Source of the DNA: Nitrospirota bacterium
GTDB taxonomy: Bacteria > Nitrospirota > Thermodesulfovibrionia > Thermodesulfovibrionales > UBA1546
Reading direction: 5' to 3'
NCBI GenBank assembly: GCA_026387575.1
Contig: JAPLLK010000048.1
Location: forward strand, 1 to 54,873
Length of the DNA stretch: 54,873 bases
Shown here: in pieces, positions 1 through 54,873 of the stretch
Layout: each line of letters begins with the position of its first letter
Numbering within the stretch: position 1 is the first letter of the stretch
Program-made: the position numbers and the translations under genes
The notes under the pieces: model-generated
The model's input: the letters and a program-made list of their open reading frames with translations, nothing else
The model's database searches: none
Told to the model about the DNA's origin: nothing

Positions 1-12
1 GACAGGAAGCGG

Positions 13-588
13 GTGCGGAATCTTACAATCACAAACTCACTTGTATTTATAGCGGGATTCTCTGCCGTATTCATTGCGCTTGGAGCATCTTCATCAGTTG
101 CAGGACAGATACTGTTCCGGTATCAGGAATGGATAAGGGTTATCGGGGGAATACTCATTATAATCTTCGGTCTTTTCATGGCAGGTTTTCTTAAACTTGA
201 TTTTTTGATGCGGGAAAGAAAGGTGCATCTTAGCGGCAAACCTGCCGGATACATCGGGACCTTTGCTATCGGCATGACATTTGCCGCAGGATGGACTCCG
301 TGCATAGGCCCTATCCTCGTCTCAATCCTTCTGTATGCAGGCGCAAAAGGCTCTGCTGTTTATGGAATAAAACTGCTTTCCGTATATTCGCTCGGGCTTG
401 CAGTGCCTTTTTTTTTCTCATCGCTTGCCATAAACAGCTTCTTAAGTTATTCCAAAAAACTCCAGAAGCACATGCGGATAATAATTATCATCAGCGGCAT
501 ACTTCTGATTGCATTCGGCGTAATAATGCTCACTAACAGGCTGAAGGACATTTCAGGGCTTTTCACCGACTTCGGGATAAAATTCTAA
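13..588 (+). CDS. ccdA: CcdA/DsbD-like cytochrome c biogenesis transmembrane protein (5' end possibly cut by window edge)
   Basis: Multi-TM protein with 'GMTFAAGWTPCIGPILVSIL' typical of the CcdA family. Confidence 0.85.
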   Translation: MRNLTITNSLVFIAGFSAVFIALGASSSVAGQILFRYQEWIRVIGGILIIIFGLFMAGFLKLDFLMRERKVHLSGKPAGYIGTFAIGMTFAAGWTPCIGPILVSILLYAGAKGSAVYGIKLLSVYSLGLAVPFFFSSLAINSFLSYSKKLQKHMRIIIIISGILLIAFGVIMLTNRLKDISGLFTDFGIKF

Positions 589-593
589 AATAG

Positions 594-1379
594 TTATTTT
601 CCTGTAACCACTACTTTCATCTCAATCCTATCATTGGGATTGTCCCTGCCGTCCCGCGGCTGGTTAACAATCTTATCCACGACTTCTATTCCTGAAACTA
701 CATCACCGAACACAGTATACTGGCCATCAAGAAATGGTGTACTTGCAACACAGATGAAGAACTGTGAGCCTGCGCTATCAGGGTCCGCAGCCCTTGCCAT
801 TGAAAGAGTTCCCTTTTTGTGAGGCTTTGTGTTGAACTCGGCCTTTATTTTATATCCGGGGCCGCCCATGCCATGCTTTGATTTGTCAGGGTCTTTTGTA
901 TTAGGGTCTCCTCCCTGAATCATAAAACCGGGAATAACGCGGTGGAAGGTTGTGCCGTCGTAAAATCCTTTTTTAGCAAGCTCAATAAAATTTTTCACAT
1001 GGTTTGGCGCAACATCGGGGAAAAATCTGAGTTCTATATTTCCGAATTTTGTCTCGATTATTGCCCTTGTTTCAGTTGATTTTTTAGGAGTAAGTTCCGG
1101 CGCAGGGGCTGCCAATCTGCTGACTCTTTTCTCAGAAGCAGGCTCAGCAGCCTGAGATTCAATTGATTTTTGTTTTGGCATTGATGCGGAAGGAGCCTTA
1201 ACTTTCTTCTTTTCTTGAGACTGCGCTAGCGGCGACGTTTCTGCGGGCTTCTGCTCAGGAGCCTGAGCCGGCGCAGCCTGCGCAGGAGCAGACACCTTTG
1301 GCTCCTCAGCTTTTTTGCAGCCTATTGCAAATGCTAAAATGACAAATAATGACAATATCAGAAGTGTAATCTTCTTCAT
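594..1379 (-). CDS. Lipoprotein with cyclophilin-type peptidyl-prolyl isomerase domain
   Basis: Lipobox 'FAIGCKK', Ala/Pro/Lys-rich linker, then 'FHRVIPGFMIQGGDP...GSQFFI' cyclophilin motifs. Confidence 0.92.
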   Translation of the reverse strand: MKKITLLILSLFVILAFAIGCKKAEEPKVSAPAQAAPAQAPEQKPAETSPLAQSQEKKKVKAPSASMPKQKSIESQAAEPASEKRVSRLAAPAPELTPKKSTETRAIIETKFGNIELRFFPDVAPNHVKNFIELAKKGFYDGTTFHRVIPGFMIQGGDPNTKDPDKSKHGMGGPGYKIKAEFNTKPHKKGTLSMARAADPDSAGSQFFICVASTPFLDGQYTVFGDVVSGIEVVDKIVNQPRDGRDNPNDRIEMKVVVTGK

Positions 1380-1437
1380 TAGAACCCCCTGTAAACTTAT
1401 TGCTAAAACTTTGATGACTATTATACCAAATGATTTT

Positions 1438-2085
1438 TCATATTTCTAACAGGTGACGCGTTATCGCTCCTTCACGAACTATTCTTATGCTTTCCTCTGT
1501 TACATCCACTATTGTTGACGGCAGGCCTCCGGCAGTCCTGCCTCCATCTATCACCACATCTATCTTCTCGCCAAAATATCTTATGACTGCATCCGCATCC
1601 TCAGCAGGCGGCATTCCTGAAGGGTTCGCGCTAGTTGCTGTAATTGGAAATCCTGCCTCTCTTGCAAGATAAAGCGCTGCTGATTCTCCCGGAATTCTTA
1701 CTGCGATCCTGCCTGTGTTTGCAGTAAGATATGATGACAAGCCTTTCTTTGCCTTCAGGATCAGCGTTAATGGCCCAGGCCAGAACTTATCCATAAGCGG
1801 TTCAGCAATCTCATCCATAGATGCAGCAATCATTGACAGAAACGCCCTGCTGCCAATAATCAATGGCATCGGTTTATCCTCCGGCCTTCTTTTTAATTCA
1901 TAAAGCCTTCTTAATGATTCTTCAATATTAAATTTTACTCCGAGGCCATAAAACGTCTCAGTCGGAAAGGCAACGATTCCTCCGTTATTAAGAATTTTCA
2001 CTGCCCTTTCGAGGACATCGCTTAGATTTTTATCATTAATTTTTATAAGCATGGACTTCAACTCTCTCACCACATTTCCCGCCAT
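1438..2085 (-). CDS. L-threonylcarbamoyladenylate synthase (Sua5/YrdC family)
   Basis: 'GGIVAFPTETFYGLG', 'KRRPEDKPMPLII', 'TSANPSG' motifs. Confidence 0.93.
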   Translation of the reverse strand: MAGNVVRELKSMLIKINDKNLSDVLERAVKILNNGGIVAFPTETFYGLGVKFNIEESLRRLYELKRRPEDKPMPLIIGSRAFLSMIAASMDEIAEPLMDKFWPGPLTLILKAKKGLSSYLTANTGRIAVRIPGESAALYLAREAGFPITATSANPSGMPPAEDADAVIRYFGEKIDVVIDGGRTAGGLPSTIVDVTEESIRIVREGAITRHLLEI

Positions 2086-2258
2086 TTTCGCTTTTGTTCA
2101 TATTACCACAAAAGACGAAACAGCGGAAATACCGTGCAATTGATTTTATGTGATTTTTCCATTTGAAAAATCCTTCAAATGTGATATAGTTTAGACAGTT
2201 TTAGAAGAATACGACAGGTCGCATAGTAATTGTTCTGAGTCAAAATTAAAGATAATAA

Positions 2259-3047
2259 ATGCATAAATCAACGACAATAAAGGCCAAGGCAATAAAGGAA
2301 ACAATGTCATGTAAACTTTGCTTGAAAGATAAGAAGCTGGTTCGACAATCACATATCATTCCTGCCTTCATGTACAAAGACATATTTGATGAAAAGCATA
2401 GATTGTTCGAGGTTACTGTTACCAAAGATAAAGATATTATTAAAGACAGATTAAGGCAGACTGGTGCAAATGAAGGTCAAATTCTTTGTCAATCATGTGA
2501 TAACGAAGTATTAGGTAAGCTTGAAAGATATGCCAGTCTTGTTTTATTTGGTGGAGTGCCAATAAAGCTGCAAAATATAACGGATGTTAAAGGTATGAAA
2601 TATACATTATGTGAAGAAATTGACTATGCAAAATTTAAATTATTTATTTTGTCCTTGCTGTGGCGAGCGAGTATCTCCAAACTTCCTGATTACAACAATG
2701 TTAATTTAGGTCCACATGAAGACAAGATACGTCAAATGATTTTGAACAGCAATTCAGGGGGTCCAATAAAATATCCATGTGTTATGGCTTCTTATCGTAA
2801 TTTAAAAGAAGCACCTCATCAATTTATTGGTTCGCCTGGATTGGTTAAGGATGGTGATGGATTTAGATATTTATTTTTAATTGGAGGGGTTCTTTATATT
2901 TTTTATGTATCTCATCACAATATTCCCGATTGGGCAGATGAATGCGCTATTAATTCAAATGGTGAATTGAAACTTCTTCATTTGACAAAAAAGGGTGCAT
3001 CAGCAGTGTTTAAGAATTTTATAGGTGTAGACTTGTTGAATAATTAA
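2259..3047 (+). CDS. Hypothetical protein with HNH-like zinc-binding N-terminus
   Basis: CKLCLKDKKLVRQSHIIPAF...CQSCDNEVLGKLE: two CxxC pairs around an 'SHIIPAF' motif; a start at the internal Met of MSCKLC is also possible. Confidence 0.6.
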   Translation: MHKSTTIKAKAIKETMSCKLCLKDKKLVRQSHIIPAFMYKDIFDEKHRLFEVTVTKDKDIIKDRLRQTGANEGQILCQSCDNEVLGKLERYASLVLFGGVPIKLQNITDVKGMKYTLCEEIDYAKFKLFILSLLWRASISKLPDYNNVNLGPHEDKIRQMILNSNSGGPIKYPCVMASYRNLKEAPHQFIGSPGLVKDGDGFRYLFLIGGVLYIFYVSHHNIPDWADECAINSNGELKLLHLTKKGASAVFKNFIGVDLLNN

Positions 3048-3075
3048 TCAATGCTAACAATCATGGAGAATCCAC

Positions 3076-3690
3076 ATGGCAACGATGACAATTGAGGAAG
3101 CAGAACACATTATTGGTATAGTAGCCACAGCACTTATAGGAGATGGCACTTCCAGCAACGGTGAGAAAAAGAGAGGCCACTTCTGTCGTCACTACGAGCC
3201 AATTTCTATCCTTCAAGGATACGATATATTTCAAATTGATATCGCACTAAAATTGCGACTTGCCAACTGGTTTTTGTTCCATGCGGATAGGAGCGATTTT
3301 GAAGAACAGTTTGCAGAAGACATGATGTGCTGTAGACTTCCTTTCGGTTCGCTATCTTACTTTATCCCTTATGATTTAATAGCCAAGCTGGAGCAATTGG
3401 ACGTATTATCCAAAACACTCTCGCGCGACTCCCTTGAATTTCTGAAACGCGAGCAGACTGTTAACAGAGAAGTGTCAGCATACGATAGGTGGATTCTCGA
3501 AAATGAAAAATTCCTTTCCCTCGAAACGACGCAATCGTTTGGAGATTTTTGCAAAAGTATTGGAGCGACTGACCCTATCTACTGGCAGAAAATTTACACT
3601 CGTCTTGGTCTGGAATACACATCGTCCGCACCAAAAGGGAACGCCCCAGTGTACTCAGTGTACTACAGAGAAACAAATTCAGGAAATTAA
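3076..3690 (+). CDS. Hypothetical protein
   Basis: 204-aa ORF co-directional with and 28 nt after the HNH-like gene; family not recognised. Confidence 0.5.
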   Translation: MATMTIEEAEHIIGIVATALIGDGTSSNGEKKRGHFCRHYEPISILQGYDIFQIDIALKLRLANWFLFHADRSDFEEQFAEDMMCCRLPFGSLSYFIPYDLIAKLEQLDVLSKTLSRDSLEFLKREQTVNREVSAYDRWILENEKFLSLETTQSFGDFCKSIGATDPIYWQKIYTRLGLEYTSSAPKGNAPVYSVYYRETNSGN

Positions 3691-3724
3691 AGATAATGAA
3701 AACCTCAGAACATTTCACTCCACT

Positions 3725-3784
3725 GGGGGAAATATAGGAAATGTAGGGGAAATGTAGGGGGGAAATGTAGGGGGAAATGTAGGG
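3725..3784 (+). repeat. AAATGTAG(3-6) tandem repeats; canonical G-quadruplex-capable tract
   Basis: G4-AAATGTA-G6-AAATGTA-G5-AAATGTA-G3 at 3746-3784, preceded by degenerate units. Confidence 0.85.
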
Positions 3785-4528
3785 ACACTTCCCATATTCC
3801 TTGACAAGTTAGTAATACCTCCTGTAACATAATACCCATGCCGAGGATTGCAAGAGTGTGCGCAGAGGGATACCCCCATCATATAACTCAAAGGGGGAAC
3901 AATAAAGAAAAAGCCTTTTTCGATGATAAAGATAAACAGTTTTATCTTGAGGCACTTCGCAGATACAAAGACAAATATAAAATGAAGATACTCGCATACT
4001 GTCTAATGGAAAACCATGTTCATATTCTTGCAGTGCCTGAAAAGGAAACATCACTGGCAAGAGGCATAGGCGGGACTAACCTTCTTTATACACAATATAT
4101 AAACCGTAAATATGAAAGAAGTGGAAGGCTATGGCAAAACAGGTTTTTCTCGTCAGTCATTGAGAAAACACCTTATTTATGGGCAGTGATGAGATACATA
4201 GAGCAAAATCCGGTAAGGGCAAAACTTGTCAAGAGGGCAGAAGACTATAGGTGGTCAAGCGCACTGGCACACATATCAGGCATTAAAGACAACATCCTTT
4301 CAGATGAGTGGCAGTTTGATGAAAAGGAAAACAAATCATACTGGGAATTCATAAATAAAGATGCAAAAGAGATAAGTGCAACCATAAGACGTGCGACATC
4401 AACCGGTAGACCTCTTGGTAGCGAAGGGTTTATAAAAAAACTGGAGAAAATATTGAATCGAAATCTCTTTCCGAAGAAAGGCGGCAGGCCAAAGAAGAAA
4501 GGAAAGAAATAATATGGGAAGTGTCCCT
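3781..4528 (+). mobile_element. RAYT/IS200-like element bounded by an 18-bp perfect inverted repeat
   Basis: agggacacttcccatatt (3781-3798) and aatatgggaagtgtccct (4511-4528) are exact reverse complements flanking the transposase ORF. Confidence 0.85.
3838..4512 (+). CDS. REP-associated (Y1_Tnp, IS200-like) transposase
   Basis: MPRIARV..GYPHHITQRGNNKE, 'YCLMENHVHILAVP', 'RYIEQNPVRAKLV' motifs. Confidence 0.93.
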   Translation: MPRIARVCAEGYPHHITQRGNNKEKAFFDDKDKQFYLEALRRYKDKYKMKILAYCLMENHVHILAVPEKETSLARGIGGTNLLYTQYINRKYERSGRLWQNRFFSSVIEKTPYLWAVMRYIEQNPVRAKLVKRAEDYRWSSALAHISGIKDNILSDEWQFDEKENKSYWEFINKDAKEISATIRRATSTGRPLGSEGFIKKLEKILNRNLFPKKGGRPKKKGKK

Positions 4529-4763
4529 TTGTTTTTATTTATCACTTTTATTTATCACTTTAGATGAAGAATATATTGAGCAGATAGACAGGCTTGTCGG
4601 CAAACATATCTTTCAGAACCGCAGTCAGGCTGTTCAGGAAGCAGTAGGCGATAAACTGCAAAGGATAAAACGCAGGCGGCTATCGAAAGAGTGTGGAAAA
4701 CTTGATCCCGCCTTTGAAAAGGCAATGGCTGAAGAAGGATTAAATGAAATAATTGCATCGTGA
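4521..4763 (+). CDS. Ribbon-helix-helix (CopG-like) protein, N-terminus possibly altered by the adjacent element
   Basis: 'ITLDEEYIEQIDRLVGKHIFQNRSQAVQEAV' RHH signature; ORF start (GTG) lies inside the right inverted repeat. Confidence 0.65.
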   Translation: MSLCFYLSLLFITLDEEYIEQIDRLVGKHIFQNRSQAVQEAVGDKLQRIKRRRLSKECGKLDPAFEKAMAEEGLNEIIAS

Positions 4764-4772
4764 CTTCAGGCG

Positions 4773-6104
4773 TTACGATTTCTTACCTGTTCGTATTCTT
4801 ATCGTATTTGCATGAGCCTCAAGTCCTTCAATATCTGCAATAGTTTCCACTGTCTTTGCAATTTTCATAAAACCATCTTCTGTAAATGATAAAAGGCTTG
4901 AGCGTTTTATAAAGTCATACACTCCGAGAGGAGAAAAAAATCTCGCAGTGCCTCCAGTTGGAAGTGTATGATTCGGCCCTGCGGAATAATCTCCCAGAGT
5001 CTCCGGCGTCCACCTGCCAAGAAATATTGCGCCGGCATTCTTAATCTCTGGAAGGACAGCAGAAGGCCTTTCTGTCATAATCTCAAGGTGTTCAGGGGCA
5101 ATATTATTTGAAAGTTTTACAGCATGGGCAATATCCCTAACAATGATAACAGCTCCGTAATTCTTAAGGGATTTTTTTGCAATAGCTCTTCTTTTAAGCT
5201 TTGTCATCTGCCTTTCAATCTCCCTTCTGACATCTTCGGCAAGAATCTTTGAATCTGTAATCAATACTGAGGATGCGAGTTCATCATGCTCTGCCTGACT
5301 CAATAAATCCGCTGCAATAAATGCAGGGTTTGCAGAGGCATCAGCTATTATCAGAATCTCGCTCGGACCTGCAATCATGTCGATGTCCACCTCTCCGAAA
5401 ACCATTCTCTTTGCCGCAGCCACATATATATTGCCAGGCCCCACAATCTTATCGACCCTTTTTATTGTCTGAGTTCCATAAGCCATTGCTCCGACTGCCT
5501 GCGCTCCGCCGATTCTGTATGTCTCTTTAATACCAAGCATTTTTATCGCTGCCATCACATATGGGTTTATTTCTCCACGCGGCACTGGAACGCAAACCGC
5601 AATTTCCCTCACACCCGCAACCTGTGCAGGTATTACGTTCATGAGAACAGTTGAGGGATACGACGCCTTGCCTCCAGGGACATAAACTCCGACCCTTTCT
5701 ATCGGACGTATCATCTGACCGAGAAGGGCATGGGAAAAAGCAGGTTTAGTATTTTTATTTGCAGGAAGTTTCCTGTATTCTGAATCCCTGACCATCCATG
5801 ACTCTTCTTTCTGCATCTCATGGAATCTGCGTATCCTCTCTGCTGAAAATTCAAGAGCCTTAACTGCCTTCCTGTCCGCCCTACCCGCGAATTTTAATAT
5901 CTCAGATGGCCTGAATAGAAGGGACTCTGCATCCGCATAATCAAATTTTCTTGTATACCGTAGAACAGCCTCATCCCCGTTTTTCTTCACATCAGAAAGA
6001 ATGGAATTCACCACCCTTTCCCTTGCAGAATCGCCTCCTGAAGCGCGCTTCCTCAAAGTGTTGAGGATTATACTGATATCTTTTGCTTTCTTTATGATTC
6101 TCAT
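4773..6104 (-). CDS. hisD: Histidinol dehydrogenase
   Basis: 'IERVGVYVPGGKASYPSTVLMNVIPAQVAGV', 'IAGPSEILIIADASANP', 'GPNHTLPTGGTARFFSPLGV'. Confidence 0.97.
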   Translation of the reverse strand: MRIIKKAKDISIILNTLRKRASGGDSARERVVNSILSDVKKNGDEAVLRYTRKFDYADAESLLFRPSEILKFAGRADRKAVKALEFSAERIRRFHEMQKEESWMVRDSEYRKLPANKNTKPAFSHALLGQMIRPIERVGVYVPGGKASYPSTVLMNVIPAQVAGVREIAVCVPVPRGEINPYVMAAIKMLGIKETYRIGGAQAVGAMAYGTQTIKRVDKIVGPGNIYVAAAKRMVFGEVDIDMIAGPSEILIIADASANPAFIAADLLSQAEHDELASSVLITDSKILAEDVRREIERQMTKLKRRAIAKKSLKNYGAVIIVRDIAHAVKLSNNIAPEHLEIMTERPSAVLPEIKNAGAIFLGRWTPETLGDYSAGPNHTLPTGGTARFFSPLGVYDFIKRSSLLSFTEDGFMKIAKTVETIADIEGLEAHANTIRIRTGKKS

Positions 6105-6219
6105 GTGGCTAATTTTAGCTTTTTACTACTGATTATTCAAGAACTTTCAGAAGTGCATTATAAATCCACATAAAAAATATTGACATCCATTCCCAATCAG
6201 TATAATATGAGAATTAGCA

Positions 6220-7557
6220 ATGACAGGCATCACAGAAGACAAAAAATCTGTTGTAGAAGCCGTAAGGCGGCAGATAAAGATACTGAACGGGATAGTCCTG
6301 CTCGTTGTCTATGCCCTTTTATTTCTTATTATAAGGTTTTTGTATTTATTCCTTGATTACATATCTACCCCATCTCTGGTAACCATCCTGACAATCGTTG
6401 CAGGACTCGTGGTCTTGGGCATGTACGTTGCTAACAGCGCTGCAAAAAAGGCTATTAGAACAATAGGTGAATATACTGACAAATTAAATACGCTTCTGAC
6501 CACCACAAAGGATATACGGGAAATAGTGTACGGGGACATACTGCTTGAGAATATTATGCAAAGTGCATTGAAAATCACAAATGCAGATGCAGGTTCAGTT
6601 ATGCTTATCGAAAAAGACAGGCTTGTATTTAAGATTGCAAAAGGCAGCAGAAGCCCTAATCTTACGGGGCTTTCAATTCCAAAATCTGTCGGTATTGCAG
6701 GATGGGCTGCTGAAAATGGCAGCAATGTCAGGATTGAGGATGTAAAGAATGACAGCAGATTTGACCCCGAGGTTGATACAATGACAGGCTACGAGATAAA
6801 GTCTCTCCTCTGTGTGCCTCTGAAAGTAAAGGCAGGGACCATCGGCATACTGGAACTCATCAACAAACAGAACGGGGTCTTTACTCAGGAAGATGAAGAG
6901 CTACTGTCATATTTTGCCGACCAGGCTGCTATATCCATTGCCAGAACACAATTTATGGAAGACCAGAGAAATTATGAAATCCATCTCACAGACATCCTTG
7001 TTGATGCAATGGACACTCATATCCATGAAAAAGTCGGGCATTCAAAAAGAGTTGCGAAATACAGCCTCATGATGGCAGACGAACTGAATATGCCGGAGGA
7101 TGAAAAGCGGAAATTATACAAGGCATGTCTGCTTCATGACATCGGCTTCCTGAAAATAAAACTAAAAGATGTGACATCAAAAGAGCAGTACAAGGCACAT
7201 TCACAGCTTGGCTATGAAATACTGAGGCTGATAAATTTTTATGCGGATATCGCTCCGTTTGTCCTGCATCATCATGAGCGGTATGAAGGCAATGGATACC
7301 CCAATGAACTGATAGGCAATGCAATACCCGTTGAATCAAGGATAATTGCCATTGCAGAGGCTTTTGACGCAATGACCAGCAGGGATTCATATAAATATAT
7401 CGGGAAGATGCTTGATAAGGCAGAGCATTCCTCTGCTGCCAGCTTCAATCATGCAATTGAAGAACTCAAAAAAAATGCCGGCACACAGTTTGATCCAAAC
7501 CTCGTAGACATCTTTGTAAATAACATTAACGAGTCACTTCTTGAAGAGGCCGATTGA
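6220..7557 (+). CDS. Membrane GAF domain plus HD/HD-GYP phosphohydrolase signalling protein
   Basis: N-terminal TM helices, GAF domain, then 'GHSKRVAKYS...LLHDIGFLKI...HHHERYEGNGYPNEL'. Confidence 0.9.
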   Translation: MTGITEDKKSVVEAVRRQIKILNGIVLLVVYALLFLIIRFLYLFLDYISTPSLVTILTIVAGLVVLGMYVANSAAKKAIRTIGEYTDKLNTLLTTTKDIREIVYGDILLENIMQSALKITNADAGSVMLIEKDRLVFKIAKGSRSPNLTGLSIPKSVGIAGWAAENGSNVRIEDVKNDSRFDPEVDTMTGYEIKSLLCVPLKVKAGTIGILELINKQNGVFTQEDEELLSYFADQAAISIARTQFMEDQRNYEIHLTDILVDAMDTHIHEKVGHSKRVAKYSLMMADELNMPEDEKRKLYKACLLHDIGFLKIKLKDVTSKEQYKAHSQLGYEILRLINFYADIAPFVLHHHERYEGNGYPNELIGNAIPVESRIIAIAEAFDAMTSRDSYKYIGKMLDKAEHSSAASFNHAIEELKKNAGTQFDPNLVDIFVNNINESLLEEAD

Positions 7558-7651
7558 AATAACCTCGCTGCAACTTATCAGAAATTCTATTACCGTAAAA
7601 TGCATTTTTTCAACTCCAACTAAAAATAAACTCGCATAAAAATTTATAGAC

Positions 7652-8428
7652 ATGAAGAATATAAAACTGCTCATAGAATACGACGGCGCCGATTATCACG
7701 GGTGGCAGAGGCAGAAAGACCACGCCACATTGCAGGAAATAATAGAGGACAGGCTGTTAAGGATAACAGGGGAAAGGGCAGCTCTTATCAGCGCTTCAAG
7801 AACTGATGCAGGCGTTCACGCCATCGGACAAGTCGCCTCATTTAGAACAAACTCAAATCTTGAATCGATGACTCTTCAAAGGGCTCTCAATGCAACTCTT
7901 CCTGAAGATATAAGAATTCTCAATGCCGAGGAAGCAGAAGATGCATTTCATCCGCGATATGACGCTCTCAGCAAAAGCTACTTTTACATTATATCTAATA
8001 CAAATTTTTCATCTGCGTTTCTTTACAGGTATGCATGGAGAGCTCCGTATACTCTTGAGCTTGATGAGATGAAAAAAGCCGGTGATTCACTTCTTGGCAG
8101 GCATGATTTTTCGGCATTCAGGGGAGCAGGATGTGGCGCAAAGACCACAGTAAGGGATATAACCTCGCTGAGCATTGAAAAAATCAGCAGTATTGATTTT
8201 ATGACCGCAAGGATTAACGGAAATTTTATAAAAATAACCGTGGAAGCAAATGCATTTCTCAGGCACATGGTCAGAAATATCGTTGGAACGCTTGTTGAAA
8301 TCGGCAGGGGGGAGATGACCCTGGATTCCGTATCAGAAGCGATTAAACTAAAAGACAGGGGTAAAACCGGGCCTACAGCGCCTGCGCACGGCCTTTTTCT
8401 TGAGAAGGTAAGTTATCCTGATACATAA
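7652..8428 (+). CDS. truA: tRNA pseudouridine(38-40) synthase
   Basis: 'YDGADYHGWQRQ', 'SASRTDAGVHAIGQVASF', 'FLRHMVRNIVGTLVEIG'. Confidence 0.97.
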   Translation: MKNIKLLIEYDGADYHGWQRQKDHATLQEIIEDRLLRITGERAALISASRTDAGVHAIGQVASFRTNSNLESMTLQRALNATLPEDIRILNAEEAEDAFHPRYDALSKSYFYIISNTNFSSAFLYRYAWRAPYTLELDEMKKAGDSLLGRHDFSAFRGAGCGAKTTVRDITSLSIEKISSIDFMTARINGNFIKITVEANAFLRHMVRNIVGTLVEIGRGEMTLDSVSEAIKLKDRGKTGPTAPAHGLFLEKVSYPDT

Positions 8429-8468
8429 TGCAAGATAGTCTTCACCCTCCATCGTGTATCTTACAGCC

Positions 8469-9014
8469 TTATCGTATAGGCAGTTCTTTCTCTATCGCCT
8501 CTAACTGCTCTATCTTTTCCTGACAGTCCTTGCAATAAATTGCGAATTGAAGAATCTTTAGCCTTTCTTCGCTTATCTTGCCGCCGCAGTCCTCGCAGAT
8601 TCCATAAGTTCCCTCTTGAAGCTTTCCAAGTGCTGCGTCTATCTTTACCATTACTTCTCTGTGCGTGCCGAGCTGCCTCAGGCTTACGTCCTCTGAAAGA
8701 TCAACTACAGACCAGTCGCCGTCATCAAGGGCAGTGTCAACAAGCTGCCTTGTTTCGCCTTTTATGTATTTGGATATCTCAATCTTTGCCTCTTTAACAA
8801 TCTGTTCTCTTTTTTGAATCAGAAGTTTTCTTAATGCCTCTGCCTGCTTTGATGCTGCGCTTGCATTCTTTGCTTTTACAGATTTCTTGGTTTTAGCAGA
8901 AGGTCTGGACGCTTTTTTCTTTGCAGTTTTTTTCTGTTCAGGCTTTAAAATCTTTTGTTGCTGCTTCTTAACCTTCTTCTTGGCTTTATTTTTTGGATTT
9001 TTCTTTGTAGCCAT
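8469..9014 (-). CDS. DksA/TraR-family zinc-finger protein with Lys/Ala-rich N-terminal extension
   Basis: C-terminal CEDCGGKISEERLKILQFAIYCKDCQ zinc finger; about 60-residue KK/AKK basic N-terminus. Confidence 0.9.
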   Translation of the reverse strand: MATKKNPKNKAKKKVKKQQQKILKPEQKKTAKKKASRPSAKTKKSVKAKNASAASKQAEALRKLLIQKREQIVKEAKIEISKYIKGETRQLVDTALDDGDWSVVDLSEDVSLRQLGTHREVMVKIDAALGKLQEGTYGICEDCGGKISEERLKILQFAIYCKDCQEKIEQLEAIEKELPIR

Positions 9015-9175
9015 TATTTTACCTCTTGCGGTTTTTCTGTGGTTTCTGCCTTGCCTTCTTCTTTAAAAACCTCTATAATGCTTCTCACGCTTACCCCTGC
9101 CTTTTGAAGAGCCTTCTGGATATCAGGCAGTTTCGCATCAACGATTTTAAGCATAAAGTTACCGTTAACTGCCAT
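9014..9175 (-). CDS. Small hypothetical protein (53 aa)
   Basis: Manual translation: MAVNGNFMLKIVDAKLPDIQKALQKAGVSVRSIIEVFKEEGKAETTEKPQEVK*; TAATG overlap with the dksA-like start; below the ORF-track size cutoff. Confidence 0.65.
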   Translation of the reverse strand: MAVNGNFMLKIVDAKLPDIQKALQKAGVSVRSIIEVFKEEGKAETTEKPQEVK

Positions 9176-9176
9176 C

Positions 9177-10461
<1,285 letters not shown>

Positions 10462-11064
10462 CTATTGTTTTTCACCAAGCTGGAATCTAACAAACCGCCT
10501 TATCACAATATTTTCTCCGAGTTTTGCTATCTTCTCAGTGACGAGTTCTTTTATCTTCAATTTCTGTTCAGGGTCTTTTACAAAGGCCTGTTCAAGAAGA
10601 CACATATCGCTGAAAAATTTATCAAGCTTCCCCACAACTATCTTCTCTACAACTTGAGGAGGCTTGTTTGCTACCTGTGCCCTGTATATATCCTTCTCTC
10701 TTTCTATGACATCATGGGGCACATCTTCATGTGAGAGGTAAGAAGGATTTGCAGCGGCTATATGCAGGGCAATATCCTTAACAAGCCCCTTGAAATCATC
10801 TGTTTTCGCAACAAAATCCGTCTCACAGTTTACCTCTAAAAGAACGCCTATTTTATCCATATGTATATATGAACTAACAAGCCCTTCTGATGCGCTCCTG
10901 CTGGCTTTTTTAGCAGCAGAAGCAAGGCCTTTCTGCCTGAGACAATCTATCGCCTTCTCAAAATCGCCATTGCTTTCGGTAAGCGCCTTTTTGCACTCCA
11001 TCATGCCTGCGCCTGTTTTCTCCCTGAGTTCTTTTACCCTGTCGGCTGAAATAGTCGTCATCAT
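10462..11064 (-). CDS. tsf: Elongation factor Ts
   Basis: '[19 protein letters not shown]', '[16 protein letters not shown]'. Confidence 0.97.
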
Positions 11065-11837
11065 TTTATCTCCTTCACCTCTGCTTCAGCCTGTTCCTCC
11101 TGATGCACTTTTTCCTCTACCGCAGCTTTTTCTGTTTCTTCAGCCATGCTCTTTGACAATGTCTCCCTGCCTTCAAGCACTGCGTCTGCCATCTTCGCAG
11201 CCAGAAGTTTTATTGCCCTGATAGCATCATCATTGCCGGGGATAACATGGTCAATCTCATCAGGATCACAGTTTGTGTCAACAACACCGACTACCGGGAT
11301 GGAAAGCTTTCTCGCTTCTGCTACAGCGATGCGCTCTTTTTTGGGGTCTATAACAAATACGGCGGAAGGGATGCTCGTCATCTCCTTTATGCCGCTGAGG
11401 TTTTTTTCGAGTTTGCCTCGCTCCTTTTCAAGTTCAGCGACCTCCTTCTTGGGAAGAAGATCATATGTGCCGTCTGTTTTCATAGTCTCTATCTGCTTGA
11501 GTCTTTCTATGCTCTTTTTTATTGTTAAAAAATTAGTAAGCATACCGCCGAGCCATCTCTGATTTACAAAGAAGGCCCCTGCCCTCTTTGCCTCTTCGTA
11601 TACAGCATCCTGCGCCTGTTTCTTTGTGCCGATGAAAAGAACGGTTCCGTTGCCTGCAGCAACCTTCTTAACAAAATTATACGCATCCTCAAGCCCCTTC
11701 ATCGTTTTCTGAAGGTCAATGATGTAGATGCCGTTCCTCTCCCCGAAGATATATTTTTTCATCTTGGGGTTCCAACGCTTCACCTGATGCCCGAAATGGA
11801 CACCGGCTTCAAGAAGTTCTTTCATTGATGCTACCAT
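11061..11837 (-). CDS. rpsB: 30S ribosomal protein S2
   Basis: '[40 protein letters not shown]', '[13 protein letters not shown]'. Confidence 0.98.
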
Positions 11838-12033
11838 TTTTATCCTCCTCTGGTTTTTCCTCCGCCTTTTCCCCTATACCCATACGGGACCACATAGAGC
11901 GAGGTATCAGCCTAACATAAAAGGTATTTTTTTTCAAGAGGACGAATTAAACTCAATAAGCATTGCAAATTAATACCAAAATAATATAGATTAACATGTG
12001 CATAAGTCTTTAAAAGAGGAGGCAATATAAATT

Positions 12034-12702
12034 ATGAAAAAGTTTTTGACCTTTATAATTTCTTTATTGGTTGTTGTAATATTTATCCTTCCAGCAGGAT
12101 GTAAAAAAGCTGAAGAGCCAAGCAAAGCTCCCGTTCCTGCACCCGCACCGCCGCCTGTCCCGGAGCAAAAACCCGCTGAAGCTCCTGCACCTGTTCCTGG
12201 GAAAAAAGCAACCGAGGCACCAGCACCCTCACCTAAAAAGAAACCTTCCGAGACCCCTGTTACCAAACAGAAAGCCCAAGAGCCAAGCAAAGTTCCAGCT
12301 CCTGCACCTGTTCCTGAAAAAAAGACGACCGAGGCACCAACGCCTCCGCCTAAAACAGAGCCTGAAGAAGATAGTATTTATATAGCTCAATCTACAACTA
12401 CTGAATCTGATGGCTTAATATGCATGGTGGGAAGCGACCAGGCAAAGATCACCACAGCAGCAATAGATGATGCCAAGCATAGAGCAGTCAAGCAGGTGAT
12501 AACTAATATCAATACACAAACCAAGGGCTCTGAACTTAAGAAAGCCCTTGTATCTGCATATACAAATTCCACCGTAGGGCATGTCTGGATACTTCAAAGA
12601 ACATGTTATAATGATGATGTGAAGGGACTGTGCTGTAAAGTGAGGCTTAAAGCTGAGGTCGTCCCTGATATTGAGAAGATAAAAAAACTAATGAAAGAGT
12701 AA
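12034..12702 (+). CDS. Pro/Ala/Lys-rich lipoprotein
   Basis: Signal peptide with 'LPAGCKK' lipobox, long PAPAP/KK stalk, globular C-terminus. Confidence 0.75.
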   Translation: MKKFLTFIISLLVVVIFILPAGCKKAEEPSKAPVPAPAPPPVPEQKPAEAPAPVPGKKATEAPAPSPKKKPSETPVTKQKAQEPSKVPAPAPVPEKKTTEAPTPPPKTEPEEDSIYIAQSTTTESDGLICMVGSDQAKITTAAIDDAKHRAVKQVITNINTQTKGSELKKALVSAYTNSTVGHVWILQRTCYNDDVKGLCCKVRLKAEVVPDIEKIKKLMKE

Positions 12703-12727
12703 AAAGCCGGAAGGGCTGAAGCATTCT

Positions 12728-15700
12728 TTAACGGATTACATACACTGAGACATCCTTGCCGAAATCGTTTATCACAGGCGTCTGGCTATGTCCGGTCTCT
12801 TTCGAGTACTTCACTGTCTGCTCCCTGGCGTAGGCTCCGAGTTCATAGATGCTGACCTTACCGTCCTTGTTCGTGTCAGTATTGTTGTTGTTATTGAGAC
12901 CCTCAAGCAGAGTATAGGTGAACATCCCGTTCTTACCTTTGTAACCGTCTAATGCCTCTTCAGTGGAGCTTGCCGAAGCAAACATATGCAGCCCCATGTT
13001 TCTTGCTAATACCGTCATACGCGCATCATAGAGCCCGCTGACAAAGTTGTCCAATCCTCCGGCATGACAAGTATCCAGGATAAATATTTGTGTCAGGGCC
13101 TTCATGTTCTTGGAGATTTCCATGATCTCATTGGAGTTGATAACGTTACTACCGCTTAAGTTTCCGTCATAATCATGGGTGACGATGGAATAGAGACCCG
13201 ACTGAAGGACACCGTGGCTGGCAATGAACAGAACAAAGACATCCATAGGCTTGATTGTTTGGGAAATGATGGACTTGTATTCGTCTATACCTACCGATAG
13301 TACGTAGAGGTGAGAATCCTCGGGCTTGAGGGTTGATTTAAAGGTTGCCGTCTTGAGAATGCTCTGGACGGTATTGTTCCTGTTGAAAGCGGCAAGGCTG
13401 ATATCGTTATCTCCTGATATGGCATCTACGGTAATCGTACCTTCGTAAATATCACCTTTGGGCGTAGATTCGATGGGGCTCAACTTTTTGTCTTTTCTGG
13501 ACACGATAACTACACTGCGCAATTCATCTTTTATGGCTCTTGTATTAAAGGCAAGAAGTGTTGCCGTTCCTGTTGGTGCTGTCTTTGCCTGCCGGTAAAA
13601 ACCATCGGACTGGATAAGCTTGCCATTATGGAAAAGTCTGACTTCACCGATCCCGCCACCGCTGCTCGCTATTTTGTACTTGATGTTGACTTTACTATCC
13701 GAAGATTCTGAGAAAACCGTAACGAATTCCACAGAGGGCGGAGGATTCTTCAATGCCTCTTCCAGATTTGTAGAGGCTAATGTAGTGATATCTTCCCCTT
13801 TCAGCTTAGCTTCCACAATATCAGGGCGATAAAAAACATCATAAAACTGATCCAATCCGAAGACCCGGTTGCCCAGCCTTACATTCAAATGAGCCGGGCC
13901 GTTCTTTGAGGCGTTGAAGTAACCTTCGGGGGTAATAACAACCCATTCGCCGTCTTTAAAGCCAACCATCATACAAATCTCTTTACCTGTAGCTGTATTC
14001 CATATCTTTGTTGTCCCGCCCTCACCCCCTGACAGCGCATACCGGCCATCAGGGCTGAAGACGACGGAGGTTATGCGGTCTGCATGCCCGTGAAATGTCC
14101 TCACCTCCTTGCCTGTAGAAACTTCCCACAGTTTAACGGCACTATCCCAACCCCCTGACAGGGCATACCGGCCATCAGGGCTGAAGGCAAAAGAGGTAAC
14201 CCACCATGCATGCCCTTTAAACCTCCTCAACTCTTTGCCAGTATGCACGTCCCAAAGCTTAATCGTGTAATCTTTTCCACCTCCCACCACCGTGTAATCC
14301 TCACCTCCGGAAGACAGCGCATACCGGCCGTCAGGGCTGAAGGCAACATGGAAAGAAGGCCTCTCAAACCTCTTAACCTCCTTGCCCGTAGAAACATCCC
14401 ATAGCTTAATATTATAGCGGGTTCCTGAAAGTGCATACCGGCCATCGGAGCTGAAGGCCACAGATCGAACCGCGCCCGGCTCTCCCTGAAACGTCTTCAC
14501 TTCATTGCCCGTTGACACTTCCCAGAGTTTAATAGTGTTGTTATTATTTCCCCTGAAAGTTTCTCCGCCTCCCGACAACACGTACTTTCCATCAGGGCTG
14601 AAAGTGACTGAATAAACAGAGTCTGGATGCCCCGTGAATATCCTCACCTCTCTGCCAGTAGAAATTTCCCAGAGCTTAATGGTTTTATCCGTACTTCCCG
14701 ACAACGCATACTTGCTATCAGGGCTGAAGTTGACGGAGTTAACCCAACGTGAATGCCCCTTTATAGATCTCACCTGCCGGCCGGTTGAGATATCCCAAAG
14801 CTTAATAGTTTCATCCCTGCCCCCTGATAGCGCATACTTGCCATCAGGGCTGAGGGCGACAGAGATAATCTCGTCTGAATACCCCTGAAACCTCCTCGCC
14901 TCTTTGCCGGTAGAAAGATCCCAAAGCCTGATAGTTTTATCGAACAAATCAGTACCTTTCCACAATGCATACCGGCCGTCAGGGCTGAAGGCGACCGGGG
15001 AAGATCCTATTAGTTTCACCACCTCTTTGCCCGAAGATACTTCCCAAAACCTGATGATGCCATCGCCACCGATGAGATTGCTGCCCGAAAGCACATACCG
15101 GCCGTTAGGGCTGAAGGCGACTGACCTAACATCGGATGTATGTCCCTCAAACCTCCTCACTTCCCTGCCGGTTGACACGTCCCAAAGCTTAACTGTTTTG
15201 TCCCAACCTCCCGAGAGCGCATACTTGCCATCAGGGCTGAAGGCAACGGAGAACGAATGCCCCCCAAACCTCCTCACCTCCTTGCCCGTAGAAACATCCC
15301 AAAGTTTAATTCCCTCCTCACTTCCCGAAAGCGCATATTTGCCATCAGGGCTAAAGGCGAGAGAATAGACACGCCATGACTGCCCCCAGAATACTCTTTT
15401 TACCCTCCTGCCCGTAGATACTTCCCAAAGTTTAATGTCCCCGCCTCCCGACAACACATACTGTCCATCAGGGCTAAAGGCCACGCAGGTAACCTCGTCC
15501 GAATGCCCCTGAAATGTCCTCACCTCCCTACCTGTAGAGACATCCCAAAACTTAATGGTTTTATCCGTACTTCCCGATACCGCATAACGGCCATCGGGGC
15601 TGAAGGCAACGGAGTTAACAAAGCCTGAATGCCCCTGAAATGTCCTCACCTCCCTACCGGTGGAAACATCCCAAAGTTTAATGGTTGTGTCCTGACTTCC

Positions 15701-15895
15701 CGACAGCATATATCGGCCATCAGGGCTGATAGCCATAGAGGTAATCTCGCCCGAATGCCCCATCTGCACAAAAACTTCCGGCTTTTCGTAGGCATACACT
15801 GCGCTGTTTCCTGACACAGCAATGCCAACCATTAATGTGGCTATTGCCCATGTGATAAATGTTCTATTTTGAAATATACGCATTGAGCGAAACAT
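12728..15895 (-). CDS. WD40-repeat protein (14 blades) with C-terminal caspase-like (peptidase C14) domain
   Basis: 14 repeats of 'GHS..V.SVAFSPDGRYALSG..D.TIKLWDVSTG'; caspase motifs 'FIASHGV' and 'ILDTCHAGG'; ends with EF-hand-like 'NNNTDTNKDGKVS'. Confidence 0.92.
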   Translation of the reverse strand: MFRSMRIFQNRTFITWAIATLMVGIAVSGNSAVYAYEKPEVFVQMGHSGEITSMAISPDGRYMLSGSQDTTIKLWDVSTGREVRTFQGHSGFVNSVAFSPDGRYAVSGSTDKTIKFWDVSTGREVRTFQGHSDEVTCVAFSPDGQYVLSGGGDIKLWEVSTGRRVKRVFWGQSWRVYSLAFSPDGKYALSGSEEGIKLWDVSTGKEVRRFGGHSFSVAFSPDGKYALSGGWDKTVKLWDVSTGREVRRFEGHTSDVRSVAFSPNGRYVLSGSNLIGGDGIIRFWEVSSGKEVVKLIGSSPVAFSPDGRYALWKGTDLFDKTIRLWDLSTGKEARRFQGYSDEIISVALSPDGKYALSGGRDETIKLWDISTGRQVRSIKGHSRWVNSVNFSPDSKYALSGSTDKTIKLWEISTGREVRIFTGHPDSVYSVTFSPDGKYVLSGGGETFRGNNNNTIKLWEVSTGNEVKTFQGEPGAVRSVAFSSDGRYALSGTRYNIKLWDVSTGKEVKRFERPSFHVAFSPDGRYALSSGGEDYTVVGGGKDYTIKLWDVHTGKELRRFKGHAWWVTSFAFSPDGRYALSGGWDSAVKLWEVSTGKEVRTFHGHADRITSVVFSPDGRYALSGGEGGTTKIWNTATGKEICMMVGFKDGEWVVITPEGYFNASKNGPAHLNVRLGNRVFGLDQFYDVFYRPDIVEAKLKGEDITTLASTNLEEALKNPPPSVEFVTVFSESSDSKVNIKYKIASSGGGIGEVRLFHNGKLIQSDGFYRQAKTAPTGTATLLAFNTRAIKDELRSVVIVSRKDKKLSPIESTPKGDIYEGTITVDAISGDNDISLAAFNRNNTVQSILKTATFKSTLKPEDSHLYVLSVGIDEYKSIISQTIKPMDVFVLFIASHGVLQSGLYSIVTHDYDGNLSGSNVINSNEIMEISKNMKALTQIFILDTCHAGGLDNFVSGLYDARMTVLARNMGLHMFASASSTEEALDGYKGKNGMFTYTLLEGLNNNNNTDTNKDGKVSIYELGAYAREQTVKYSKETGHSQTPVINDFGKDVSVYVIR

Positions 15896-16011
15896 GCTTT
15901 GAGCAATCTCCTGTCGTCACGCCTCTACTTTAACACGGGTATTCTACATAGACAAAAACCAATTTAAATCTATCAAGCCAATTTAGAAATGTCCGGTTTT
16001 TATTACCCTTC

Positions 16012-17091
16012 TTATTCATGAATCTTTCTGAAGAATTTTACAGCTATAACTGCAAATACCAGAGGGACAAACCATGCCGCTATAATAGGAGGAAGTATCC
16101 CTGTATATCCCATTGAGAGGGACATTGCATGGCTGACCCAGTAAAGAAGGCTTATAAAAATGCCAATCGCAGTTGTTGCAAGCCCTCCCCCTGCTTTCCC
16201 CCTCATCGGCAGAGAAATTCCGAGCAAAACCATAAAGAAATTAACAACAGGATATGAGATCTTAGAATTCAAATCAACCAGAAGTTTCAGATTTCTGAAT
16301 CCTGCCTCCTCTAATCTCTTTGTATACCTAAAGAGTTCTTTTATGCCCATATCTTCAGGCTTCCGTATCTCTTCGGCAAACACAGAAGGAGGGCCTATGA
16401 ACGGATACTCAAGCGAGTTATAGTTTTTTATTGAGCTCTGCTCCATGTCATATACAGTCACGTTCTCAAGCACCCATTTCCCGTCAGAACCTTTGACATC
16501 AATCCATCGCGCTTCTTCAGCCTCTATTCTTTCTCTCATGCGTCCGCTGCCGACCTTGAATATGCTGATATCCTTGGAAATCTTTTCCTCCGGCATATAC
16601 AGTCCTATCTTCACTATAGAACCGTCTGCTGCCCTCAGCCACATCGTGCCTTCTTTAAATGAGAACTTCTTGCCCTTTTTCATGATTGAACTTTTAAGCT
16701 CGAATGCCCTCTTTGAAAATTCAGGGACTACCGCCTCTCCGAGGACAAAACCGAAGAGACTTAAAGCTATGCCGCCGTATAGGAAAGGCATAAACAGAGT
16801 CCTAAGACGGCCCCCTGCCGCTTTAATTGATGTTATTTCCTCTCTCCTCTTTGCCTGACTGACAACAAACAAACTGCAAAGAAGAATTGCCATCGGGAAA
16901 AGATAGAGAAGATACCGAGGGAAATTGAAAACCACATAAAGTATAAGACTTTTTATAGAAGGCTTATACGGCAGAAAGTCGTCTATCTTATCAATCAGGT
17001 CAAGAAGGCTGAATATGAGGGCAAGCCCTGCTGCAATTAAAGTTAAAACCTTAAAAAACTCCCTGAGATAATGCTTCTGGATTATCAGCAT
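16012..17091 (-). CDS. lptG: LPS export permease, YjgQ family
   Basis: YjgP/YjgQ architecture, paired with the adjacent permease. Confidence 0.87.
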   Translation of the reverse strand: MLIIQKHYLREFFKVLTLIAAGLALIFSLLDLIDKIDDFLPYKPSIKSLILYVVFNFPRYLLYLFPMAILLCSLFVVSQAKRREEITSIKAAGGRLRTLFMPFLYGGIALSLFGFVLGEAVVPEFSKRAFELKSSIMKKGKKFSFKEGTMWLRAADGSIVKIGLYMPEEKISKDISIFKVGSGRMRERIEAEEARWIDVKGSDGKWVLENVTVYDMEQSSIKNYNSLEYPFIGPPSVFAEEIRKPEDMGIKELFRYTKRLEEAGFRNLKLLVDLNSKISYPVVNFFMVLLGISLPMRGKAGGGLATTAIGIFISLLYWVSHAMSLSMGYTGILPPIIAAWFVPLVFAVIAVKFFRKIHE

Positions 17092-17093
17092 TG

Positions 17094-18173
17094 CTACCTT
17101 TTATTCTCCCTTTTAAACACACCGATTGAGAAAAGACCAAGTATAACTGTCGGGCTCCATGCTCCAATATAATGAGGTATCTTCCCTGACCTTGCAAGAT
17201 TTTCCCCGTATATGAGCAAAATATAAAAAACAGCAAATATCATAAGCCCGAGAGTAAGACCGCCAAGCCTCCCTGATTTCCCTGCAAACAGCGACAGCGG
17301 CGGGCCAAGCAGCATGAGTATCAGACATACGGAGGGCAGAGAGAGTCTCCGGTACAGTTCAAGGAAGAAAGGCACTGCCTGCTGCCGGGACAGGTTGTTA
17401 GTCTCACGGAACAGTTCAAATGGTGTAAGTTCGCTGTTTTTCCTGGCAGACTGTTCTGTGTTAAGGTTTAAGGACAGATGATACCCTGTAAAGAAGAACT
17501 CTGTTGAACTGGCCCCGCTTGCAATCTGCATATATCCGTCCTTTAAATAAAATGCGATATCAACGCCATCCACAGCGGAAATCCTGCCTTCCTTTGCAGT
17601 CACAACTTTCGGCTCTTTCTTATTCCTCTCATCATATATAAATATCTCGCGCATCCTGTCAGCCTCAGGTTTTTCTTTTACAAAAAGCACAATATCCTTA
17701 AACAAGGTGGTAAATACTCCTTCTTCTATGGCGGCAGGAGCCCTTGTCGTTATTACATTTGAAATCGTTTCCCTCAGTTTTATCATGCTGACAGGTCCAA
17801 GATAAAAGCTCACAAGCATTCCTGTGAAAAAACAGCTTAGCCCAAGAATAAATACAGGTGCAGCTATCCCCTTAAACGTCATCCCGCTTGCCCTGAGTAT
17901 TACTATCTCATTGTCGGTATTTAGTCTGCCATAGGTTAGTAGAGTTGACATTAAAAGTGACATCGGCAGTGTAAGAATCAGCATCGGCGGCTGCAGATAC
18001 AGTATTATCTTTAACATATCAAAGAGAGATGCTCCTACAACAGAAAGCAACCTGCTCAACCTGAGTATCTTTTCCATTATAAGAATAAAATTGAGAGCGA
18101 TGAGGCTTAAAAGAAATGTAAGGACAAGCTCCTTGAGCATCTCCTTGTGTATTGTATAAATCCTTATTTTCAT
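17094..18173 (-). CDS. lptF: LPS export permease, YjgP family
   Basis: 'LTLPMSLLMSTLLTYGRLNTDNEIVILRASGMT'. Confidence 0.87.
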   Translation of the reverse strand: MKIRIYTIHKEMLKELVLTFLLSLIALNFILIMEKILRLSRLLSVVGASLFDMLKIILYLQPPMLILTLPMSLLMSTLLTYGRLNTDNEIVILRASGMTFKGIAAPVFILGLSCFFTGMLVSFYLGPVSMIKLRETISNVITTRAPAAIEEGVFTTLFKDIVLFVKEKPEADRMREIFIYDERNKKEPKVVTAKEGRISAVDGVDIAFYLKDGYMQIASGASSTEFFFTGYHLSLNLNTEQSARKNSELTPFELFRETNNLSRQQAVPFFLELYRRLSLPSVCLILMLLGPPLSLFAGKSGRLGGLTLGLMIFAVFYILLIYGENLARSGKIPHYIGAWSPTVILGLFSIGVFKRENKR

Positions 18174-18296
18174 TTGAGGTATTTTACCTTATTTGCGTCT
18201 TTGACACCAAATATTCATAAATGTTAAACTTTAAACCCGCTCTACGAGTCATCGACTGCATTGTTTGAGGGGAAGAGAAGATAAGAGGGCGCTGAT

Positions 18297-18860
18297 TTGG
18301 ACATCAAAAAAATAGAAAAAGGGGTAAGGCTTATACTTGAAGGCATCGGCGAGGACCCTGAGCGGGCAGGGCTCAAAGACACCCCTTCCCGCGTTGCCAA
18401 GATGTATGAAGAAATATTCTCTGGGCTTGAGACTCCGACAGAGGAGATACTCAAACACATCGAGGGCGAAAGCCACGACGAGATGGTGCTTTTAAAGGAT
18501 ATCCCTTTTTATTCTGTATGCGAACACCACCTCCTGCCTTTCATAGGCAGCGCCCATGTTGCATACATACCAAGCGCCGGCAAGATAGCAGGCATCGGAG
18601 AGCTTGCAAGGGCAGTTGAAGTCCTTGCAAAGAAACCGCAGGTGCAGGAGCGTCTTACAGCACAGCTTGCAGACATGCTTATGGAAAAGCTGAAGCCCAA
18701 AGGCGCAATGGTGATTATTGATGCAGAGCATCTGTGCCTGAGCATGCGCGGATTGAAAAAACCCGGGGCAAGAACAGTAACATCAGCAGTAAGAGGGATA
18801 TTCAGGACAAAGGAATCAACACGGGAAGAACTGCTGGAACTGATAAAGAAAAGAGATTAA
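18297..18860 (+). CDS. folE: GTP cyclohydrolase I (TTG start)
   Basis: '[35 protein letters not shown]'. Confidence 0.97.
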
Positions 18861-18869
18861 GGAGGAACT

Positions 18870-19736
18870 ATGGCAGCACAATTAATTGACGGCAAAAAAG
18901 TAGCGGCAGATATTAGGGCTAAATTAAAGATCGAGATTGAGGAGCTTAAGTCTAAAGGAATTCATCCGGGTCTTGCTGTTGTACTTGTAGGAGAAAATCC
19001 TGCGTCACAGAAATATGTTGCATCAAAGGAAAAGGCCTGCGCTGAAATAGGCGTAGCAAGCTTTGCCCACAAAATACCGGCCACAACAACACAGCCAGAA
19101 CTGATAAAACTCATTGACCAGCTTAATAATGACACAAAGGTAGATGGGATTCTTGTCCAGCTTCCTCTGCCAAAAGGGCTTGATGAAAAAGAGGTAATGA
19201 ACAGGATATCTCCTGCAAAGGATGTTGACGGGTTCGGGCCTGAGGCCCTCGGAAAACTTGTGCTTGATGAACCCGGGTTTGTTGCGTGCACTCCCCACGG
19301 CGCAATGAAAATGATTGAGGCATACGGCATTGATCCAAAGGGAAAACATGCGGTTATCGTAGGCAGAAGTGTAATTGTTGGAAAGCCTCTTGCATTGCTC
19401 CTGCTCAGAAAACATGCAACAGTCACTATCTGCCACAGCAGAACACCTAATCTTAAGGAAGAATGTCTCAGGGCAGACATACTGTGCGCTGCGGTAGGCA
19501 AGGCAAAAACCATTACAGGCGACATGGTGAAAGAAGGCGCTGCGGTTATAGACATCGGCATAAATGTTACACCGGAAGGAAAGATTGTAGGCGATGTTGA
19601 TTTTGATGCTGCAAAAGAACGGGCAGGTTACATAACACCTGTTCCCGGTGGCGCAGGGCCTATGACAATAGCAATGCTTATGTATAACACTGTTCTTGCC
19701 GCAAAGATGGCGGCAGGAATGAAGGTAGATATATAG
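18870..19736 (+). CDS. folD: Bifunctional methylenetetrahydrofolate dehydrogenase/cyclohydrolase
   Basis: '[32 protein letters not shown]', '[18 protein letters not shown]', '[15 protein letters not shown]'. Confidence 0.97.
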
Positions 19737-20105
19737 CTACGGAATAATCACTGCGTCGTCAAGACCTTTGAAATGAGCATCGCTTGTGATTACTTTACAG
19801 TTCTCTTCCATTGCCGTTGCATAAACAATGGCATCAGCCATCGGGAGCGAATATTTCAGACTAAGGTCTGCTGCCAGAAGAGCTATACTTTCACTAAATG
19901 GGATAACTGATGTCTTGTTTATCAGAGAAACCGCTGATAGCGCATCTTCTTCTGTCCGCTCTCTTTTTATCTTTTTATAAACCTCATAAAGCACAATTGT
20001 GGGAGTAACTACCCTTGAGATGTCCTTAAGATATTTTGAATATTCTTTAGCGAGAGGCCCATCCGTAAAGAATTCAATCCACCCTGATGAATCCATAAGA
20101 AACAT
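19737..20105 (-). CDS. PIN-domain VapC-type toxin
   Basis: 'FLMDSSGWIEFF' and 'LPMADAIVYATAMEENCKVITSDAHF'; 1-nt overlap with the antitoxin. Confidence 0.88.
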   Translation of the reverse strand: MFLMDSSGWIEFFTDGPLAKEYSKYLKDISRVVTPTIVLYEVYKKIKRERTEEDALSAVSLINKTSVIPFSESIALLAADLSLKYSLPMADAIVYATAMEENCKVITSDAHFKGLDDAVIIP

Positions 20106-20311
20106 TACCTGTCTTTATCCTCCCTTATATTCCTTGTATCCATCCCTTTTAAAAAACCTCTGAAAGATTCTACGGGTTTTTCAGGAATCAGATACACCAC
20201 TCCTCCTTTTGTGACAACAGTCATTTTCTGCCCGCTCTTCAGATGAAGCTTTTCCCTCACATCTTTTGGTATGACCACCTGATATTTCGGCGATATTGTT
20301 GTAGTAGCCAT
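20105..20311 (-). CDS. AbrB/SpoVT-type antitoxin
   Basis: 'TTISPKYQVVIPKDVREKLHLKSGQKM'. Confidence 0.88.
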   Translation of the reverse strand: MATTTISPKYQVVIPKDVREKLHLKSGQKMTVVTKGGVVYLIPEKPVESFRGFLKGMDTRNIREDKDR

Positions 20312-20503
20312 TTATCCCCCTTTTCTCTTATCGATATAAAAATTGTAAAACGGCAGGATTTTTTTGTCAATGAAAACTTCGATGCTTCGTATCTATCGGA
20401 GATTCTTTCAGATGTTCCCACTCGGGGAGCAACTCATTAATGTTGTCTGAAAAATCTCAGGATATTCTGTTAAAATAGCTGCACATCACATTTGGAGGAA
20501 AAG

Positions 20504-21026
20504 ATGAAAAAAATCCTTGTCTTTTTATTGCTGCTTACGGTAGCAACCGCATGCCAGAGGAAAGAGGAACCGAAGTCTCAATCTCAGCCCCCCCGCCGGC
20601 ATGCTTTATACAGAGAATGAGCTTAAGCTCCTTCAGGACGCTGTACAAAATGACCCCGGGAATCTGAATGCATGGATAAGTCTCGGCAATTTTCTTATGG
20701 ACTCATCCCGCTTTAATGAGGCGGTTGACGCCTATCAAAGGGCCCTCGCTATCGACCCCAAGAATGTCGATGTTAGGGTTGACATGGGAACATGTTACAG
20801 AAACTCCGGCAAGCCCGAGATAGCAATCAAGGAATTCAGAAAAGCCCTCGAGCTAAACCCCAATCATCCTTATGGACATATGAATTTAGGGGTTGTTCTG
20901 GCCTATGACCTGAAAGACAACGTTCAAGCGATTAAAGAATTCGAGAGATATCTTCAACTTGCGCCGAACTCCCCGAATGCAGATAATATCAGGATGGAAA
21001 TACAGAGGCTGAAGTCAATAAAGTAG
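20504..21026 (+). pseudogene. TPR lipoprotein split by a frameshift at a 7-C run
   Basis: ATG at 20504 encodes MKKILVFLLLLTVATACQRKEEPKSQSQPP..; the TPR frame (20601-21026) is offset by +1 across ccccccc at about 20588-20594. Confidence 0.8.
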
Positions 21027-21173
21027 TTTAATGCTTGTTTTCCTGGTCTCCAAAAGGCTGGTAAAGTTACGATAATGAGCGGGGATGGGAGAATTCCCGC
21101 CCCCTTCATCGCTTTACTACTCGGCAAGCTTGAGTTCTTTTGCTGCTGCCTTTATGTCGTTGTCGTTACAAAA

Positions 21174-21205
21174 GTTTCAATCCACGCGCCCCCGCGGGGC
21201 GCGAC
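21174..21205 (-). CRISPR. Solitary type I-C-like CRISPR repeat
   Basis: gtttcaatccacgcgcccccgcggggcgcgac; reverse complement ends in ATTGAAAC. Confidence 0.85.
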
Positions 21206-22456
21206 TAATTCTAATCTTACATGATTTTAACGAAGTTCTGGCATTGATTGACTCATTGAAAGGCAAGTGGGATTTTAAAGCGGCAGAGGCTTCAATAGAA
21301 GAACCGTTAAACCAGTTCGGATATAGAGGATTACACATTACCCTTGATATGGGCGATGGCATAAGCGGAGAGATACAACTACATACCCGTGGAAGTGAAA
21401 AGATAAAGAAGATAACAGAGATAATTTATAGGGACTATAGGAATTGGACGAAGAAAGATATTGAGGCATTGCCTCCTGAAGAGCTTCACAAATATAGAAC
21501 TGACATGAAACGCTCTAATGATTTATGGAAAAACTATTGGGATACGATAGACCCATCGGTTAAGGCAGCTGCTTCTTCTGCGGTTAAGGGCTTGGAATCT
21601 GATATAACTCCGACTTTAACTTTTCCACCATCAACCCAAACTCCATCTTTGAAAAGCAAGGGAACCTTGCCCGAATCCAGTGGTCTTAAATCTATTACTG
21701 AACCCTTAAACGGAAGCACAATTTTCAAATTTTCTGGACGCATGGGAGCAGGGGAAAATCCGCAAAGATATTCCTCTTGTGGTGAGCAGCACACCTGAAG
21801 TTCTTGAAAAGTTGGGGGCAAAACAGTTCCCTATTGTAATAAGCCATAGTATCCTACAAAAAACAATTTATCCTGAAGGCATTGGCACAGGCAAACATAT
21901 AATCCCTATTGATGAACTAAAAAAACTTACGAGAGAGTTATATGAACCAATTATGATATTAAGGGCAGAACAAGCAGGGAGAATTGTAGTTATTACTGGC
22001 ATGAAAGATAAAGGCGAGAATGTGATAGTCGCTATTCAGATGAACACAGCCCACCGTAGATACGAAGTCCATGAGATAATTACCCTTCATGGAAGAGGCA
22101 CCGGCTGGATAGAAAATAGGGTAATAAATGGTAACCTTTTGTATTATGACAAAACAAAAAGCCTTAATTCGGCAGAGATTCAAAGGGCTTACGCTTCATC
22201 CCTGAAGATGCCAAACAAAGGCTCTAATAAGACTATACTCTCTGACGATGATATTGTCAAGCCTAATTTTGAAGATAAGCCGCTACTTAAACTTGGCAAG
22301 CCTTCTCCCGAATCCATAGCCGAAGTTGAAGATGTCATTAAGAATGTCTTTGCCCGTGCTGAGATAATGTTAGGCAAGGGAACCGTGTCTGAGGGCTTTC
22401 AGCCCTCTGCAAATATCCTTGACGCTCTCAGCACGAATGTAAAGAGCAGGGCATTA
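21206..22456 (+). other. Phage-type polyvalent/MuF-C-like coding fragment, truncated at both ends by CRISPR repeats and carrying a frameshift
   Basis: RelA/SpoT-like 'GYRGLHITLDMGDGISGEIQLHT' then 'AWEQGKIRKDIPLVVSSTPEVLEKLGAKQFPIVIS...' resembling phage MuF C-terminal domains; continuity is restored by removing one G at 21712-21713. Confidence 0.6.
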
Positions 22457-22555
22457 GTTTCAATCCACGCCCCTGCGCGAGGGGCGACCTGCTTTGGGTT
22501 ATCCTGTCTGCGGCACATTTTTTGTTTCAATCCACGCGCCCCCGCGGAGCGCGAC
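22457..22555 (-). CRISPR. Two-repeat type I-C-like mini-array with one 35-bp spacer
   Basis: 32-bp repeats at 22457-22488 and 22524-22555; spacer 22489-22523 ctgctttgggttatcctgtctgcggcacatttttt. Confidence 0.88.
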
Positions 22556-22836
22556 TTATATGCTTCTCCACTAAAAGTCATTGGGTCTTTTTTACCGAGA
22601 ATTCGCAAAATGACGGCACAGTTTCCCTCAAGCATATAAAAAACGCGATGCTTGTCCACCCTGAGCCTGTAATAATTCGTCTTTGTTCCTTAGATTTTTT
22701 TGATTAGCTTTCCTCTGGGAAAAGGGTTGTCCCTGAGTGCCTGTAATGCTCGAACAATCTTTCCGCAAACACTGTCACTGAAGCTGTTAAGGTCTTTACT
22801 CGCATTGGGTGAAAGGATGATCTGAAACTTATCCAC
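22556..22836 (-). pseudogene. RelE/ParE-like toxin remnant: in-frame TAA at codon 49 and 3' end truncated at a CRISPR repeat
   Basis: GTG start 22836; VDKFQIILSPNASKDL..NPFPRGKLIKKI*GTKTNYYRLRVDKHRVFYMLEGNCAVILRILGKKDPMTFSGEAYK, then repeat sequence. Confidence 0.75.
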
Positions 22837-23092
22837 TTTTTCTTTTCCTTTTTGACAGGTAATCCTCCAGAGTTACGCCGCCCTTGCTATGGTACTCTGC
22901 CTGCGATTCAGCGAGCATGTCCTGCAGAGCAACGCTTTTTTCGAGCAGATAGTCTTCAAAGTCCTCCTCTGAAATCGCGGTGACAATTGCCCGCGGCTTG
23001 CCCTTGGATGTGATAATCACAGCCTCTTTTTCTGCGTTTCTCAATATCTCGGACGTCTTGTTCTTAAGTTCTCTGACATTGGCGAATTTCAT
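22829..23092 (-). CDS. Phd/YefM-type antitoxin
   Basis: 'MKFANVRELKNKTSEILRNAEKEAVIITSKGKPRAIVTAIS'; start moved from the ORF track (23293) to the ATG at 23092 preceded by ggagg. Confidence 0.85.
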   Translation of the reverse strand: MKFANVRELKNKTSEILRNAEKEAVIITSKGKPRAIVTAISEEDFEDYLLEKSVALQDMLAESQAEYHSKGGVTLEDYLSKRKRKSG

Positions 23093-23334
23093 TGCATTCC
23101 TCCATGTGGCTATATTTGTAGCTACTATGTCATATTCCACAATTCTTAAAACTTCTTTAGAATATGCCGCAATTCCGCCAGATAACCCCATTCCCCGCAC
23201 TGCCATGTCTAACTTATTGAAAGGATAATACTTGCGAATAGACTTTGCAACTAAAAAGCTCCTGCTGTTGAATTTTCTTGCAATCTGCGTCAATAAATGG
23301 TAAAAATTTATAACACCGCAACAAGGAGGAGACT

Positions 23335-23655
23335 ATGGCTAAACTTCCGGGGCAATACATGAGCATCAGGAAAAGGTTTAAAAAATATTTCAAGGCTGTT
23401 GACAGTCTTGGAAAGGCTGCAAAGACATCAGGCCCTATAAAAAATAAAACCTCTCACCTGATTCAACTTGCTGCTGCCGCTGCCATCAGGTCAGAGGGCG
23501 CCGTACATTCCCATACAAGAAGGGCTTTGCAGGCAGGGGCAAAACCCGAAGAAATATACCATGCAATTCTTCTACTTACAAGCACCATAGGGTTTCCGAC
23601 GGTATCTGCCGCGCTGAGTTGGGTTGATGACGTTCTGGGGAGCAAAAACAAATAG
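23335..23655 (+). CDS. AhpD/carboxymuconolactone decarboxylase-family protein
   Basis: 'IQLAAAAAIRSEGAVHSHTRRALQAGAKPEEIYHAILL'. Confidence 0.88.
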   Translation: MAKLPGQYMSIRKRFKKYFKAVDSLGKAAKTSGPIKNKTSHLIQLAAAAAIRSEGAVHSHTRRALQAGAKPEEIYHAILLLTSTIGFPTVSAALSWVDDVLGSKNK

Positions 23656-23707
23656 CGGACGGAGACTGTGTCTGGATTGAGGCAAGATTCACGGGTCTGT
23701 CAGTTCC

Positions 23708-24454
23708 TTACTTCTTCAGCCCTTTAAGCCGCTCTTTGACTTTGTTTTTCAGAGCTTCGTCAGATGAAAGGTTAAGAAAGGTCTGATAGTGGCTCTCTGC
23801 AGTAAGGCTATCTCCTTCTGCCTCAAGCAGCAGCGCGTAATTCAAATGGGCCTCAGCATACGAGGGGTTCAGAGATAGCGCCTTTTTATAAAAAAACTTC
23901 GCCTTCTTTTTGTCTCCGAGAATCTCGTGGGTTACGGCTAAATTATTCATAGCCTCGTAATAATCAGGCTTAAGCTTAAGAGCCTTCTCATAAGCCTTTG
24001 CCGCATCTTTGTATTTGCCCTGATTTCTTAATGCAATCCCAAGGTGATTGTGCATCATCGCATCATCAGGCTTTGCAAGAATCGCCTTCCTGAGAATATC
24101 TTCTGCATCAGAATATTTTTTATCCCTGATATGCTTTATCGCATCTTCATGAGTTTTTGCTGTATCAGGGGCAGCAGCAACCGGCGGTTCTTTTTTCTTA
24201 ACAGACTCAGCAGCGGCCTTAGGCTGAACAGTTGTAACTTTTGGTTCAGTCTTTACAAAAGGTTTTAAGGTAGGTCTTTTCTGAAGCCAATAAAGTCCGA
24301 CAAGCGCAAACCCAACAACTCCGGCAAGAACAGCGGCAATTATACCCAATACCCTTTTATTCGTGAAGTGGTATGCCTGAGTTTTTTTGACAGGCGCGCT
24401 CTCAAGCCTTGATTCTTCCTCCGCTTTTTTGAGAGCCTTAAAAATTATGCTCAT
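23708..24454 (-). CDS. TPR-repeat membrane protein
   Basis: One TM helix then 'MMHNHLGIALRNQGKYKDAAKAYEKALKLKPDYYEAMNNLAV' TPR units. Confidence 0.85.
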   Translation of the reverse strand: MSIIFKALKKAEEESRLESAPVKKTQAYHFTNKRVLGIIAAVLAGVVGFALVGLYWLQKRPTLKPFVKTEPKVTTVQPKAAAESVKKKEPPVAAAPDTAKTHEDAIKHIRDKKYSDAEDILRKAILAKPDDAMMHNHLGIALRNQGKYKDAAKAYEKALKLKPDYYEAMNNLAVTHEILGDKKKAKFFYKKALSLNPSYAEAHLNYALLLEAEGDSLTAESHYQTFLNLSSDEALKNKVKERLKGLKK

Positions 24455-25112
24455 AGATGTTCACTCCTTCAGGTAAAGAAAAATCAAAGGCCGCATCTTT
24501 AATGCCTGTGTTTATCTCAATATCCTTAAGCTGTATCTCAATCCTGTTTGAACGCATGTCATTTATTATAAAAGATTTTATAGGAAAGTCTTCATCGGAT
24601 GTTTCTATCTCCACAGAAACAATATTGCCCATAGGATTTTTAGGCATAAGAACCAGCCTGTTATTTTTCTTAGTTATATTGAATTCCTCCCTTACTTTCC
24701 CAAAACCGCTCAGCAGGGCAACAGGCGCCTGACCGTATGTCTGCCTGCTGAAAGCGCTCTTGAATGCCTGTTTCTCCGCCTTTTTATATATCAGAATCTT
24801 ATCGTTATTTATTATAATCTCCTGCGGCTTATTACCCTTGTATTCCCATCTCATCTTTGAAGGCCTCTTTATAAAAAGAACGCCTTTGTATATGTCTGTT
24901 CTGCCGAGGTCTTTCATATAGTTCTTCTGGACAAAGGCGGCTTTTATGTCGCTTATATTCCTGTAAGCCTCCTGAATCCTTGTAACCTCATCATCAGTTG
25001 AAGAAGCAATACAAGATGCAGGATACACGATGCATGTCAGAACAAATAAAATATGGAATATGCCCTTTTTTATCCTGCATCCTGTATCCTGCATCTTGTA
25101 TCCTGTAATCAC
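24438..25112 (-). CDS. LolA-like outer-membrane lipoprotein carrier protein
   Basis: 'SDIKAAFVQKNYMKDLGRTDIYKGVLFIKRPSKMRWEYKGNKPQEIIINNDKILIY'. Confidence 0.88.
   Translation of the reverse strand: MITGYKMQDTGCRIKKGIFHILFVLTCIVYPASCIASSTDDEVTRIQEAYRNISDIKAAFVQKNYMKDLGRTDIYKGVLFIKRPSKMRWEYKGNKPQEIIINNDKILIYKKAEKQAFKSAFSRQTYGQAPVALLSGFGKVREEFNITKKNNRLVLMPKNPMGNIVSVEIETSDEDFPIKSFIINDMRSNRIEIQLKDIEINTGIKDAAFDFSLPEGVNIYEHNF
25009..25105. repeat. Heptanucleotide-periodic inverted repeat within the lolA-like 5' end
   Basis: atacaag-atgcagg-atacacg-atgcatg (25009-25036) against tatcctg-catcctg-tatcctg-catcttg-tatcctg (25071-25105); 23/24 complementary between 25009-25032 and 25078-25101. Confidence 0.85.
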
Positions 25113-27175
25113 CTTCTTCTCCTCAGAAAATCTCTGGGTTTGCCTGCGCCTTTCGGCATGCCCACAAGCCCATCTTCCTCCATTAGTGCCATAATACGCG
25201 CAGCCCTGTTATAACCTATTTTGAACCGCCTCTGGATTGACGATATGGACACCTCACCCACAGACTCTGCATGTTCCACTGCCTTATGATACATCTCATC
25301 TCTCTCGGCCGAGGGCTCGTTATCCATCGGCTCTTCTATCCGTATATTTTCGAATATGGAATAATCCGGGACTCCCTGTGACATGATAAAATCTGTAACG
25401 GCTTTTATCTCATCTTCTGTGATAAGCGCACCGTGTATGCGTATTATTTTTACCCCCGGAAGCATGAAAAGCATATCGCCCTTACCGAGAAGCTGTTCAG
25501 CGCCCTGCGCATCAAGGATAGTCCTTGAATCTATCCTCGTGGTAACCTGGAACGAGATCCTTGCCGGGAAATTAGCCTTAATGACGCCTGTGATAACATC
25601 AACCGACGGCCTCTGTGTTGCAAGGACAAGATGTATGCCTGATGCTCGCGCCATCTGTGCAAGCCTTGCTATGGCATCCTCAACTTCATTTGCAGAGGCA
25701 AACATCAGGTCTGCAAGCTCATCTATAAAGATAACAATATAAGGCAGCCGCTCCTCCTCTGAAACCACTTTATTGTAGTTCTCTATGTTCTTCGTGCTTT
25801 TTTGAGCAAGCAGTCTGTATCTATTCTCCATCTCAAAAACCATCTTACGCAGCGCCTCTGCCGCCTCTTTCGGATTTGTTATGACAGGCGAGATAAGATG
25901 CGGAATCCCTTCGTAAGCGGAAAGTTCAAGAAGTTTAGGGTCTATCATCAGCATCTTAACCTCTTTCGGTGACGCCTTGTAAAGAATGCTCATCACCATA
26001 GAGTTTATTGATACGCTCTTGCCAGAGCCTGTGGCTCCTGCAACAAGAAGATGCGGCATCTTCGCAAGGTCAGCAACAACAGGGACGCCGAATATGTCTT
26101 TACCTAGCGCCAGCGTGAGTTTTGAATGGTTTTTCTTAAAGCTGTCCGAAGATATAATTTCTCTCAGGGATACTGTATCGCGCAGCCTGTTCGGCACTTC
26201 AATCCCGATGGCTGACTTGCCGGAAATCGTAGATACCCTTACTCCTGGAGCCTTAAGCGCAAGCGCAAGGTCATCAGAAAGTGAAACAACCCTGTTTATT
26301 TTTACTCCCGGCGCGGGTTCAAACTCATACATTGTCACAACAGGCCCTGCCTGCACCTGTGTTACTTTTCCCTCCACATCAAAATCAGAAAGTTTCTGTA
26401 CAAGCAGAGAAGAACTTGTCAGAAGTTCATCCTTTGACGGCCTTATCCCTGAGTCATATACATTAAGCAGATCTAAAGAAGGCAGCGTATAGTCTCCTGC
26501 CCTGCGTGGAATTGTATTTATCGGTTTTAATAAAGGCGCCTCCTGTCCAAACTGTCGTGCAGATTCTGTCAGAAAAGGCTCCAGAGATTCTACGCCTTGA
26601 ATAATGTTCTCTTCAATCAACGGCTCAGATACCTGTTCTTCTTCAATTGCCTCATTCTTCCTGCCTCTCAATGCAAGCGATACCAATGATACAGGGCTGA
26701 GAAGCACTATAGAAGACAGGAACACTGCCAGCGAAAAGATATACGCTCCAGGTATTGATAAAAGATTTCTTATAAAATCCGCGATGAACAGGCCTGTGAT
26801 TCCTCCCGGATTACTCTCAACCTTAAGATTAAATGTTGATGACATCAGAGACAAAAGCATGGCAGAAGAAAGAACAAAAAGCAGTGAGCCGATCAAATGT
26901 ATCCTGTGGGCTTCTTTTCTGAGCAGTCTCTTAACGCCGTATACAACTATAAACAGCGGAATAGCAAAGGCTGATATACCTATAATCATCAGCAAAGCAT
27001 CTGACATATAAGCTCCTGCTATGCCGCCGTAGTTCTTTGTGGAAGAGTTAGTAAACGTGAAAAGAGAAGGGTCCCATTTTTTGTGGGTTACAAGGCTCAG
27101 TCCGATGTAAATACCGCCTAAGATTGAGACAATACCAAGGACCTCGTCTTTAACCCTTTTTATCCTTTCAGCCAT
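25109..27175 (-). CDS. ftsK: DNA translocase FtsK/SpoIIIE
   Basis: 4 TM helices, 'PHLLVAGATGSGKSVSINSMVMSILY', C-terminal gamma winged helix. Confidence 0.96.
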   Translation of the reverse strand: MAERIKRVKDEVLGIVSILGGIYIGLSLVTHKKWDPSLFTFTNSSTKNYGGIAGAYMSDALLMIIGISAFAIPLFIVVYGVKRLLRKEAHRIHLIGSLLFVLSSAMLLSLMSSTFNLKVESNPGGITGLFIADFIRNLLSIPGAYIFSLAVFLSSIVLLSPVSLVSLALRGRKNEAIEEEQVSEPLIEENIIQGVESLEPFLTESARQFGQEAPLLKPINTIPRRAGDYTLPSLDLLNVYDSGIRPSKDELLTSSSLLVQKLSDFDVEGKVTQVQAGPVVTMYEFEPAPGVKINRVVSLSDDLALALKAPGVRVSTISGKSAIGIEVPNRLRDTVSLREIISSDSFKKNHSKLTLALGKDIFGVPVVADLAKMPHLLVAGATGSGKSVSINSMVMSILYKASPKEVKMLMIDPKLLELSAYEGIPHLISPVITNPKEAAEALRKMVFEMENRYRLLAQKSTKNIENYNKVVSEEERLPYIVIFIDELADLMFASANEVEDAIARLAQMARASGIHLVLATQRPSVDVITGVIKANFPARISFQVTTRIDSRTILDAQGAEQLLGKGDMLFMLPGVKIIRIHGALITEDEIKAVTDFIMSQGVPDYSIFENIRIEEPMDNEPSAERDEMYHKAVEHAESVGEVSISSIQRRFKIGYNRAARIMALMEEDGLVGMPKGAGKPRDFLRRRR

Positions 27176-27927
27176 ATCCCTCCAATGATTATAACTGCAA
27201 GAACAAACCTATAATACACAAAAACATTCAGGGGATGCTTCCTTAAAAAATACAGGAGAAATTTTATTGCGATAAAGCCTGTTACACCGGAAGCAATAAA
27301 TCCTGTCATAAAAAGGTTAAGGTCATAGTTTCCTGCATTGAAGATTAATTTTCTTCCCTCAAGAAGCGCTGCTCCAAAGATAACAGGCGTTGAGAGAAGA
27401 AACGAAAAACGCGCTGACGCTTCTCTTTCAAGACCCCTGAAAAGACCTGCTGAGATCGTAATTCCTGAGCGGGATACCCCGGGGATGAGGGCTACTGCCT
27501 GGGAAACTCCTATTATTACCGCATCAGAGAATGTCATGCCTTTGATTTCCTTTCCTCTTTTCCATCTCTCAGAAATCAGCATCACTATCCCGAACAATAC
27601 AAGAGTGAATACTATAATCAAAGGGCTTCTAAGCGTTGTTTCTACTGCATCTTTAAACAGAATTCCCGCCATGCCGGCGGGCAGAGTTGCCGCAACAAAA
27701 AGCGCAAGCAGTTTTCTGTTATTGAGAAGCATCTCAACCCAGTCTTTCCAGAAACAGATTATGAGGGCTAACAGTGTCCCTGCATGAAGGGCTACATCAA
27801 ACGTAAGCGAATCAATATTGCCTTTCCATCCGAAGAACCATGGGAATAATATCAGATGCGCTGTGCTGCTTACAGGCAGAAATTCCGTGAATCCCTGAAC
27901 AATCCCAAGAATTATAGACTCTAACAT
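27160..27927 (-). CDS. uppP: Undecaprenyl-diphosphate phosphatase
   Basis: 'IVQGFTEFLPVSSTAHLIL', 'IPGVSRSGITISAGL'. Confidence 0.96.
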   Translation of the reverse strand: MLESIILGIVQGFTEFLPVSSTAHLILFPWFFGWKGNIDSLTFDVALHAGTLLALIICFWKDWVEMLLNNRKLLALFVAATLPAGMAGILFKDAVETTLRSPLIIVFTLVLFGIVMLISERWKRGKEIKGMTFSDAVIIGVSQAVALIPGVSRSGITISAGLFRGLEREASARFSFLLSTPVIFGAALLEGRKLIFNAGNYDLNLFMTGFIASGVTGFIAIKFLLYFLRKHPLNVFVYYRFVLAVIIIGGIWLKG

Positions 27928-27959
27928 TGTGTGTAATTATAACAGATTCAGGATGAAAC

Positions 27960-28382
27960 CTACCTCCGGAATAAACCGTGACACCTAACACACATATTGA
28001 GAAGCTTGTTGACCTGCCTCTGGACAGCCTTCATGTTTTTCTTCTTGGATGCATCAACAAGGATTTCCACCTCCTGGTGAAACCTGTTATACATCCTTAC
28101 AAATACCTTAAACAGGCTCTGGTTTTTAGGAAGAATTATTTTTTCTCTCTCTTTTACAGCGTGTTCCACCTGCTCTCTTACTTTATGAACATCCTCAAAT
28201 GCCGGTGCAATTCTTTCTAGCTGATTCAATACAACCGCATCAATTGTTATTTTAAAGGCTTTATCAAGGGCAATCATCTCTTTCAGAATCAGGTTTTGCG
28301 ATTCTTGTTTATCGGCTCCGTATGCAATACCTGTTTAAAAAACAGCCGCAAGTACAATAATAAAAGATAGCCTTTTTATCAT
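27960..28382 (-). pseudogene. Cytochrome c-like protein (C-terminal CVRCH) with in-frame TAA in the signal peptide
   Basis: ATG at 28382: MIKRLSFIIVLAAVF*TGIAYGADKQESQNLILKEMIALDKAF...NMCVRCHGLFRR*; TAA at 28337-28335 is in frame. Confidence 0.75.
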
Positions 28383-28418
28383 ACCCTCCCTGCCTTTTCA
28401 GAAATCATTAGTTTATTT

Positions 28419-30074
28419 TTATACCTCAAATATTATCGGCATTATCATAGGGCTTCTTTCCATTGTGTTCCTAAGATACTTTTTGAGTGCGTTTCTAATC
28501 TTGGCTTTAACAAGAGAGGAATCTGACATTATCTCCCTGTCAAGTTCTCTCAGCGTATCAGAGACAAGGCTGTTAACATTATTGAGGAGCTCAGGCGACG
28601 CATCTTCAAATACAAAACCCCTTGTTATTATGTCAGGACCGGAGACAACCCTGCCTGTGAGTTTCTCAACCGCAATTATCACAAGCACAATACCGTCATA
28701 CGCAAGCCTCCGCCTGTCGCGAAGAACCATGCCTTCGACATCTCCAACTCCTTTACCGTCAATAAATACCCTGCCTGAATTCACCCTGCCGTTTTTAGCA
28801 GCGCCTGTATCTGCAATCTCAAGCGCCTCGCCGTTTCCAAGAATAAATATATTTTCTTTAGGGATGCCGATTTTTTCAGCAAGGCGTGAGTGATATACAA
28901 GGTGCCTGTACTCGCCGTGAACGGGTATGAAGTATTTTGGTTTCACCAGATTGAGCATGAGCTTGAGTTCTTCCTTTGACGCATGTCCTGATACATGAAC
29001 CTCAGAAACCTTTTCATATATGACATTTGCGCCTCTCTTGAAGAGATGATTTATAATCCTTCCGATTGAACGCTCATTTCCCGGAATCATCTTTGCTGAA
29101 AGTATTACTGTATCTCCATGCTTGGCTTTTATATTTTTATGCTCATCGGTAGCTATCCTTGAGAGTACGCTCATCGGTTCGCCCTGACTGCCAGTTGTTA
29201 TAATCACTACCTCTCTGTCTTCAAGCTTTTTTAAATCCTCGAGCCTGAGCCATGTCTCTCTCGGTATCTGGAGATAGCCAAGGTCAAGGGCAATCTGCGC
29301 ATTTGAGACAATACTCCTGCCACAGAGAATTACTTTTCTGCCAAACTTTACTGCAACGTCAATCGCCTGCTGAATCCTGTGTATGTTTGAGGCAAAAGTC
29401 GCAATTATTATCCTCCCCTGCGTTTTTGAGAAGATGTCCTCAAATGCACGACTTACTTCTTTCTCGGAAAATGTAAATCCGCCTTTTTCAGCATTCGTGC
29501 TGTCTGAAAGTAGCACGAGGGTGCCTTTCTCTCCATATTCGGAAAATTTGTGGAAGTCCATTAATTGCCCGTCAACAGGCGTCGGGTCAAGTTTGAAATC
29601 TCCTGTATGAACAACCTTCCCAAGCGGCGTATCTATCCCCAATCCCACACCGTCAACAATGCTGTGGGTCACGCGCACAAACTCTATTGAAAACACTCCG
29701 AGGTTCACCACATCCCTCGGCTTTACAGAAATGAGTGTGGCATTTTCAAGAGAATGTTCCTTCAGTTTCTCTTTAACAAGTCCGAGTGTAAGCGGAGTGC
29801 CGTAGATAGGGACATCTATCTCTTTTAAAAGAAAGGGGAGCGCGCCTGTGTGGTCTTCATGACCGTGGGTAATCACAACGCCTTTTATCTTGTCCTTATT
29901 TTCGATGAGGTAAGAAAAATCCGGGATAACAAAATCAACCCCGAGCATGTCTTCTTCGGGAAACATCAGACCTGCATCTATGACAATCAGGTCGTCTCCG
30001 TATCCTATTGCGGTCATGTTAAGGCCTATCTCCTCAACCCCGCCGAGAGGGATAATAGAGAGAACTTTTTCCAT
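28419..30074 (-). CDS. rnj: Ribonuclease J
   Basis: 'ITHGHEDHTGALPFLL', 'LLSDSTNAEKGGFTFSE', 'HVSGHASKEELKLMLNLVKPKYFIPVHGEYRHL'. Confidence 0.95.
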   Translation of the reverse strand: MEKVLSIIPLGGVEEIGLNMTAIGYGDDLIVIDAGLMFPEEDMLGVDFVIPDFSYLIENKDKIKGVVITHGHEDHTGALPFLLKEIDVPIYGTPLTLGLVKEKLKEHSLENATLISVKPRDVVNLGVFSIEFVRVTHSIVDGVGLGIDTPLGKVVHTGDFKLDPTPVDGQLMDFHKFSEYGEKGTLVLLSDSTNAEKGGFTFSEKEVSRAFEDIFSKTQGRIIIATFASNIHRIQQAIDVAVKFGRKVILCGRSIVSNAQIALDLGYLQIPRETWLRLEDLKKLEDREVVIITTGSQGEPMSVLSRIATDEHKNIKAKHGDTVILSAKMIPGNERSIGRIINHLFKRGANVIYEKVSEVHVSGHASKEELKLMLNLVKPKYFIPVHGEYRHLVYHSRLAEKIGIPKENIFILGNGEALEIADTGAAKNGRVNSGRVFIDGKGVGDVEGMVLRDRRRLAYDGIVLVIIAVEKLTGRVVSGPDIITRGFVFEDASPELLNNVNSLVSDTLRELDREIMSDSSLVKAKIRNALKKYLRNTMERSPMIMPIIFEV

Positions 30075-30139
30075 TGGAAGATTATAGCAGATTATCAGTA
30101 TTTATAGGGGCGAATGCCATATCGGCAATAACCAATAGC

Positions 30140-31591
30140 TTATCCTTTTATCACTCCCAGCGGCCTTAGCCTCGCAACCTTTTTTGATATTCCTGCTTTA
30201 TGGACAACATCTACGACATCTGAAACATCTTTATACGCCTCTGACATTTCCTCGGCGAGTGTCTCTCTTCCTGCAGAGCGGACTATTATGCCTTTGTCTT
30301 CCATTTCACGCCATATAGCCCGTCCTTTTGCCTTCTTTATTGCCTGATGCCTTGACATCATCCTTCCTGCACCGTGGCAGGTTGAGCCGAATGTTTCGCT
30401 CATTGCCTTCTCTGTTCCCACAAGTACAAACGATGCCCTTCCCATATCGCCGGGTATCAAGACAGGCTGTCCTATCTTCCTATAGGCACCGGGCAAGTCC
30501 GGATGACCCGGCGGGAATGCACGCGTACTGCCCTTTCTATGGACTATCAGTTTTTTCTTCCTGCCATTTACAATATGCTCTTCAACCTTTGCAATATTAT
30601 GCGCAACGTCATATATCAGACTCATTCCGAGTTCTCGTGGTGTTGTCCTGAAAAAATCCATGAACGCTTCTCTTGTCCAGTGCATTATGCACTGCCTGTT
30701 CGCCCACGCATAATTTGCAGCAGCCCTCATCGCAGAAAGATAGTCCTGTGCCTCAGAACTTTTATACGGAGCGCAGGCAAGTTCCCTGTCGGGAAGTTCA
30801 ATATTATATTTGCTGACAGCCCTCTCCATCACTTCAAGGAAGTCGGTGCATACCTGATGCCCGAACCCGCGCGAGCCTGTATGTATCATCACAGTAACCT
30901 GTCCTTCAAACAGACCGATTGCATCGGCAGATTTTTCATCGTATATCTCATCAACATACTGTATCTCAAGAAAATGATTTCCGGAACCGAGAGTCCCCTG
31001 CTGCGCCCTTCCTCTTTCATACGCCTTTTTGCTTATGAGGTCAGGGTCTGCGCCGGCAATGCACCCTCCTGACTCAATCCTTTCAAGGTCTGACATCTCT
31101 CCGTATCCCTCTTCCACAGCCCAGCGGGCGCCATTCAGCATCAATCTTCTTTCGCTCTCAGACGTAAGCCGTATCTTGCCCTTTGAACCGACTCCGGAAG
31201 GGATTTCATTATAAAGTATTCCGACAAGGTCTTTTAATTTCGGCGTAACATCGTTCTTCATCAGGTTGGTTCTTAAAAGACGCACACCGCAATTTATATC
31301 GTAGCCCACACCGCCGGGCGAGACTACCCCTTCATCTAAGTCAAATGCCGCCACCCCGCCGATTGCAAACCCGTAACCTGAATGAATGTCCGGCATTGCC
31401 ATAGAAGCCCCAACAATACCCGGCAGTGTTGCAACATTTGCAACCTGATCAACAGACTGGGATTCAAGCGCCTTCTCAAGAACCTCATCCACATAAATTA
31501 TCCCCTTAACCCTCATTCCGGGCTTGTAATCAGAGGGGACTTCTATCCTTGTGTCATCAATCCTTTTAAGTTTTTCAGAAAGCATTCTCAC
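30140..31591 (-). CDS. rtcB: tRNA-splicing ligase RtcB
   Basis: 'MPDIHSGYGFAIGGVAAFD', 'GGVGYDINCGVRLLRTNL', 'HTGSRGFGHQVC', 'GSTCHGAGR'. Confidence 0.96.
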   Translation of the reverse strand: MRMLSEKLKRIDDTRIEVPSDYKPGMRVKGIIYVDEVLEKALESQSVDQVANVATLPGIVGASMAMPDIHSGYGFAIGGVAAFDLDEGVVSPGGVGYDINCGVRLLRTNLMKNDVTPKLKDLVGILYNEIPSGVGSKGKIRLTSESERRLMLNGARWAVEEGYGEMSDLERIESGGCIAGADPDLISKKAYERGRAQQGTLGSGNHFLEIQYVDEIYDEKSADAIGLFEGQVTVMIHTGSRGFGHQVCTDFLEVMERAVSKYNIELPDRELACAPYKSSEAQDYLSAMRAAANYAWANRQCIMHWTREAFMDFFRTTPRELGMSLIYDVAHNIAKVEEHIVNGRKKKLIVHRKGSTRAFPPGHPDLPGAYRKIGQPVLIPGDMGRASFVLVGTEKAMSETFGSTCHGAGRMMSRHQAIKKAKGRAIWREMEDKGIIVRSAGRETLAEEMSEAYKDVSDVVDVVHKAGISKKVARLRPLGVIKG

Positions 31592-31616
31592 CTATTATTA
31601 TCATTGCAAATTCCCG

Positions 31617-32033
31617 TCAGATATCAAAAATAATATCCGCCTCCCATCCATCTCTTGCTTTCTCTACCTTCAGTCTATGATATGTGGCTGCCTTTAGCAA
31701 TAATTTTCTCCCATGCCTTTCAGTATCAAATTCCTCTCCTTTGACATTTGCCTTCAACTTTCTATCACTCATCTCCAATATAACAATATCCTTCCCGATA
31801 AAATTATATGCGTCAAAATGAAATATGAGTTCATTCAGCCATGAAACAAGAAGTCCTTCAAGGGAATTGCTCTCTACAGAAATGCTGATGTCTTTTTCTC
31901 CCTTCACGCCTTCGAGGTCAGTTATCAGGCTGTACATTCCAATGGCAGAATTCTTAAAAACCTCTTCAATGCTTCCGCCAAAAGCCTTTATGCCGACATC
32001 GCCTGAAATGTCTATTATCTCAAATTGCTTCAT
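31617..32033 (-). CDS. Archease
   Basis: 'FEIIDISGDVGIKAFGGSIEEVFKNSAIGMY...'; adjacent to rtcB. Confidence 0.9.
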   Translation of the reverse strand: MKQFEIIDISGDVGIKAFGGSIEEVFKNSAIGMYSLITDLEGVKGEKDISISVESNSLEGLLVSWLNELIFHFDAYNFIGKDIVILEMSDRKLKANVKGEEFDTERHGRKLLLKAATYHRLKVEKARDGWEADIIFDI

Positions 32034-32041
32034 AATTGTTT

Positions 32042-32215
32042 TTATTCTATCATATTATGCCTGCATGCCTGCAATTTTTTAATAAAAAAACTTTTTTTAA
32101 ACTCCCGCCCTTTCCACGGCATATAGATGGCAGGATATATAACCAGCGCCAGAATTGTTGAAGTGATAACCCCACCTACCGATAGGGGTAGGTCCTTATC
32201 GGATGGCTGATAGCC
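32042..32215 (-). pseudogene. C-terminal remnant of an RND (AcrB/CusA-type) efflux transporter
   Basis: Minus strand reads ...DKDLPLSVGGVITSTILALVIYPAIYMPWKGREFKK..., a typical RND final TM helix; no upstream gene body. Confidence 0.7.
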
Positions 32216-32302
32216 CCCGCTGAGTTTACTCGTTCACAATAAATCCTTATCAATTTTCATTTTCAAAACTGCGGCTTTATAGGGGAAAAACAGAAGCGGA
32301 AA

Positions 32303-33703
32303 CTACTTAATCTTATACTCTTTAATCTTTGTCCTCAGTGTATTCCTATTTATCCCAAGGGTTTTTGCTGCCTTGAGCTGATTGCCCTTTGTCTCCTTAA
32401 GGACAATGCTTATCACAGCCTTTTCAACTTCGGACATTACAGTTGTGTGCAGGTTCGCTGTCTCAAGTTGTGTCATGTCTTTCAGATATTTCTTTAATTT
32501 ATCCTCAAGGAATTCCTTTATTGAATAAGAGTTCCCTTCCTCAACGTGGAGGTCGCGCTTTTCTATTGTTGTACCGTTTGACAGGATACAGGCGCTTTTT
32601 ATTGTGTTCTCAAGCTCTCTGACATTGCCCGGCCAGTCATACTTGGCTATGAAATCTTTTGCCTCTTTTGAGAGTTCTTTCTGCCCTGTATTGAATTTTT
32701 TCTGCGCCTCTTTGAGGAAATGCTTTGCGAGTATGAGTATATCTTCCCGGCGGTCTCTTAATGAAGGCAGTTTAATCTGCACAACATTAAATCTATAATA
32801 AAGGTCTTCCCTGAATAACCCCTTGCTCACAGCATCTTTCAGGTTTTTGTTTGTCGCGCCTATTATCCTTACATCTGCCTTTGTCACCTTGTTGCTCCCA
32901 AGAGGACTTAATTCATTGTCCTGCAAAAACCTCAGAAGTTTTGCCTGAAGGTTCATGTCAAGTTCCGATATCTCGTCAAGGAATAATGTGCCTCCGCTTG
33001 CTGATTCTATCTTTCCGATGCGTTTGTCTTTTGCCCCTGTGAATGCGCCTTTCTCCCATCCGAAAAGCTCTGCCTCAATGAGGTCTTTTGGCATTGATGC
33101 GCAGTTTATTGCAATGAAGGGGCCGGAACTTCTTTTGCTGTTATGGTGTATTGCCCTTGCAACAAGCTCTTTGCCTGTTCCGCTTTCGCCTGTGATGAGA
33201 ACTGTGATATCCTTTGTTGCAACCCTTCCTATTTCTTTGAATACCTTAAGTATTTTTTCACTCCTTCCCACTATCTCAGGCGCTTCTGCCTCTGTCTCCT
33301 TGAACTTTTTGAGTTCTTCCCTCAAAGCCATATCCTTAAATGCCTTTTCAACGACTATCTTGAGTTCCTCAATATCAAAGGGCTTTTCAATATAGTCATA
33401 AGCGCCTTCTTTCATCGCATCGATTGTGCTTTCCATTCTCCCGTGAGCTGTTATCATTATCACTGTTGCCTCGGGATTTGATGATTTAATTTCGCGAAGC
33501 CCGTCAATGCCGTTTCCATCAGGCAGGATAAGGTCAAGCAGTATGACCTGCGGCTCGTCTTTTACGGCTTTCATGCCTGAAGTGAGTTTTGTGTGCGAGA
33601 CGATCTTATAGCCCTGCGGTTCAAGAGCCTTTTCTATGACCCACGCTATGCTTTCATCATCGTCAATTATCAGAACTTCTTTGTTCATTGAATTATTTGC
33701 CAA
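32303..33703 (-). CDS. NtrC-type sigma-54-dependent response regulator
   Basis: Receiver domain, 'VLITGESGTGKELVARAIHHNS', 'GAFTGA', Fis-type HTH C-terminus. Confidence 0.96.
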   Translation of the reverse strand: MANNSMNKEVLIIDDDESIAWVIEKALEPQGYKIVSHTKLTSGMKAVKDEPQVILLDLILPDGNGIDGLREIKSSNPEATVIMITAHGRMESTIDAMKEGAYDYIEKPFDIEELKIVVEKAFKDMALREELKKFKETEAEAPEIVGRSEKILKVFKEIGRVATKDITVLITGESGTGKELVARAIHHNSKRSSGPFIAINCASMPKDLIEAELFGWEKGAFTGAKDKRIGKIESASGGTLFLDEISELDMNLQAKLLRFLQDNELSPLGSNKVTKADVRIIGATNKNLKDAVSKGLFREDLYYRFNVVQIKLPSLRDRREDILILAKHFLKEAQKKFNTGQKELSKEAKDFIAKYDWPGNVRELENTIKSACILSNGTTIEKRDLHVEEGNSYSIKEFLEDKLKKYLKDMTQLETANLHTTVMSEVEKAVISIVLKETKGNQLKAAKTLGINRNTLRTKIKEYKIK

Positions 33704-33708
33704 GCGCG

Positions 33709-33832
33709 CATGATATGGTATTTAAGCGGATTTTTTGCCGATATTCCAAAAAAATATTCTGAGAATAAAGAGGCAAAAACCTCGGAGTCCCGATTTTATC
33801 GGGACGCGAATGAGCGAAAATATTATATCATG
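33709..33832. repeat. Foldable repeat element, copy L
   Basis: Terminal stem catgatatggtattt/aaatattatatcatg; internal cccgat-ttt-atcggg hairpin; related to copy R in reverse orientation. Confidence 0.8.
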
Positions 33833-33840
33833 TGCGTTTC

Positions 33841-34875
33841 TTACTCCCCCTCAAAAGGTATATAAATATTAAATGCAGCCCCTTTTCCTTCATGGCTTTC
33901 AACCTTAATGAATCCCTTGTGGTCCAGAATAATTTTTTTTGATAGGGCCAGCCCTATGCCTGTTCCGTGCTTCTTCTTAGTATAAAACGGAAGAAATATT
34001 TTTGGAATATCCTCGGAAGGAATTCCCTCGCCTGTATCCTTTACGGAAGTGACAGCCCAGCGTTTTGGTTTGCCCTTCTGCCGCACATATTCCCTTGATA
34101 CACCTGTCAGGACTGTCAGGCTTCCTCCTTTTTTCATCGCCTCTATGGCATTTTTGATTATATTCAGAAATACCTGAAGCAGTTTCCCTTCATCTCCCAT
34201 AACTCTCGGAAGGCTCAGGTCATACGTCTTCTGCAAGATGATGCCCTTGTCTTTCATTGGAATGTCCATGATAGATAATGCTTTTTCCAAAACTTCATGG
34301 ACATTAAGCGAGTGGAATGACGGTTTTTTACAAATTGTCAGATAATTCTGCAGTACTGAATTCAATCTGTCCGTCTCTTTGATTATAAGAGTCACATATT
34401 CGCCGATGCCTTCGGTCTGTGTCTTTTCACGCAGGAGCTGCGCTGCTCCTTTTATGCCTCCAAGAGGGTTTTTAATCTCATGGGCTAAAGCGCCGAGGAG
34501 GTATATCAGGGAATCAAACTGATAGTCCTCTCTCTCAGCAATGGCGATGTTTTCCTTAAGTGAAAGGACAGCGCCCTGAGTTTCTCCCTGAACAAAAAAC
34601 GGCGAGATGTTAAAGTCAGCGTTTATCATTTTGCCAATATTTATATTTACCCCCCTACCGCTGAAAGAACGTTCTTCAGATATGGACTTTCTTATCAATC
34701 CTGCCATGGTTTTTTCTTCCGGAAATAATTCTTTGAACTTTTTCCCTTTTACTTCTTTCAGGCTTTTCCCCAAAAGCTCCTCGCCGGTTCTGTTCACAAA
34801 TTTTATCACAGCCTTTCTGTCAAACAGAACAATGGCGTCCTCAATGCTGTTTATTAGCGCCTCAAATGAAAACAT
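33841..34875 (-). CDS. PAS-domain sensor histidine kinase, NtrB-like
   Basis: 'GALAHEIKNPLGGIKGAAQLL' H-box; 'VFLNIIKNAIEAM' and 'GTGIGLALSKKII'. Confidence 0.95.
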   Translation of the reverse strand: MFSFEALINSIEDAIVLFDRKAVIKFVNRTGEELLGKSLKEVKGKKFKELFPEEKTMAGLIRKSISEERSFSGRGVNINIGKMINADFNISPFFVQGETQGAVLSLKENIAIAEREDYQFDSLIYLLGALAHEIKNPLGGIKGAAQLLREKTQTEGIGEYVTLIIKETDRLNSVLQNYLTICKKPSFHSLNVHEVLEKALSIMDIPMKDKGIILQKTYDLSLPRVMGDEGKLLQVFLNIIKNAIEAMKKGGSLTVLTGVSREYVRQKGKPKRWAVTSVKDTGEGIPSEDIPKIFLPFYTKKKHGTGIGLALSKKIILDHKGFIKVESHEGKGAAFNIYIPFEGE

Positions 34876-34893
34876 ATAAAATATATATAGTAA

Positions 34894-35054
34894 ACAAGAA
34901 TAGCATTTTTGCTCATTCGCGCCCCGATAAAATCGGGATAGACTTCTCCGCCTCTACGGATTCGCCTGAGGCGAAGAGGTTTTTGCCTCTTTATTTTTTA
35001 ATATGGCTTACTTTTTGAATATCGGTAAAAAATCTGCTCAAATGCTATTCTTGT
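34894..35054. repeat. Foldable repeat element, copy R (inverted relative to copy L)
   Basis: 15-bp perfect terminal stem acaagaatagcattt/aaatgctattcttgt; shares 27/28 and 19/19 blocks with copy L in reverse complement. Confidence 0.8.
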
Positions 35055-35060
35055 CTATTT

Positions 35061-35831
35061 TTATTCTGTGTGTATAATTCTCTGCGGGTGCGTATAAACG
35101 TTGAGCCTGTCCCCCCGGACAAATCCGACAAGCGTACTCCCCCTTAATCCTGCAATCTCAATTGCAAGATGAGTTGGCGCTGTCCTGCTTGCAACTATCG
35201 GGATGCCACATTTGGAGCATTTTGATGCAATCTCTGATGAAAGCCTACCACTTGCAAGCATCAGCTTTCCTGCGAGACCTATGTTTTCAAGCACAGAATA
35301 TCCTATGACCTTGTCAACGGCATTATGCCTTCCTATATCCTCTGCGAATGCGATAATGTGCCTGCCGTCTGAAAGCGCGGCGCTGTGAACGCACCCTGTA
35401 AGCCGGTAGAGGTCAGAACGGATCTGGAATTCCTTAAAGATGCTGAGAAGGCTCTTTGCCTCAATTGAAAATTCATCTCTTACCTTTTCATCCTCTACCT
35501 TTTTTACAAATGTGATACCGCCTACGCAGCCTGATGTCTGAACCCTGCCTTCTTTTGGGATAACTGCGTCTGCTGAATTTATGTTTACAACAATATCGTC
35601 ACCGTATTCTATGCTCATCCTGTCAGCACACCATTCACCTTTAATAATTCCTTCTGTCATGAGTATGCCGACCACAAGCTCTCTTATCATAAAAGGAGTG
35701 CAGTAAAGGCTTATAACCTCCTCCTCGTTTATAAGTATTCTAAGCCTCTTTTCAACGGCTACCGCATCATCTGCCTTTGTGACAGAATTTCCTCTAATCT
35801 TGAGTATTGTCTTTTTTGTTGATGCATTCAT
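35061..35831 (-). CDS. fdhD: Formate dehydrogenase accessory sulfurtransferase
   Basis: 'GCVGGITF', 'TGCVHSAALSD', 'EDIGRHNAVDKVIG', 'SGRLSSEIASKCSKCGIPIVASRTAPT'. Confidence 0.95.
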   Translation of the reverse strand: MNASTKKTILKIRGNSVTKADDAVAVEKRLRILINEEEVISLYCTPFMIRELVVGILMTEGIIKGEWCADRMSIEYGDDIVVNINSADAVIPKEGRVQTSGCVGGITFVKKVEDEKVRDEFSIEAKSLLSIFKEFQIRSDLYRLTGCVHSAALSDGRHIIAFAEDIGRHNAVDKVIGYSVLENIGLAGKLMLASGRLSSEIASKCSKCGIPIVASRTAPTHLAIEIAGLRGSTLVGFVRGDRLNVYTHPQRIIHTE

Positions 35832-35846
35832 CTTAAAAAACCCCTA

Positions 35847-35872
35847 ACGGCATTCATGAAGAGCCGTTTATT
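35847..35872. terminator. Putative hairpin terminator downstream of the dispersed-repeat region
   Basis: aacggc...gccgttt inverted repeat followed by a T-rich stretch. Confidence 0.35.
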
Positions 35873-35874
35873 CT

Positions 35875-35975
35875 CTGTCATTGCGAGCCTCTTCACTTTC
35901 TGTCATCCCGAGCGTAGCGAGGAATCTTATTTGCCCGTTTAGGGTAAACTCCGCGAAGAATCTCCTCTTATTTTT
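35875..35975. repeat. Dispersed-type intergenic repeat (gtcattgcgag.../tgtcatcccgagcgtagcgaggaatct)
   Basis: Sequence style matches widespread bacterial intergenic repeats of the TCAT(T/C)CCGAGCGNAGCGAGGAATCT type. Confidence 0.55.
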
Positions 35976-36066
35976 CAGGGCAGGCTCCAGCATGGCAATT
36001 TTATATTTTAAGAAGTATAATTGTTTGTAAACTATTTCGTCAATTAGTGATATAATATACAAAATT

Positions 36067-37080
36067 ATGATCTACAGCAATGTGATAAAAAACGGTTTCA
36101 GGCTTGTAAATAAGAACTGGCAGCTTGTGCTTATTCAAATTGGCATGATTCTCGTAAACTGCATAGGGTTTTTTGTATTTGTCGGTATCCCACTTGCAGT
36201 CGCCTTTGTGATATTCGGACTTGACCTTACAGAGATGACAGATCTCAAAAATCTCCTCGGGACGATGAAGGATGCATCGGAAATCATAACAAAATATCTC
36301 GGATTGATTATTGTGCTGGCGGTGAGCTTTGTTGTCTATTTACTTGTTGCGGCTTCGATAGGGCTTTATGTTTTTGGAGGTTCCGCAGGCATGATAGGCA
36401 GGGCTGTAAGGGACAGCACCGACAGATTTAATATGAATACCTTTTTTTCGGAGGGTAAACGGCTTTTTTGGCCCATGGTCGGATTCACTGCGATAATAGG
36501 AATTATATTTTTAGGGGTTGCCTTTATTCTTGGTGTTTTTGTAGGAGGAATAGGAGTTATCATATCTATTGTCAAAGGGTATGAAACGACACTGGCTGTT
36601 GTCTTGGGGATATTCCTTTCACTTTTGTTGTTCTGCATAGGACTTGCTCTTATTATTTCCTCAATTGCCCTTACATTGTATGGGACTGCCGCTATTGTCC
36701 TTAAAGGAACAGGGCCCTGGCAGGCAATAAAAGACACCATAAAATATCTATATCGCAACCCTGCCACATTATGGCTTTATTGTCTTGCTTTTGGAGGATA
36801 CTTCCTTGTAACTTTTCTTCTTGTCCTTCTTGGAGCGCCGTTTAGCCTGATACCTCTAATCGGCGCTATAATAGCTATTCCGTATCAGCTTTTTTCTTAT
36901 GCTATCCAGAGCTATTTAGGCTTGGTTATAGTTGCCGTAATATTTATATATTATTTTTCTACTGAGGTTAAGCTCTCTGAAACACCTGATGAAGGGACTG
37001 CACCTGTTTCCGGAAATTCCACTCCTCTGTCCGATACTTCTCAGAGTCAAGCTTCTGAGCCAGCACCTCCTCTTCGTTAA
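36067..37080 (+). CDS. Multi-pass membrane protein with Pro/Ser-rich tail
   Basis: Several hydrophobic segments; 'GPWQAIKDTIKYLYRNPATLW' as in glycerophosphodiester-phosphodiesterase-like membrane domains. Confidence 0.75.
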   Translation: MIYSNVIKNGFRLVNKNWQLVLIQIGMILVNCIGFFVFVGIPLAVAFVIFGLDLTEMTDLKNLLGTMKDASEIITKYLGLIIVLAVSFVVYLLVAASIGLYVFGGSAGMIGRAVRDSTDRFNMNTFFSEGKRLFWPMVGFTAIIGIIFLGVAFILGVFVGGIGVIISIVKGYETTLAVVLGIFLSLLLFCIGLALIISSIALTLYGTAAIVLKGTGPWQAIKDTIKYLYRNPATLWLYCLAFGGYFLVTFLLVLLGAPFSLIPLIGAIIAIPYQLFSYAIQSYLGLVIVAVIFIYYFSTEVKLSETPDEGTAPVSGNSTPLSDTSQSQASEPAPPLR

Positions 37081-37822
37081 AAGGAAGGGCTGAGAAAAAT
37101 TCTATATTGAATGCCTTTTCAAAAGAAATCTTTACTATATTCCTGAACTTTTCATCGCTTAAATCTGGAACTGCCTCCATAAGTCCTGCCATTGCGTCTT
37201 TTATATCCCGAATAGAGTGAAGCCTGAAGATTTTTAATGCTTCGGGGTCGTTAATGTGGTACGGTATTGATCCTTGCTGCAAAAGTCCGTCAGGCCAGCG
37301 TTTTTGCGCAGAGCCTATCACTTTTTTGCTGTTAATAGTTATCTCGCCATAAGATGCTGATTGAAAGCAGAGAGGGCTGAAACAGTCCGGAGTTCTGAGA
37401 CTGGAATTGGCTGGTTTTCTTTTTATGCTGACCTCAGGTGTGAGTCCCAGCTTTGAGAGGGCAAGATAAAAAGCGGCGCTTATTTTTTTATAGCTGTCAA
37501 AGATGCCTTTCGAAAATAAATCATTGTCAGTTTTTACAGAGAAGCTGTAAGTAAGTTCTTTATTGTGAAGTATTGCCCTCCCGCCTGTGGGCCTTCTTAC
37601 AATGGGGATTGATGCATCACGGCAGTATTCGGTGTCTATTCCTCCGATTTTCTGGAAACAGCCAAGAGTTATGGATGGCCTGTCCCAAGAGTACAGCCTC
37701 AGTGTAGGCGGCGAACTGCCTTTTCTGACAGAAATAGCAATTGCCTCATCCAGCGCCATGTTGTAGGATGCGCTGCCAGGACCCGAATTGATAAGACGCC
37801 ATGTTTTGTGGTAATTTATCAT
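36968..37822 (-). CDS. Lipoate-protein ligase A/octanoyltransferase family
   Basis: 'LINSGPGSASYNMALDEAIAISV', 'RRPTGGRAILHNKELTYSF', 'KVIGSAQKRWPDGLLQQGSI'. Confidence 0.92.
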   Translation of the reverse strand: MINYHKTWRLINSGPGSASYNMALDEAIAISVRKGSSPPTLRLYSWDRPSITLGCFQKIGGIDTEYCRDASIPIVRRPTGGRAILHNKELTYSFSVKTDNDLFSKGIFDSYKKISAAFYLALSKLGLTPEVSIKRKPANSSLRTPDCFSPLCFQSASYGEITINSKKVIGSAQKRWPDGLLQQGSIPYHINDPEALKIFRLHSIRDIKDAMAGLMEAVPDLSDEKFRNIVKISFEKAFNIEFFSALPFNEEEVLAQKLDSEKYRTEEWNFRKQVQSLHQVFQRA

Positions 37823-37865
37823 AGTTTTTTATGCTGTTATTTCAGGTATAATTATAACAGAGATA

Positions 37866-37900
37866 AGAAGTGAGGAGTTAAGAGTTGGGAGTTTAGATGG
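37866..37900. repeat. Heptanucleotide-periodic tract upstream of the YjbQ-family gene
   Basis: agaagtg-aggagtt-aagagtt-gggagtt-tagatgg. Confidence 0.65.
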
Positions 37901-37907
37901 AGGATAG

Positions 37908-38309
37908 ATGCTTAGATATATAAATGTAAGAAGCAGCCAGAGAAGTGAATTTATTGACATAACTGAAAAGATTAATGAGGTCATTAAAGAGGCAGGAATT
38001 GTCAGCGGAATATGCTATGTCTATGTGCCTCATACAACAGCAGCGGTAACAATAAATGAAGGCGCAGACCCCTCAGTACACCGCGACATACAGAATGCAT
38101 TGACCAGACTTGTTCCGCAGGAGATGAATTACTCCCACAGGGAAGGAAACGCCGACGCGCATATAAAATCGAGCATTATTGGGACATCACAGCTTCTTAT
38201 TATTGACGAGGGCAGGCTCGTTCTCGGCACATGGCAGGCAGTTTACTTCTGCGAGTTTGACGGCCCCCGCCACAGAAGAGTAACACTCAAACTTATAGCT
38301 GATAAATAA
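37908..38309 (+). CDS. YjbQ/UPF0047-family protein
   Basis: 'GICYVYVPHTTAAVTINEGADPSV', 'GTWQAVYFCEFDGPRHRRV'. Confidence 0.93.
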   Translation: MLRYINVRSSQRSEFIDITEKINEVIKEAGIVSGICYVYVPHTTAAVTINEGADPSVHRDIQNALTRLVPQEMNYSHREGNADAHIKSSIIGTSQLLIIDEGRLVLGTWQAVYFCEFDGPRHRRVTLKLIADK

Positions 38310-38336
38310 AACCAGTTTTTTCTTTTATCTGCCTTG

Positions 38337-39128
38337 TCATAACTTCTTATTGACCTGACAAATGCTCCCTTCCTTTAAGATGCCCATCTTGGAAACAAAA
38401 TCCGGTCTTCTTTTGATGAAATGGGTGTGGGCAACGGCCAAGACTACTAAAGGGGGATAGAGAGCAATGATAATCTTAACTACACGGATAAGGGCATCAA
38501 TAGTCGGATAATTTTTAAAAAGAGTGAACATGCCATAAGATCCGAAAATAAGAGGGGCCATCATTCCTGCATATTTCCCTATCATTTTTACTTCTTGATC
38601 TCTTCGGTTGTGATATCTTATTCCCAAGTCATCAAACGTCCAGAGGATGGACAAGAGGAGGGAAATGAGCATAGTAATTCCAGCAACAATAAGAAGTCGT
38701 CCGAGGTTAAACAGACCTATTTGAAAGGAAGGGGATGATCCAACAGCCGGCATTGTAGTGATCTGGATTAAGCCCACCAGTTTGGCCCCAAAAAGGAATC
38801 CTATCCCGATTCCTTGAAAGGGACGATAGATCCAATGTTTGATTGGGGCTATATTAAAGGATTCCTTTTGTTCCATCCGGAGAAGGTCTCGCTTTCCTTT
38901 ATCAATGATAAAGTGATAGATAGGGTTCACCAGATAAAGAGGGAGACAGAGGGAAAAGGTGCGTTGAAAAAACCTGAAAAAGACGGTATAGGTGACCTTC
39001 CAAACTTTTAATAAGGTGATAGTATCGGGGAAAAGTGAAAATAGGATGGAAAGAGGCAAAATAACAAAGACGGGAATGATCTCTTTTGCCCATCGCCTAA
39101 CATTTTCTTTGGACATTAAATGAACCAT
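38337..39128 (-). CDS. Hypothetical membrane protein
   Basis: 263-aa multi-TM ORF; family not recognised. Confidence 0.5.
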   Translation of the reverse strand: MVHLMSKENVRRWAKEIIPVFVILPLSILFSLFPDTITLLKVWKVTYTVFFRFFQRTFSLCLPLYLVNPIYHFIIDKGKRDLLRMEQKESFNIAPIKHWIYRPFQGIGIGFLFGAKLVGLIQITTMPAVGSSPSFQIGLFNLGRLLIVAGITMLISLLLSILWTFDDLGIRYHNRRDQEVKMIGKYAGMMAPLIFGSYGMFTLFKNYPTIDALIRVVKIIIALYPPLVVLAVAHTHFIKRRPDFVSKMGILKEGSICQVNKKL

Positions 39129-39434
39129 TTCCCCCTTAACATGGAAGTCAATTAATTAACAGCTTAACAGCCTTAAACAGGACATTATATATCCATGAGC
39201 GGCCAGGTTTAATTTGCCCATTAGGATTTCCTGTCCATCTTAAGAGATCCTCACGTTCTCGTCCTGGAGTATTCCCTAAATTAGGACTATTTAATCTTCC
39301 TTCAAATGTTCATAGTATCCATTTTACCCTTCCGGGAGCAAAACGTCCAGAACAAAATATGCCGAGTTTTTGAAGATAGATTTTCCGAGAATTCCATTTA
39401 CGAATGATTACAAATTTTTCAAGAAAATGTCCAA

Positions 39435-39578
39435 TTACGAAGACAGTGTCAACTCTTTTCTGTAAAATCTCATCAGGGCTTTATTCTCAAGGGTTTTCAT
39501 AGCTTCGATTATGCCGCAATCCTCTGAATCCTTGATATGCAGATTTTTAGCGAGGATTGCCTTTGCCTCTTTGTTCAT
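39435..39578 (-). CDS. Small hypothetical protein (47 aa)
   Basis: MNKEAKAILAKNLHIKDSEDCGIIEAMKTLENKALMRFYRKELTLSS* preceded by ggagtg. Confidence 0.35.
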   Translation of the reverse strand: MNKEAKAILAKNLHIKDSEDCGIIEAMKTLENKALMRFYRKELTLSS

Positions 39579-39595
39579 AATCACTCCATTCCATC

Positions 39596-39730
39596 TCAGC
39601 TCTTTGAGCTGCCAGTAAACCATGATGAGTGCACGCTCCTCGTCAACTCTGTCAGCGGCGGCATTGCCTTAAACTCTTCCAGATTCTCCTCAATGACTTT
39701 TTTTGCCTTCTTTGATAAACTCTTCTTCAT
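39596..39730 (-). CDS. Small hypothetical protein (44 aa)
   Basis: MKKSLSKKAKKVIEENLEEFKAMPPLTELTRSVHSSWFTGSSKS*; paired with the next small ORF. Confidence 0.3.
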   Translation of the reverse strand: MKKSLSKKAKKVIEENLEEFKAMPPLTELTRSVHSSWFTGSSKS

Positions 39731-39920
39731 GGGTATAATTCTCCTTTCTCTTTAAGAGATTGTTTTGACCATTGAGAGTTATACCCTGATTCATATTTAC
39801 AGAATTGATGTTACACTATCAAAGCAAAAGGCAAAAATAGGCAGCACGTATCCTGACATTGGGAAGGGAATAATTGAATTTTAAGCGTAGATTATAACGA
39901 AACTTACACTATCCTGATTT

Positions 39921-40763
39921 ATGGCTGAAAATGAAGACAACAATAAGAACCAGTTATTGCGCGCTGAGATAAAAAGGCTGAGGAAGATACTTTCCGAACT
40001 TACACCGGAGCTTGAGGCGCTTCTTAAACGCCGCGGATTCCGAATATACAAAAAAGAACCCTCAGAAGACCTTGTGCTTCCTGCTAAGAAATTTATTAAT
40101 GATTTCTATGGGATGCTGAAAAAATACTCTTTCCGCCTTTTTATCAGAGATGTGATAAAGCATCAGGAATCTTTTACGAAAGAGCAGGTCACAAGATATG
40201 CGACATCCGATGTGACGGATGCCTATGTTAATTTTCTTCTTTCTGTGAAGGTGGTTGAACCGGCAGGCGATGGCTTCAGACTGATAAAAAGGCCGATAAA
40301 GAATTTTGGCGAGACACTTGAATGGTTCCTTTGCGAAATTTTCAGAAGAGAATTTGCGGCTGAGGCAGCATGGGGAGTTAAATTTAAAAGGCCGAGGGTC
40401 GGCGGTGATTATGACGTCATTGCAAAGATTGACGGGTCAATCCTGTATATGGAGGTGAAGTCTTCTCCTCCGAAGCAGCTTTATAACAGCGAGATTGCCG
40501 CCTTTCTTGACAGAACATTTGATCTTTCTCCTGAGATTTCAGTATTTTTTATGGACACGGAACTGAGAATGAAAGATAAGATTGTGCCGATGTTTGAGGA
40601 GGAACTGAGAAAAAGGTTCCCCTCTCCACCTCCTGTTGCGAGGGTTGAAAAAGAACTCTTCCAGATATGGAAGAAAACTTTTATAATAAACTCTAAAGAC
40701 AGCGTTGCAGGTAACATAGAAAAGGTGTTAAGCTGGCATTTCAGGTCAGGGCAAAATAGCTGA
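39921..40763 (+). CDS. Putative PD-(D/E)XK-fold nuclease
   Basis: 'RVGGDYDVIAKIDGSILYMEVKSSP' fits D-X(n)-E-X-K; N-terminal helical region. Confidence 0.65.
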   Translation: MAENEDNNKNQLLRAEIKRLRKILSELTPELEALLKRRGFRIYKKEPSEDLVLPAKKFINDFYGMLKKYSFRLFIRDVIKHQESFTKEQVTRYATSDVTDAYVNFLLSVKVVEPAGDGFRLIKRPIKNFGETLEWFLCEIFRREFAAEAAWGVKFKRPRVGGDYDVIAKIDGSILYMEVKSSPPKQLYNSEIAAFLDRTFDLSPEISVFFMDTELRMKDKIVPMFEEELRKRFPSPPPVARVEKELFQIWKKTFIINSKDSVAGNIEKVLSWHFRSGQNS

Positions 40764-40801
40764 CAGCCTTTTGTGGGTTTCAGTTAGTCATACGAGGAGG
40801 C

Positions 40802-40963
40802 ATGATGGATTTATGTGCAGTCTGCGCATGGCGGGAAACATGCCAGAAAAAATTTTCCATATCAGGCAAAGGTCTCCAGTGTCCTGACTTTGCAAGGGAT
40901 GTAACTATTAAAGAAAAGACAGAGGAAGAAAAGAAAGAAAAAAAGAAGGAGTGGCAGGGTTGA
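40802..40963 (+). CDS. Small four-cysteine protein (53 aa)
   Basis: MMDLCAVCAWRETCQKKFSISGKGLQCPDFARDVTIKEKTEEEKKEKKKEWQG*; overlaps the ExeA-like start by 13 nt; below ORF-track cutoff. Confidence 0.65.
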   Translation: MMDLCAVCAWRETCQKKFSISGKGLQCPDFARDVTIKEKTEEEKKEKKKEWQG

Positions 40964-42498
40964 TATACAACAAGTTTTTTGGTTTCAGGGAAGAGCCGTT
41001 TGGCCTGACGCCTAATCCTAAGTTTCTCTACATGAGCAAGAAGCACGAGGAAGCAATTGCTCATCTGAATTTCGGCATATCAGAGAATAAAGGTTTTATT
41101 ATGCTCACAGGAGAGGTGGGCTCCGGAAAGACAACATTGATAAGGTATCTCCTTAATAACATTGGTCATTATACTCATACCTCGCTGATAATCAATCCTA
41201 AGGTTAATCCTCTTGAGCTACTTAAGCTTATAAATTATGATTTTGGCGTTACCGCCGCAGGCACTACAGAGAAGGACAATCTTGAGGCGCTTAACAATTT
41301 TCTCCTTGACGCATTTTCAAAAAATGAAAAGGCAGTCCTCATAATAGACGAAGCGCAGGAGTTGAGCCTTGAAAGCCTTGAGTTTATCAGGCTTCTGTCA
41401 AACTTTGAGACCAACACAAAAAAACTGCTTCAGGTGATTCTTGTCGGCCAGCCTGAATTAAAGAGAATTGTTGCAAGCGAACCGCTGAAACAACTTGACC
41501 AGAGGATTGCCATCAGATATCACCTTGAGCCGTTGAGCCGCGATGATACAACTATATACATAAATCACAGGTTGAGGCTTGCAGGCGGCGGGATGATAAC
41601 ATTCCCTGCAAAAGGCATAAAACTTATTTACAAATACAGCCGAGGTATCCCAAGGCTTATTAACCTTGCGTGTGACAGGACACTGCTGTTTTCCTATTCA
41701 GAAGGCAAGATTAATATGGATGTGGGCATGGTAAGGAAAGCTGTAAGAGATTTGAGCTTCCCTGACAGCAAAGGAACAACAGGTTTTTTAAAGCCTGCAA
41801 TAATCGGAGTATCTATATTCTTTCTTATTGTAATCCTTGCATACGGCAATGTATCCAGAGAAGACAGTTATTTTGAGAAGATAAGCAGTATGTTAAAGGG
41901 AGTCAAGATAGAGGGTGATTTTTTCATAAGTGATGGAATATATATGGTTTCAAATGAAGAGCTTTTTGAGGCAGCCTGCACATTAAATCTCCTGAACATC
42001 TGGGGAGAAAAGGATTTAAAAGGCAGCGCTGAGGCGGGTAAGGAGATAGCGAGGAGAGGGTTTTCTGTTTATAAACTCGGCAGCGATATTGATAGGGCGG
42101 TGAAATTTAACATGCCGTGTATAATCTCTCTGAAGCATGGGAAGACAAACAGGTGCGTTGTTCTCAGATGGGTTGTGGGAAATGACGCAATGCTCATAGA
42201 CCCAAGAGAGGGAAAGAATATCCTGCCGGTAAAAACATTCAAGAATATGATTACAGAGGGAATAGTGTTTTACAAAAACAGGTATAGAGGCAATAACCGG
42301 ATTTTATCGCTACAGCAGGAGTTAAAGGCGCGCGGCCTGTACAATTATCCCGCAACAGGGGAATTAGGGCCGAGGACGAAACAGGCATTGATGAAATTTC
42401 AGGAAAGGGAGGGACTTGTGAAAACAGGCGAACTTGATGATGAGACAGCAGTCATGCTTTCAAATACTGAGGGTATGCCGAAACTGGCTCCGGAGTAA
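40951..42498 (+). CDS. ExeA/GspA-like AAA ATPase with C-terminal peptidoglycan-binding domain
   Basis: 'FFGFREEPFGLTPNPKFLYMSKKHEEA', 'LTGEVGSGKTTLIRYLL', 'LIIDEAQELSLESLEFIRLLSNFET', C-terminal 'TGELGPRTKQALMKFQ'. Confidence 0.93.
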   Translation: MAGLIYNKFFGFREEPFGLTPNPKFLYMSKKHEEAIAHLNFGISENKGFIMLTGEVGSGKTTLIRYLLNNIGHYTHTSLIINPKVNPLELLKLINYDFGVTAAGTTEKDNLEALNNFLLDAFSKNEKAVLIIDEAQELSLESLEFIRLLSNFETNTKKLLQVILVGQPELKRIVASEPLKQLDQRIAIRYHLEPLSRDDTTIYINHRLRLAGGGMITFPAKGIKLIYKYSRGIPRLINLACDRTLLFSYSEGKINMDVGMVRKAVRDLSFPDSKGTTGFLKPAIIGVSIFFLIVILAYGNVSREDSYFEKISSMLKGVKIEGDFFISDGIYMVSNEELFEAACTLNLLNIWGEKDLKGSAEAGKEIARRGFSVYKLGSDIDRAVKFNMPCIISLKHGKTNRCVVLRWVVGNDAMLIDPREGKNILPVKTFKNMITEGIVFYKNRYRGNNRILSLQQELKARGLYNYPATGELGPRTKQALMKFQEREGLVKTGELDDETAVMLSNTEGMPKLAPE

Positions 42499-42589
42499 AC
42501 CATGCATTCCCTGAACTTGACCATAATAATGCATTTGGGGGCTAATATGTTAGCTGAAAATTTATTTCATAAATCCACAGGAGGATAAA

Positions 42590-43951
42590 ATGGATATAAA
42601 AGGGCTGAAGGGTATTCTCTCTGTCAACAATGGCATTCTGGAATTAAAAGATAAGTCTGGGCTGAGAAAAGCAATGGATGATCTTATATATGAAGCGGTA
42701 TTCACAGAAGATAAGGACAGGCAAATAGCACTTTTCCTTTTAATAAAGGAGGCTGCAAAGGCAGCAGGTGCTGTCCCAGCGTCAATACATGGACTCTATG
42801 AAGAAATGGGAAAAAGCTATATGGGGTTTACTGTGCCTGCAATCAATATCAGGGGGCTTACCTATGACACCGCAAAGGCAATATTCAGAAAGGCAAACGA
42901 GATGAATGTTGGCGCAGTAATATTTGAGATTGCTCGTTCAGAGATAGGGTATACAAAACAAAGGCCGCTTGAATATTCCACTGTTGTGCTTGCCGCTGCT
43001 GTTAAGGAAGGATTCAATGGCCCTGTGTTTGTGCAGGGAGACCATTTTCAGCTTGTAAGAAAAAACTATCTTGCTGACCCGAAACCTGAAACAGACTATG
43101 TAAAAGGCTTGATAAAAGAGGCGATAGAAGCGGAGTTTTATAACATTGATATTGACTCTTCAACGCTTGTAGACCTTGAAAGACCGACAACAAAAGAACA
43201 GCAGAAACCGAATTTTGAAAAGACAGCGGAACTCGGGGCATATATCAGGAAAATTCAGCCGAAGGGCTTTGATATTTCAATCGGAGGAGAGATAGGAGAG
43301 ATAGGAGGGAAGAACAGCAATCCTGATGAACTCAGGACGTATCTTGACGGATTTAAGGAAACATTTAAGGCGGGCAAGGGATTGAGCAAGCTCAGTGTGC
43401 AGACAGGCACAGCCCATGGAGGAGTTGTGCTTCCTGACGGCACGCTCGCAAAGGTAAAGATTGATTTTGACACTCTGCGAACACTGTCTGATATGGCAAG
43501 GAAAGAATACAGACTTTCAGGCTGTGTGCAGCACGGAGCATCAACACTCCCTGAAGAGGCATTTCACATGTTCCCTGAGACAGGCACATCAGAGGTGCAT
43601 CTTGCAACAGGGTTTCAAAATATCATGTATGACAGCAAGGCAATGCCTTCAGAATTCAGGAATGAAATATATCAGTTTATAAAGACAGAATACGCAAAAG
43701 AATGGAAAGAAGGCCAGACAGAAGAGCAGTTTATGTACAGCACAAGGAAGAAAGGATTCGGCCCTTTAAAGAAAAAATGGTGGTACTTGCCGTCAGATGT
43801 AAAGAGTCCGATGATGAAAGAGCTTGAGGACAGGTTCGGGCTTCTATTTGACAAGCTGAAGGTCGGGAACACAAAGGAGATAGTCAGAAGGACGGTAAAG
43901 CCTGTGAATGTAAAGAAAGAGATTCCGGAATCGTTACAGAGAGAGCTATGA
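42590..43951 (+). CDS. Class II fructose-bisphosphate aldolase-like protein
   Basis: 'GPVFVQGDHFQLV', 'GGEIGEIGGKNS', 'SVQTGTAHGGVVLPDG', 'VQHGASTLPEEAF'. Confidence 0.85.
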   Translation: MDIKGLKGILSVNNGILELKDKSGLRKAMDDLIYEAVFTEDKDRQIALFLLIKEAAKAAGAVPASIHGLYEEMGKSYMGFTVPAINIRGLTYDTAKAIFRKANEMNVGAVIFEIARSEIGYTKQRPLEYSTVVLAAAVKEGFNGPVFVQGDHFQLVRKNYLADPKPETDYVKGLIKEAIEAEFYNIDIDSSTLVDLERPTTKEQQKPNFEKTAELGAYIRKIQPKGFDISIGGEIGEIGGKNSNPDELRTYLDGFKETFKAGKGLSKLSVQTGTAHGGVVLPDGTLAKVKIDFDTLRTLSDMARKEYRLSGCVQHGASTLPEEAFHMFPETGTSEVHLATGFQNIMYDSKAMPSEFRNEIYQFIKTEYAKEWKEGQTEEQFMYSTRKKGFGPLKKKWWYLPSDVKSPMMKELEDRFGLLFDKLKVGNTKEIVRRTVKPVNVKKEIPESLQREL

Positions 43952-43975
43952 GGATATATAAATTAGGAAAATGAT

Positions 43976-45235
43976 ATGAAAGAAACAATTGCAATAGTCG
44001 TTGGCGGAGGGCCTGCACCGGGCATTAATGGAACTATCAGCGCTGCGTCTATTGAGGCTATAAAAAAAGGCAAGAAGGTGATAGGCATAGTCGGAGGATT
44101 CAAAACCCTCTTTGCAGGAGATAAGAAGAAGGCTTTAGAACTTACTTTTGATAATGTGAGCAAGATCCACATCACCGGCGGTTCAATCCTGAGAACATCA
44201 AGAGATTTCCCTGAGAAGGCTAAAGAACGTTTCAGGGTTCTTATGTCAACGTTGCGGTCGCTCAAAACAAGGCATCTTATTACAATCGGCGGTGAAGGAA
44301 CTCTCTACATGGCAAGATGGATAGAAAAAGAAGCGAAAGGGAGCATTGCAGTTGTCCATGTTCCCAAGACGATAGACAATGACCTGCCTATGCCAGGCGG
44401 AATGCCTACCTTCGGTTATGAGACTGCAAGGCACTGGGGAGTTGAAATCGTAGAAAACATCCTTGAAGATGCAAGGGCAACAGGAAGATGGTATTTTGTG
44501 ACAACTATGGGCAGGTACACCGGACATCTTGCGCTCGGCATAGGGAAGGCAGCAGGAGCAACAGTCACGTTAATCCCCGAGGAATTTTCCACAGGATCCG
44601 CTGGGCACGGAAAGGAAGAAAAACTTTCATTAAAAAAAGTCGCTGACATACTTGAAGGCTCTATTATCAAAAGGCTTTCAATAGGCAAGGATTACGGCGT
44701 TGCCATTCTCGCAGAGGGGATTGCAAACAAGTTTGATCCTGAAGAGCTTCTGAGGCATGAATGTGTTGAGAAGGATGAGACAGGCAGGGTGAGGCTCTCT
44801 GAGATTCAGCTTGGAAGGGTGATGAAGATGCTTGTGAATAAGAGCCTTGAAAGCCGGGGCATAAAAGTCACAATTGTTGATAAAAACATAGGCTATGAAC
44901 TCAGGGCTGCGAACCCGATTCCGTTTGATGCTGAATATACAAGGAACCTCGGATACGGGGCTGTGAAATTTCTTTTGATGGGAGGCACAGGCTCCATGAT
45001 AGTGTTTTATGAAGGCAAACTTAAATCAGTGCCTTTCTGTGAGATGTTTGAGCCTGAGACTGGAAAGCCGAAGATGAGATACGTTGACATAACCTCTGAA
45101 CCGTATCTTGTCGGAAGGGAATATATGATGAGACTGGAAAAGGAAGATTTCAAACCTGAGAATATCAAAAAAATAGCAGTCTCGGCGAATATGAAAGTGA
45201 AGGAGTTCAAGAAGAGGTTTTTGTATATTGTGTGA
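43976..45235 (+). CDS. 6-phosphofructokinase, probably PPi-dependent
   Basis: 'AIVVGGGPAPGINGTISA', 'LITIGGEGTLYMA', 'VPKTIDNDLPMPGGMPTFGYETA', 'TMGRYTGHLALG'. Confidence 0.92.
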   Translation: MKETIAIVVGGGPAPGINGTISAASIEAIKKGKKVIGIVGGFKTLFAGDKKKALELTFDNVSKIHITGGSILRTSRDFPEKAKERFRVLMSTLRSLKTRHLITIGGEGTLYMARWIEKEAKGSIAVVHVPKTIDNDLPMPGGMPTFGYETARHWGVEIVENILEDARATGRWYFVTTMGRYTGHLALGIGKAAGATVTLIPEEFSTGSAGHGKEEKLSLKKVADILEGSIIKRLSIGKDYGVAILAEGIANKFDPEELLRHECVEKDETGRVRLSEIQLGRVMKMLVNKSLESRGIKVTIVDKNIGYELRAANPIPFDAEYTRNLGYGAVKFLLMGGTGSMIVFYEGKLKSVPFCEMFEPETGKPKMRYVDITSEPYLVGREYMMRLEKEDFKPENIKKIAVSANMKVKEFKKRFLYIV

Positions 45236-45238
45236 ATT

Positions 45239-46276
45239 ATGAACATTCGGGAGCAAACAGAGGAGATTGAGAAGAAGACCCTTCATCCAAAAGCATGTCT
45301 TAGCGCAAACAGCAAAGGCAGGATGAAGCCTGAAAAAGAGGGCGAGATAAGGACATGCTTTCAGAGAGACCGTGACAGGATTATCCATGCAAAGGCATTC
45401 AGAAGATTAAAACACAAAACACAGGTATTCCTTGCGCCGAAAGGCGACCACTACAGAACACGCCTCACACATGTTCTTGAGGTGTCACAGATTGCAAGGA
45501 CAATTTCACGCGCATTGAGATTAAACGAAGATTTAACGGAGGCGATTGCGCTTGGGCATGACTTGGGGCACACGCCGTTTGGACATGCAGGCGAGGCAAT
45601 ATTAAGGGAAATACATCCCGAAGGTTTTGACCATTATAAACAGAGCCTGAGAGTAGTGGATTTTCTTGAGCAGAAAGGAAAGGGCCTGAATCTCACTTAC
45701 GAGGTAAGGAACGGCATTGTAAAACATTCAAAAGGCAAGGGCATGATTATTCCTGAAACAAAGGCAGACAGGGCAGAGACACTTGAAGGTCAAGTTGTGC
45801 GCGTCTCGGATATCATTGCTTATGTTAACCACGACCTTGACGATGCGATAAGGGCAGGGGTTATTAAAAGAACCGACATTCCAAAAAAAATTGTAACTAT
45901 ACTCGGAGATACACATTCAGGGAGAATAGACAAAATGGTAAAGGACTTCATATATCAATCCCTCGAAACAGGTATTGAAAAGCTCTCTATGAGTTCTGAG
46001 GTGTCATTAGCAACATACATGCTGAGAGATTTTCTTTATGAACGTGTGTATGAGAGCGATGCTACAAAAATAGAGTTCAGGAAGGCAAAAAAGATACTCG
46101 GGGATTTATACGAGTATTACCTTGAACATATAGAAGAGGTCTTTAAGGATATTCCTACTGAGAAGAAACTTAACAAACACCGAATGGTCTGTGACTTTGT
46201 TGCTGGGATGACTGACAGGTTTGCGATGATGACCTACGAACGCCTGTTCCTGCCCCAGCAGTGGACAGTTGTTTAG
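45239..46276 (+). CDS. dgt: Deoxyguanosinetriphosphate triphosphohydrolase-like protein
   Basis: '[20 protein letters not shown]', '[14 protein letters not shown]', '[15 protein letters not shown]'. Confidence 0.95.
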
Positions 46277-46281
46277 GTCTT

Positions 46282-47550
46282 TTACTCCTCTTTCTCATTC
46301 AATCCATAAAGTTTCCTGATTGCTGCAATGAGGATGTCTCTGTCTTCGGAGTCTTCTTTTAATGCTGTGGTCGGCGGATGGATGAGTTTGTTGACAATCG
46401 CGGATGCCATGTATTCAATGGCATCTCTTTCTTTCTCTCCAAGCGCAGGCAGTTTGTTAAGAAGTTTTTCAATTTCCTCTTTTTTAACTGCGTCAGCCTT
46501 TTCGCGCAGGGCAACAATGGTCGGAACAGAATCAAGCGATGCCAGCCATTTCTGAAAGGTCTCTATCTCTTCAGCTATTATTCCTTCCGCCTTCTCAGCC
46601 TCTTTCTGCCGCTCAAGCTTATTTGTATCAACAATACCATGCAGGTCATCAACATCATAAAGATAGACATTGTCTATGTTATTTATCTCAGGGTCTATGT
46701 TTCTTGGCACAGAGATGTCAATTATAAAAACGGGTTTGTGCCTTCTTTCTTTCATGACCTTCTGCATCTGCTCTTTCATGAGCACGTATTTTGATGCTCC
46801 GGTTGAACATATCACAATATCCGTATTGACCATTTCATGCATAAAATCTTCAAATCTTACAGCCCTGCCATTGAATTCTTTGGCAAGTTTCTCTCCACTC
46901 TCATAAGTCCTGTTTGCAACGAGGACATCCTTAACTCCGTTGCTCATGAGGTGCCTTGCCGCAAGCTCTGCCATGTCACCGGCGCCGAGGAGCATGAATG
47001 ATTTTGTTGAAAGGTCTGTAAATATTTTTTTTGCGAGTTCAACAGCGGCAAAGCTTATTGATACTGCATTTTCAGCAATCTTTGTCTCTGTGCGTATCCG
47101 CTTGGCAACAGAGATTGTCTTCTTCATAAGTTTATTGAGCAGTATCCCTGTTGTTTTTTTCTGGAGTGAAAAATCAAACGCATCTTTAATCTGACCGAGT
47201 ATCTGAGGTTCGCCGACAATCATTGAATCAAGGCTTGATGCAACCCTGAAGACATGCCTGACAGCGTTTATGTCTTCGTATGCGTAAAGTGATGTTTCAA
47301 GTGCGCTCCTGTCAATTCCATGAAACTCAGAGATGAAATTTTTTATTGCCTCATGCGCTGCTGCAGCGTTGGTTACAGCAGCATAGATTTCAACTCTGTT
47401 GCATGTTGACAGGATGACGGCCTCTTTTACATCAGGAAGGGTTTTAATCCTCTGCATGCCTTCCTCAAGTTTTTGTCCGTTAAAGGCAAGCTTTTCCCTT
47501 ACATCAACATCAGCAGTTTTATGATTGAGCCCTACAATAAGAATATTCAT
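46282..47550 (-). CDS. hemA: Glutamyl-tRNA reductase
   Basis: 'LSTCNRVEIYA', 'SLDSMIVGEPQILGQIKDAF', 'LLGAGDMAELAARHL'. Confidence 0.96.
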   Translation of the reverse strand: MNILIVGLNHKTADVDVREKLAFNGQKLEEGMQRIKTLPDVKEAVILSTCNRVEIYAAVTNAAAAHEAIKNFISEFHGIDRSALETSLYAYEDINAVRHVFRVASSLDSMIVGEPQILGQIKDAFDFSLQKKTTGILLNKLMKKTISVAKRIRTETKIAENAVSISFAAVELAKKIFTDLSTKSFMLLGAGDMAELAARHLMSNGVKDVLVANRTYESGEKLAKEFNGRAVRFEDFMHEMVNTDIVICSTGASKYVLMKEQMQKVMKERRHKPVFIIDISVPRNIDPEINNIDNVYLYDVDDLHGIVDTNKLERQKEAEKAEGIIAEEIETFQKWLASLDSVPTIVALREKADAVKKEEIEKLLNKLPALGEKERDAIEYMASAIVNKLIHPPTTALKEDSEDRDILIAAIRKLYGLNEKEE

Positions 47551-48362
47551 AGAAAAACATGAAGACCTTTTCTGATTAATTTAATCCCGAAGAATGCGAT
47601 AAGGATTGTAAGAAACCCGATGATAGACAGTATTGCAGCCCTTTTCCCCCTCCATCCTGCTAAAAGACGTGTATGCAGAACTACGGCGTATGTAAGCCAT
47701 GTGATAATTGCCCATACCACACGGAAATCTCCTTTCAGGTAACTTCCCCATGCGCTCTGTGCCCAGAGTGCTCCGGTTATGATTGCAAGTGTAAGCAGAG
47801 GAAAGCCGATTGTTATCAGCCTATAATTTATCTCGTCAAGGATTTGAAGGCTCGGCAGCCTCTGAAAAAGCCCGCTTGGATGTTTTGATTTTACATAGTG
47901 CTCCTGAATCAGATACATGACGCCTATACCCGATGCCATTGCGAATGATGCATTGCCTATGAATGCGAGTATAGTATGAATGCTGAGCCAGTAGCTCTGG
48001 AGTTCAGGGCTTAAAGGCTTAATCTCTCTCGGCAGCATTGCAGATGAAAGCATCAGGACAAAGACGAGGGGCATAATGAATGAACCGAGCAATCCAATCT
48101 TGTATCTGAATTCAAGAATAAGGAATAAAAGCACGGTGCACCATGAGAAGAAAGATGTTGCCTCGTGAGGATTCACTGCCGGCATACGGCCTGCATCGGC
48201 ATAACGCAGGACTATGCTTATAGTGTGCAGAACAAAACCTGTTGCAACAAAGAGCAGCATTATTTTTGTCGTTGTCTTTGAACTCCTGAAGAGTTCAACA
48301 ATGCTGATTATCGTTGCTGTAAAATAAAATGTCAGTGCAAGTTCAAAAAAAAGTGTAATCAT
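47547..48362 (-). CDS. CcsA/HemX-like cytochrome c assembly protein
   Basis: Multi-TM with 'WLSIHTILAFIGNASFAMASGIGVMYLIQE' and 'LWAQSAWGSYLKGDFRVVWAIITWLTYAVVLHTRL'; ATG at 48362 preferred to the TTG at 48371. Confidence 0.9.
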   Translation of the reverse strand: MITLFFELALTFYFTATIISIVELFRSSKTTTKIMLLFVATGFVLHTISIVLRYADAGRMPAVNPHEATSFFSWCTVLLFLILEFRYKIGLLGSFIMPLVFVLMLSSAMLPREIKPLSPELQSYWLSIHTILAFIGNASFAMASGIGVMYLIQEHYVKSKHPSGLFQRLPSLQILDEINYRLITIGFPLLTLAIITGALWAQSAWGSYLKGDFRVVWAIITWLTYAVVLHTRLLAGWRGKRAAILSIIGFLTILIAFFGIKLIRKGLHVFL

Positions 48363-48532
48363 CAAAAACAACCAAGCTGGCAGTTTGCAATTTTTATCTT
48401 GAGCCTGTCAGCGGCATTACCGACAATTTTATAGGCCACTCCGGCTTCCTCTGCGATTTTCCTTGCAGCACTACATGAAAGTTTGCCTTTGACAGCCTTT
48501 CTTTTAATCTCTTCTTCTATCCTGTTTTTCAT
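48362..48532 (-). CDS. Small hypothetical protein (56 aa) ending CQLGCF
   Basis: MKNRIEEEIKRKAVKGKLSCSAARKIAEEAGVAYKIVGNAADRLKIKIANCQLGCF*; TGATG coupling to ccsA. Confidence 0.7.
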   Translation of the reverse strand: MKNRIEEEIKRKAVKGKLSCSAARKIAEEAGVAYKIVGNAADRLKIKIANCQLGCF

Positions 48533-48539
48533 TCGCCTC

Positions 48540-49247
48540 TCATTTCAGCAATTTCTGTATGTAATCCAAGCATTCATCAAATCCCGACACCGGTGCAAAA
48601 ACAACTTTAAATCTCTTTGCCTTTGCAGGCAGTTTCATGGAAGATTCATCCTCAAATAAAATTATGTCTGTAGTTTCAAGAACTCTTTCAGCGCTTTTCT
48701 TTAAAGCGCCGCCATGCCTTCCAGATATAAATATTACAATATCAGGTTTTAAAAACTCAATGGCGCTGTTGCCTTCCACTATTATCCCTCTGAGATGTGA
48801 AAGCCTGTCAACAGCCATGGGAAGAACCTCTTTGAGATCTTCAGGGGGCGATTGAACCCACAACACTTTTTCGGCGCCTGCATTAATGAGCCTTGCAGTA
48901 TCCTTGCTTTCCTGCGTTAATGTCTCAGGGTCATCAATTATGGAGGTGTAAATGACAGTTTTTGTGTATTTGATTGCGCCCCAATCCTTACGAGTGACAG
49001 GTAACGAGTGACAAGTGACGAGTGATTCCCTGTTTTTTATTTTTGAACTCCGAACCCTGCCCTGCATACAGCAGGCGGGTCTGAACGCCGAACTTTGAGA
49101 GGTAAGGTATCTCAGAATCGCCTCGGCAATGGTTGTTTTGCCGGCTCCGCTGTGGCTGCCGCCGATGCCTATGATGAGCAGTCTTTTGTCAGTTATGCCT
49201 TTGTCTCTTCTAATTGAGCAACCTCTTCCTTGTATCCGGAATCTTTT
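48540..49247 (-). CDS. MobB-like P-loop protein; open frame without a canonical start, with a repeat-derived insertion
   Basis: Frame open from the TAA at 49248-49250; 'LLIIGIGGSHSGAGKTTIAEAILRYL' Walker A lies upstream of the ORF-track start at 49067. Confidence 0.7.
   Translation of the reverse strand, partial: KRFRIQGRGCSIRRDKGITDKRLLIIGIGGSHSGAGKTTIAEAILRYLTSQSSAFRPACCMQGRVRSSKIKNRESLVTCHSLPVTRKDWGAIKYTKTVIYTSIIDDPETLTQESKDTARLINAGAEKVLWVQSPPEDLKEVLPMAVDRLSHLRGIIVEGNSAIEFLKPDIVIFISGRHGGALKKSAERVLETTDIILFEDESSMKLPAKAKRFKVVFAPVSGFDECLDYIQKLLK
48991..49096. repeat. Heptanucleotide-periodic tract inside the MobB-like frame
   Basis: cgagtga-caggtaa-cgagtga-caagtga-cgagtga (48991-49025), then gaactcc-gaaccct and gaacgcc-gaacttt. 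Confidence 0.75.
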
Positions 49248-49327
49248 TTATGGCACTGGATTACCTTGCCTGTCTTTTTTGAAATATTTTTTTACACAGG
49301 GGAAAATATCTAAAAAGGCTGTTTTTC

Positions 49328-51835
49328 TTATCCCGCCTTGCGGGTTTTGACTTTAGTTTTTCCCTTTGCGCTTGCAGCTTTGGATTTTTTCTTTTCCTCG
49401 GTTAATCCCGCTATGGCAAGACATTCATACAGAGTAATATCCTGCGGCTTTTTGCTCGTGGGGATGCGGAAGAATTTTTTCCCGGACTGAATACACGGGC
49501 CGTATCTGCCGTTCACCACGCGCACCCGTGTGTCCTCATTCCACGATTTAATGATTTTATCCAAATATTTCTTCTCCTTCGCTGTCACCAGTTCAATGGC
49601 GCGATCTATGGTTACATCAAACGGATCTTCCCCTTTGATAAGAGATGCAAAGGTGTTCTTATATTTCACATAAGGTCCGAATCTTCCTTTAGCCACGATG
49701 ATGTCTTCACCCTGAAACTTGCCCAATATCTTGGGCAGACGGGGTTCGTTCAGGATTTCCTTCACCCTTTTCATAGAAATCGTGTGCGGGTCTTCGTCTT
49801 TCGGGAGGGACACATATTCGTCGCGATATTTTATATACGGGCCAAAACGGCCAATATTAACAATCACCTCATTGCCTTCATGTGTGCCGAGGCTGCGCGG
49901 CAGATTAAATAGTTCCATTGCCTGTTCAAAGGTGATGGCATCCATGCGCTGACCATTGCGAAGCGAAGCATATCGCGGTTTCTCCTCATCATCCTGATGC
50001 CCGATTTGAACTATAGGCCCAAACTTTCCGAGTCGCACAATCACCTGTTTTCCCGTCACAGGGTCTTTGCCGAGCACACGCTCGCCGCTCTGGCGCGCGG
50101 ATGTTTCCGTTGTATGCTCGACGGTTTTATGAAAGGGTTTGTAAAACTCTGCAAGCATCTTTGTCCACACTAATTTTCCCATGGCAATTTCGTCGAACTC
50201 CTCTTCCACCTTTGCCGTAAAATTGAAATCCATAATGTTCTTGAAATTATCCATCAGAAAATCATTCACCACCATGCCGATGTCAGTGGGAAAGAGCTTT
50301 GATTTCTCAGCGCCTGTGTTTTCGGATTTTTCTTCTGCAATGATAGTCCCGTTCTTCAACGTGAGACAACTGAAATTCCTTTTCACGCCGTCGCGGTCTT
50401 CTTTCACCACATAATTTCTCTTTTGAATGGTGAAGATGGTTGGAGCATAGGTAGAAGGCCTGCCGATGCCGAGTTCCTCCAGTTTGCGCACCAGCGTGGC
50501 TTCGGTGTAGCGGGGCGGATGATAAGTGAACCGTTCCGTGGCAGTTATTTCTCTGTTTGAGAGCTTCTCTCCAATCTTTAAAGGAGGCAGGATGCCTTCC
50601 GCATTTTCCTCGTTTTCCTCGTCTTTTCCTTCGAGATACACCTTGAGAAATCCCTCGAACTTAAGAACCTCTCCCTGGGCAACGAACTTTTCTTCAGTTG
50701 TTGACACGCGGATGGTTGCTGTGGTTTTCTCCAGCAGCGCATCACTCATCTGCGAGGCAATAGTTCTTTTCCATATCAGGTCATAGATGCGCCGCTCCTG
50801 CGCATCCCCTTCAATTTTGTAAACGCTGAGATATGCCGGGCGGATGGCCTCGTGCGCCTCCTGCGCGCCTTTGCTCTTTGTTTTGTAACGACGGATATTC
50901 AGGAAATCTTTTCCGTACAATTTTTCAATCTCGTTCTTCGCCTGGCCAAGCGCAGTGTCGGATAGATTTACTGAATCCGTGCGCATATAGGTTATTTTTC
51001 CGCTCTCGTAAAGCCCCTGAGCGATCCGCATGGTTTGCGCAACCGAGTATCCAAATTTTCTTCCCGCCTCCTGCTGAAGCGTTGAAGTGGTGAACGGCGC
51101 GGATGGAGATTTCTTTGCGGGTTTTGTCTCTATGCTGGCAATGGAGAACTCAGCACCTTTGCATTTTTCGAGGAATGATTTCGCCTCTTCTTTAGTTTGG
51201 AATTTTTTCGGCAGTTCCGCTTTCACCATCTCGCTTTTCTCATTCAGAAAAACAGCCGACACTTTGTAAGATGAAACGGATTTGAAATTTTGTATCTCTC
51301 TTTCCCGCTCCACAATCAATCTCACGGCAATGCTCTGCACCCTTCCTGCCGATAGCGCAGGCTTCACTTTCTTCCAAAGGATTGGCGAAATCTCATAGCC
51401 GACCAATCTGTCCAAAACCCTGCGCGCTTGTTGAGCGTCAACTAAATCTTTATCAATTGTTCTCGGATTTTTAATCGCTTTTTGAATTGCGTCTTTCGTA
51501 ATTTCAGAGTAAGTAATGCGTCTCGTTTTATTCTCGCTCAAACCCAGCGCTTCCGACAAATGCCACGCGATGGCCTCGCCTTCGCGGTCTTCATCTGTTG
51601 CAAGCCACACTATATCCGCGCCTTTGGTAATTTTTTTCAATTCGGCTACCACTTTTTTTTTCTTGGCGGGAACCTCATACTTGGGCTGAAAATTATTGTT
51701 CACATCCACTCCAAGTTCTCCCTCCACCAAATCGCGGATATGGCCAATGGAAGACTTCACCGTGAAATCCTTTCCAAGGAATTTATTTATTGTCTTTGCC
51801 TTTGCGGGTGATTCAACAATAACTACAGAATTCAT
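49328..51835 (-). CDS. topA: DNA topoisomerase I
   Basis: 'VIVESPAKAKTINKFLG', 'WLATDEDREGEAIAWHL', 'ITYMRTDSVNLS'. Confidence 0.97.
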   Translation of the reverse strand: MNSVVIVESPAKAKTINKFLGKDFTVKSSIGHIRDLVEGELGVDVNNNFQPKYEVPAKKKKVVAELKKITKGADIVWLATDEDREGEAIAWHLSEALGLSENKTRRITYSEITKDAIQKAIKNPRTIDKDLVDAQQARRVLDRLVGYEISPILWKKVKPALSAGRVQSIAVRLIVEREREIQNFKSVSSYKVSAVFLNEKSEMVKAELPKKFQTKEEAKSFLEKCKGAEFSIASIETKPAKKSPSAPFTTSTLQQEAGRKFGYSVAQTMRIAQGLYESGKITYMRTDSVNLSDTALGQAKNEIEKLYGKDFLNIRRYKTKSKGAQEAHEAIRPAYLSVYKIEGDAQERRIYDLIWKRTIASQMSDALLEKTTATIRVSTTEEKFVAQGEVLKFEGFLKVYLEGKDEENEENAEGILPPLKIGEKLSNREITATERFTYHPPRYTEATLVRKLEELGIGRPSTYAPTIFTIQKRNYVVKEDRDGVKRNFSCLTLKNGTIIAEEKSENTGAEKSKLFPTDIGMVVNDFLMDNFKNIMDFNFTAKVEEEFDEIAMGKLVWTKMLAEFYKPFHKTVEHTTETSARQSGERVLGKDPVTGKQVIVRLGKFGPIVQIGHQDDEEKPRYASLRNGQRMDAITFEQAMELFNLPRSLGTHEGNEVIVNIGRFGPYIKYRDEYVSLPKDEDPHTISMKRVKEILNEPRLPKILGKFQGEDIIVAKGRFGPYVKYKNTFASLIKGEDPFDVTIDRAIELVTAKEKKYLDKIIKSWNEDTRVRVVNGRYGPCIQSGKKFFRIPTSKKPQDITLYECLAIAGLTEEKKKSKAASAKGKTKVKTRKAG

Positions 51836-51875
51836 TTATCCAAATACCTCCATAAATCAATCCAAGCAATTTAGC

Positions 51876-52961
51876 TCATGCAAGAAAAAATTTCTTTCCT
51901 TCTGCTTGTTTCACAATTCCTTTTAATTCAAGGCTGAGAAGGATTCCAAGCACCTTTTGCGCAGGCATCGTGCTCTCTCTTGAAAGCATATCAACATGCT
52001 TAGGTTCTGCCGTCATTATATCACAAAGGCTTTTTTCTTCAACCGGGAGATCTATGTTTGCCCTTTCCCTTGTCCGCATGTAACCCTTCAGGATAGGCGT
52101 AAGTTCTTCTATTACATCCTCTGCGCTCTGCACGAGTTTTGCCCCTTTCTTAATCAGGTCATTCGTGCCTTTTGAGTTTGCAGAATTAATATTGCCCGGC
52201 ACTGCAAAAACCTCTTTGCCCTGTTCTATGGCATAAGTTGCTGTTATCAATGAGCCGCTGTCAGCAGCCGCTTCCACAACAAGAACACCAAGAGACAATC
52301 CGCTTATTATCCTGTTCCTTTTCGGGAAATTTTCTTTTTCAGGTGGTGTGCCGGGCGGAAATTCACTTATCACACATCCTGAAATTGCTAATTTTTCCAT
52401 TAATCCTCTGTTCTCAGGAGGATATGGCACGTCAATCCCTGAGCCCAGAACAGCAATGCTTCTGCCGCCGGAATTAATAGCAGCGGTGTGCGCCAGCGTA
52501 TCAATCCCCCTTGCCATACCGCTCACAATGGTAAATCCCATAGAGGAAAGCCCGGAGGATAATTTTTCAGCGGCAAGTTTTCCATACGAACTGTATTTTC
52601 TTGAACCGACAATTGCAACAGCGTATCTGTCTTCTTTCTGGATTATCCCTTTGATGTAAAGTATAATCGGAGCGTCTTCTATATTCTTCAGCATTTCGGG
52701 ATAATCCTTATTGCTGAAAGTAACTATTTTTATTCCATTGGCGTCAAGTTTTTTAAGCTGAGTATCTATCTTTCCCCATTCTGAATATTCTTTTATGTTT
52801 TTTGCTTTTGCAGGGCCTATGCCGCGGATATTGGCCAGTTCTTTATACGGCGCTTTAAAGGCAGCCTCGGGCTTTTTATAGATGGCAAGCAGTTTTCTTG
52901 CTGTCACAGTCCCGATATCAGGCACATCACTCAGCGCAATCCAGAATTTAGGGTCAGACAT
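51876..52961 (-). CDS. dprA: DNA processing protein DprA/Smf
   Basis: 'VAIVGSRKYSSYGKLAAEKLSSGLSSMGFTIVSGMARGIDTLAH', 'FPKRNRIISGLSLGVLVVEAAADSGSLITA'. Confidence 0.96.
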   Translation of the reverse strand: MSDPKFWIALSDVPDIGTVTARKLLAIYKKPEAAFKAPYKELANIRGIGPAKAKNIKEYSEWGKIDTQLKKLDANGIKIVTFSNKDYPEMLKNIEDAPIILYIKGIIQKEDRYAVAIVGSRKYSSYGKLAAEKLSSGLSSMGFTIVSGMARGIDTLAHTAAINSGGRSIAVLGSGIDVPYPPENRGLMEKLAISGCVISEFPPGTPPEKENFPKRNRIISGLSLGVLVVEAAADSGSLITATYAIEQGKEVFAVPGNINSANSKGTNDLIKKGAKLVQSAEDVIEELTPILKGYMRTRERANIDLPVEEKSLCDIMTAEPKHVDMLSRESTMPAQKVLGILLSLELKGIVKQAEGKKFFLA

Positions 52962-52991
52962 TTGTCTCCTCGTTAATTAGAGTTGAAATAA

Positions 52992-53157
52992 TGAAGATGC
53001 TGCGAGAAAATTTATTTTTCGATACCTTGTGCGTGATGCAAAATACATGATGCACGATGCGTAACAAAAAACTTCTCATCATGTATCCTGAATCCTGAAT
53101 CAAGCATCTTGGATTCTCATCGAGTTAAATAAATTTTTGAGCAATGTCTGCATTATC
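52992..53157. repeat. Imperfect long hairpin with heptanucleotide-periodic arms between dprA and argG
   Basis: Outer arms gcgagaaaatttatttttcgat / atcgagttaaataaatttttgagc; inner tgatgca-aaataca-tgatgca-cgatgcg and catcatg-tatcctg-aatcctg-aatcaag-catcttg. Confidence 0.75.
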
Positions 53158-53168
53158 GTAAACATTTT

Positions 53169-54359
53169 CTACTTTTTTCTGAAAGGTTTTCCTGTTTTCA
53201 GTCTTAATGCATTTAACTTTATAAATCCCTCGGCATCTCTCTGATTGTAAACCTTCTCTGCCTCAAAAGTCGCAAGTTCGGGCTGATAAAGAGATTTCGG
53301 CGATTTCCTTCCGACAACCTGACAGTTTCCCTTGTAAAGCCTGAGCCTCACAACGCCCGTAACATTTTTCTGAGCTTCATCTATCATCGTCTGGAACATT
53401 TCTCTCTCAGGGGAGAACCAGTATCCGTAATATACAAGCTCGGCATACTTAGGGGTCAATGAATCCCTGAGATGCATAACTTCCCTGTCAAGCGTTATTG
53501 ATTCAATCGCCCTGTGGGCAATATGAAGGACTGTGCCGCCGGGTGTCTCATAAACACCGCGTGATTTTATTCCGACGTATCTGTTTTCAACTATATCAGC
53601 CCTGCCTATCCCATTTTTTCCGGCGATTGAATTCAGCTTATCAAGAAGTTTTGCAGGAGTCATCTTTTTGCCGTTTATGGCAACAGGGTTTCCTTTCTCA
53701 TAATCTATCTCAATATACGTAACTTTATTCGGCGCCTTTTCAGGAGGGACAATCATGGTAAACATATCCTTTGGAGGCTCTGCCCATGGATCTTCAAGAA
53801 TTCCTCCCTCATAACTTATATGGAAGAGATTTCTGTCAGTGCTGTAAGGTTTAGCCTTTGTCACAGGAACAGGAATGTTTTGTTTTGAGGCATATTTGAT
53901 TAATGACTGCCTCGAGTTAAAAGGCCATTCACGCCACGGAGCTATTACTTTTATATCTGGGTTCAGCGCATAGTAGGTTAGTTCAAACCTTACCTGATCA
54001 TTGCCCTTTCCTGTAGCGCCGTGGGACACTGCATCTGCCCTTTCTTTTTTGGCGATTTCTATCTGTTTTTTAGCAATTAGCGGCCTTGCTATTGATGTGC
54101 CAAGCAGATATGTTCCTTCATAAACTGCATTTGCCCTCAACATGGGGAAGACATAAAATCTGATAAATTCTTCTCTCAGGTCTTCAACATAGGCTTTTGA
54201 GGCGCCGGTTCTCAATGCCTTTTTTCTTACAGCATTAAGGTCTTCTCCCTGTCCAAGGTCTGCACAAAAAGCAATAATCTCCGCATTGTATGTCTCCTTA
54301 AGCCATTTTATGGCAACAGAGGTATCAAGCCCGCCGGAATATGCAAGAACTATTTTCAT
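53169..54359 (-). CDS. argG: Argininosuccinate synthase
   Basis: '[20 protein letters not shown]', '[19 protein letters not shown]', '[17 protein letters not shown]'. Confidence 0.98.
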
Positions 54360-54398
54360 AAAACCTCCACGAATGTGAATATAACATAATTCTGTGTT

Positions 54399-54659
54399 TC
54401 ATTCTATCTTCAACAATTTTCTCAGCTTTCTGTCCGCTCGCACAACTTCATCAGTATCATCTCCTGAAAGTTCCCACGAATATTTCCCTTCGGCAGAGCG
54501 CTTCAGTTTTATCTTAACAGGCTTCTTCGGTTTTACCTGCTGTATCTCAGGCTGTTTCTTTATCTGGAAGCTGTCTTTGTCTGCGGAAAAGGCTGGATTA
54601 AAGACAAGAAGAATAGACAGGACTGCTAATAGAAAGATCTTTTTTTGCATGAATAGCAC
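54399..54659 (-). CDS. Small exported hypothetical protein
   Basis: Signal peptide 'IFLLAVLSILLVFNPAFSADK' with short charged C-terminus. Confidence 0.55.
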   Translation of the reverse strand: MLFMQKKIFLLAVLSILLVFNPAFSADKDSFQIKKQPEIQQVKPKKPVKIKLKRSAEGKYSWELSGDDTDEVVRADRKLRKLLKIE

Positions 54660-54732
54660 CTCTCATTCTGTCTGATAATTTTAAGACATTATAGAGTTTA
54701 AGATGAGAGAGGTCAATAGGCGCAAGAAAAAA

Positions 54733-54808
54733 TGGTGGACGGTAGGGGATTCGAACCCCCGACTTCCACGTTGCGAACGTGGCGCTCTCCCAACTGAGCT
54801 AACCGCCC
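54733..54808 (-). tRNA. tRNA-Ala(CGC), CCA encoded
   Basis: Minus strand GGGCGGTTAGCTCAGTTGGGAGAGCGCCACGTTCGCAACGTGGAAGTCGGGGGTTCGAATCCCCTACCGTCCACCA; loop TTCGCAA; G3:U70 pair. Confidence 0.95.
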
Positions 54809-54873
54809 TTTAGTATTATTTTATAATAGCGAGATTAAAACCTAAGCTCTATTGCATGGGCGAAGTGATATTA

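Follow-up and report, generated by a model that had tools for sequence, protein, structure and literature searches.

The three type I-C-like CRISPR repeats in the window, the 54,873-nt stretch of DNA analyzed here, probably belong to a real, dead orphan array into which phage DNA recombined and in which that DNA later decayed (Table 1). Under this scenario, a remnant of a type I-C array would have persisted in a genome without detected Cas1 or Cas5, a segment of phage DNA would have recombined in between two of its repeats, and the insert would then have been worn down through frameshift or deletion to 1251 bp. The likeliest source event is recombination of the array with the DNA of an infecting phage, the timing and route of entry being what we infer from the locus as it stands. 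It is expected to have no present function. The window contig (C19) is part of a metagenome-type draft of 1.63 Mb in 98 contigs that is 92% complete.

Table 1. Features of the CRISPR-like locus and its borders, in window coordinates
Feature	Position	Strand	Remarks
Left part of the block missing from the collinear locus of G001	20210..21173	.	Lipoprotein/TPR gene with a frame break; short minus-strand coding-like tail
I-C-like CRISPR repeat 1	21174..21205	-	GTTTCAATCCACGCGCCCCCGCGGGGCGCGAC on +, array orientation is -; differs by 1 nt from the repeat in G006 (same genus)
Fragment A, phage-type: putative RelA/SpoT-like domain (C-terminal half) and linker	21206..21712	+	Frame 21202-21711, truncated at the repeat
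Block of 142 bp identical to C50:55399-55540	21571..21712	+	C50 copy abuts an I-E-like repeat
Fragment B, phage-type: MuF_C module from a large polyvalent protein	21713..22456	+	Frame differs from that of A
I-C-like repeat 2	22457..22488	-	Identical to the repeat of the array in G003 (same genus); 5 differences relative to repeat 1
Spacer, 35 nt	22489..22523	-	Between repeats 2 and 3
I-C-like repeat 3	22524..22555	-	1 difference from repeat 1; 2 nt from the G006 repeat
29-nt stretch from repeat 3 to the conserved chromosomal flank	22556..22584	.	Leader absent; truncated spacer possible
RelE-like toxin pseudogene	22585..22840	-	In-frame stop; 3' end replaced at 22585

The repeats and their relatives

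Two genomes of the same genus, G003 and G006, encode complete arrays of these repeats beside cas genes including cas1. Therefore, the repeats of the window are genuine I-C repeats and not chance matches. The palindromic stem folds in all three, while the stems themselves differ and the longest exact match among the repeats is 24 nt. The core GTTTCAATCCACGC occurs three times in the whole 1.63-Mb genome, each time in the window, and the reversed control gave 0 matches. Spacing is canonical on one side only. Repeats 2 and 3 have a period of 67 bp, whereas 1251 bp separate repeats 1 and 2, as against the 32-37 nt expected for regular I-C spacers, a range that holds every spacer measured in the G003 and G006 arrays. 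The first-pass annotation, made from the letters of the window, had described type I-C-like repeats of 32 bp starting at 21174, 22457 and 22524, a normal 35-bp spacer between the last two, no recognizable leader and no cas genes; the repeats, the spacer and the missing leader are borne out. The leader motif (T)TAAACTACAACTTACTAAAT, found after the arrays of G003, G006 and G011, is absent beside the outer repeats of the window, including next to repeat 3. A check for cas5 elsewhere in the genome had been proposed, and neither Cas5 (PF09704) nor Cas1 (PF01867), the two cas families searched, was detected in the 92%-complete assembly. The spacer at 22489-22523 has no exact 22-mer match in viral contigs.

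As phage DNA here has repeats directly at both of its ends, it could be viewed as an oversized spacer, that is, as very long phage DNA integrated by Cas1-Cas2 in an aberrant round of adaptation. We consider this extremely improbable. Spacer length is fixed by the integrase, the spacers measured in G003 and G006 keep to a narrow range, and no further long spacers were seen in the arrays of either genome. In addition, the two repeats flanking the insert differ from one another, whereas adaptation copies one repeat.

Related genomes hold several other arrangements of these elements. A RhuM-like gene lies within the I-C cas operon of both G003 and G006, between the cas4-like gene and cas1. At G011:C1:30246-30277, all that is left of an array is a single repeat with the leader motif after it, and a run of ATCATCAATCAA repeats comes next. 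A solitary I-C-like repeat at G006:C21:61144-61175 has TTTTTATTT on both sides, resembling a target-site duplication around a single repeat. Two further solitary I-C repeats adjoin VapBC-like toxin-antitoxin genes, one at G006:C5:34336-34367, with a divergent stem and ~0.95 kb from the main array, the other at G013:C373:9013-9044.

The phage-type insert and its other copies

The DNA between repeats 1 and 2 (21206-22456) had been read as phage-type coding DNA with a RelA/SpoT-like and a MuF-C-like segment, in one frame running from repeat to repeat without a stop. Its phage character stands for part B, in which the MuF_C domain (PF18819) was found with E=7e-21 and 74.7 bits, against a Pfam cut-off of 27.6. 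Part B can be aligned from near its first residues, through the N-terminal approach and the domain itself, to large polyvalent proteins of phages, the partners being in Escherichia phages, in an IMG/VR contig and, as a 3810-aa frame, in G085. For part A, a Pfam search returned nothing, leaving the RelA/SpoT-like assignment without Pfam support. However, its motif GYRGLHI...GEIQLHTR is RelA/SpoT-like, and Foldseek gave weak matches headed by CapRel/Rel (best E 0.02, with a low-confidence query model of pLDDT 47), so that part A may comprise the latter half of a RelA/SpoT-type domain and, after it, a linker. The single open frame proved wrong, as there are two, 21202-21796 and 21713-22456 (248 codons), with a break at ~21712. 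Either A and B are a single gene whose frame shifts by 1 nt at ~21712, or two separate pieces meet at that point, and the insert is in a pseudogene state.

Among 395 genomes of the phylum, the sole other copy of fragment A is on contig C50 of the same genome. An intact relative of part A was found neither in these 395 genomes nor in IMG/VR, GTDB genomes and phage records, and a search of the latter three collections for the intact phage gene gave only distant MuF_C homologues. The genome itself holds further degraded copies of the same gene. The MuF_C part recurs on C55 at ~15970-16216, between obg and an aspartokinase gene, and 214 bp of part A recur at C50:55327-55540. The left edge of the C50 copy is a 49-bp sequence that is dispersed in relatives and looks like an insertion-sequence end. 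At its right edge, an eroded repeat of I-E-like type follows without a gap, and another of this kind lies 403 bp beyond. The copy lies where a tRNA-Leu(TAA) island of 14.3 kb (C50:41771-56146) ends, an island bounded by a 62-bp repetition of the tRNA-Leu 3' end at about 41771-41832 and 56084-56146. The chromosome of same-genus G001 is uninterrupted at this site, where the C50 flanks 41832 and 56084 are adjacent. Genes of the island encode a GmrSD-type restriction enzyme, a WYL regulator, an HD/YfbR-like protein and an Hsp70-TPR protein.

Both CRISPR-like remnants detected in the genome, which was searched for I-C and for this I-E-like motif, touch the same phage gene, and to our eye this looks non-random. 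Only this link between one phage gene and two types of CRISPR repeat sets the locus apart as unusual. It would also fit an origin in which the repeats arrived with the phage, either as solitary repeat units of the Racr type (RNA anti-CRISPRs) or in a mini-array, so that the locus would be what is left of a prophage and not an array of the host. Consistent with this origin, a search of the other 15 genomes of the family did not find the I-E-like repeat, and a family-wide I-E-like system was accordingly rejected. The motif forms 61-bp arrays in viral contigs and occurs many times per record in plasmids. Moreover, repeat 2 is unlike repeats 1 and 3, and solitary I-C repeats that closely resemble the latter two do occur in viral contigs. 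One viral contig, IMGVR_UViG_3300031673_000079, carries three solitary I-C repeats that are Racr candidates. Published work on Racr units and mini-arrays (PMC10651486, PMC8616872) likewise supports arrival with a phage. Nonetheless, we regard it as unlikely, if still a live alternative, as both ends of the insert appear to lie inside coding sequence, whereas the high-scoring solitary repeats described in PMC10651486 are mostly intergenic. Repeat 2 was found in no viral contig searched, and these repeats form genuine arrays in hosts of the same genus. The viral contigs and phage records searched yielded no phage that combines this gene with a repeat.

Flanks of the locus and integrity of the assembly

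On C19, both outer flanks of the locus (16818-20209 and 22585-26104) have their collinear counterparts at a single locus of G001, within ~250 bp. The DNA next to the outer repeats had been described as looking coding, RelE-like on the right and on the minus strand to the left. A short minus-strand coding-like tail is present on the left, and the RelE-like gene on the right is itself a pseudogene with its last 9 codons replaced. The lipoprotein/TPR gene at window positions 20500-21026, in the block absent from G001, is broken in frame at a tract of seven C. The insert ends, which appear to lie in coding sequence, are what is expected of recombination breakpoints and, together with the stop and replaced 3' end of the RelE-like gene and the break in the TPR frame, they underlie the picture of decay.

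Since the draft is of metagenome type and in 98 contigs, the array may have been falsely joined to the phage that it targeted, as the first-pass annotation had offered as one option. Three pairs of contig ends overlap by exactly 141 bp, suggesting a de Bruijn assembly with k=141, and the 142-bp block shared with C50 is then k+1 in length. This block is identical in the two contigs, yet the preceding 72 bp differ at 9 positions, and the frame break of the insert falls at the end of the block. A local graph ambiguity at 21571-21712 is therefore possible. However, a single mis-join or swap between C19 and C50 through the block is ruled out because both contigs keep outer flanks collinear with G001. 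The C50 flanks are its own and adjacent in that genome. A join through repeat identity is likewise unlikely, as repeats sharing at most 24 identical bases would be unable to cause false joins at k=141. A separate, diverged copy of the gene on C55 also speaks against an artefact, and the window contig has no Ns. Given the above, a chimera is quite unlikely. A real insertion into an array, the second option of the first-pass annotation, is the best supported with its flanks collinear at one G001 locus. The third, acquisition of repeats at a phage-derived locus, is possible, as is a phage-borne repeat or mini-array, and has less support than the insertion.

Route of entry and relation to known systems

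How the phage DNA would have entered the array is less clear than that it recombined there. Recombination between spacer and protospacer is a published route for phage or prophage entry to CRISPR loci (Varble et al. 2019, 2021, as cited in passages of PMC8616872 and PMC10434264). It predicts a spacer duplicated at both ends of the insert after a single crossover, or a PAM after a double crossover. The terminal 36-mers of the insert are no more similar than shuffled sequence, and no GAA (TTC on the minus strand) is present at the inner border of its left end at spacer lengths 32-38. A search of the insert ends as spacers against other arrays had also been proposed. None of 135 I-C spacers from the collected loci, which include no intact array of this strain, matched it above the shuffled control. 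With the ends not duplicated, the left PAM absent and no spacer match, the spacer/protospacer route is without positive support. We hold a recombination such as Varble et al. reported to be possible, in a tentative way, and illegitimate recombination to be just as tentative a candidate. A third route, repeat-to-repeat integration between solitary repeats of a phage and those of the host, is stated as a proposal in PMC8616872. It would fit both the I-E-like repeat on C50 and the deviating repeat 2. We consider recombination with a phage-borne repeat rather unlikely as the route taken here. As the predictions of the spacer route fail and solitary repeats are mostly intergenic, our firm commitment is limited to recombination and decay.

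As a real locus, it would be a natural fossil of recombination between phage DNA and an I-C array, an event so far described, in the papers cited here, in staphylococci and streptococci. The presence of one phage gene beside both repeat types would let one ask whether repeats, besides spacers, guide such events. It is doubtful that, in this genome with no cas genes detected, one and the same phage gene entered or was captured at the I-C repeats of C19 as well as at the I-E-like repeats of C50. If they did, CRISPR remnants or phage-borne repeat mimics would repeatedly seed phage DNA integration via repeat-based recombination. Should the locus be an assembly error, it would instead be a caution for the interpretation of CRISPR loci in draft genomes.

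Several known systems share features with this locus. As in the phage integration of Varble et al., phage DNA lies inside an array, between repeats. However, only 1.25 kb of degraded coding DNA is left here, neither a duplicated spacer nor, at the testable end, a PAM is present, cas genes were not found, and the array is type I-C while those systems are streptococcal and staphylococcal. Like orphan or degenerate CRISPR arrays, the locus has few repeats and a missing leader in a genome without detected Cas1 or Cas5. It differs from them in that one inter-repeat interval is a phage gene fragment and that two repeat variants are mixed. Part B aligns with the large MuF_C (PF18819) polyvalent phage proteins across the domain and N-terminal approach, whereas here the fragment alone survives, out of frame with the RelA/SpoT-like piece. 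Similarly, the solitary repeat units and RNA anti-CRISPRs of PMC10651486, and the virus-borne mini-arrays of Medvedeva et al. 2019, place CRISPR-like repeats by phage genes without cas. In contrast to those, the repeats of the window interrupt coding sequence rather than lying between genes, and the genus has host arrays with the same repeats.

Follow-up and report, generated by a model that had tools for sequence, protein, structure and literature searches.

Here we describe two copies of a foldable intergenic element that lie on either side of a histidine kinase gene in a Nitrospirota bacterium. The DNA analysed, referred to below as the window, is a stretch of 54,873 nucleotides (contig JAPLLK010000048.1, assembly GCA_026387575.1), in which the genes for an FdhD/NarQ family protein, the kinase and an NtrC-type response regulator all lie on the - strand (Table 1). 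The two copies are in opposite orientations, and each occupies a spacer between codirectional genes. Copy L is found in the kinase-regulator spacer with its folded strand antisense to the operon, which is the majority arrangement in the family, and copy R in the fdhD-kinase spacer with its folded strand sense to the operon, the minority arrangement.

Table 1. Positions of copies L and R, their parts and the neighbouring genes in the window
Feature	Position	Strand	Evidence or remark
NtrC-type response regulator (Response_reg, Sigma54_activat, HTH_8), neighbour	32303..33688	-	Pfam
Copy L	33705..33836	folded strand + (consensus orientation -)	cmsearch 113.5 bits; orthologous sites empty
L P1 5' arm, CGCG CATGATATGGTATTT	33705..33723	+	sequence, fold, P1 pairing
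L P3 5' strand, TTTTTGCC	33732..33739	+	helix covariation; position from sequence
L P3 3' strand, GGCAAAAA	33772..33779	+	helix covariation; position from sequence
L P2 arm	33781..33808	+	exchangeable hairpin
L P1 3' arm, AAATATTATATCATG TGCG	33818..33836	+	sequence, fold, P1 pairing
PAS-HisKA-HATPase histidine kinase, neighbour outside element	33841..34875	-	Pfam
Copy R	34891..35057	folded strand - (consensus orientation +)	cmsearch 95.3 bits
R P1 arm, 3' on folded strand	34894..34908	-	
R extra hairpin segment enlarging P2 arm	34939..34974	-	
R P1 arm, 5' on folded strand	35040..35054	-	
FdhD/NarQ family protein, neighbour	35061..35831	-	Pfam

A preliminary description of the locus had reported shared blocks in inverted orientation, a separate terminal stem in each copy and an additional segment with a further hairpin in R. 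Its coordinates were right: the blocks are 90% identical over 39 nt (33788-33826/34900-34938), identical at 20 of 20 positions (33764-33783/34976-34995) and 84% identical over 37 nt (33715-33751/35012-35048). The terminal stem of L (33709-33723/33818-33832) pairs fully on the + strand if G.U is allowed and extends a further 4 bp outward (33705-33708 with 33833-33836), the terminal stem of R pairs at 15 of 15 positions, and the additional R segment is real, being a lengthened P2 hairpin. The window has two occurrences of GAGGTTTTTGCCTCTTTAT, where 0.06 would be expected, and L has folding z scores of -7.7 (+ strand) and -7.2 (- strand). The copies, blocks and stems of that description therefore stand, and its interpretation is supported in part.

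Among 126 copies, L and R are unique in the absence of one base from the spacer that precedes CCGCT, and they alone have ATTCGCG instead of ATTCTCG; in a congener (G007; L118), the copy between kinase and regulator has the same one-base deletion. The deletion and the variant common to L and R suggest that the pair arose by local duplication. These two features, together with the inverted placement of two related copies around a gene, would also suit a switch in which the copies are the arms for inverting the kinase gene, as the preliminary description had entertained. However, the likeness of the copies is limited to short blocks, the congeners examined all keep the order and orientation of fdhD, kinase and regulator and in no case have both copies; we regard such a switch as very improbable.

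Family size and distribution

The first extra copies came from a DNA search of the window's genome, and a covariance model was built from 35 copies; the copy sample is drawn from the best-scoring copies, and the genomes are MAGs or assemblies. By covariance-model search, the 1.63-Mb, 98-contig MAG to which the window belongs contains 12 full copies, L and R included. Copies number from 1 to 15 in seven genomes of the same genus, from 10 to at least 54 in other members of the family (at least 54 in several) and from 0 to 35 elsewhere in the order. A short motif from the left half of the element occurs 107 times in the 2.5-Mb genome of a relative (G010) against three occurrences of a reversed control (~104 above control). 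Further copies of the kind that the preliminary description proposed to seek by nucleotide search thus exist, 12 here and about 100 in this relative.

An exact 25-base pattern, sought across 84,980 prokaryote species, each represented by a single genome, gave 40 matching stretches, all from Nitrospirota MAGs apart from those labelled Nitrospinota KR13_N2.mb.31; that genome, for all its label, matches one of the window's own genus (G005). Of 198 genomes sampled across the phylum, 27 match, almost all of them in the window's order. A viral origin is unsupported, the exact pattern having no match among viral contigs. For the window copies, L126 and 13 further loci, no Rfam covariance model other than those of tRNAs gave a family above its gathering score, and no description of the element family was found in the literature searched, the coverage of which was incomplete.

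The element is a previously undescribed, intergenic, non-coding sequence of ~110-170 bases, found dispersed in genomes of a single lineage, the Nitrospirota. A poorly cultured group thereby gains a structured repeat family with good support. Within a single genome the copies are divergent rather than near-identical, which gives no indication of a recent burst. They border unrelated and diverse genes, and the association with the kinase is incidental.

A three-way junction on one strand

On the consensus strand the element is laid out as CAGGATAYAGYATTTTCGCTCATTCTCG-(hairpin)-CTCCGAGG-N-TTTTGCCTCTTTATT-(variable)-GAATATCGGCAAAANAAWCCGCTCAAATACTATATCCTG, and three helices, P1, P2 and P3, are backed by covariation in sets of 35 to 126 copies. 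P1 pairs the ends of the element over ~20-21 bp and ends sharply, at ~21 bp, with background pairing from about position 22. Its inner nine positions are conserved in sequence; its outer ten are near arbitrary, with all four pair types present and about half of the positions agreeing between two copies of one genome. Positions 11-18 from the junction are 93-97% Watson-Crick paired, most of them against 45-64% after shuffling. The P2 hairpin is freely exchangeable in both sequence and length (GCTGCGC, GGTCTTCGACC, GGGCTAAAGCCC and CCCGATAAAATCGGG among others) and is longer in R; in L the arm consists, in order, of CTC, a GGA bulge, the hairpin GTCCCGATTTTATCGGGAC and GCG, where the consensus has GAG. 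P3 comprises 8 bp, NTTTTGCC paired with GGCAAAAN. Its closing pair is U-A, C-G and A-U in 32 copies each (108 copies), and an inner G-C switches to A-U in step.

In the set of 35 copies, 16 of the 33 pairs are altered on both sides. Double-changed cells number 114, against 31.7 in shuffled and 15-23 in slid controls, and none of 500 shuffles reached the observed value. The covariation exceeds what composition and phylogeny would give, as judged from the shuffles, the slid controls, the P3 closing pair and the compensated changes between orthologous copies described below. Strong stem covariation is thus confirmed, and the earlier suggestion of a structured element survives; the further claim of selection on structure is not proved by covariation alone, since template switching also yields compensated stems.

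The two strands are not equivalent. Read on the consensus strand, the P1 mismatches number 219 for A.C against 43 for G.T, so that most of them are G.U mismatches on the opposite strand. This asymmetry stems from the inner ten P1 positions, the outer positions giving a ratio of 32:21 that is not significant; the model with which the copies were collected penalised A.C on the consensus strand, so that any collection bias would oppose the result. With no structure supplied, RNAalifold recovered P1, P2 and P3 on the opposite strand (-44.4 kcal/mol), against part of P1 only on the consensus strand (-26.5 kcal/mol), and 115 of 126 single copies have the lower MFE on the opposite strand. Furthermore, in 106 of 126 copies a conserved 2x2 internal loop, TC/TC when read on the consensus strand, becomes a tandem G.A when read on the other. 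It is the opposite strand, + for L and - for R, that carries the conserved fold. The consensus strand, sense to the operons, had been considered as the functional one, a view overturned by the mismatch asymmetry and RNAalifold.

Several copies (L054, L056, L057, L062, L067, L068 and L082) have another palindrome, roughly CCCCCCTTRNCAAGGGGGG flanked by CCCCCC/GGGGGG, in the P3 loop, an insertion by which small palindromes come to be nested within the element. Small palindromes such as CCCGATAAAATCGGG and GGGCTAAAGCCC also act as the exchangeable P2 arm (C70:5540 region, L040; many copies), and CCCGATAAAATCGGG is found elsewhere too, for example within the terminator-like GGCGCCCCGATAAAATCGGGGCGCC.

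Placement in spacers and change at orthologous sites

According to mechanical gene calls, which give crude open reading frames, 76 copies lie between genes that both run in the consensus direction, 16 between genes that both run in reverse, 16 between convergent and 11 between divergent genes. The ratio of 76:16 departs strongly from even (p about 1e-10), as measured in fragmented assemblies where gene direction and replication direction are inseparable. The folded strand is antisense to the operon at 76 of the 92 co-directional sites, with L conforming and R an exception, and the strong fold is thus usually on the strand that is not mRNA. In the co-directional set the element starts at a median of 8 nt past the stop codon and ends at a median of 20 nt ahead of the next start.

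The kinase-regulator spacer measures only 12 bp in three congeners (G001, G002 and G003), in which the kinase shares 92-95% identity with that of the window, and holds a copy in the opposite orientation in G007; the fdhD-kinase spacer lacks a copy in six congeners. Near-clean empty sites were also found for C21 and C41 and for the G011 copies at L153 and L161, and together with the kinase-regulator gap these sites display the insertion polymorphism looked for in a MITE. The empty orthologous sites in congeners indicate that copies are gained and lost, and the possibility of a non-autonomous mobile element, raised in the preliminary description, survives both on this gain or loss and on the existence of further copies. 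The Shine-Dalgarno-like GAGGGGGAG of the regulator is located, in congeners, at the stop of the kinase gene and beside the regulator start. L inserts ~150 nt between the two (window 33688-33700, 33837-33860), and by parting them it may have made translation of the regulator dependent on its fold.

Some copies are older. In a spacer that we take, from the protein sequences as read, to be that between grpE and dnaJ, the same copy with a near-identical P1 is present in G000 and G011, a site common to different genera, and congeners carry unrelated foldbacks there. Given such inter-genus sites, the divergence within genomes and the lack of a burst, part of the presence/absence pattern may reflect loss or replacement rather than insertion.

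Congener spacers also contain foldbacks built from short tandem units together with the complementary units, such as (AAGTTA)n...(TAACTT)n and (GACAGT)n...(ACTGTC)n, in which the units differ by genome within the same spacer (L116, L117, L119 and L120 for fdhD-kinase; L191, L192, L194, L246 and L241 for grpE-dnaJ). At such places the sequence of the hairpin seems to turn over while the foldback persists. Some element sites in G013-G015 (L240, L232, L236, L244) are occupied or interrupted by larger intergenic repeats, of the TGTCATTGCGAG / TGTCATTCTGGCTTGTCCAGAATC type.

The position just past one stop codon and ahead of the next start, the strong strand-specific covariation and the frequency with which congener spacers (grpE-dnaJ, fdhD-kinase) carry an unrelated foldback, as if a hairpin were wanted, would all be in keeping with a structured RNA that has a cellular role, either as an intercistronic processing, stability or attenuation signal or as a small RNA made from the folded strand; an orientation-dependent effect on mRNA stability has been reported for ERIC (PMC2229807). 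This alternative, unlikely overall, would have copies retained for the benefit that a hairpin brings to operon spacers. It must contend, however, with a conserved fold that is mostly antisense to the operon and has no known promoter for the folded strand, with several orthologous spacers that are free of hairpins, among them the 12-bp kinase-regulator gap, and with diverse target genes and an orientation that is not fixed. If the family is instead a mobile element, the reading that we prefer, copies would persist mainly in operon spacers with the strong fold on the strand opposite the mRNA, and the orientation bias would result from the loss of copies that place this fold in operon mRNA.

Orthologous copies carry compensated changes (L054/L081, L158/L229, L066/L127), and one pair of orthologues (L146/L242) shows a paired single-base deletion. 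At one site the copies of G011 and G015 have opposite orientations and a 15-nt arm in common, and in G014 the bare outer (P1) hairpin alone remains. Such changes recall template-switch RNA hairpins, in which perfect stems are created and maintained and loops inverted, with paired changes like those between our orthologous copies (Monttinen and Loytynoja 2022, PMC8794818). The element might accordingly be conceived as a mutational product, a long-lived passenger without selected structure whose inverted repeats are made or repaired, and whose loops are inverted, by template switching, and the G011, G015 and G014 site would lend itself to this account. We judge it improbable. Template switching is a mutation mechanism rather than an element family, and it leaves the conserved core and its dispersal to ~100 sites unaccounted for, as it does the A.C/G.T strand asymmetry, the conserved junction, the tandem G.A loop and the P3 covariation. 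The strand asymmetry, P3 covariation and conserved junction additionally argue for selection on the fold, and template-switch copying of one arm from the other may act together with such selection to keep P1 perfect. With up to ~100 paralogous stems per genome in addition to orthologous sites, the family provides a natural test set for selection versus template-switch copying.

Mode of spread and likeness to known elements

One core common to many sites in unrelated spacers leads us to view L and R as members of a dispersed, non-coding, intergenic Nitrospirota family that is most likely a non-autonomous mobile element of the MITE/ERIC type, with a probability of roughly 0.6. Its repetition, its occupancy of spacers left empty in close relatives and its three-way junction on one strand, with a tandem G.A step in P1, are direct observations. 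As in a MITE, the sequence is non-coding, short (~110-170 bp, where MITEs are below ~200 bp) and multi-copy (12 to ~100 copies per genome). Inverted ends are present, but their outer ~10 bp are unconserved, unlike sequence-conserved TIRs held in common with an autonomous element, and we found neither conserved terminal nucleotides nor an autonomous partner element. Direct repeats at the ends of 126 copies were no more than in shuffled flanks, giving no target-site duplication (TSD). On account of these TIR and TSD results the element is not filed as a classical MITE. When left- and right-half motifs were listed in G010 and the halves paired non-exhaustively, no version with an ORF-bearing loop stood out.

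The kind itself is already known: ERIC, Correia/NEMIS, RUP and CIR are examples of small intergenic elements that are dispersed and fold from end to end (PMC2229807). ERIC (IRU/RU-1) and Correia/NEMIS are likewise ~100-170 bp long, non-coding, intergenic and dispersed, with an end-paired hairpin, and sit in transcribed spacers (PMC2229807); the copies described here are similarly intergenic, near genes and closed by an end-to-end stem. ERIC and NEMIS have fixed terminal repeats with TA and a TSD, whereas here the outer 10 bp are near free and no TSD was seen, and the conserved three-way junction, exchangeable arm and strand-specific fold also set the present family apart from them. The CcrM-associated intergenic repeats (CIR) of Caulobacter and Brucella are, like our element, dispersed and intergenic with a conserved multi-arm, RNA-like structure and unproven mobility (PMC2229807), but their two arms come with a linker and a GANTC motif, they lack a 5'-3' end stem, and they belong to an unrelated lineage.

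Ends of free sequence, the lack of a TSD and a strand-specific fold make the family a misfit with the usual transposase-TIR picture. Ends without fixed sequence, no detectable TSD, a conserved junction and a one-strand fold suggest that movement would involve recognition of a folded single strand, DNA or RNA, together with the conserved junction. A bolder and distinctly speculative extension, to which we give a rather low likelihood, is that this is a class of mobile element recognised by the shape of the folded strand alone, with the terminal stem remade or re-perfected at each site, and spread by an undescribed structure-specific enzyme or by an RNA/ssDNA route. The mode of spread is a testable question. 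The origin of the outer stem as an inverted duplication of target DNA was also considered; it fits L, where the right arm is TCATGTGCG, the target is TCATGCGCG and the left arm is the complement, but C21 and C41 do not conform, and it was not generalised.

In integron attC sites the bottom strand carries the recognised fold and the end sequences vary; attC and IS605-type biology combine a strand-specific fold with no TSD, a gene-trailing position and a bottom-strand bias. A REP unit is short, has a conserved foot and is linked to a Y1 transposase, and REP/REPIN sequences are possibly recognised as ssDNA. The present copies resemble attC as gene-trailing imperfect hairpins with varying ends and the fold on the bottom strand, and resemble REP/REPIN with RAYT as high-copy intergenic palindromes. 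Their strand-specific fold, lack of TSD, gene-trailing position and antisense (bottom-strand) bias would fit an attC-like DNA-hairpin recombination site, or an ssDNA element of the IS200/IS605-REP type, that is mobilised by a HUH or tyrosine recombinase resident in the genome. We nevertheless find this quite doubtful. The GTTRRRY/RYYYAAC core boxes are absent from the 35-copy consensus, and, unlike attC, the copies have no R-box core, form no cassette arrays and do not take their flanking genes with them, the neighbours being unmoved where the element is absent. Neither a REP-type conserved foot nor a linked Y1 (RAYT) transposase was found here. Y1 transposase genes (PF01797) do not track copy number across genomes and are absent from G013, G009 and G001, which have 23, 10 and 2 copies, a mismatch that leaves a link to an IS200/RAYT transposase unsupported. 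The sole match to a Y1 (IS200-like, PF01797) transposase in this genome lies in the window itself, at 3880-4209.
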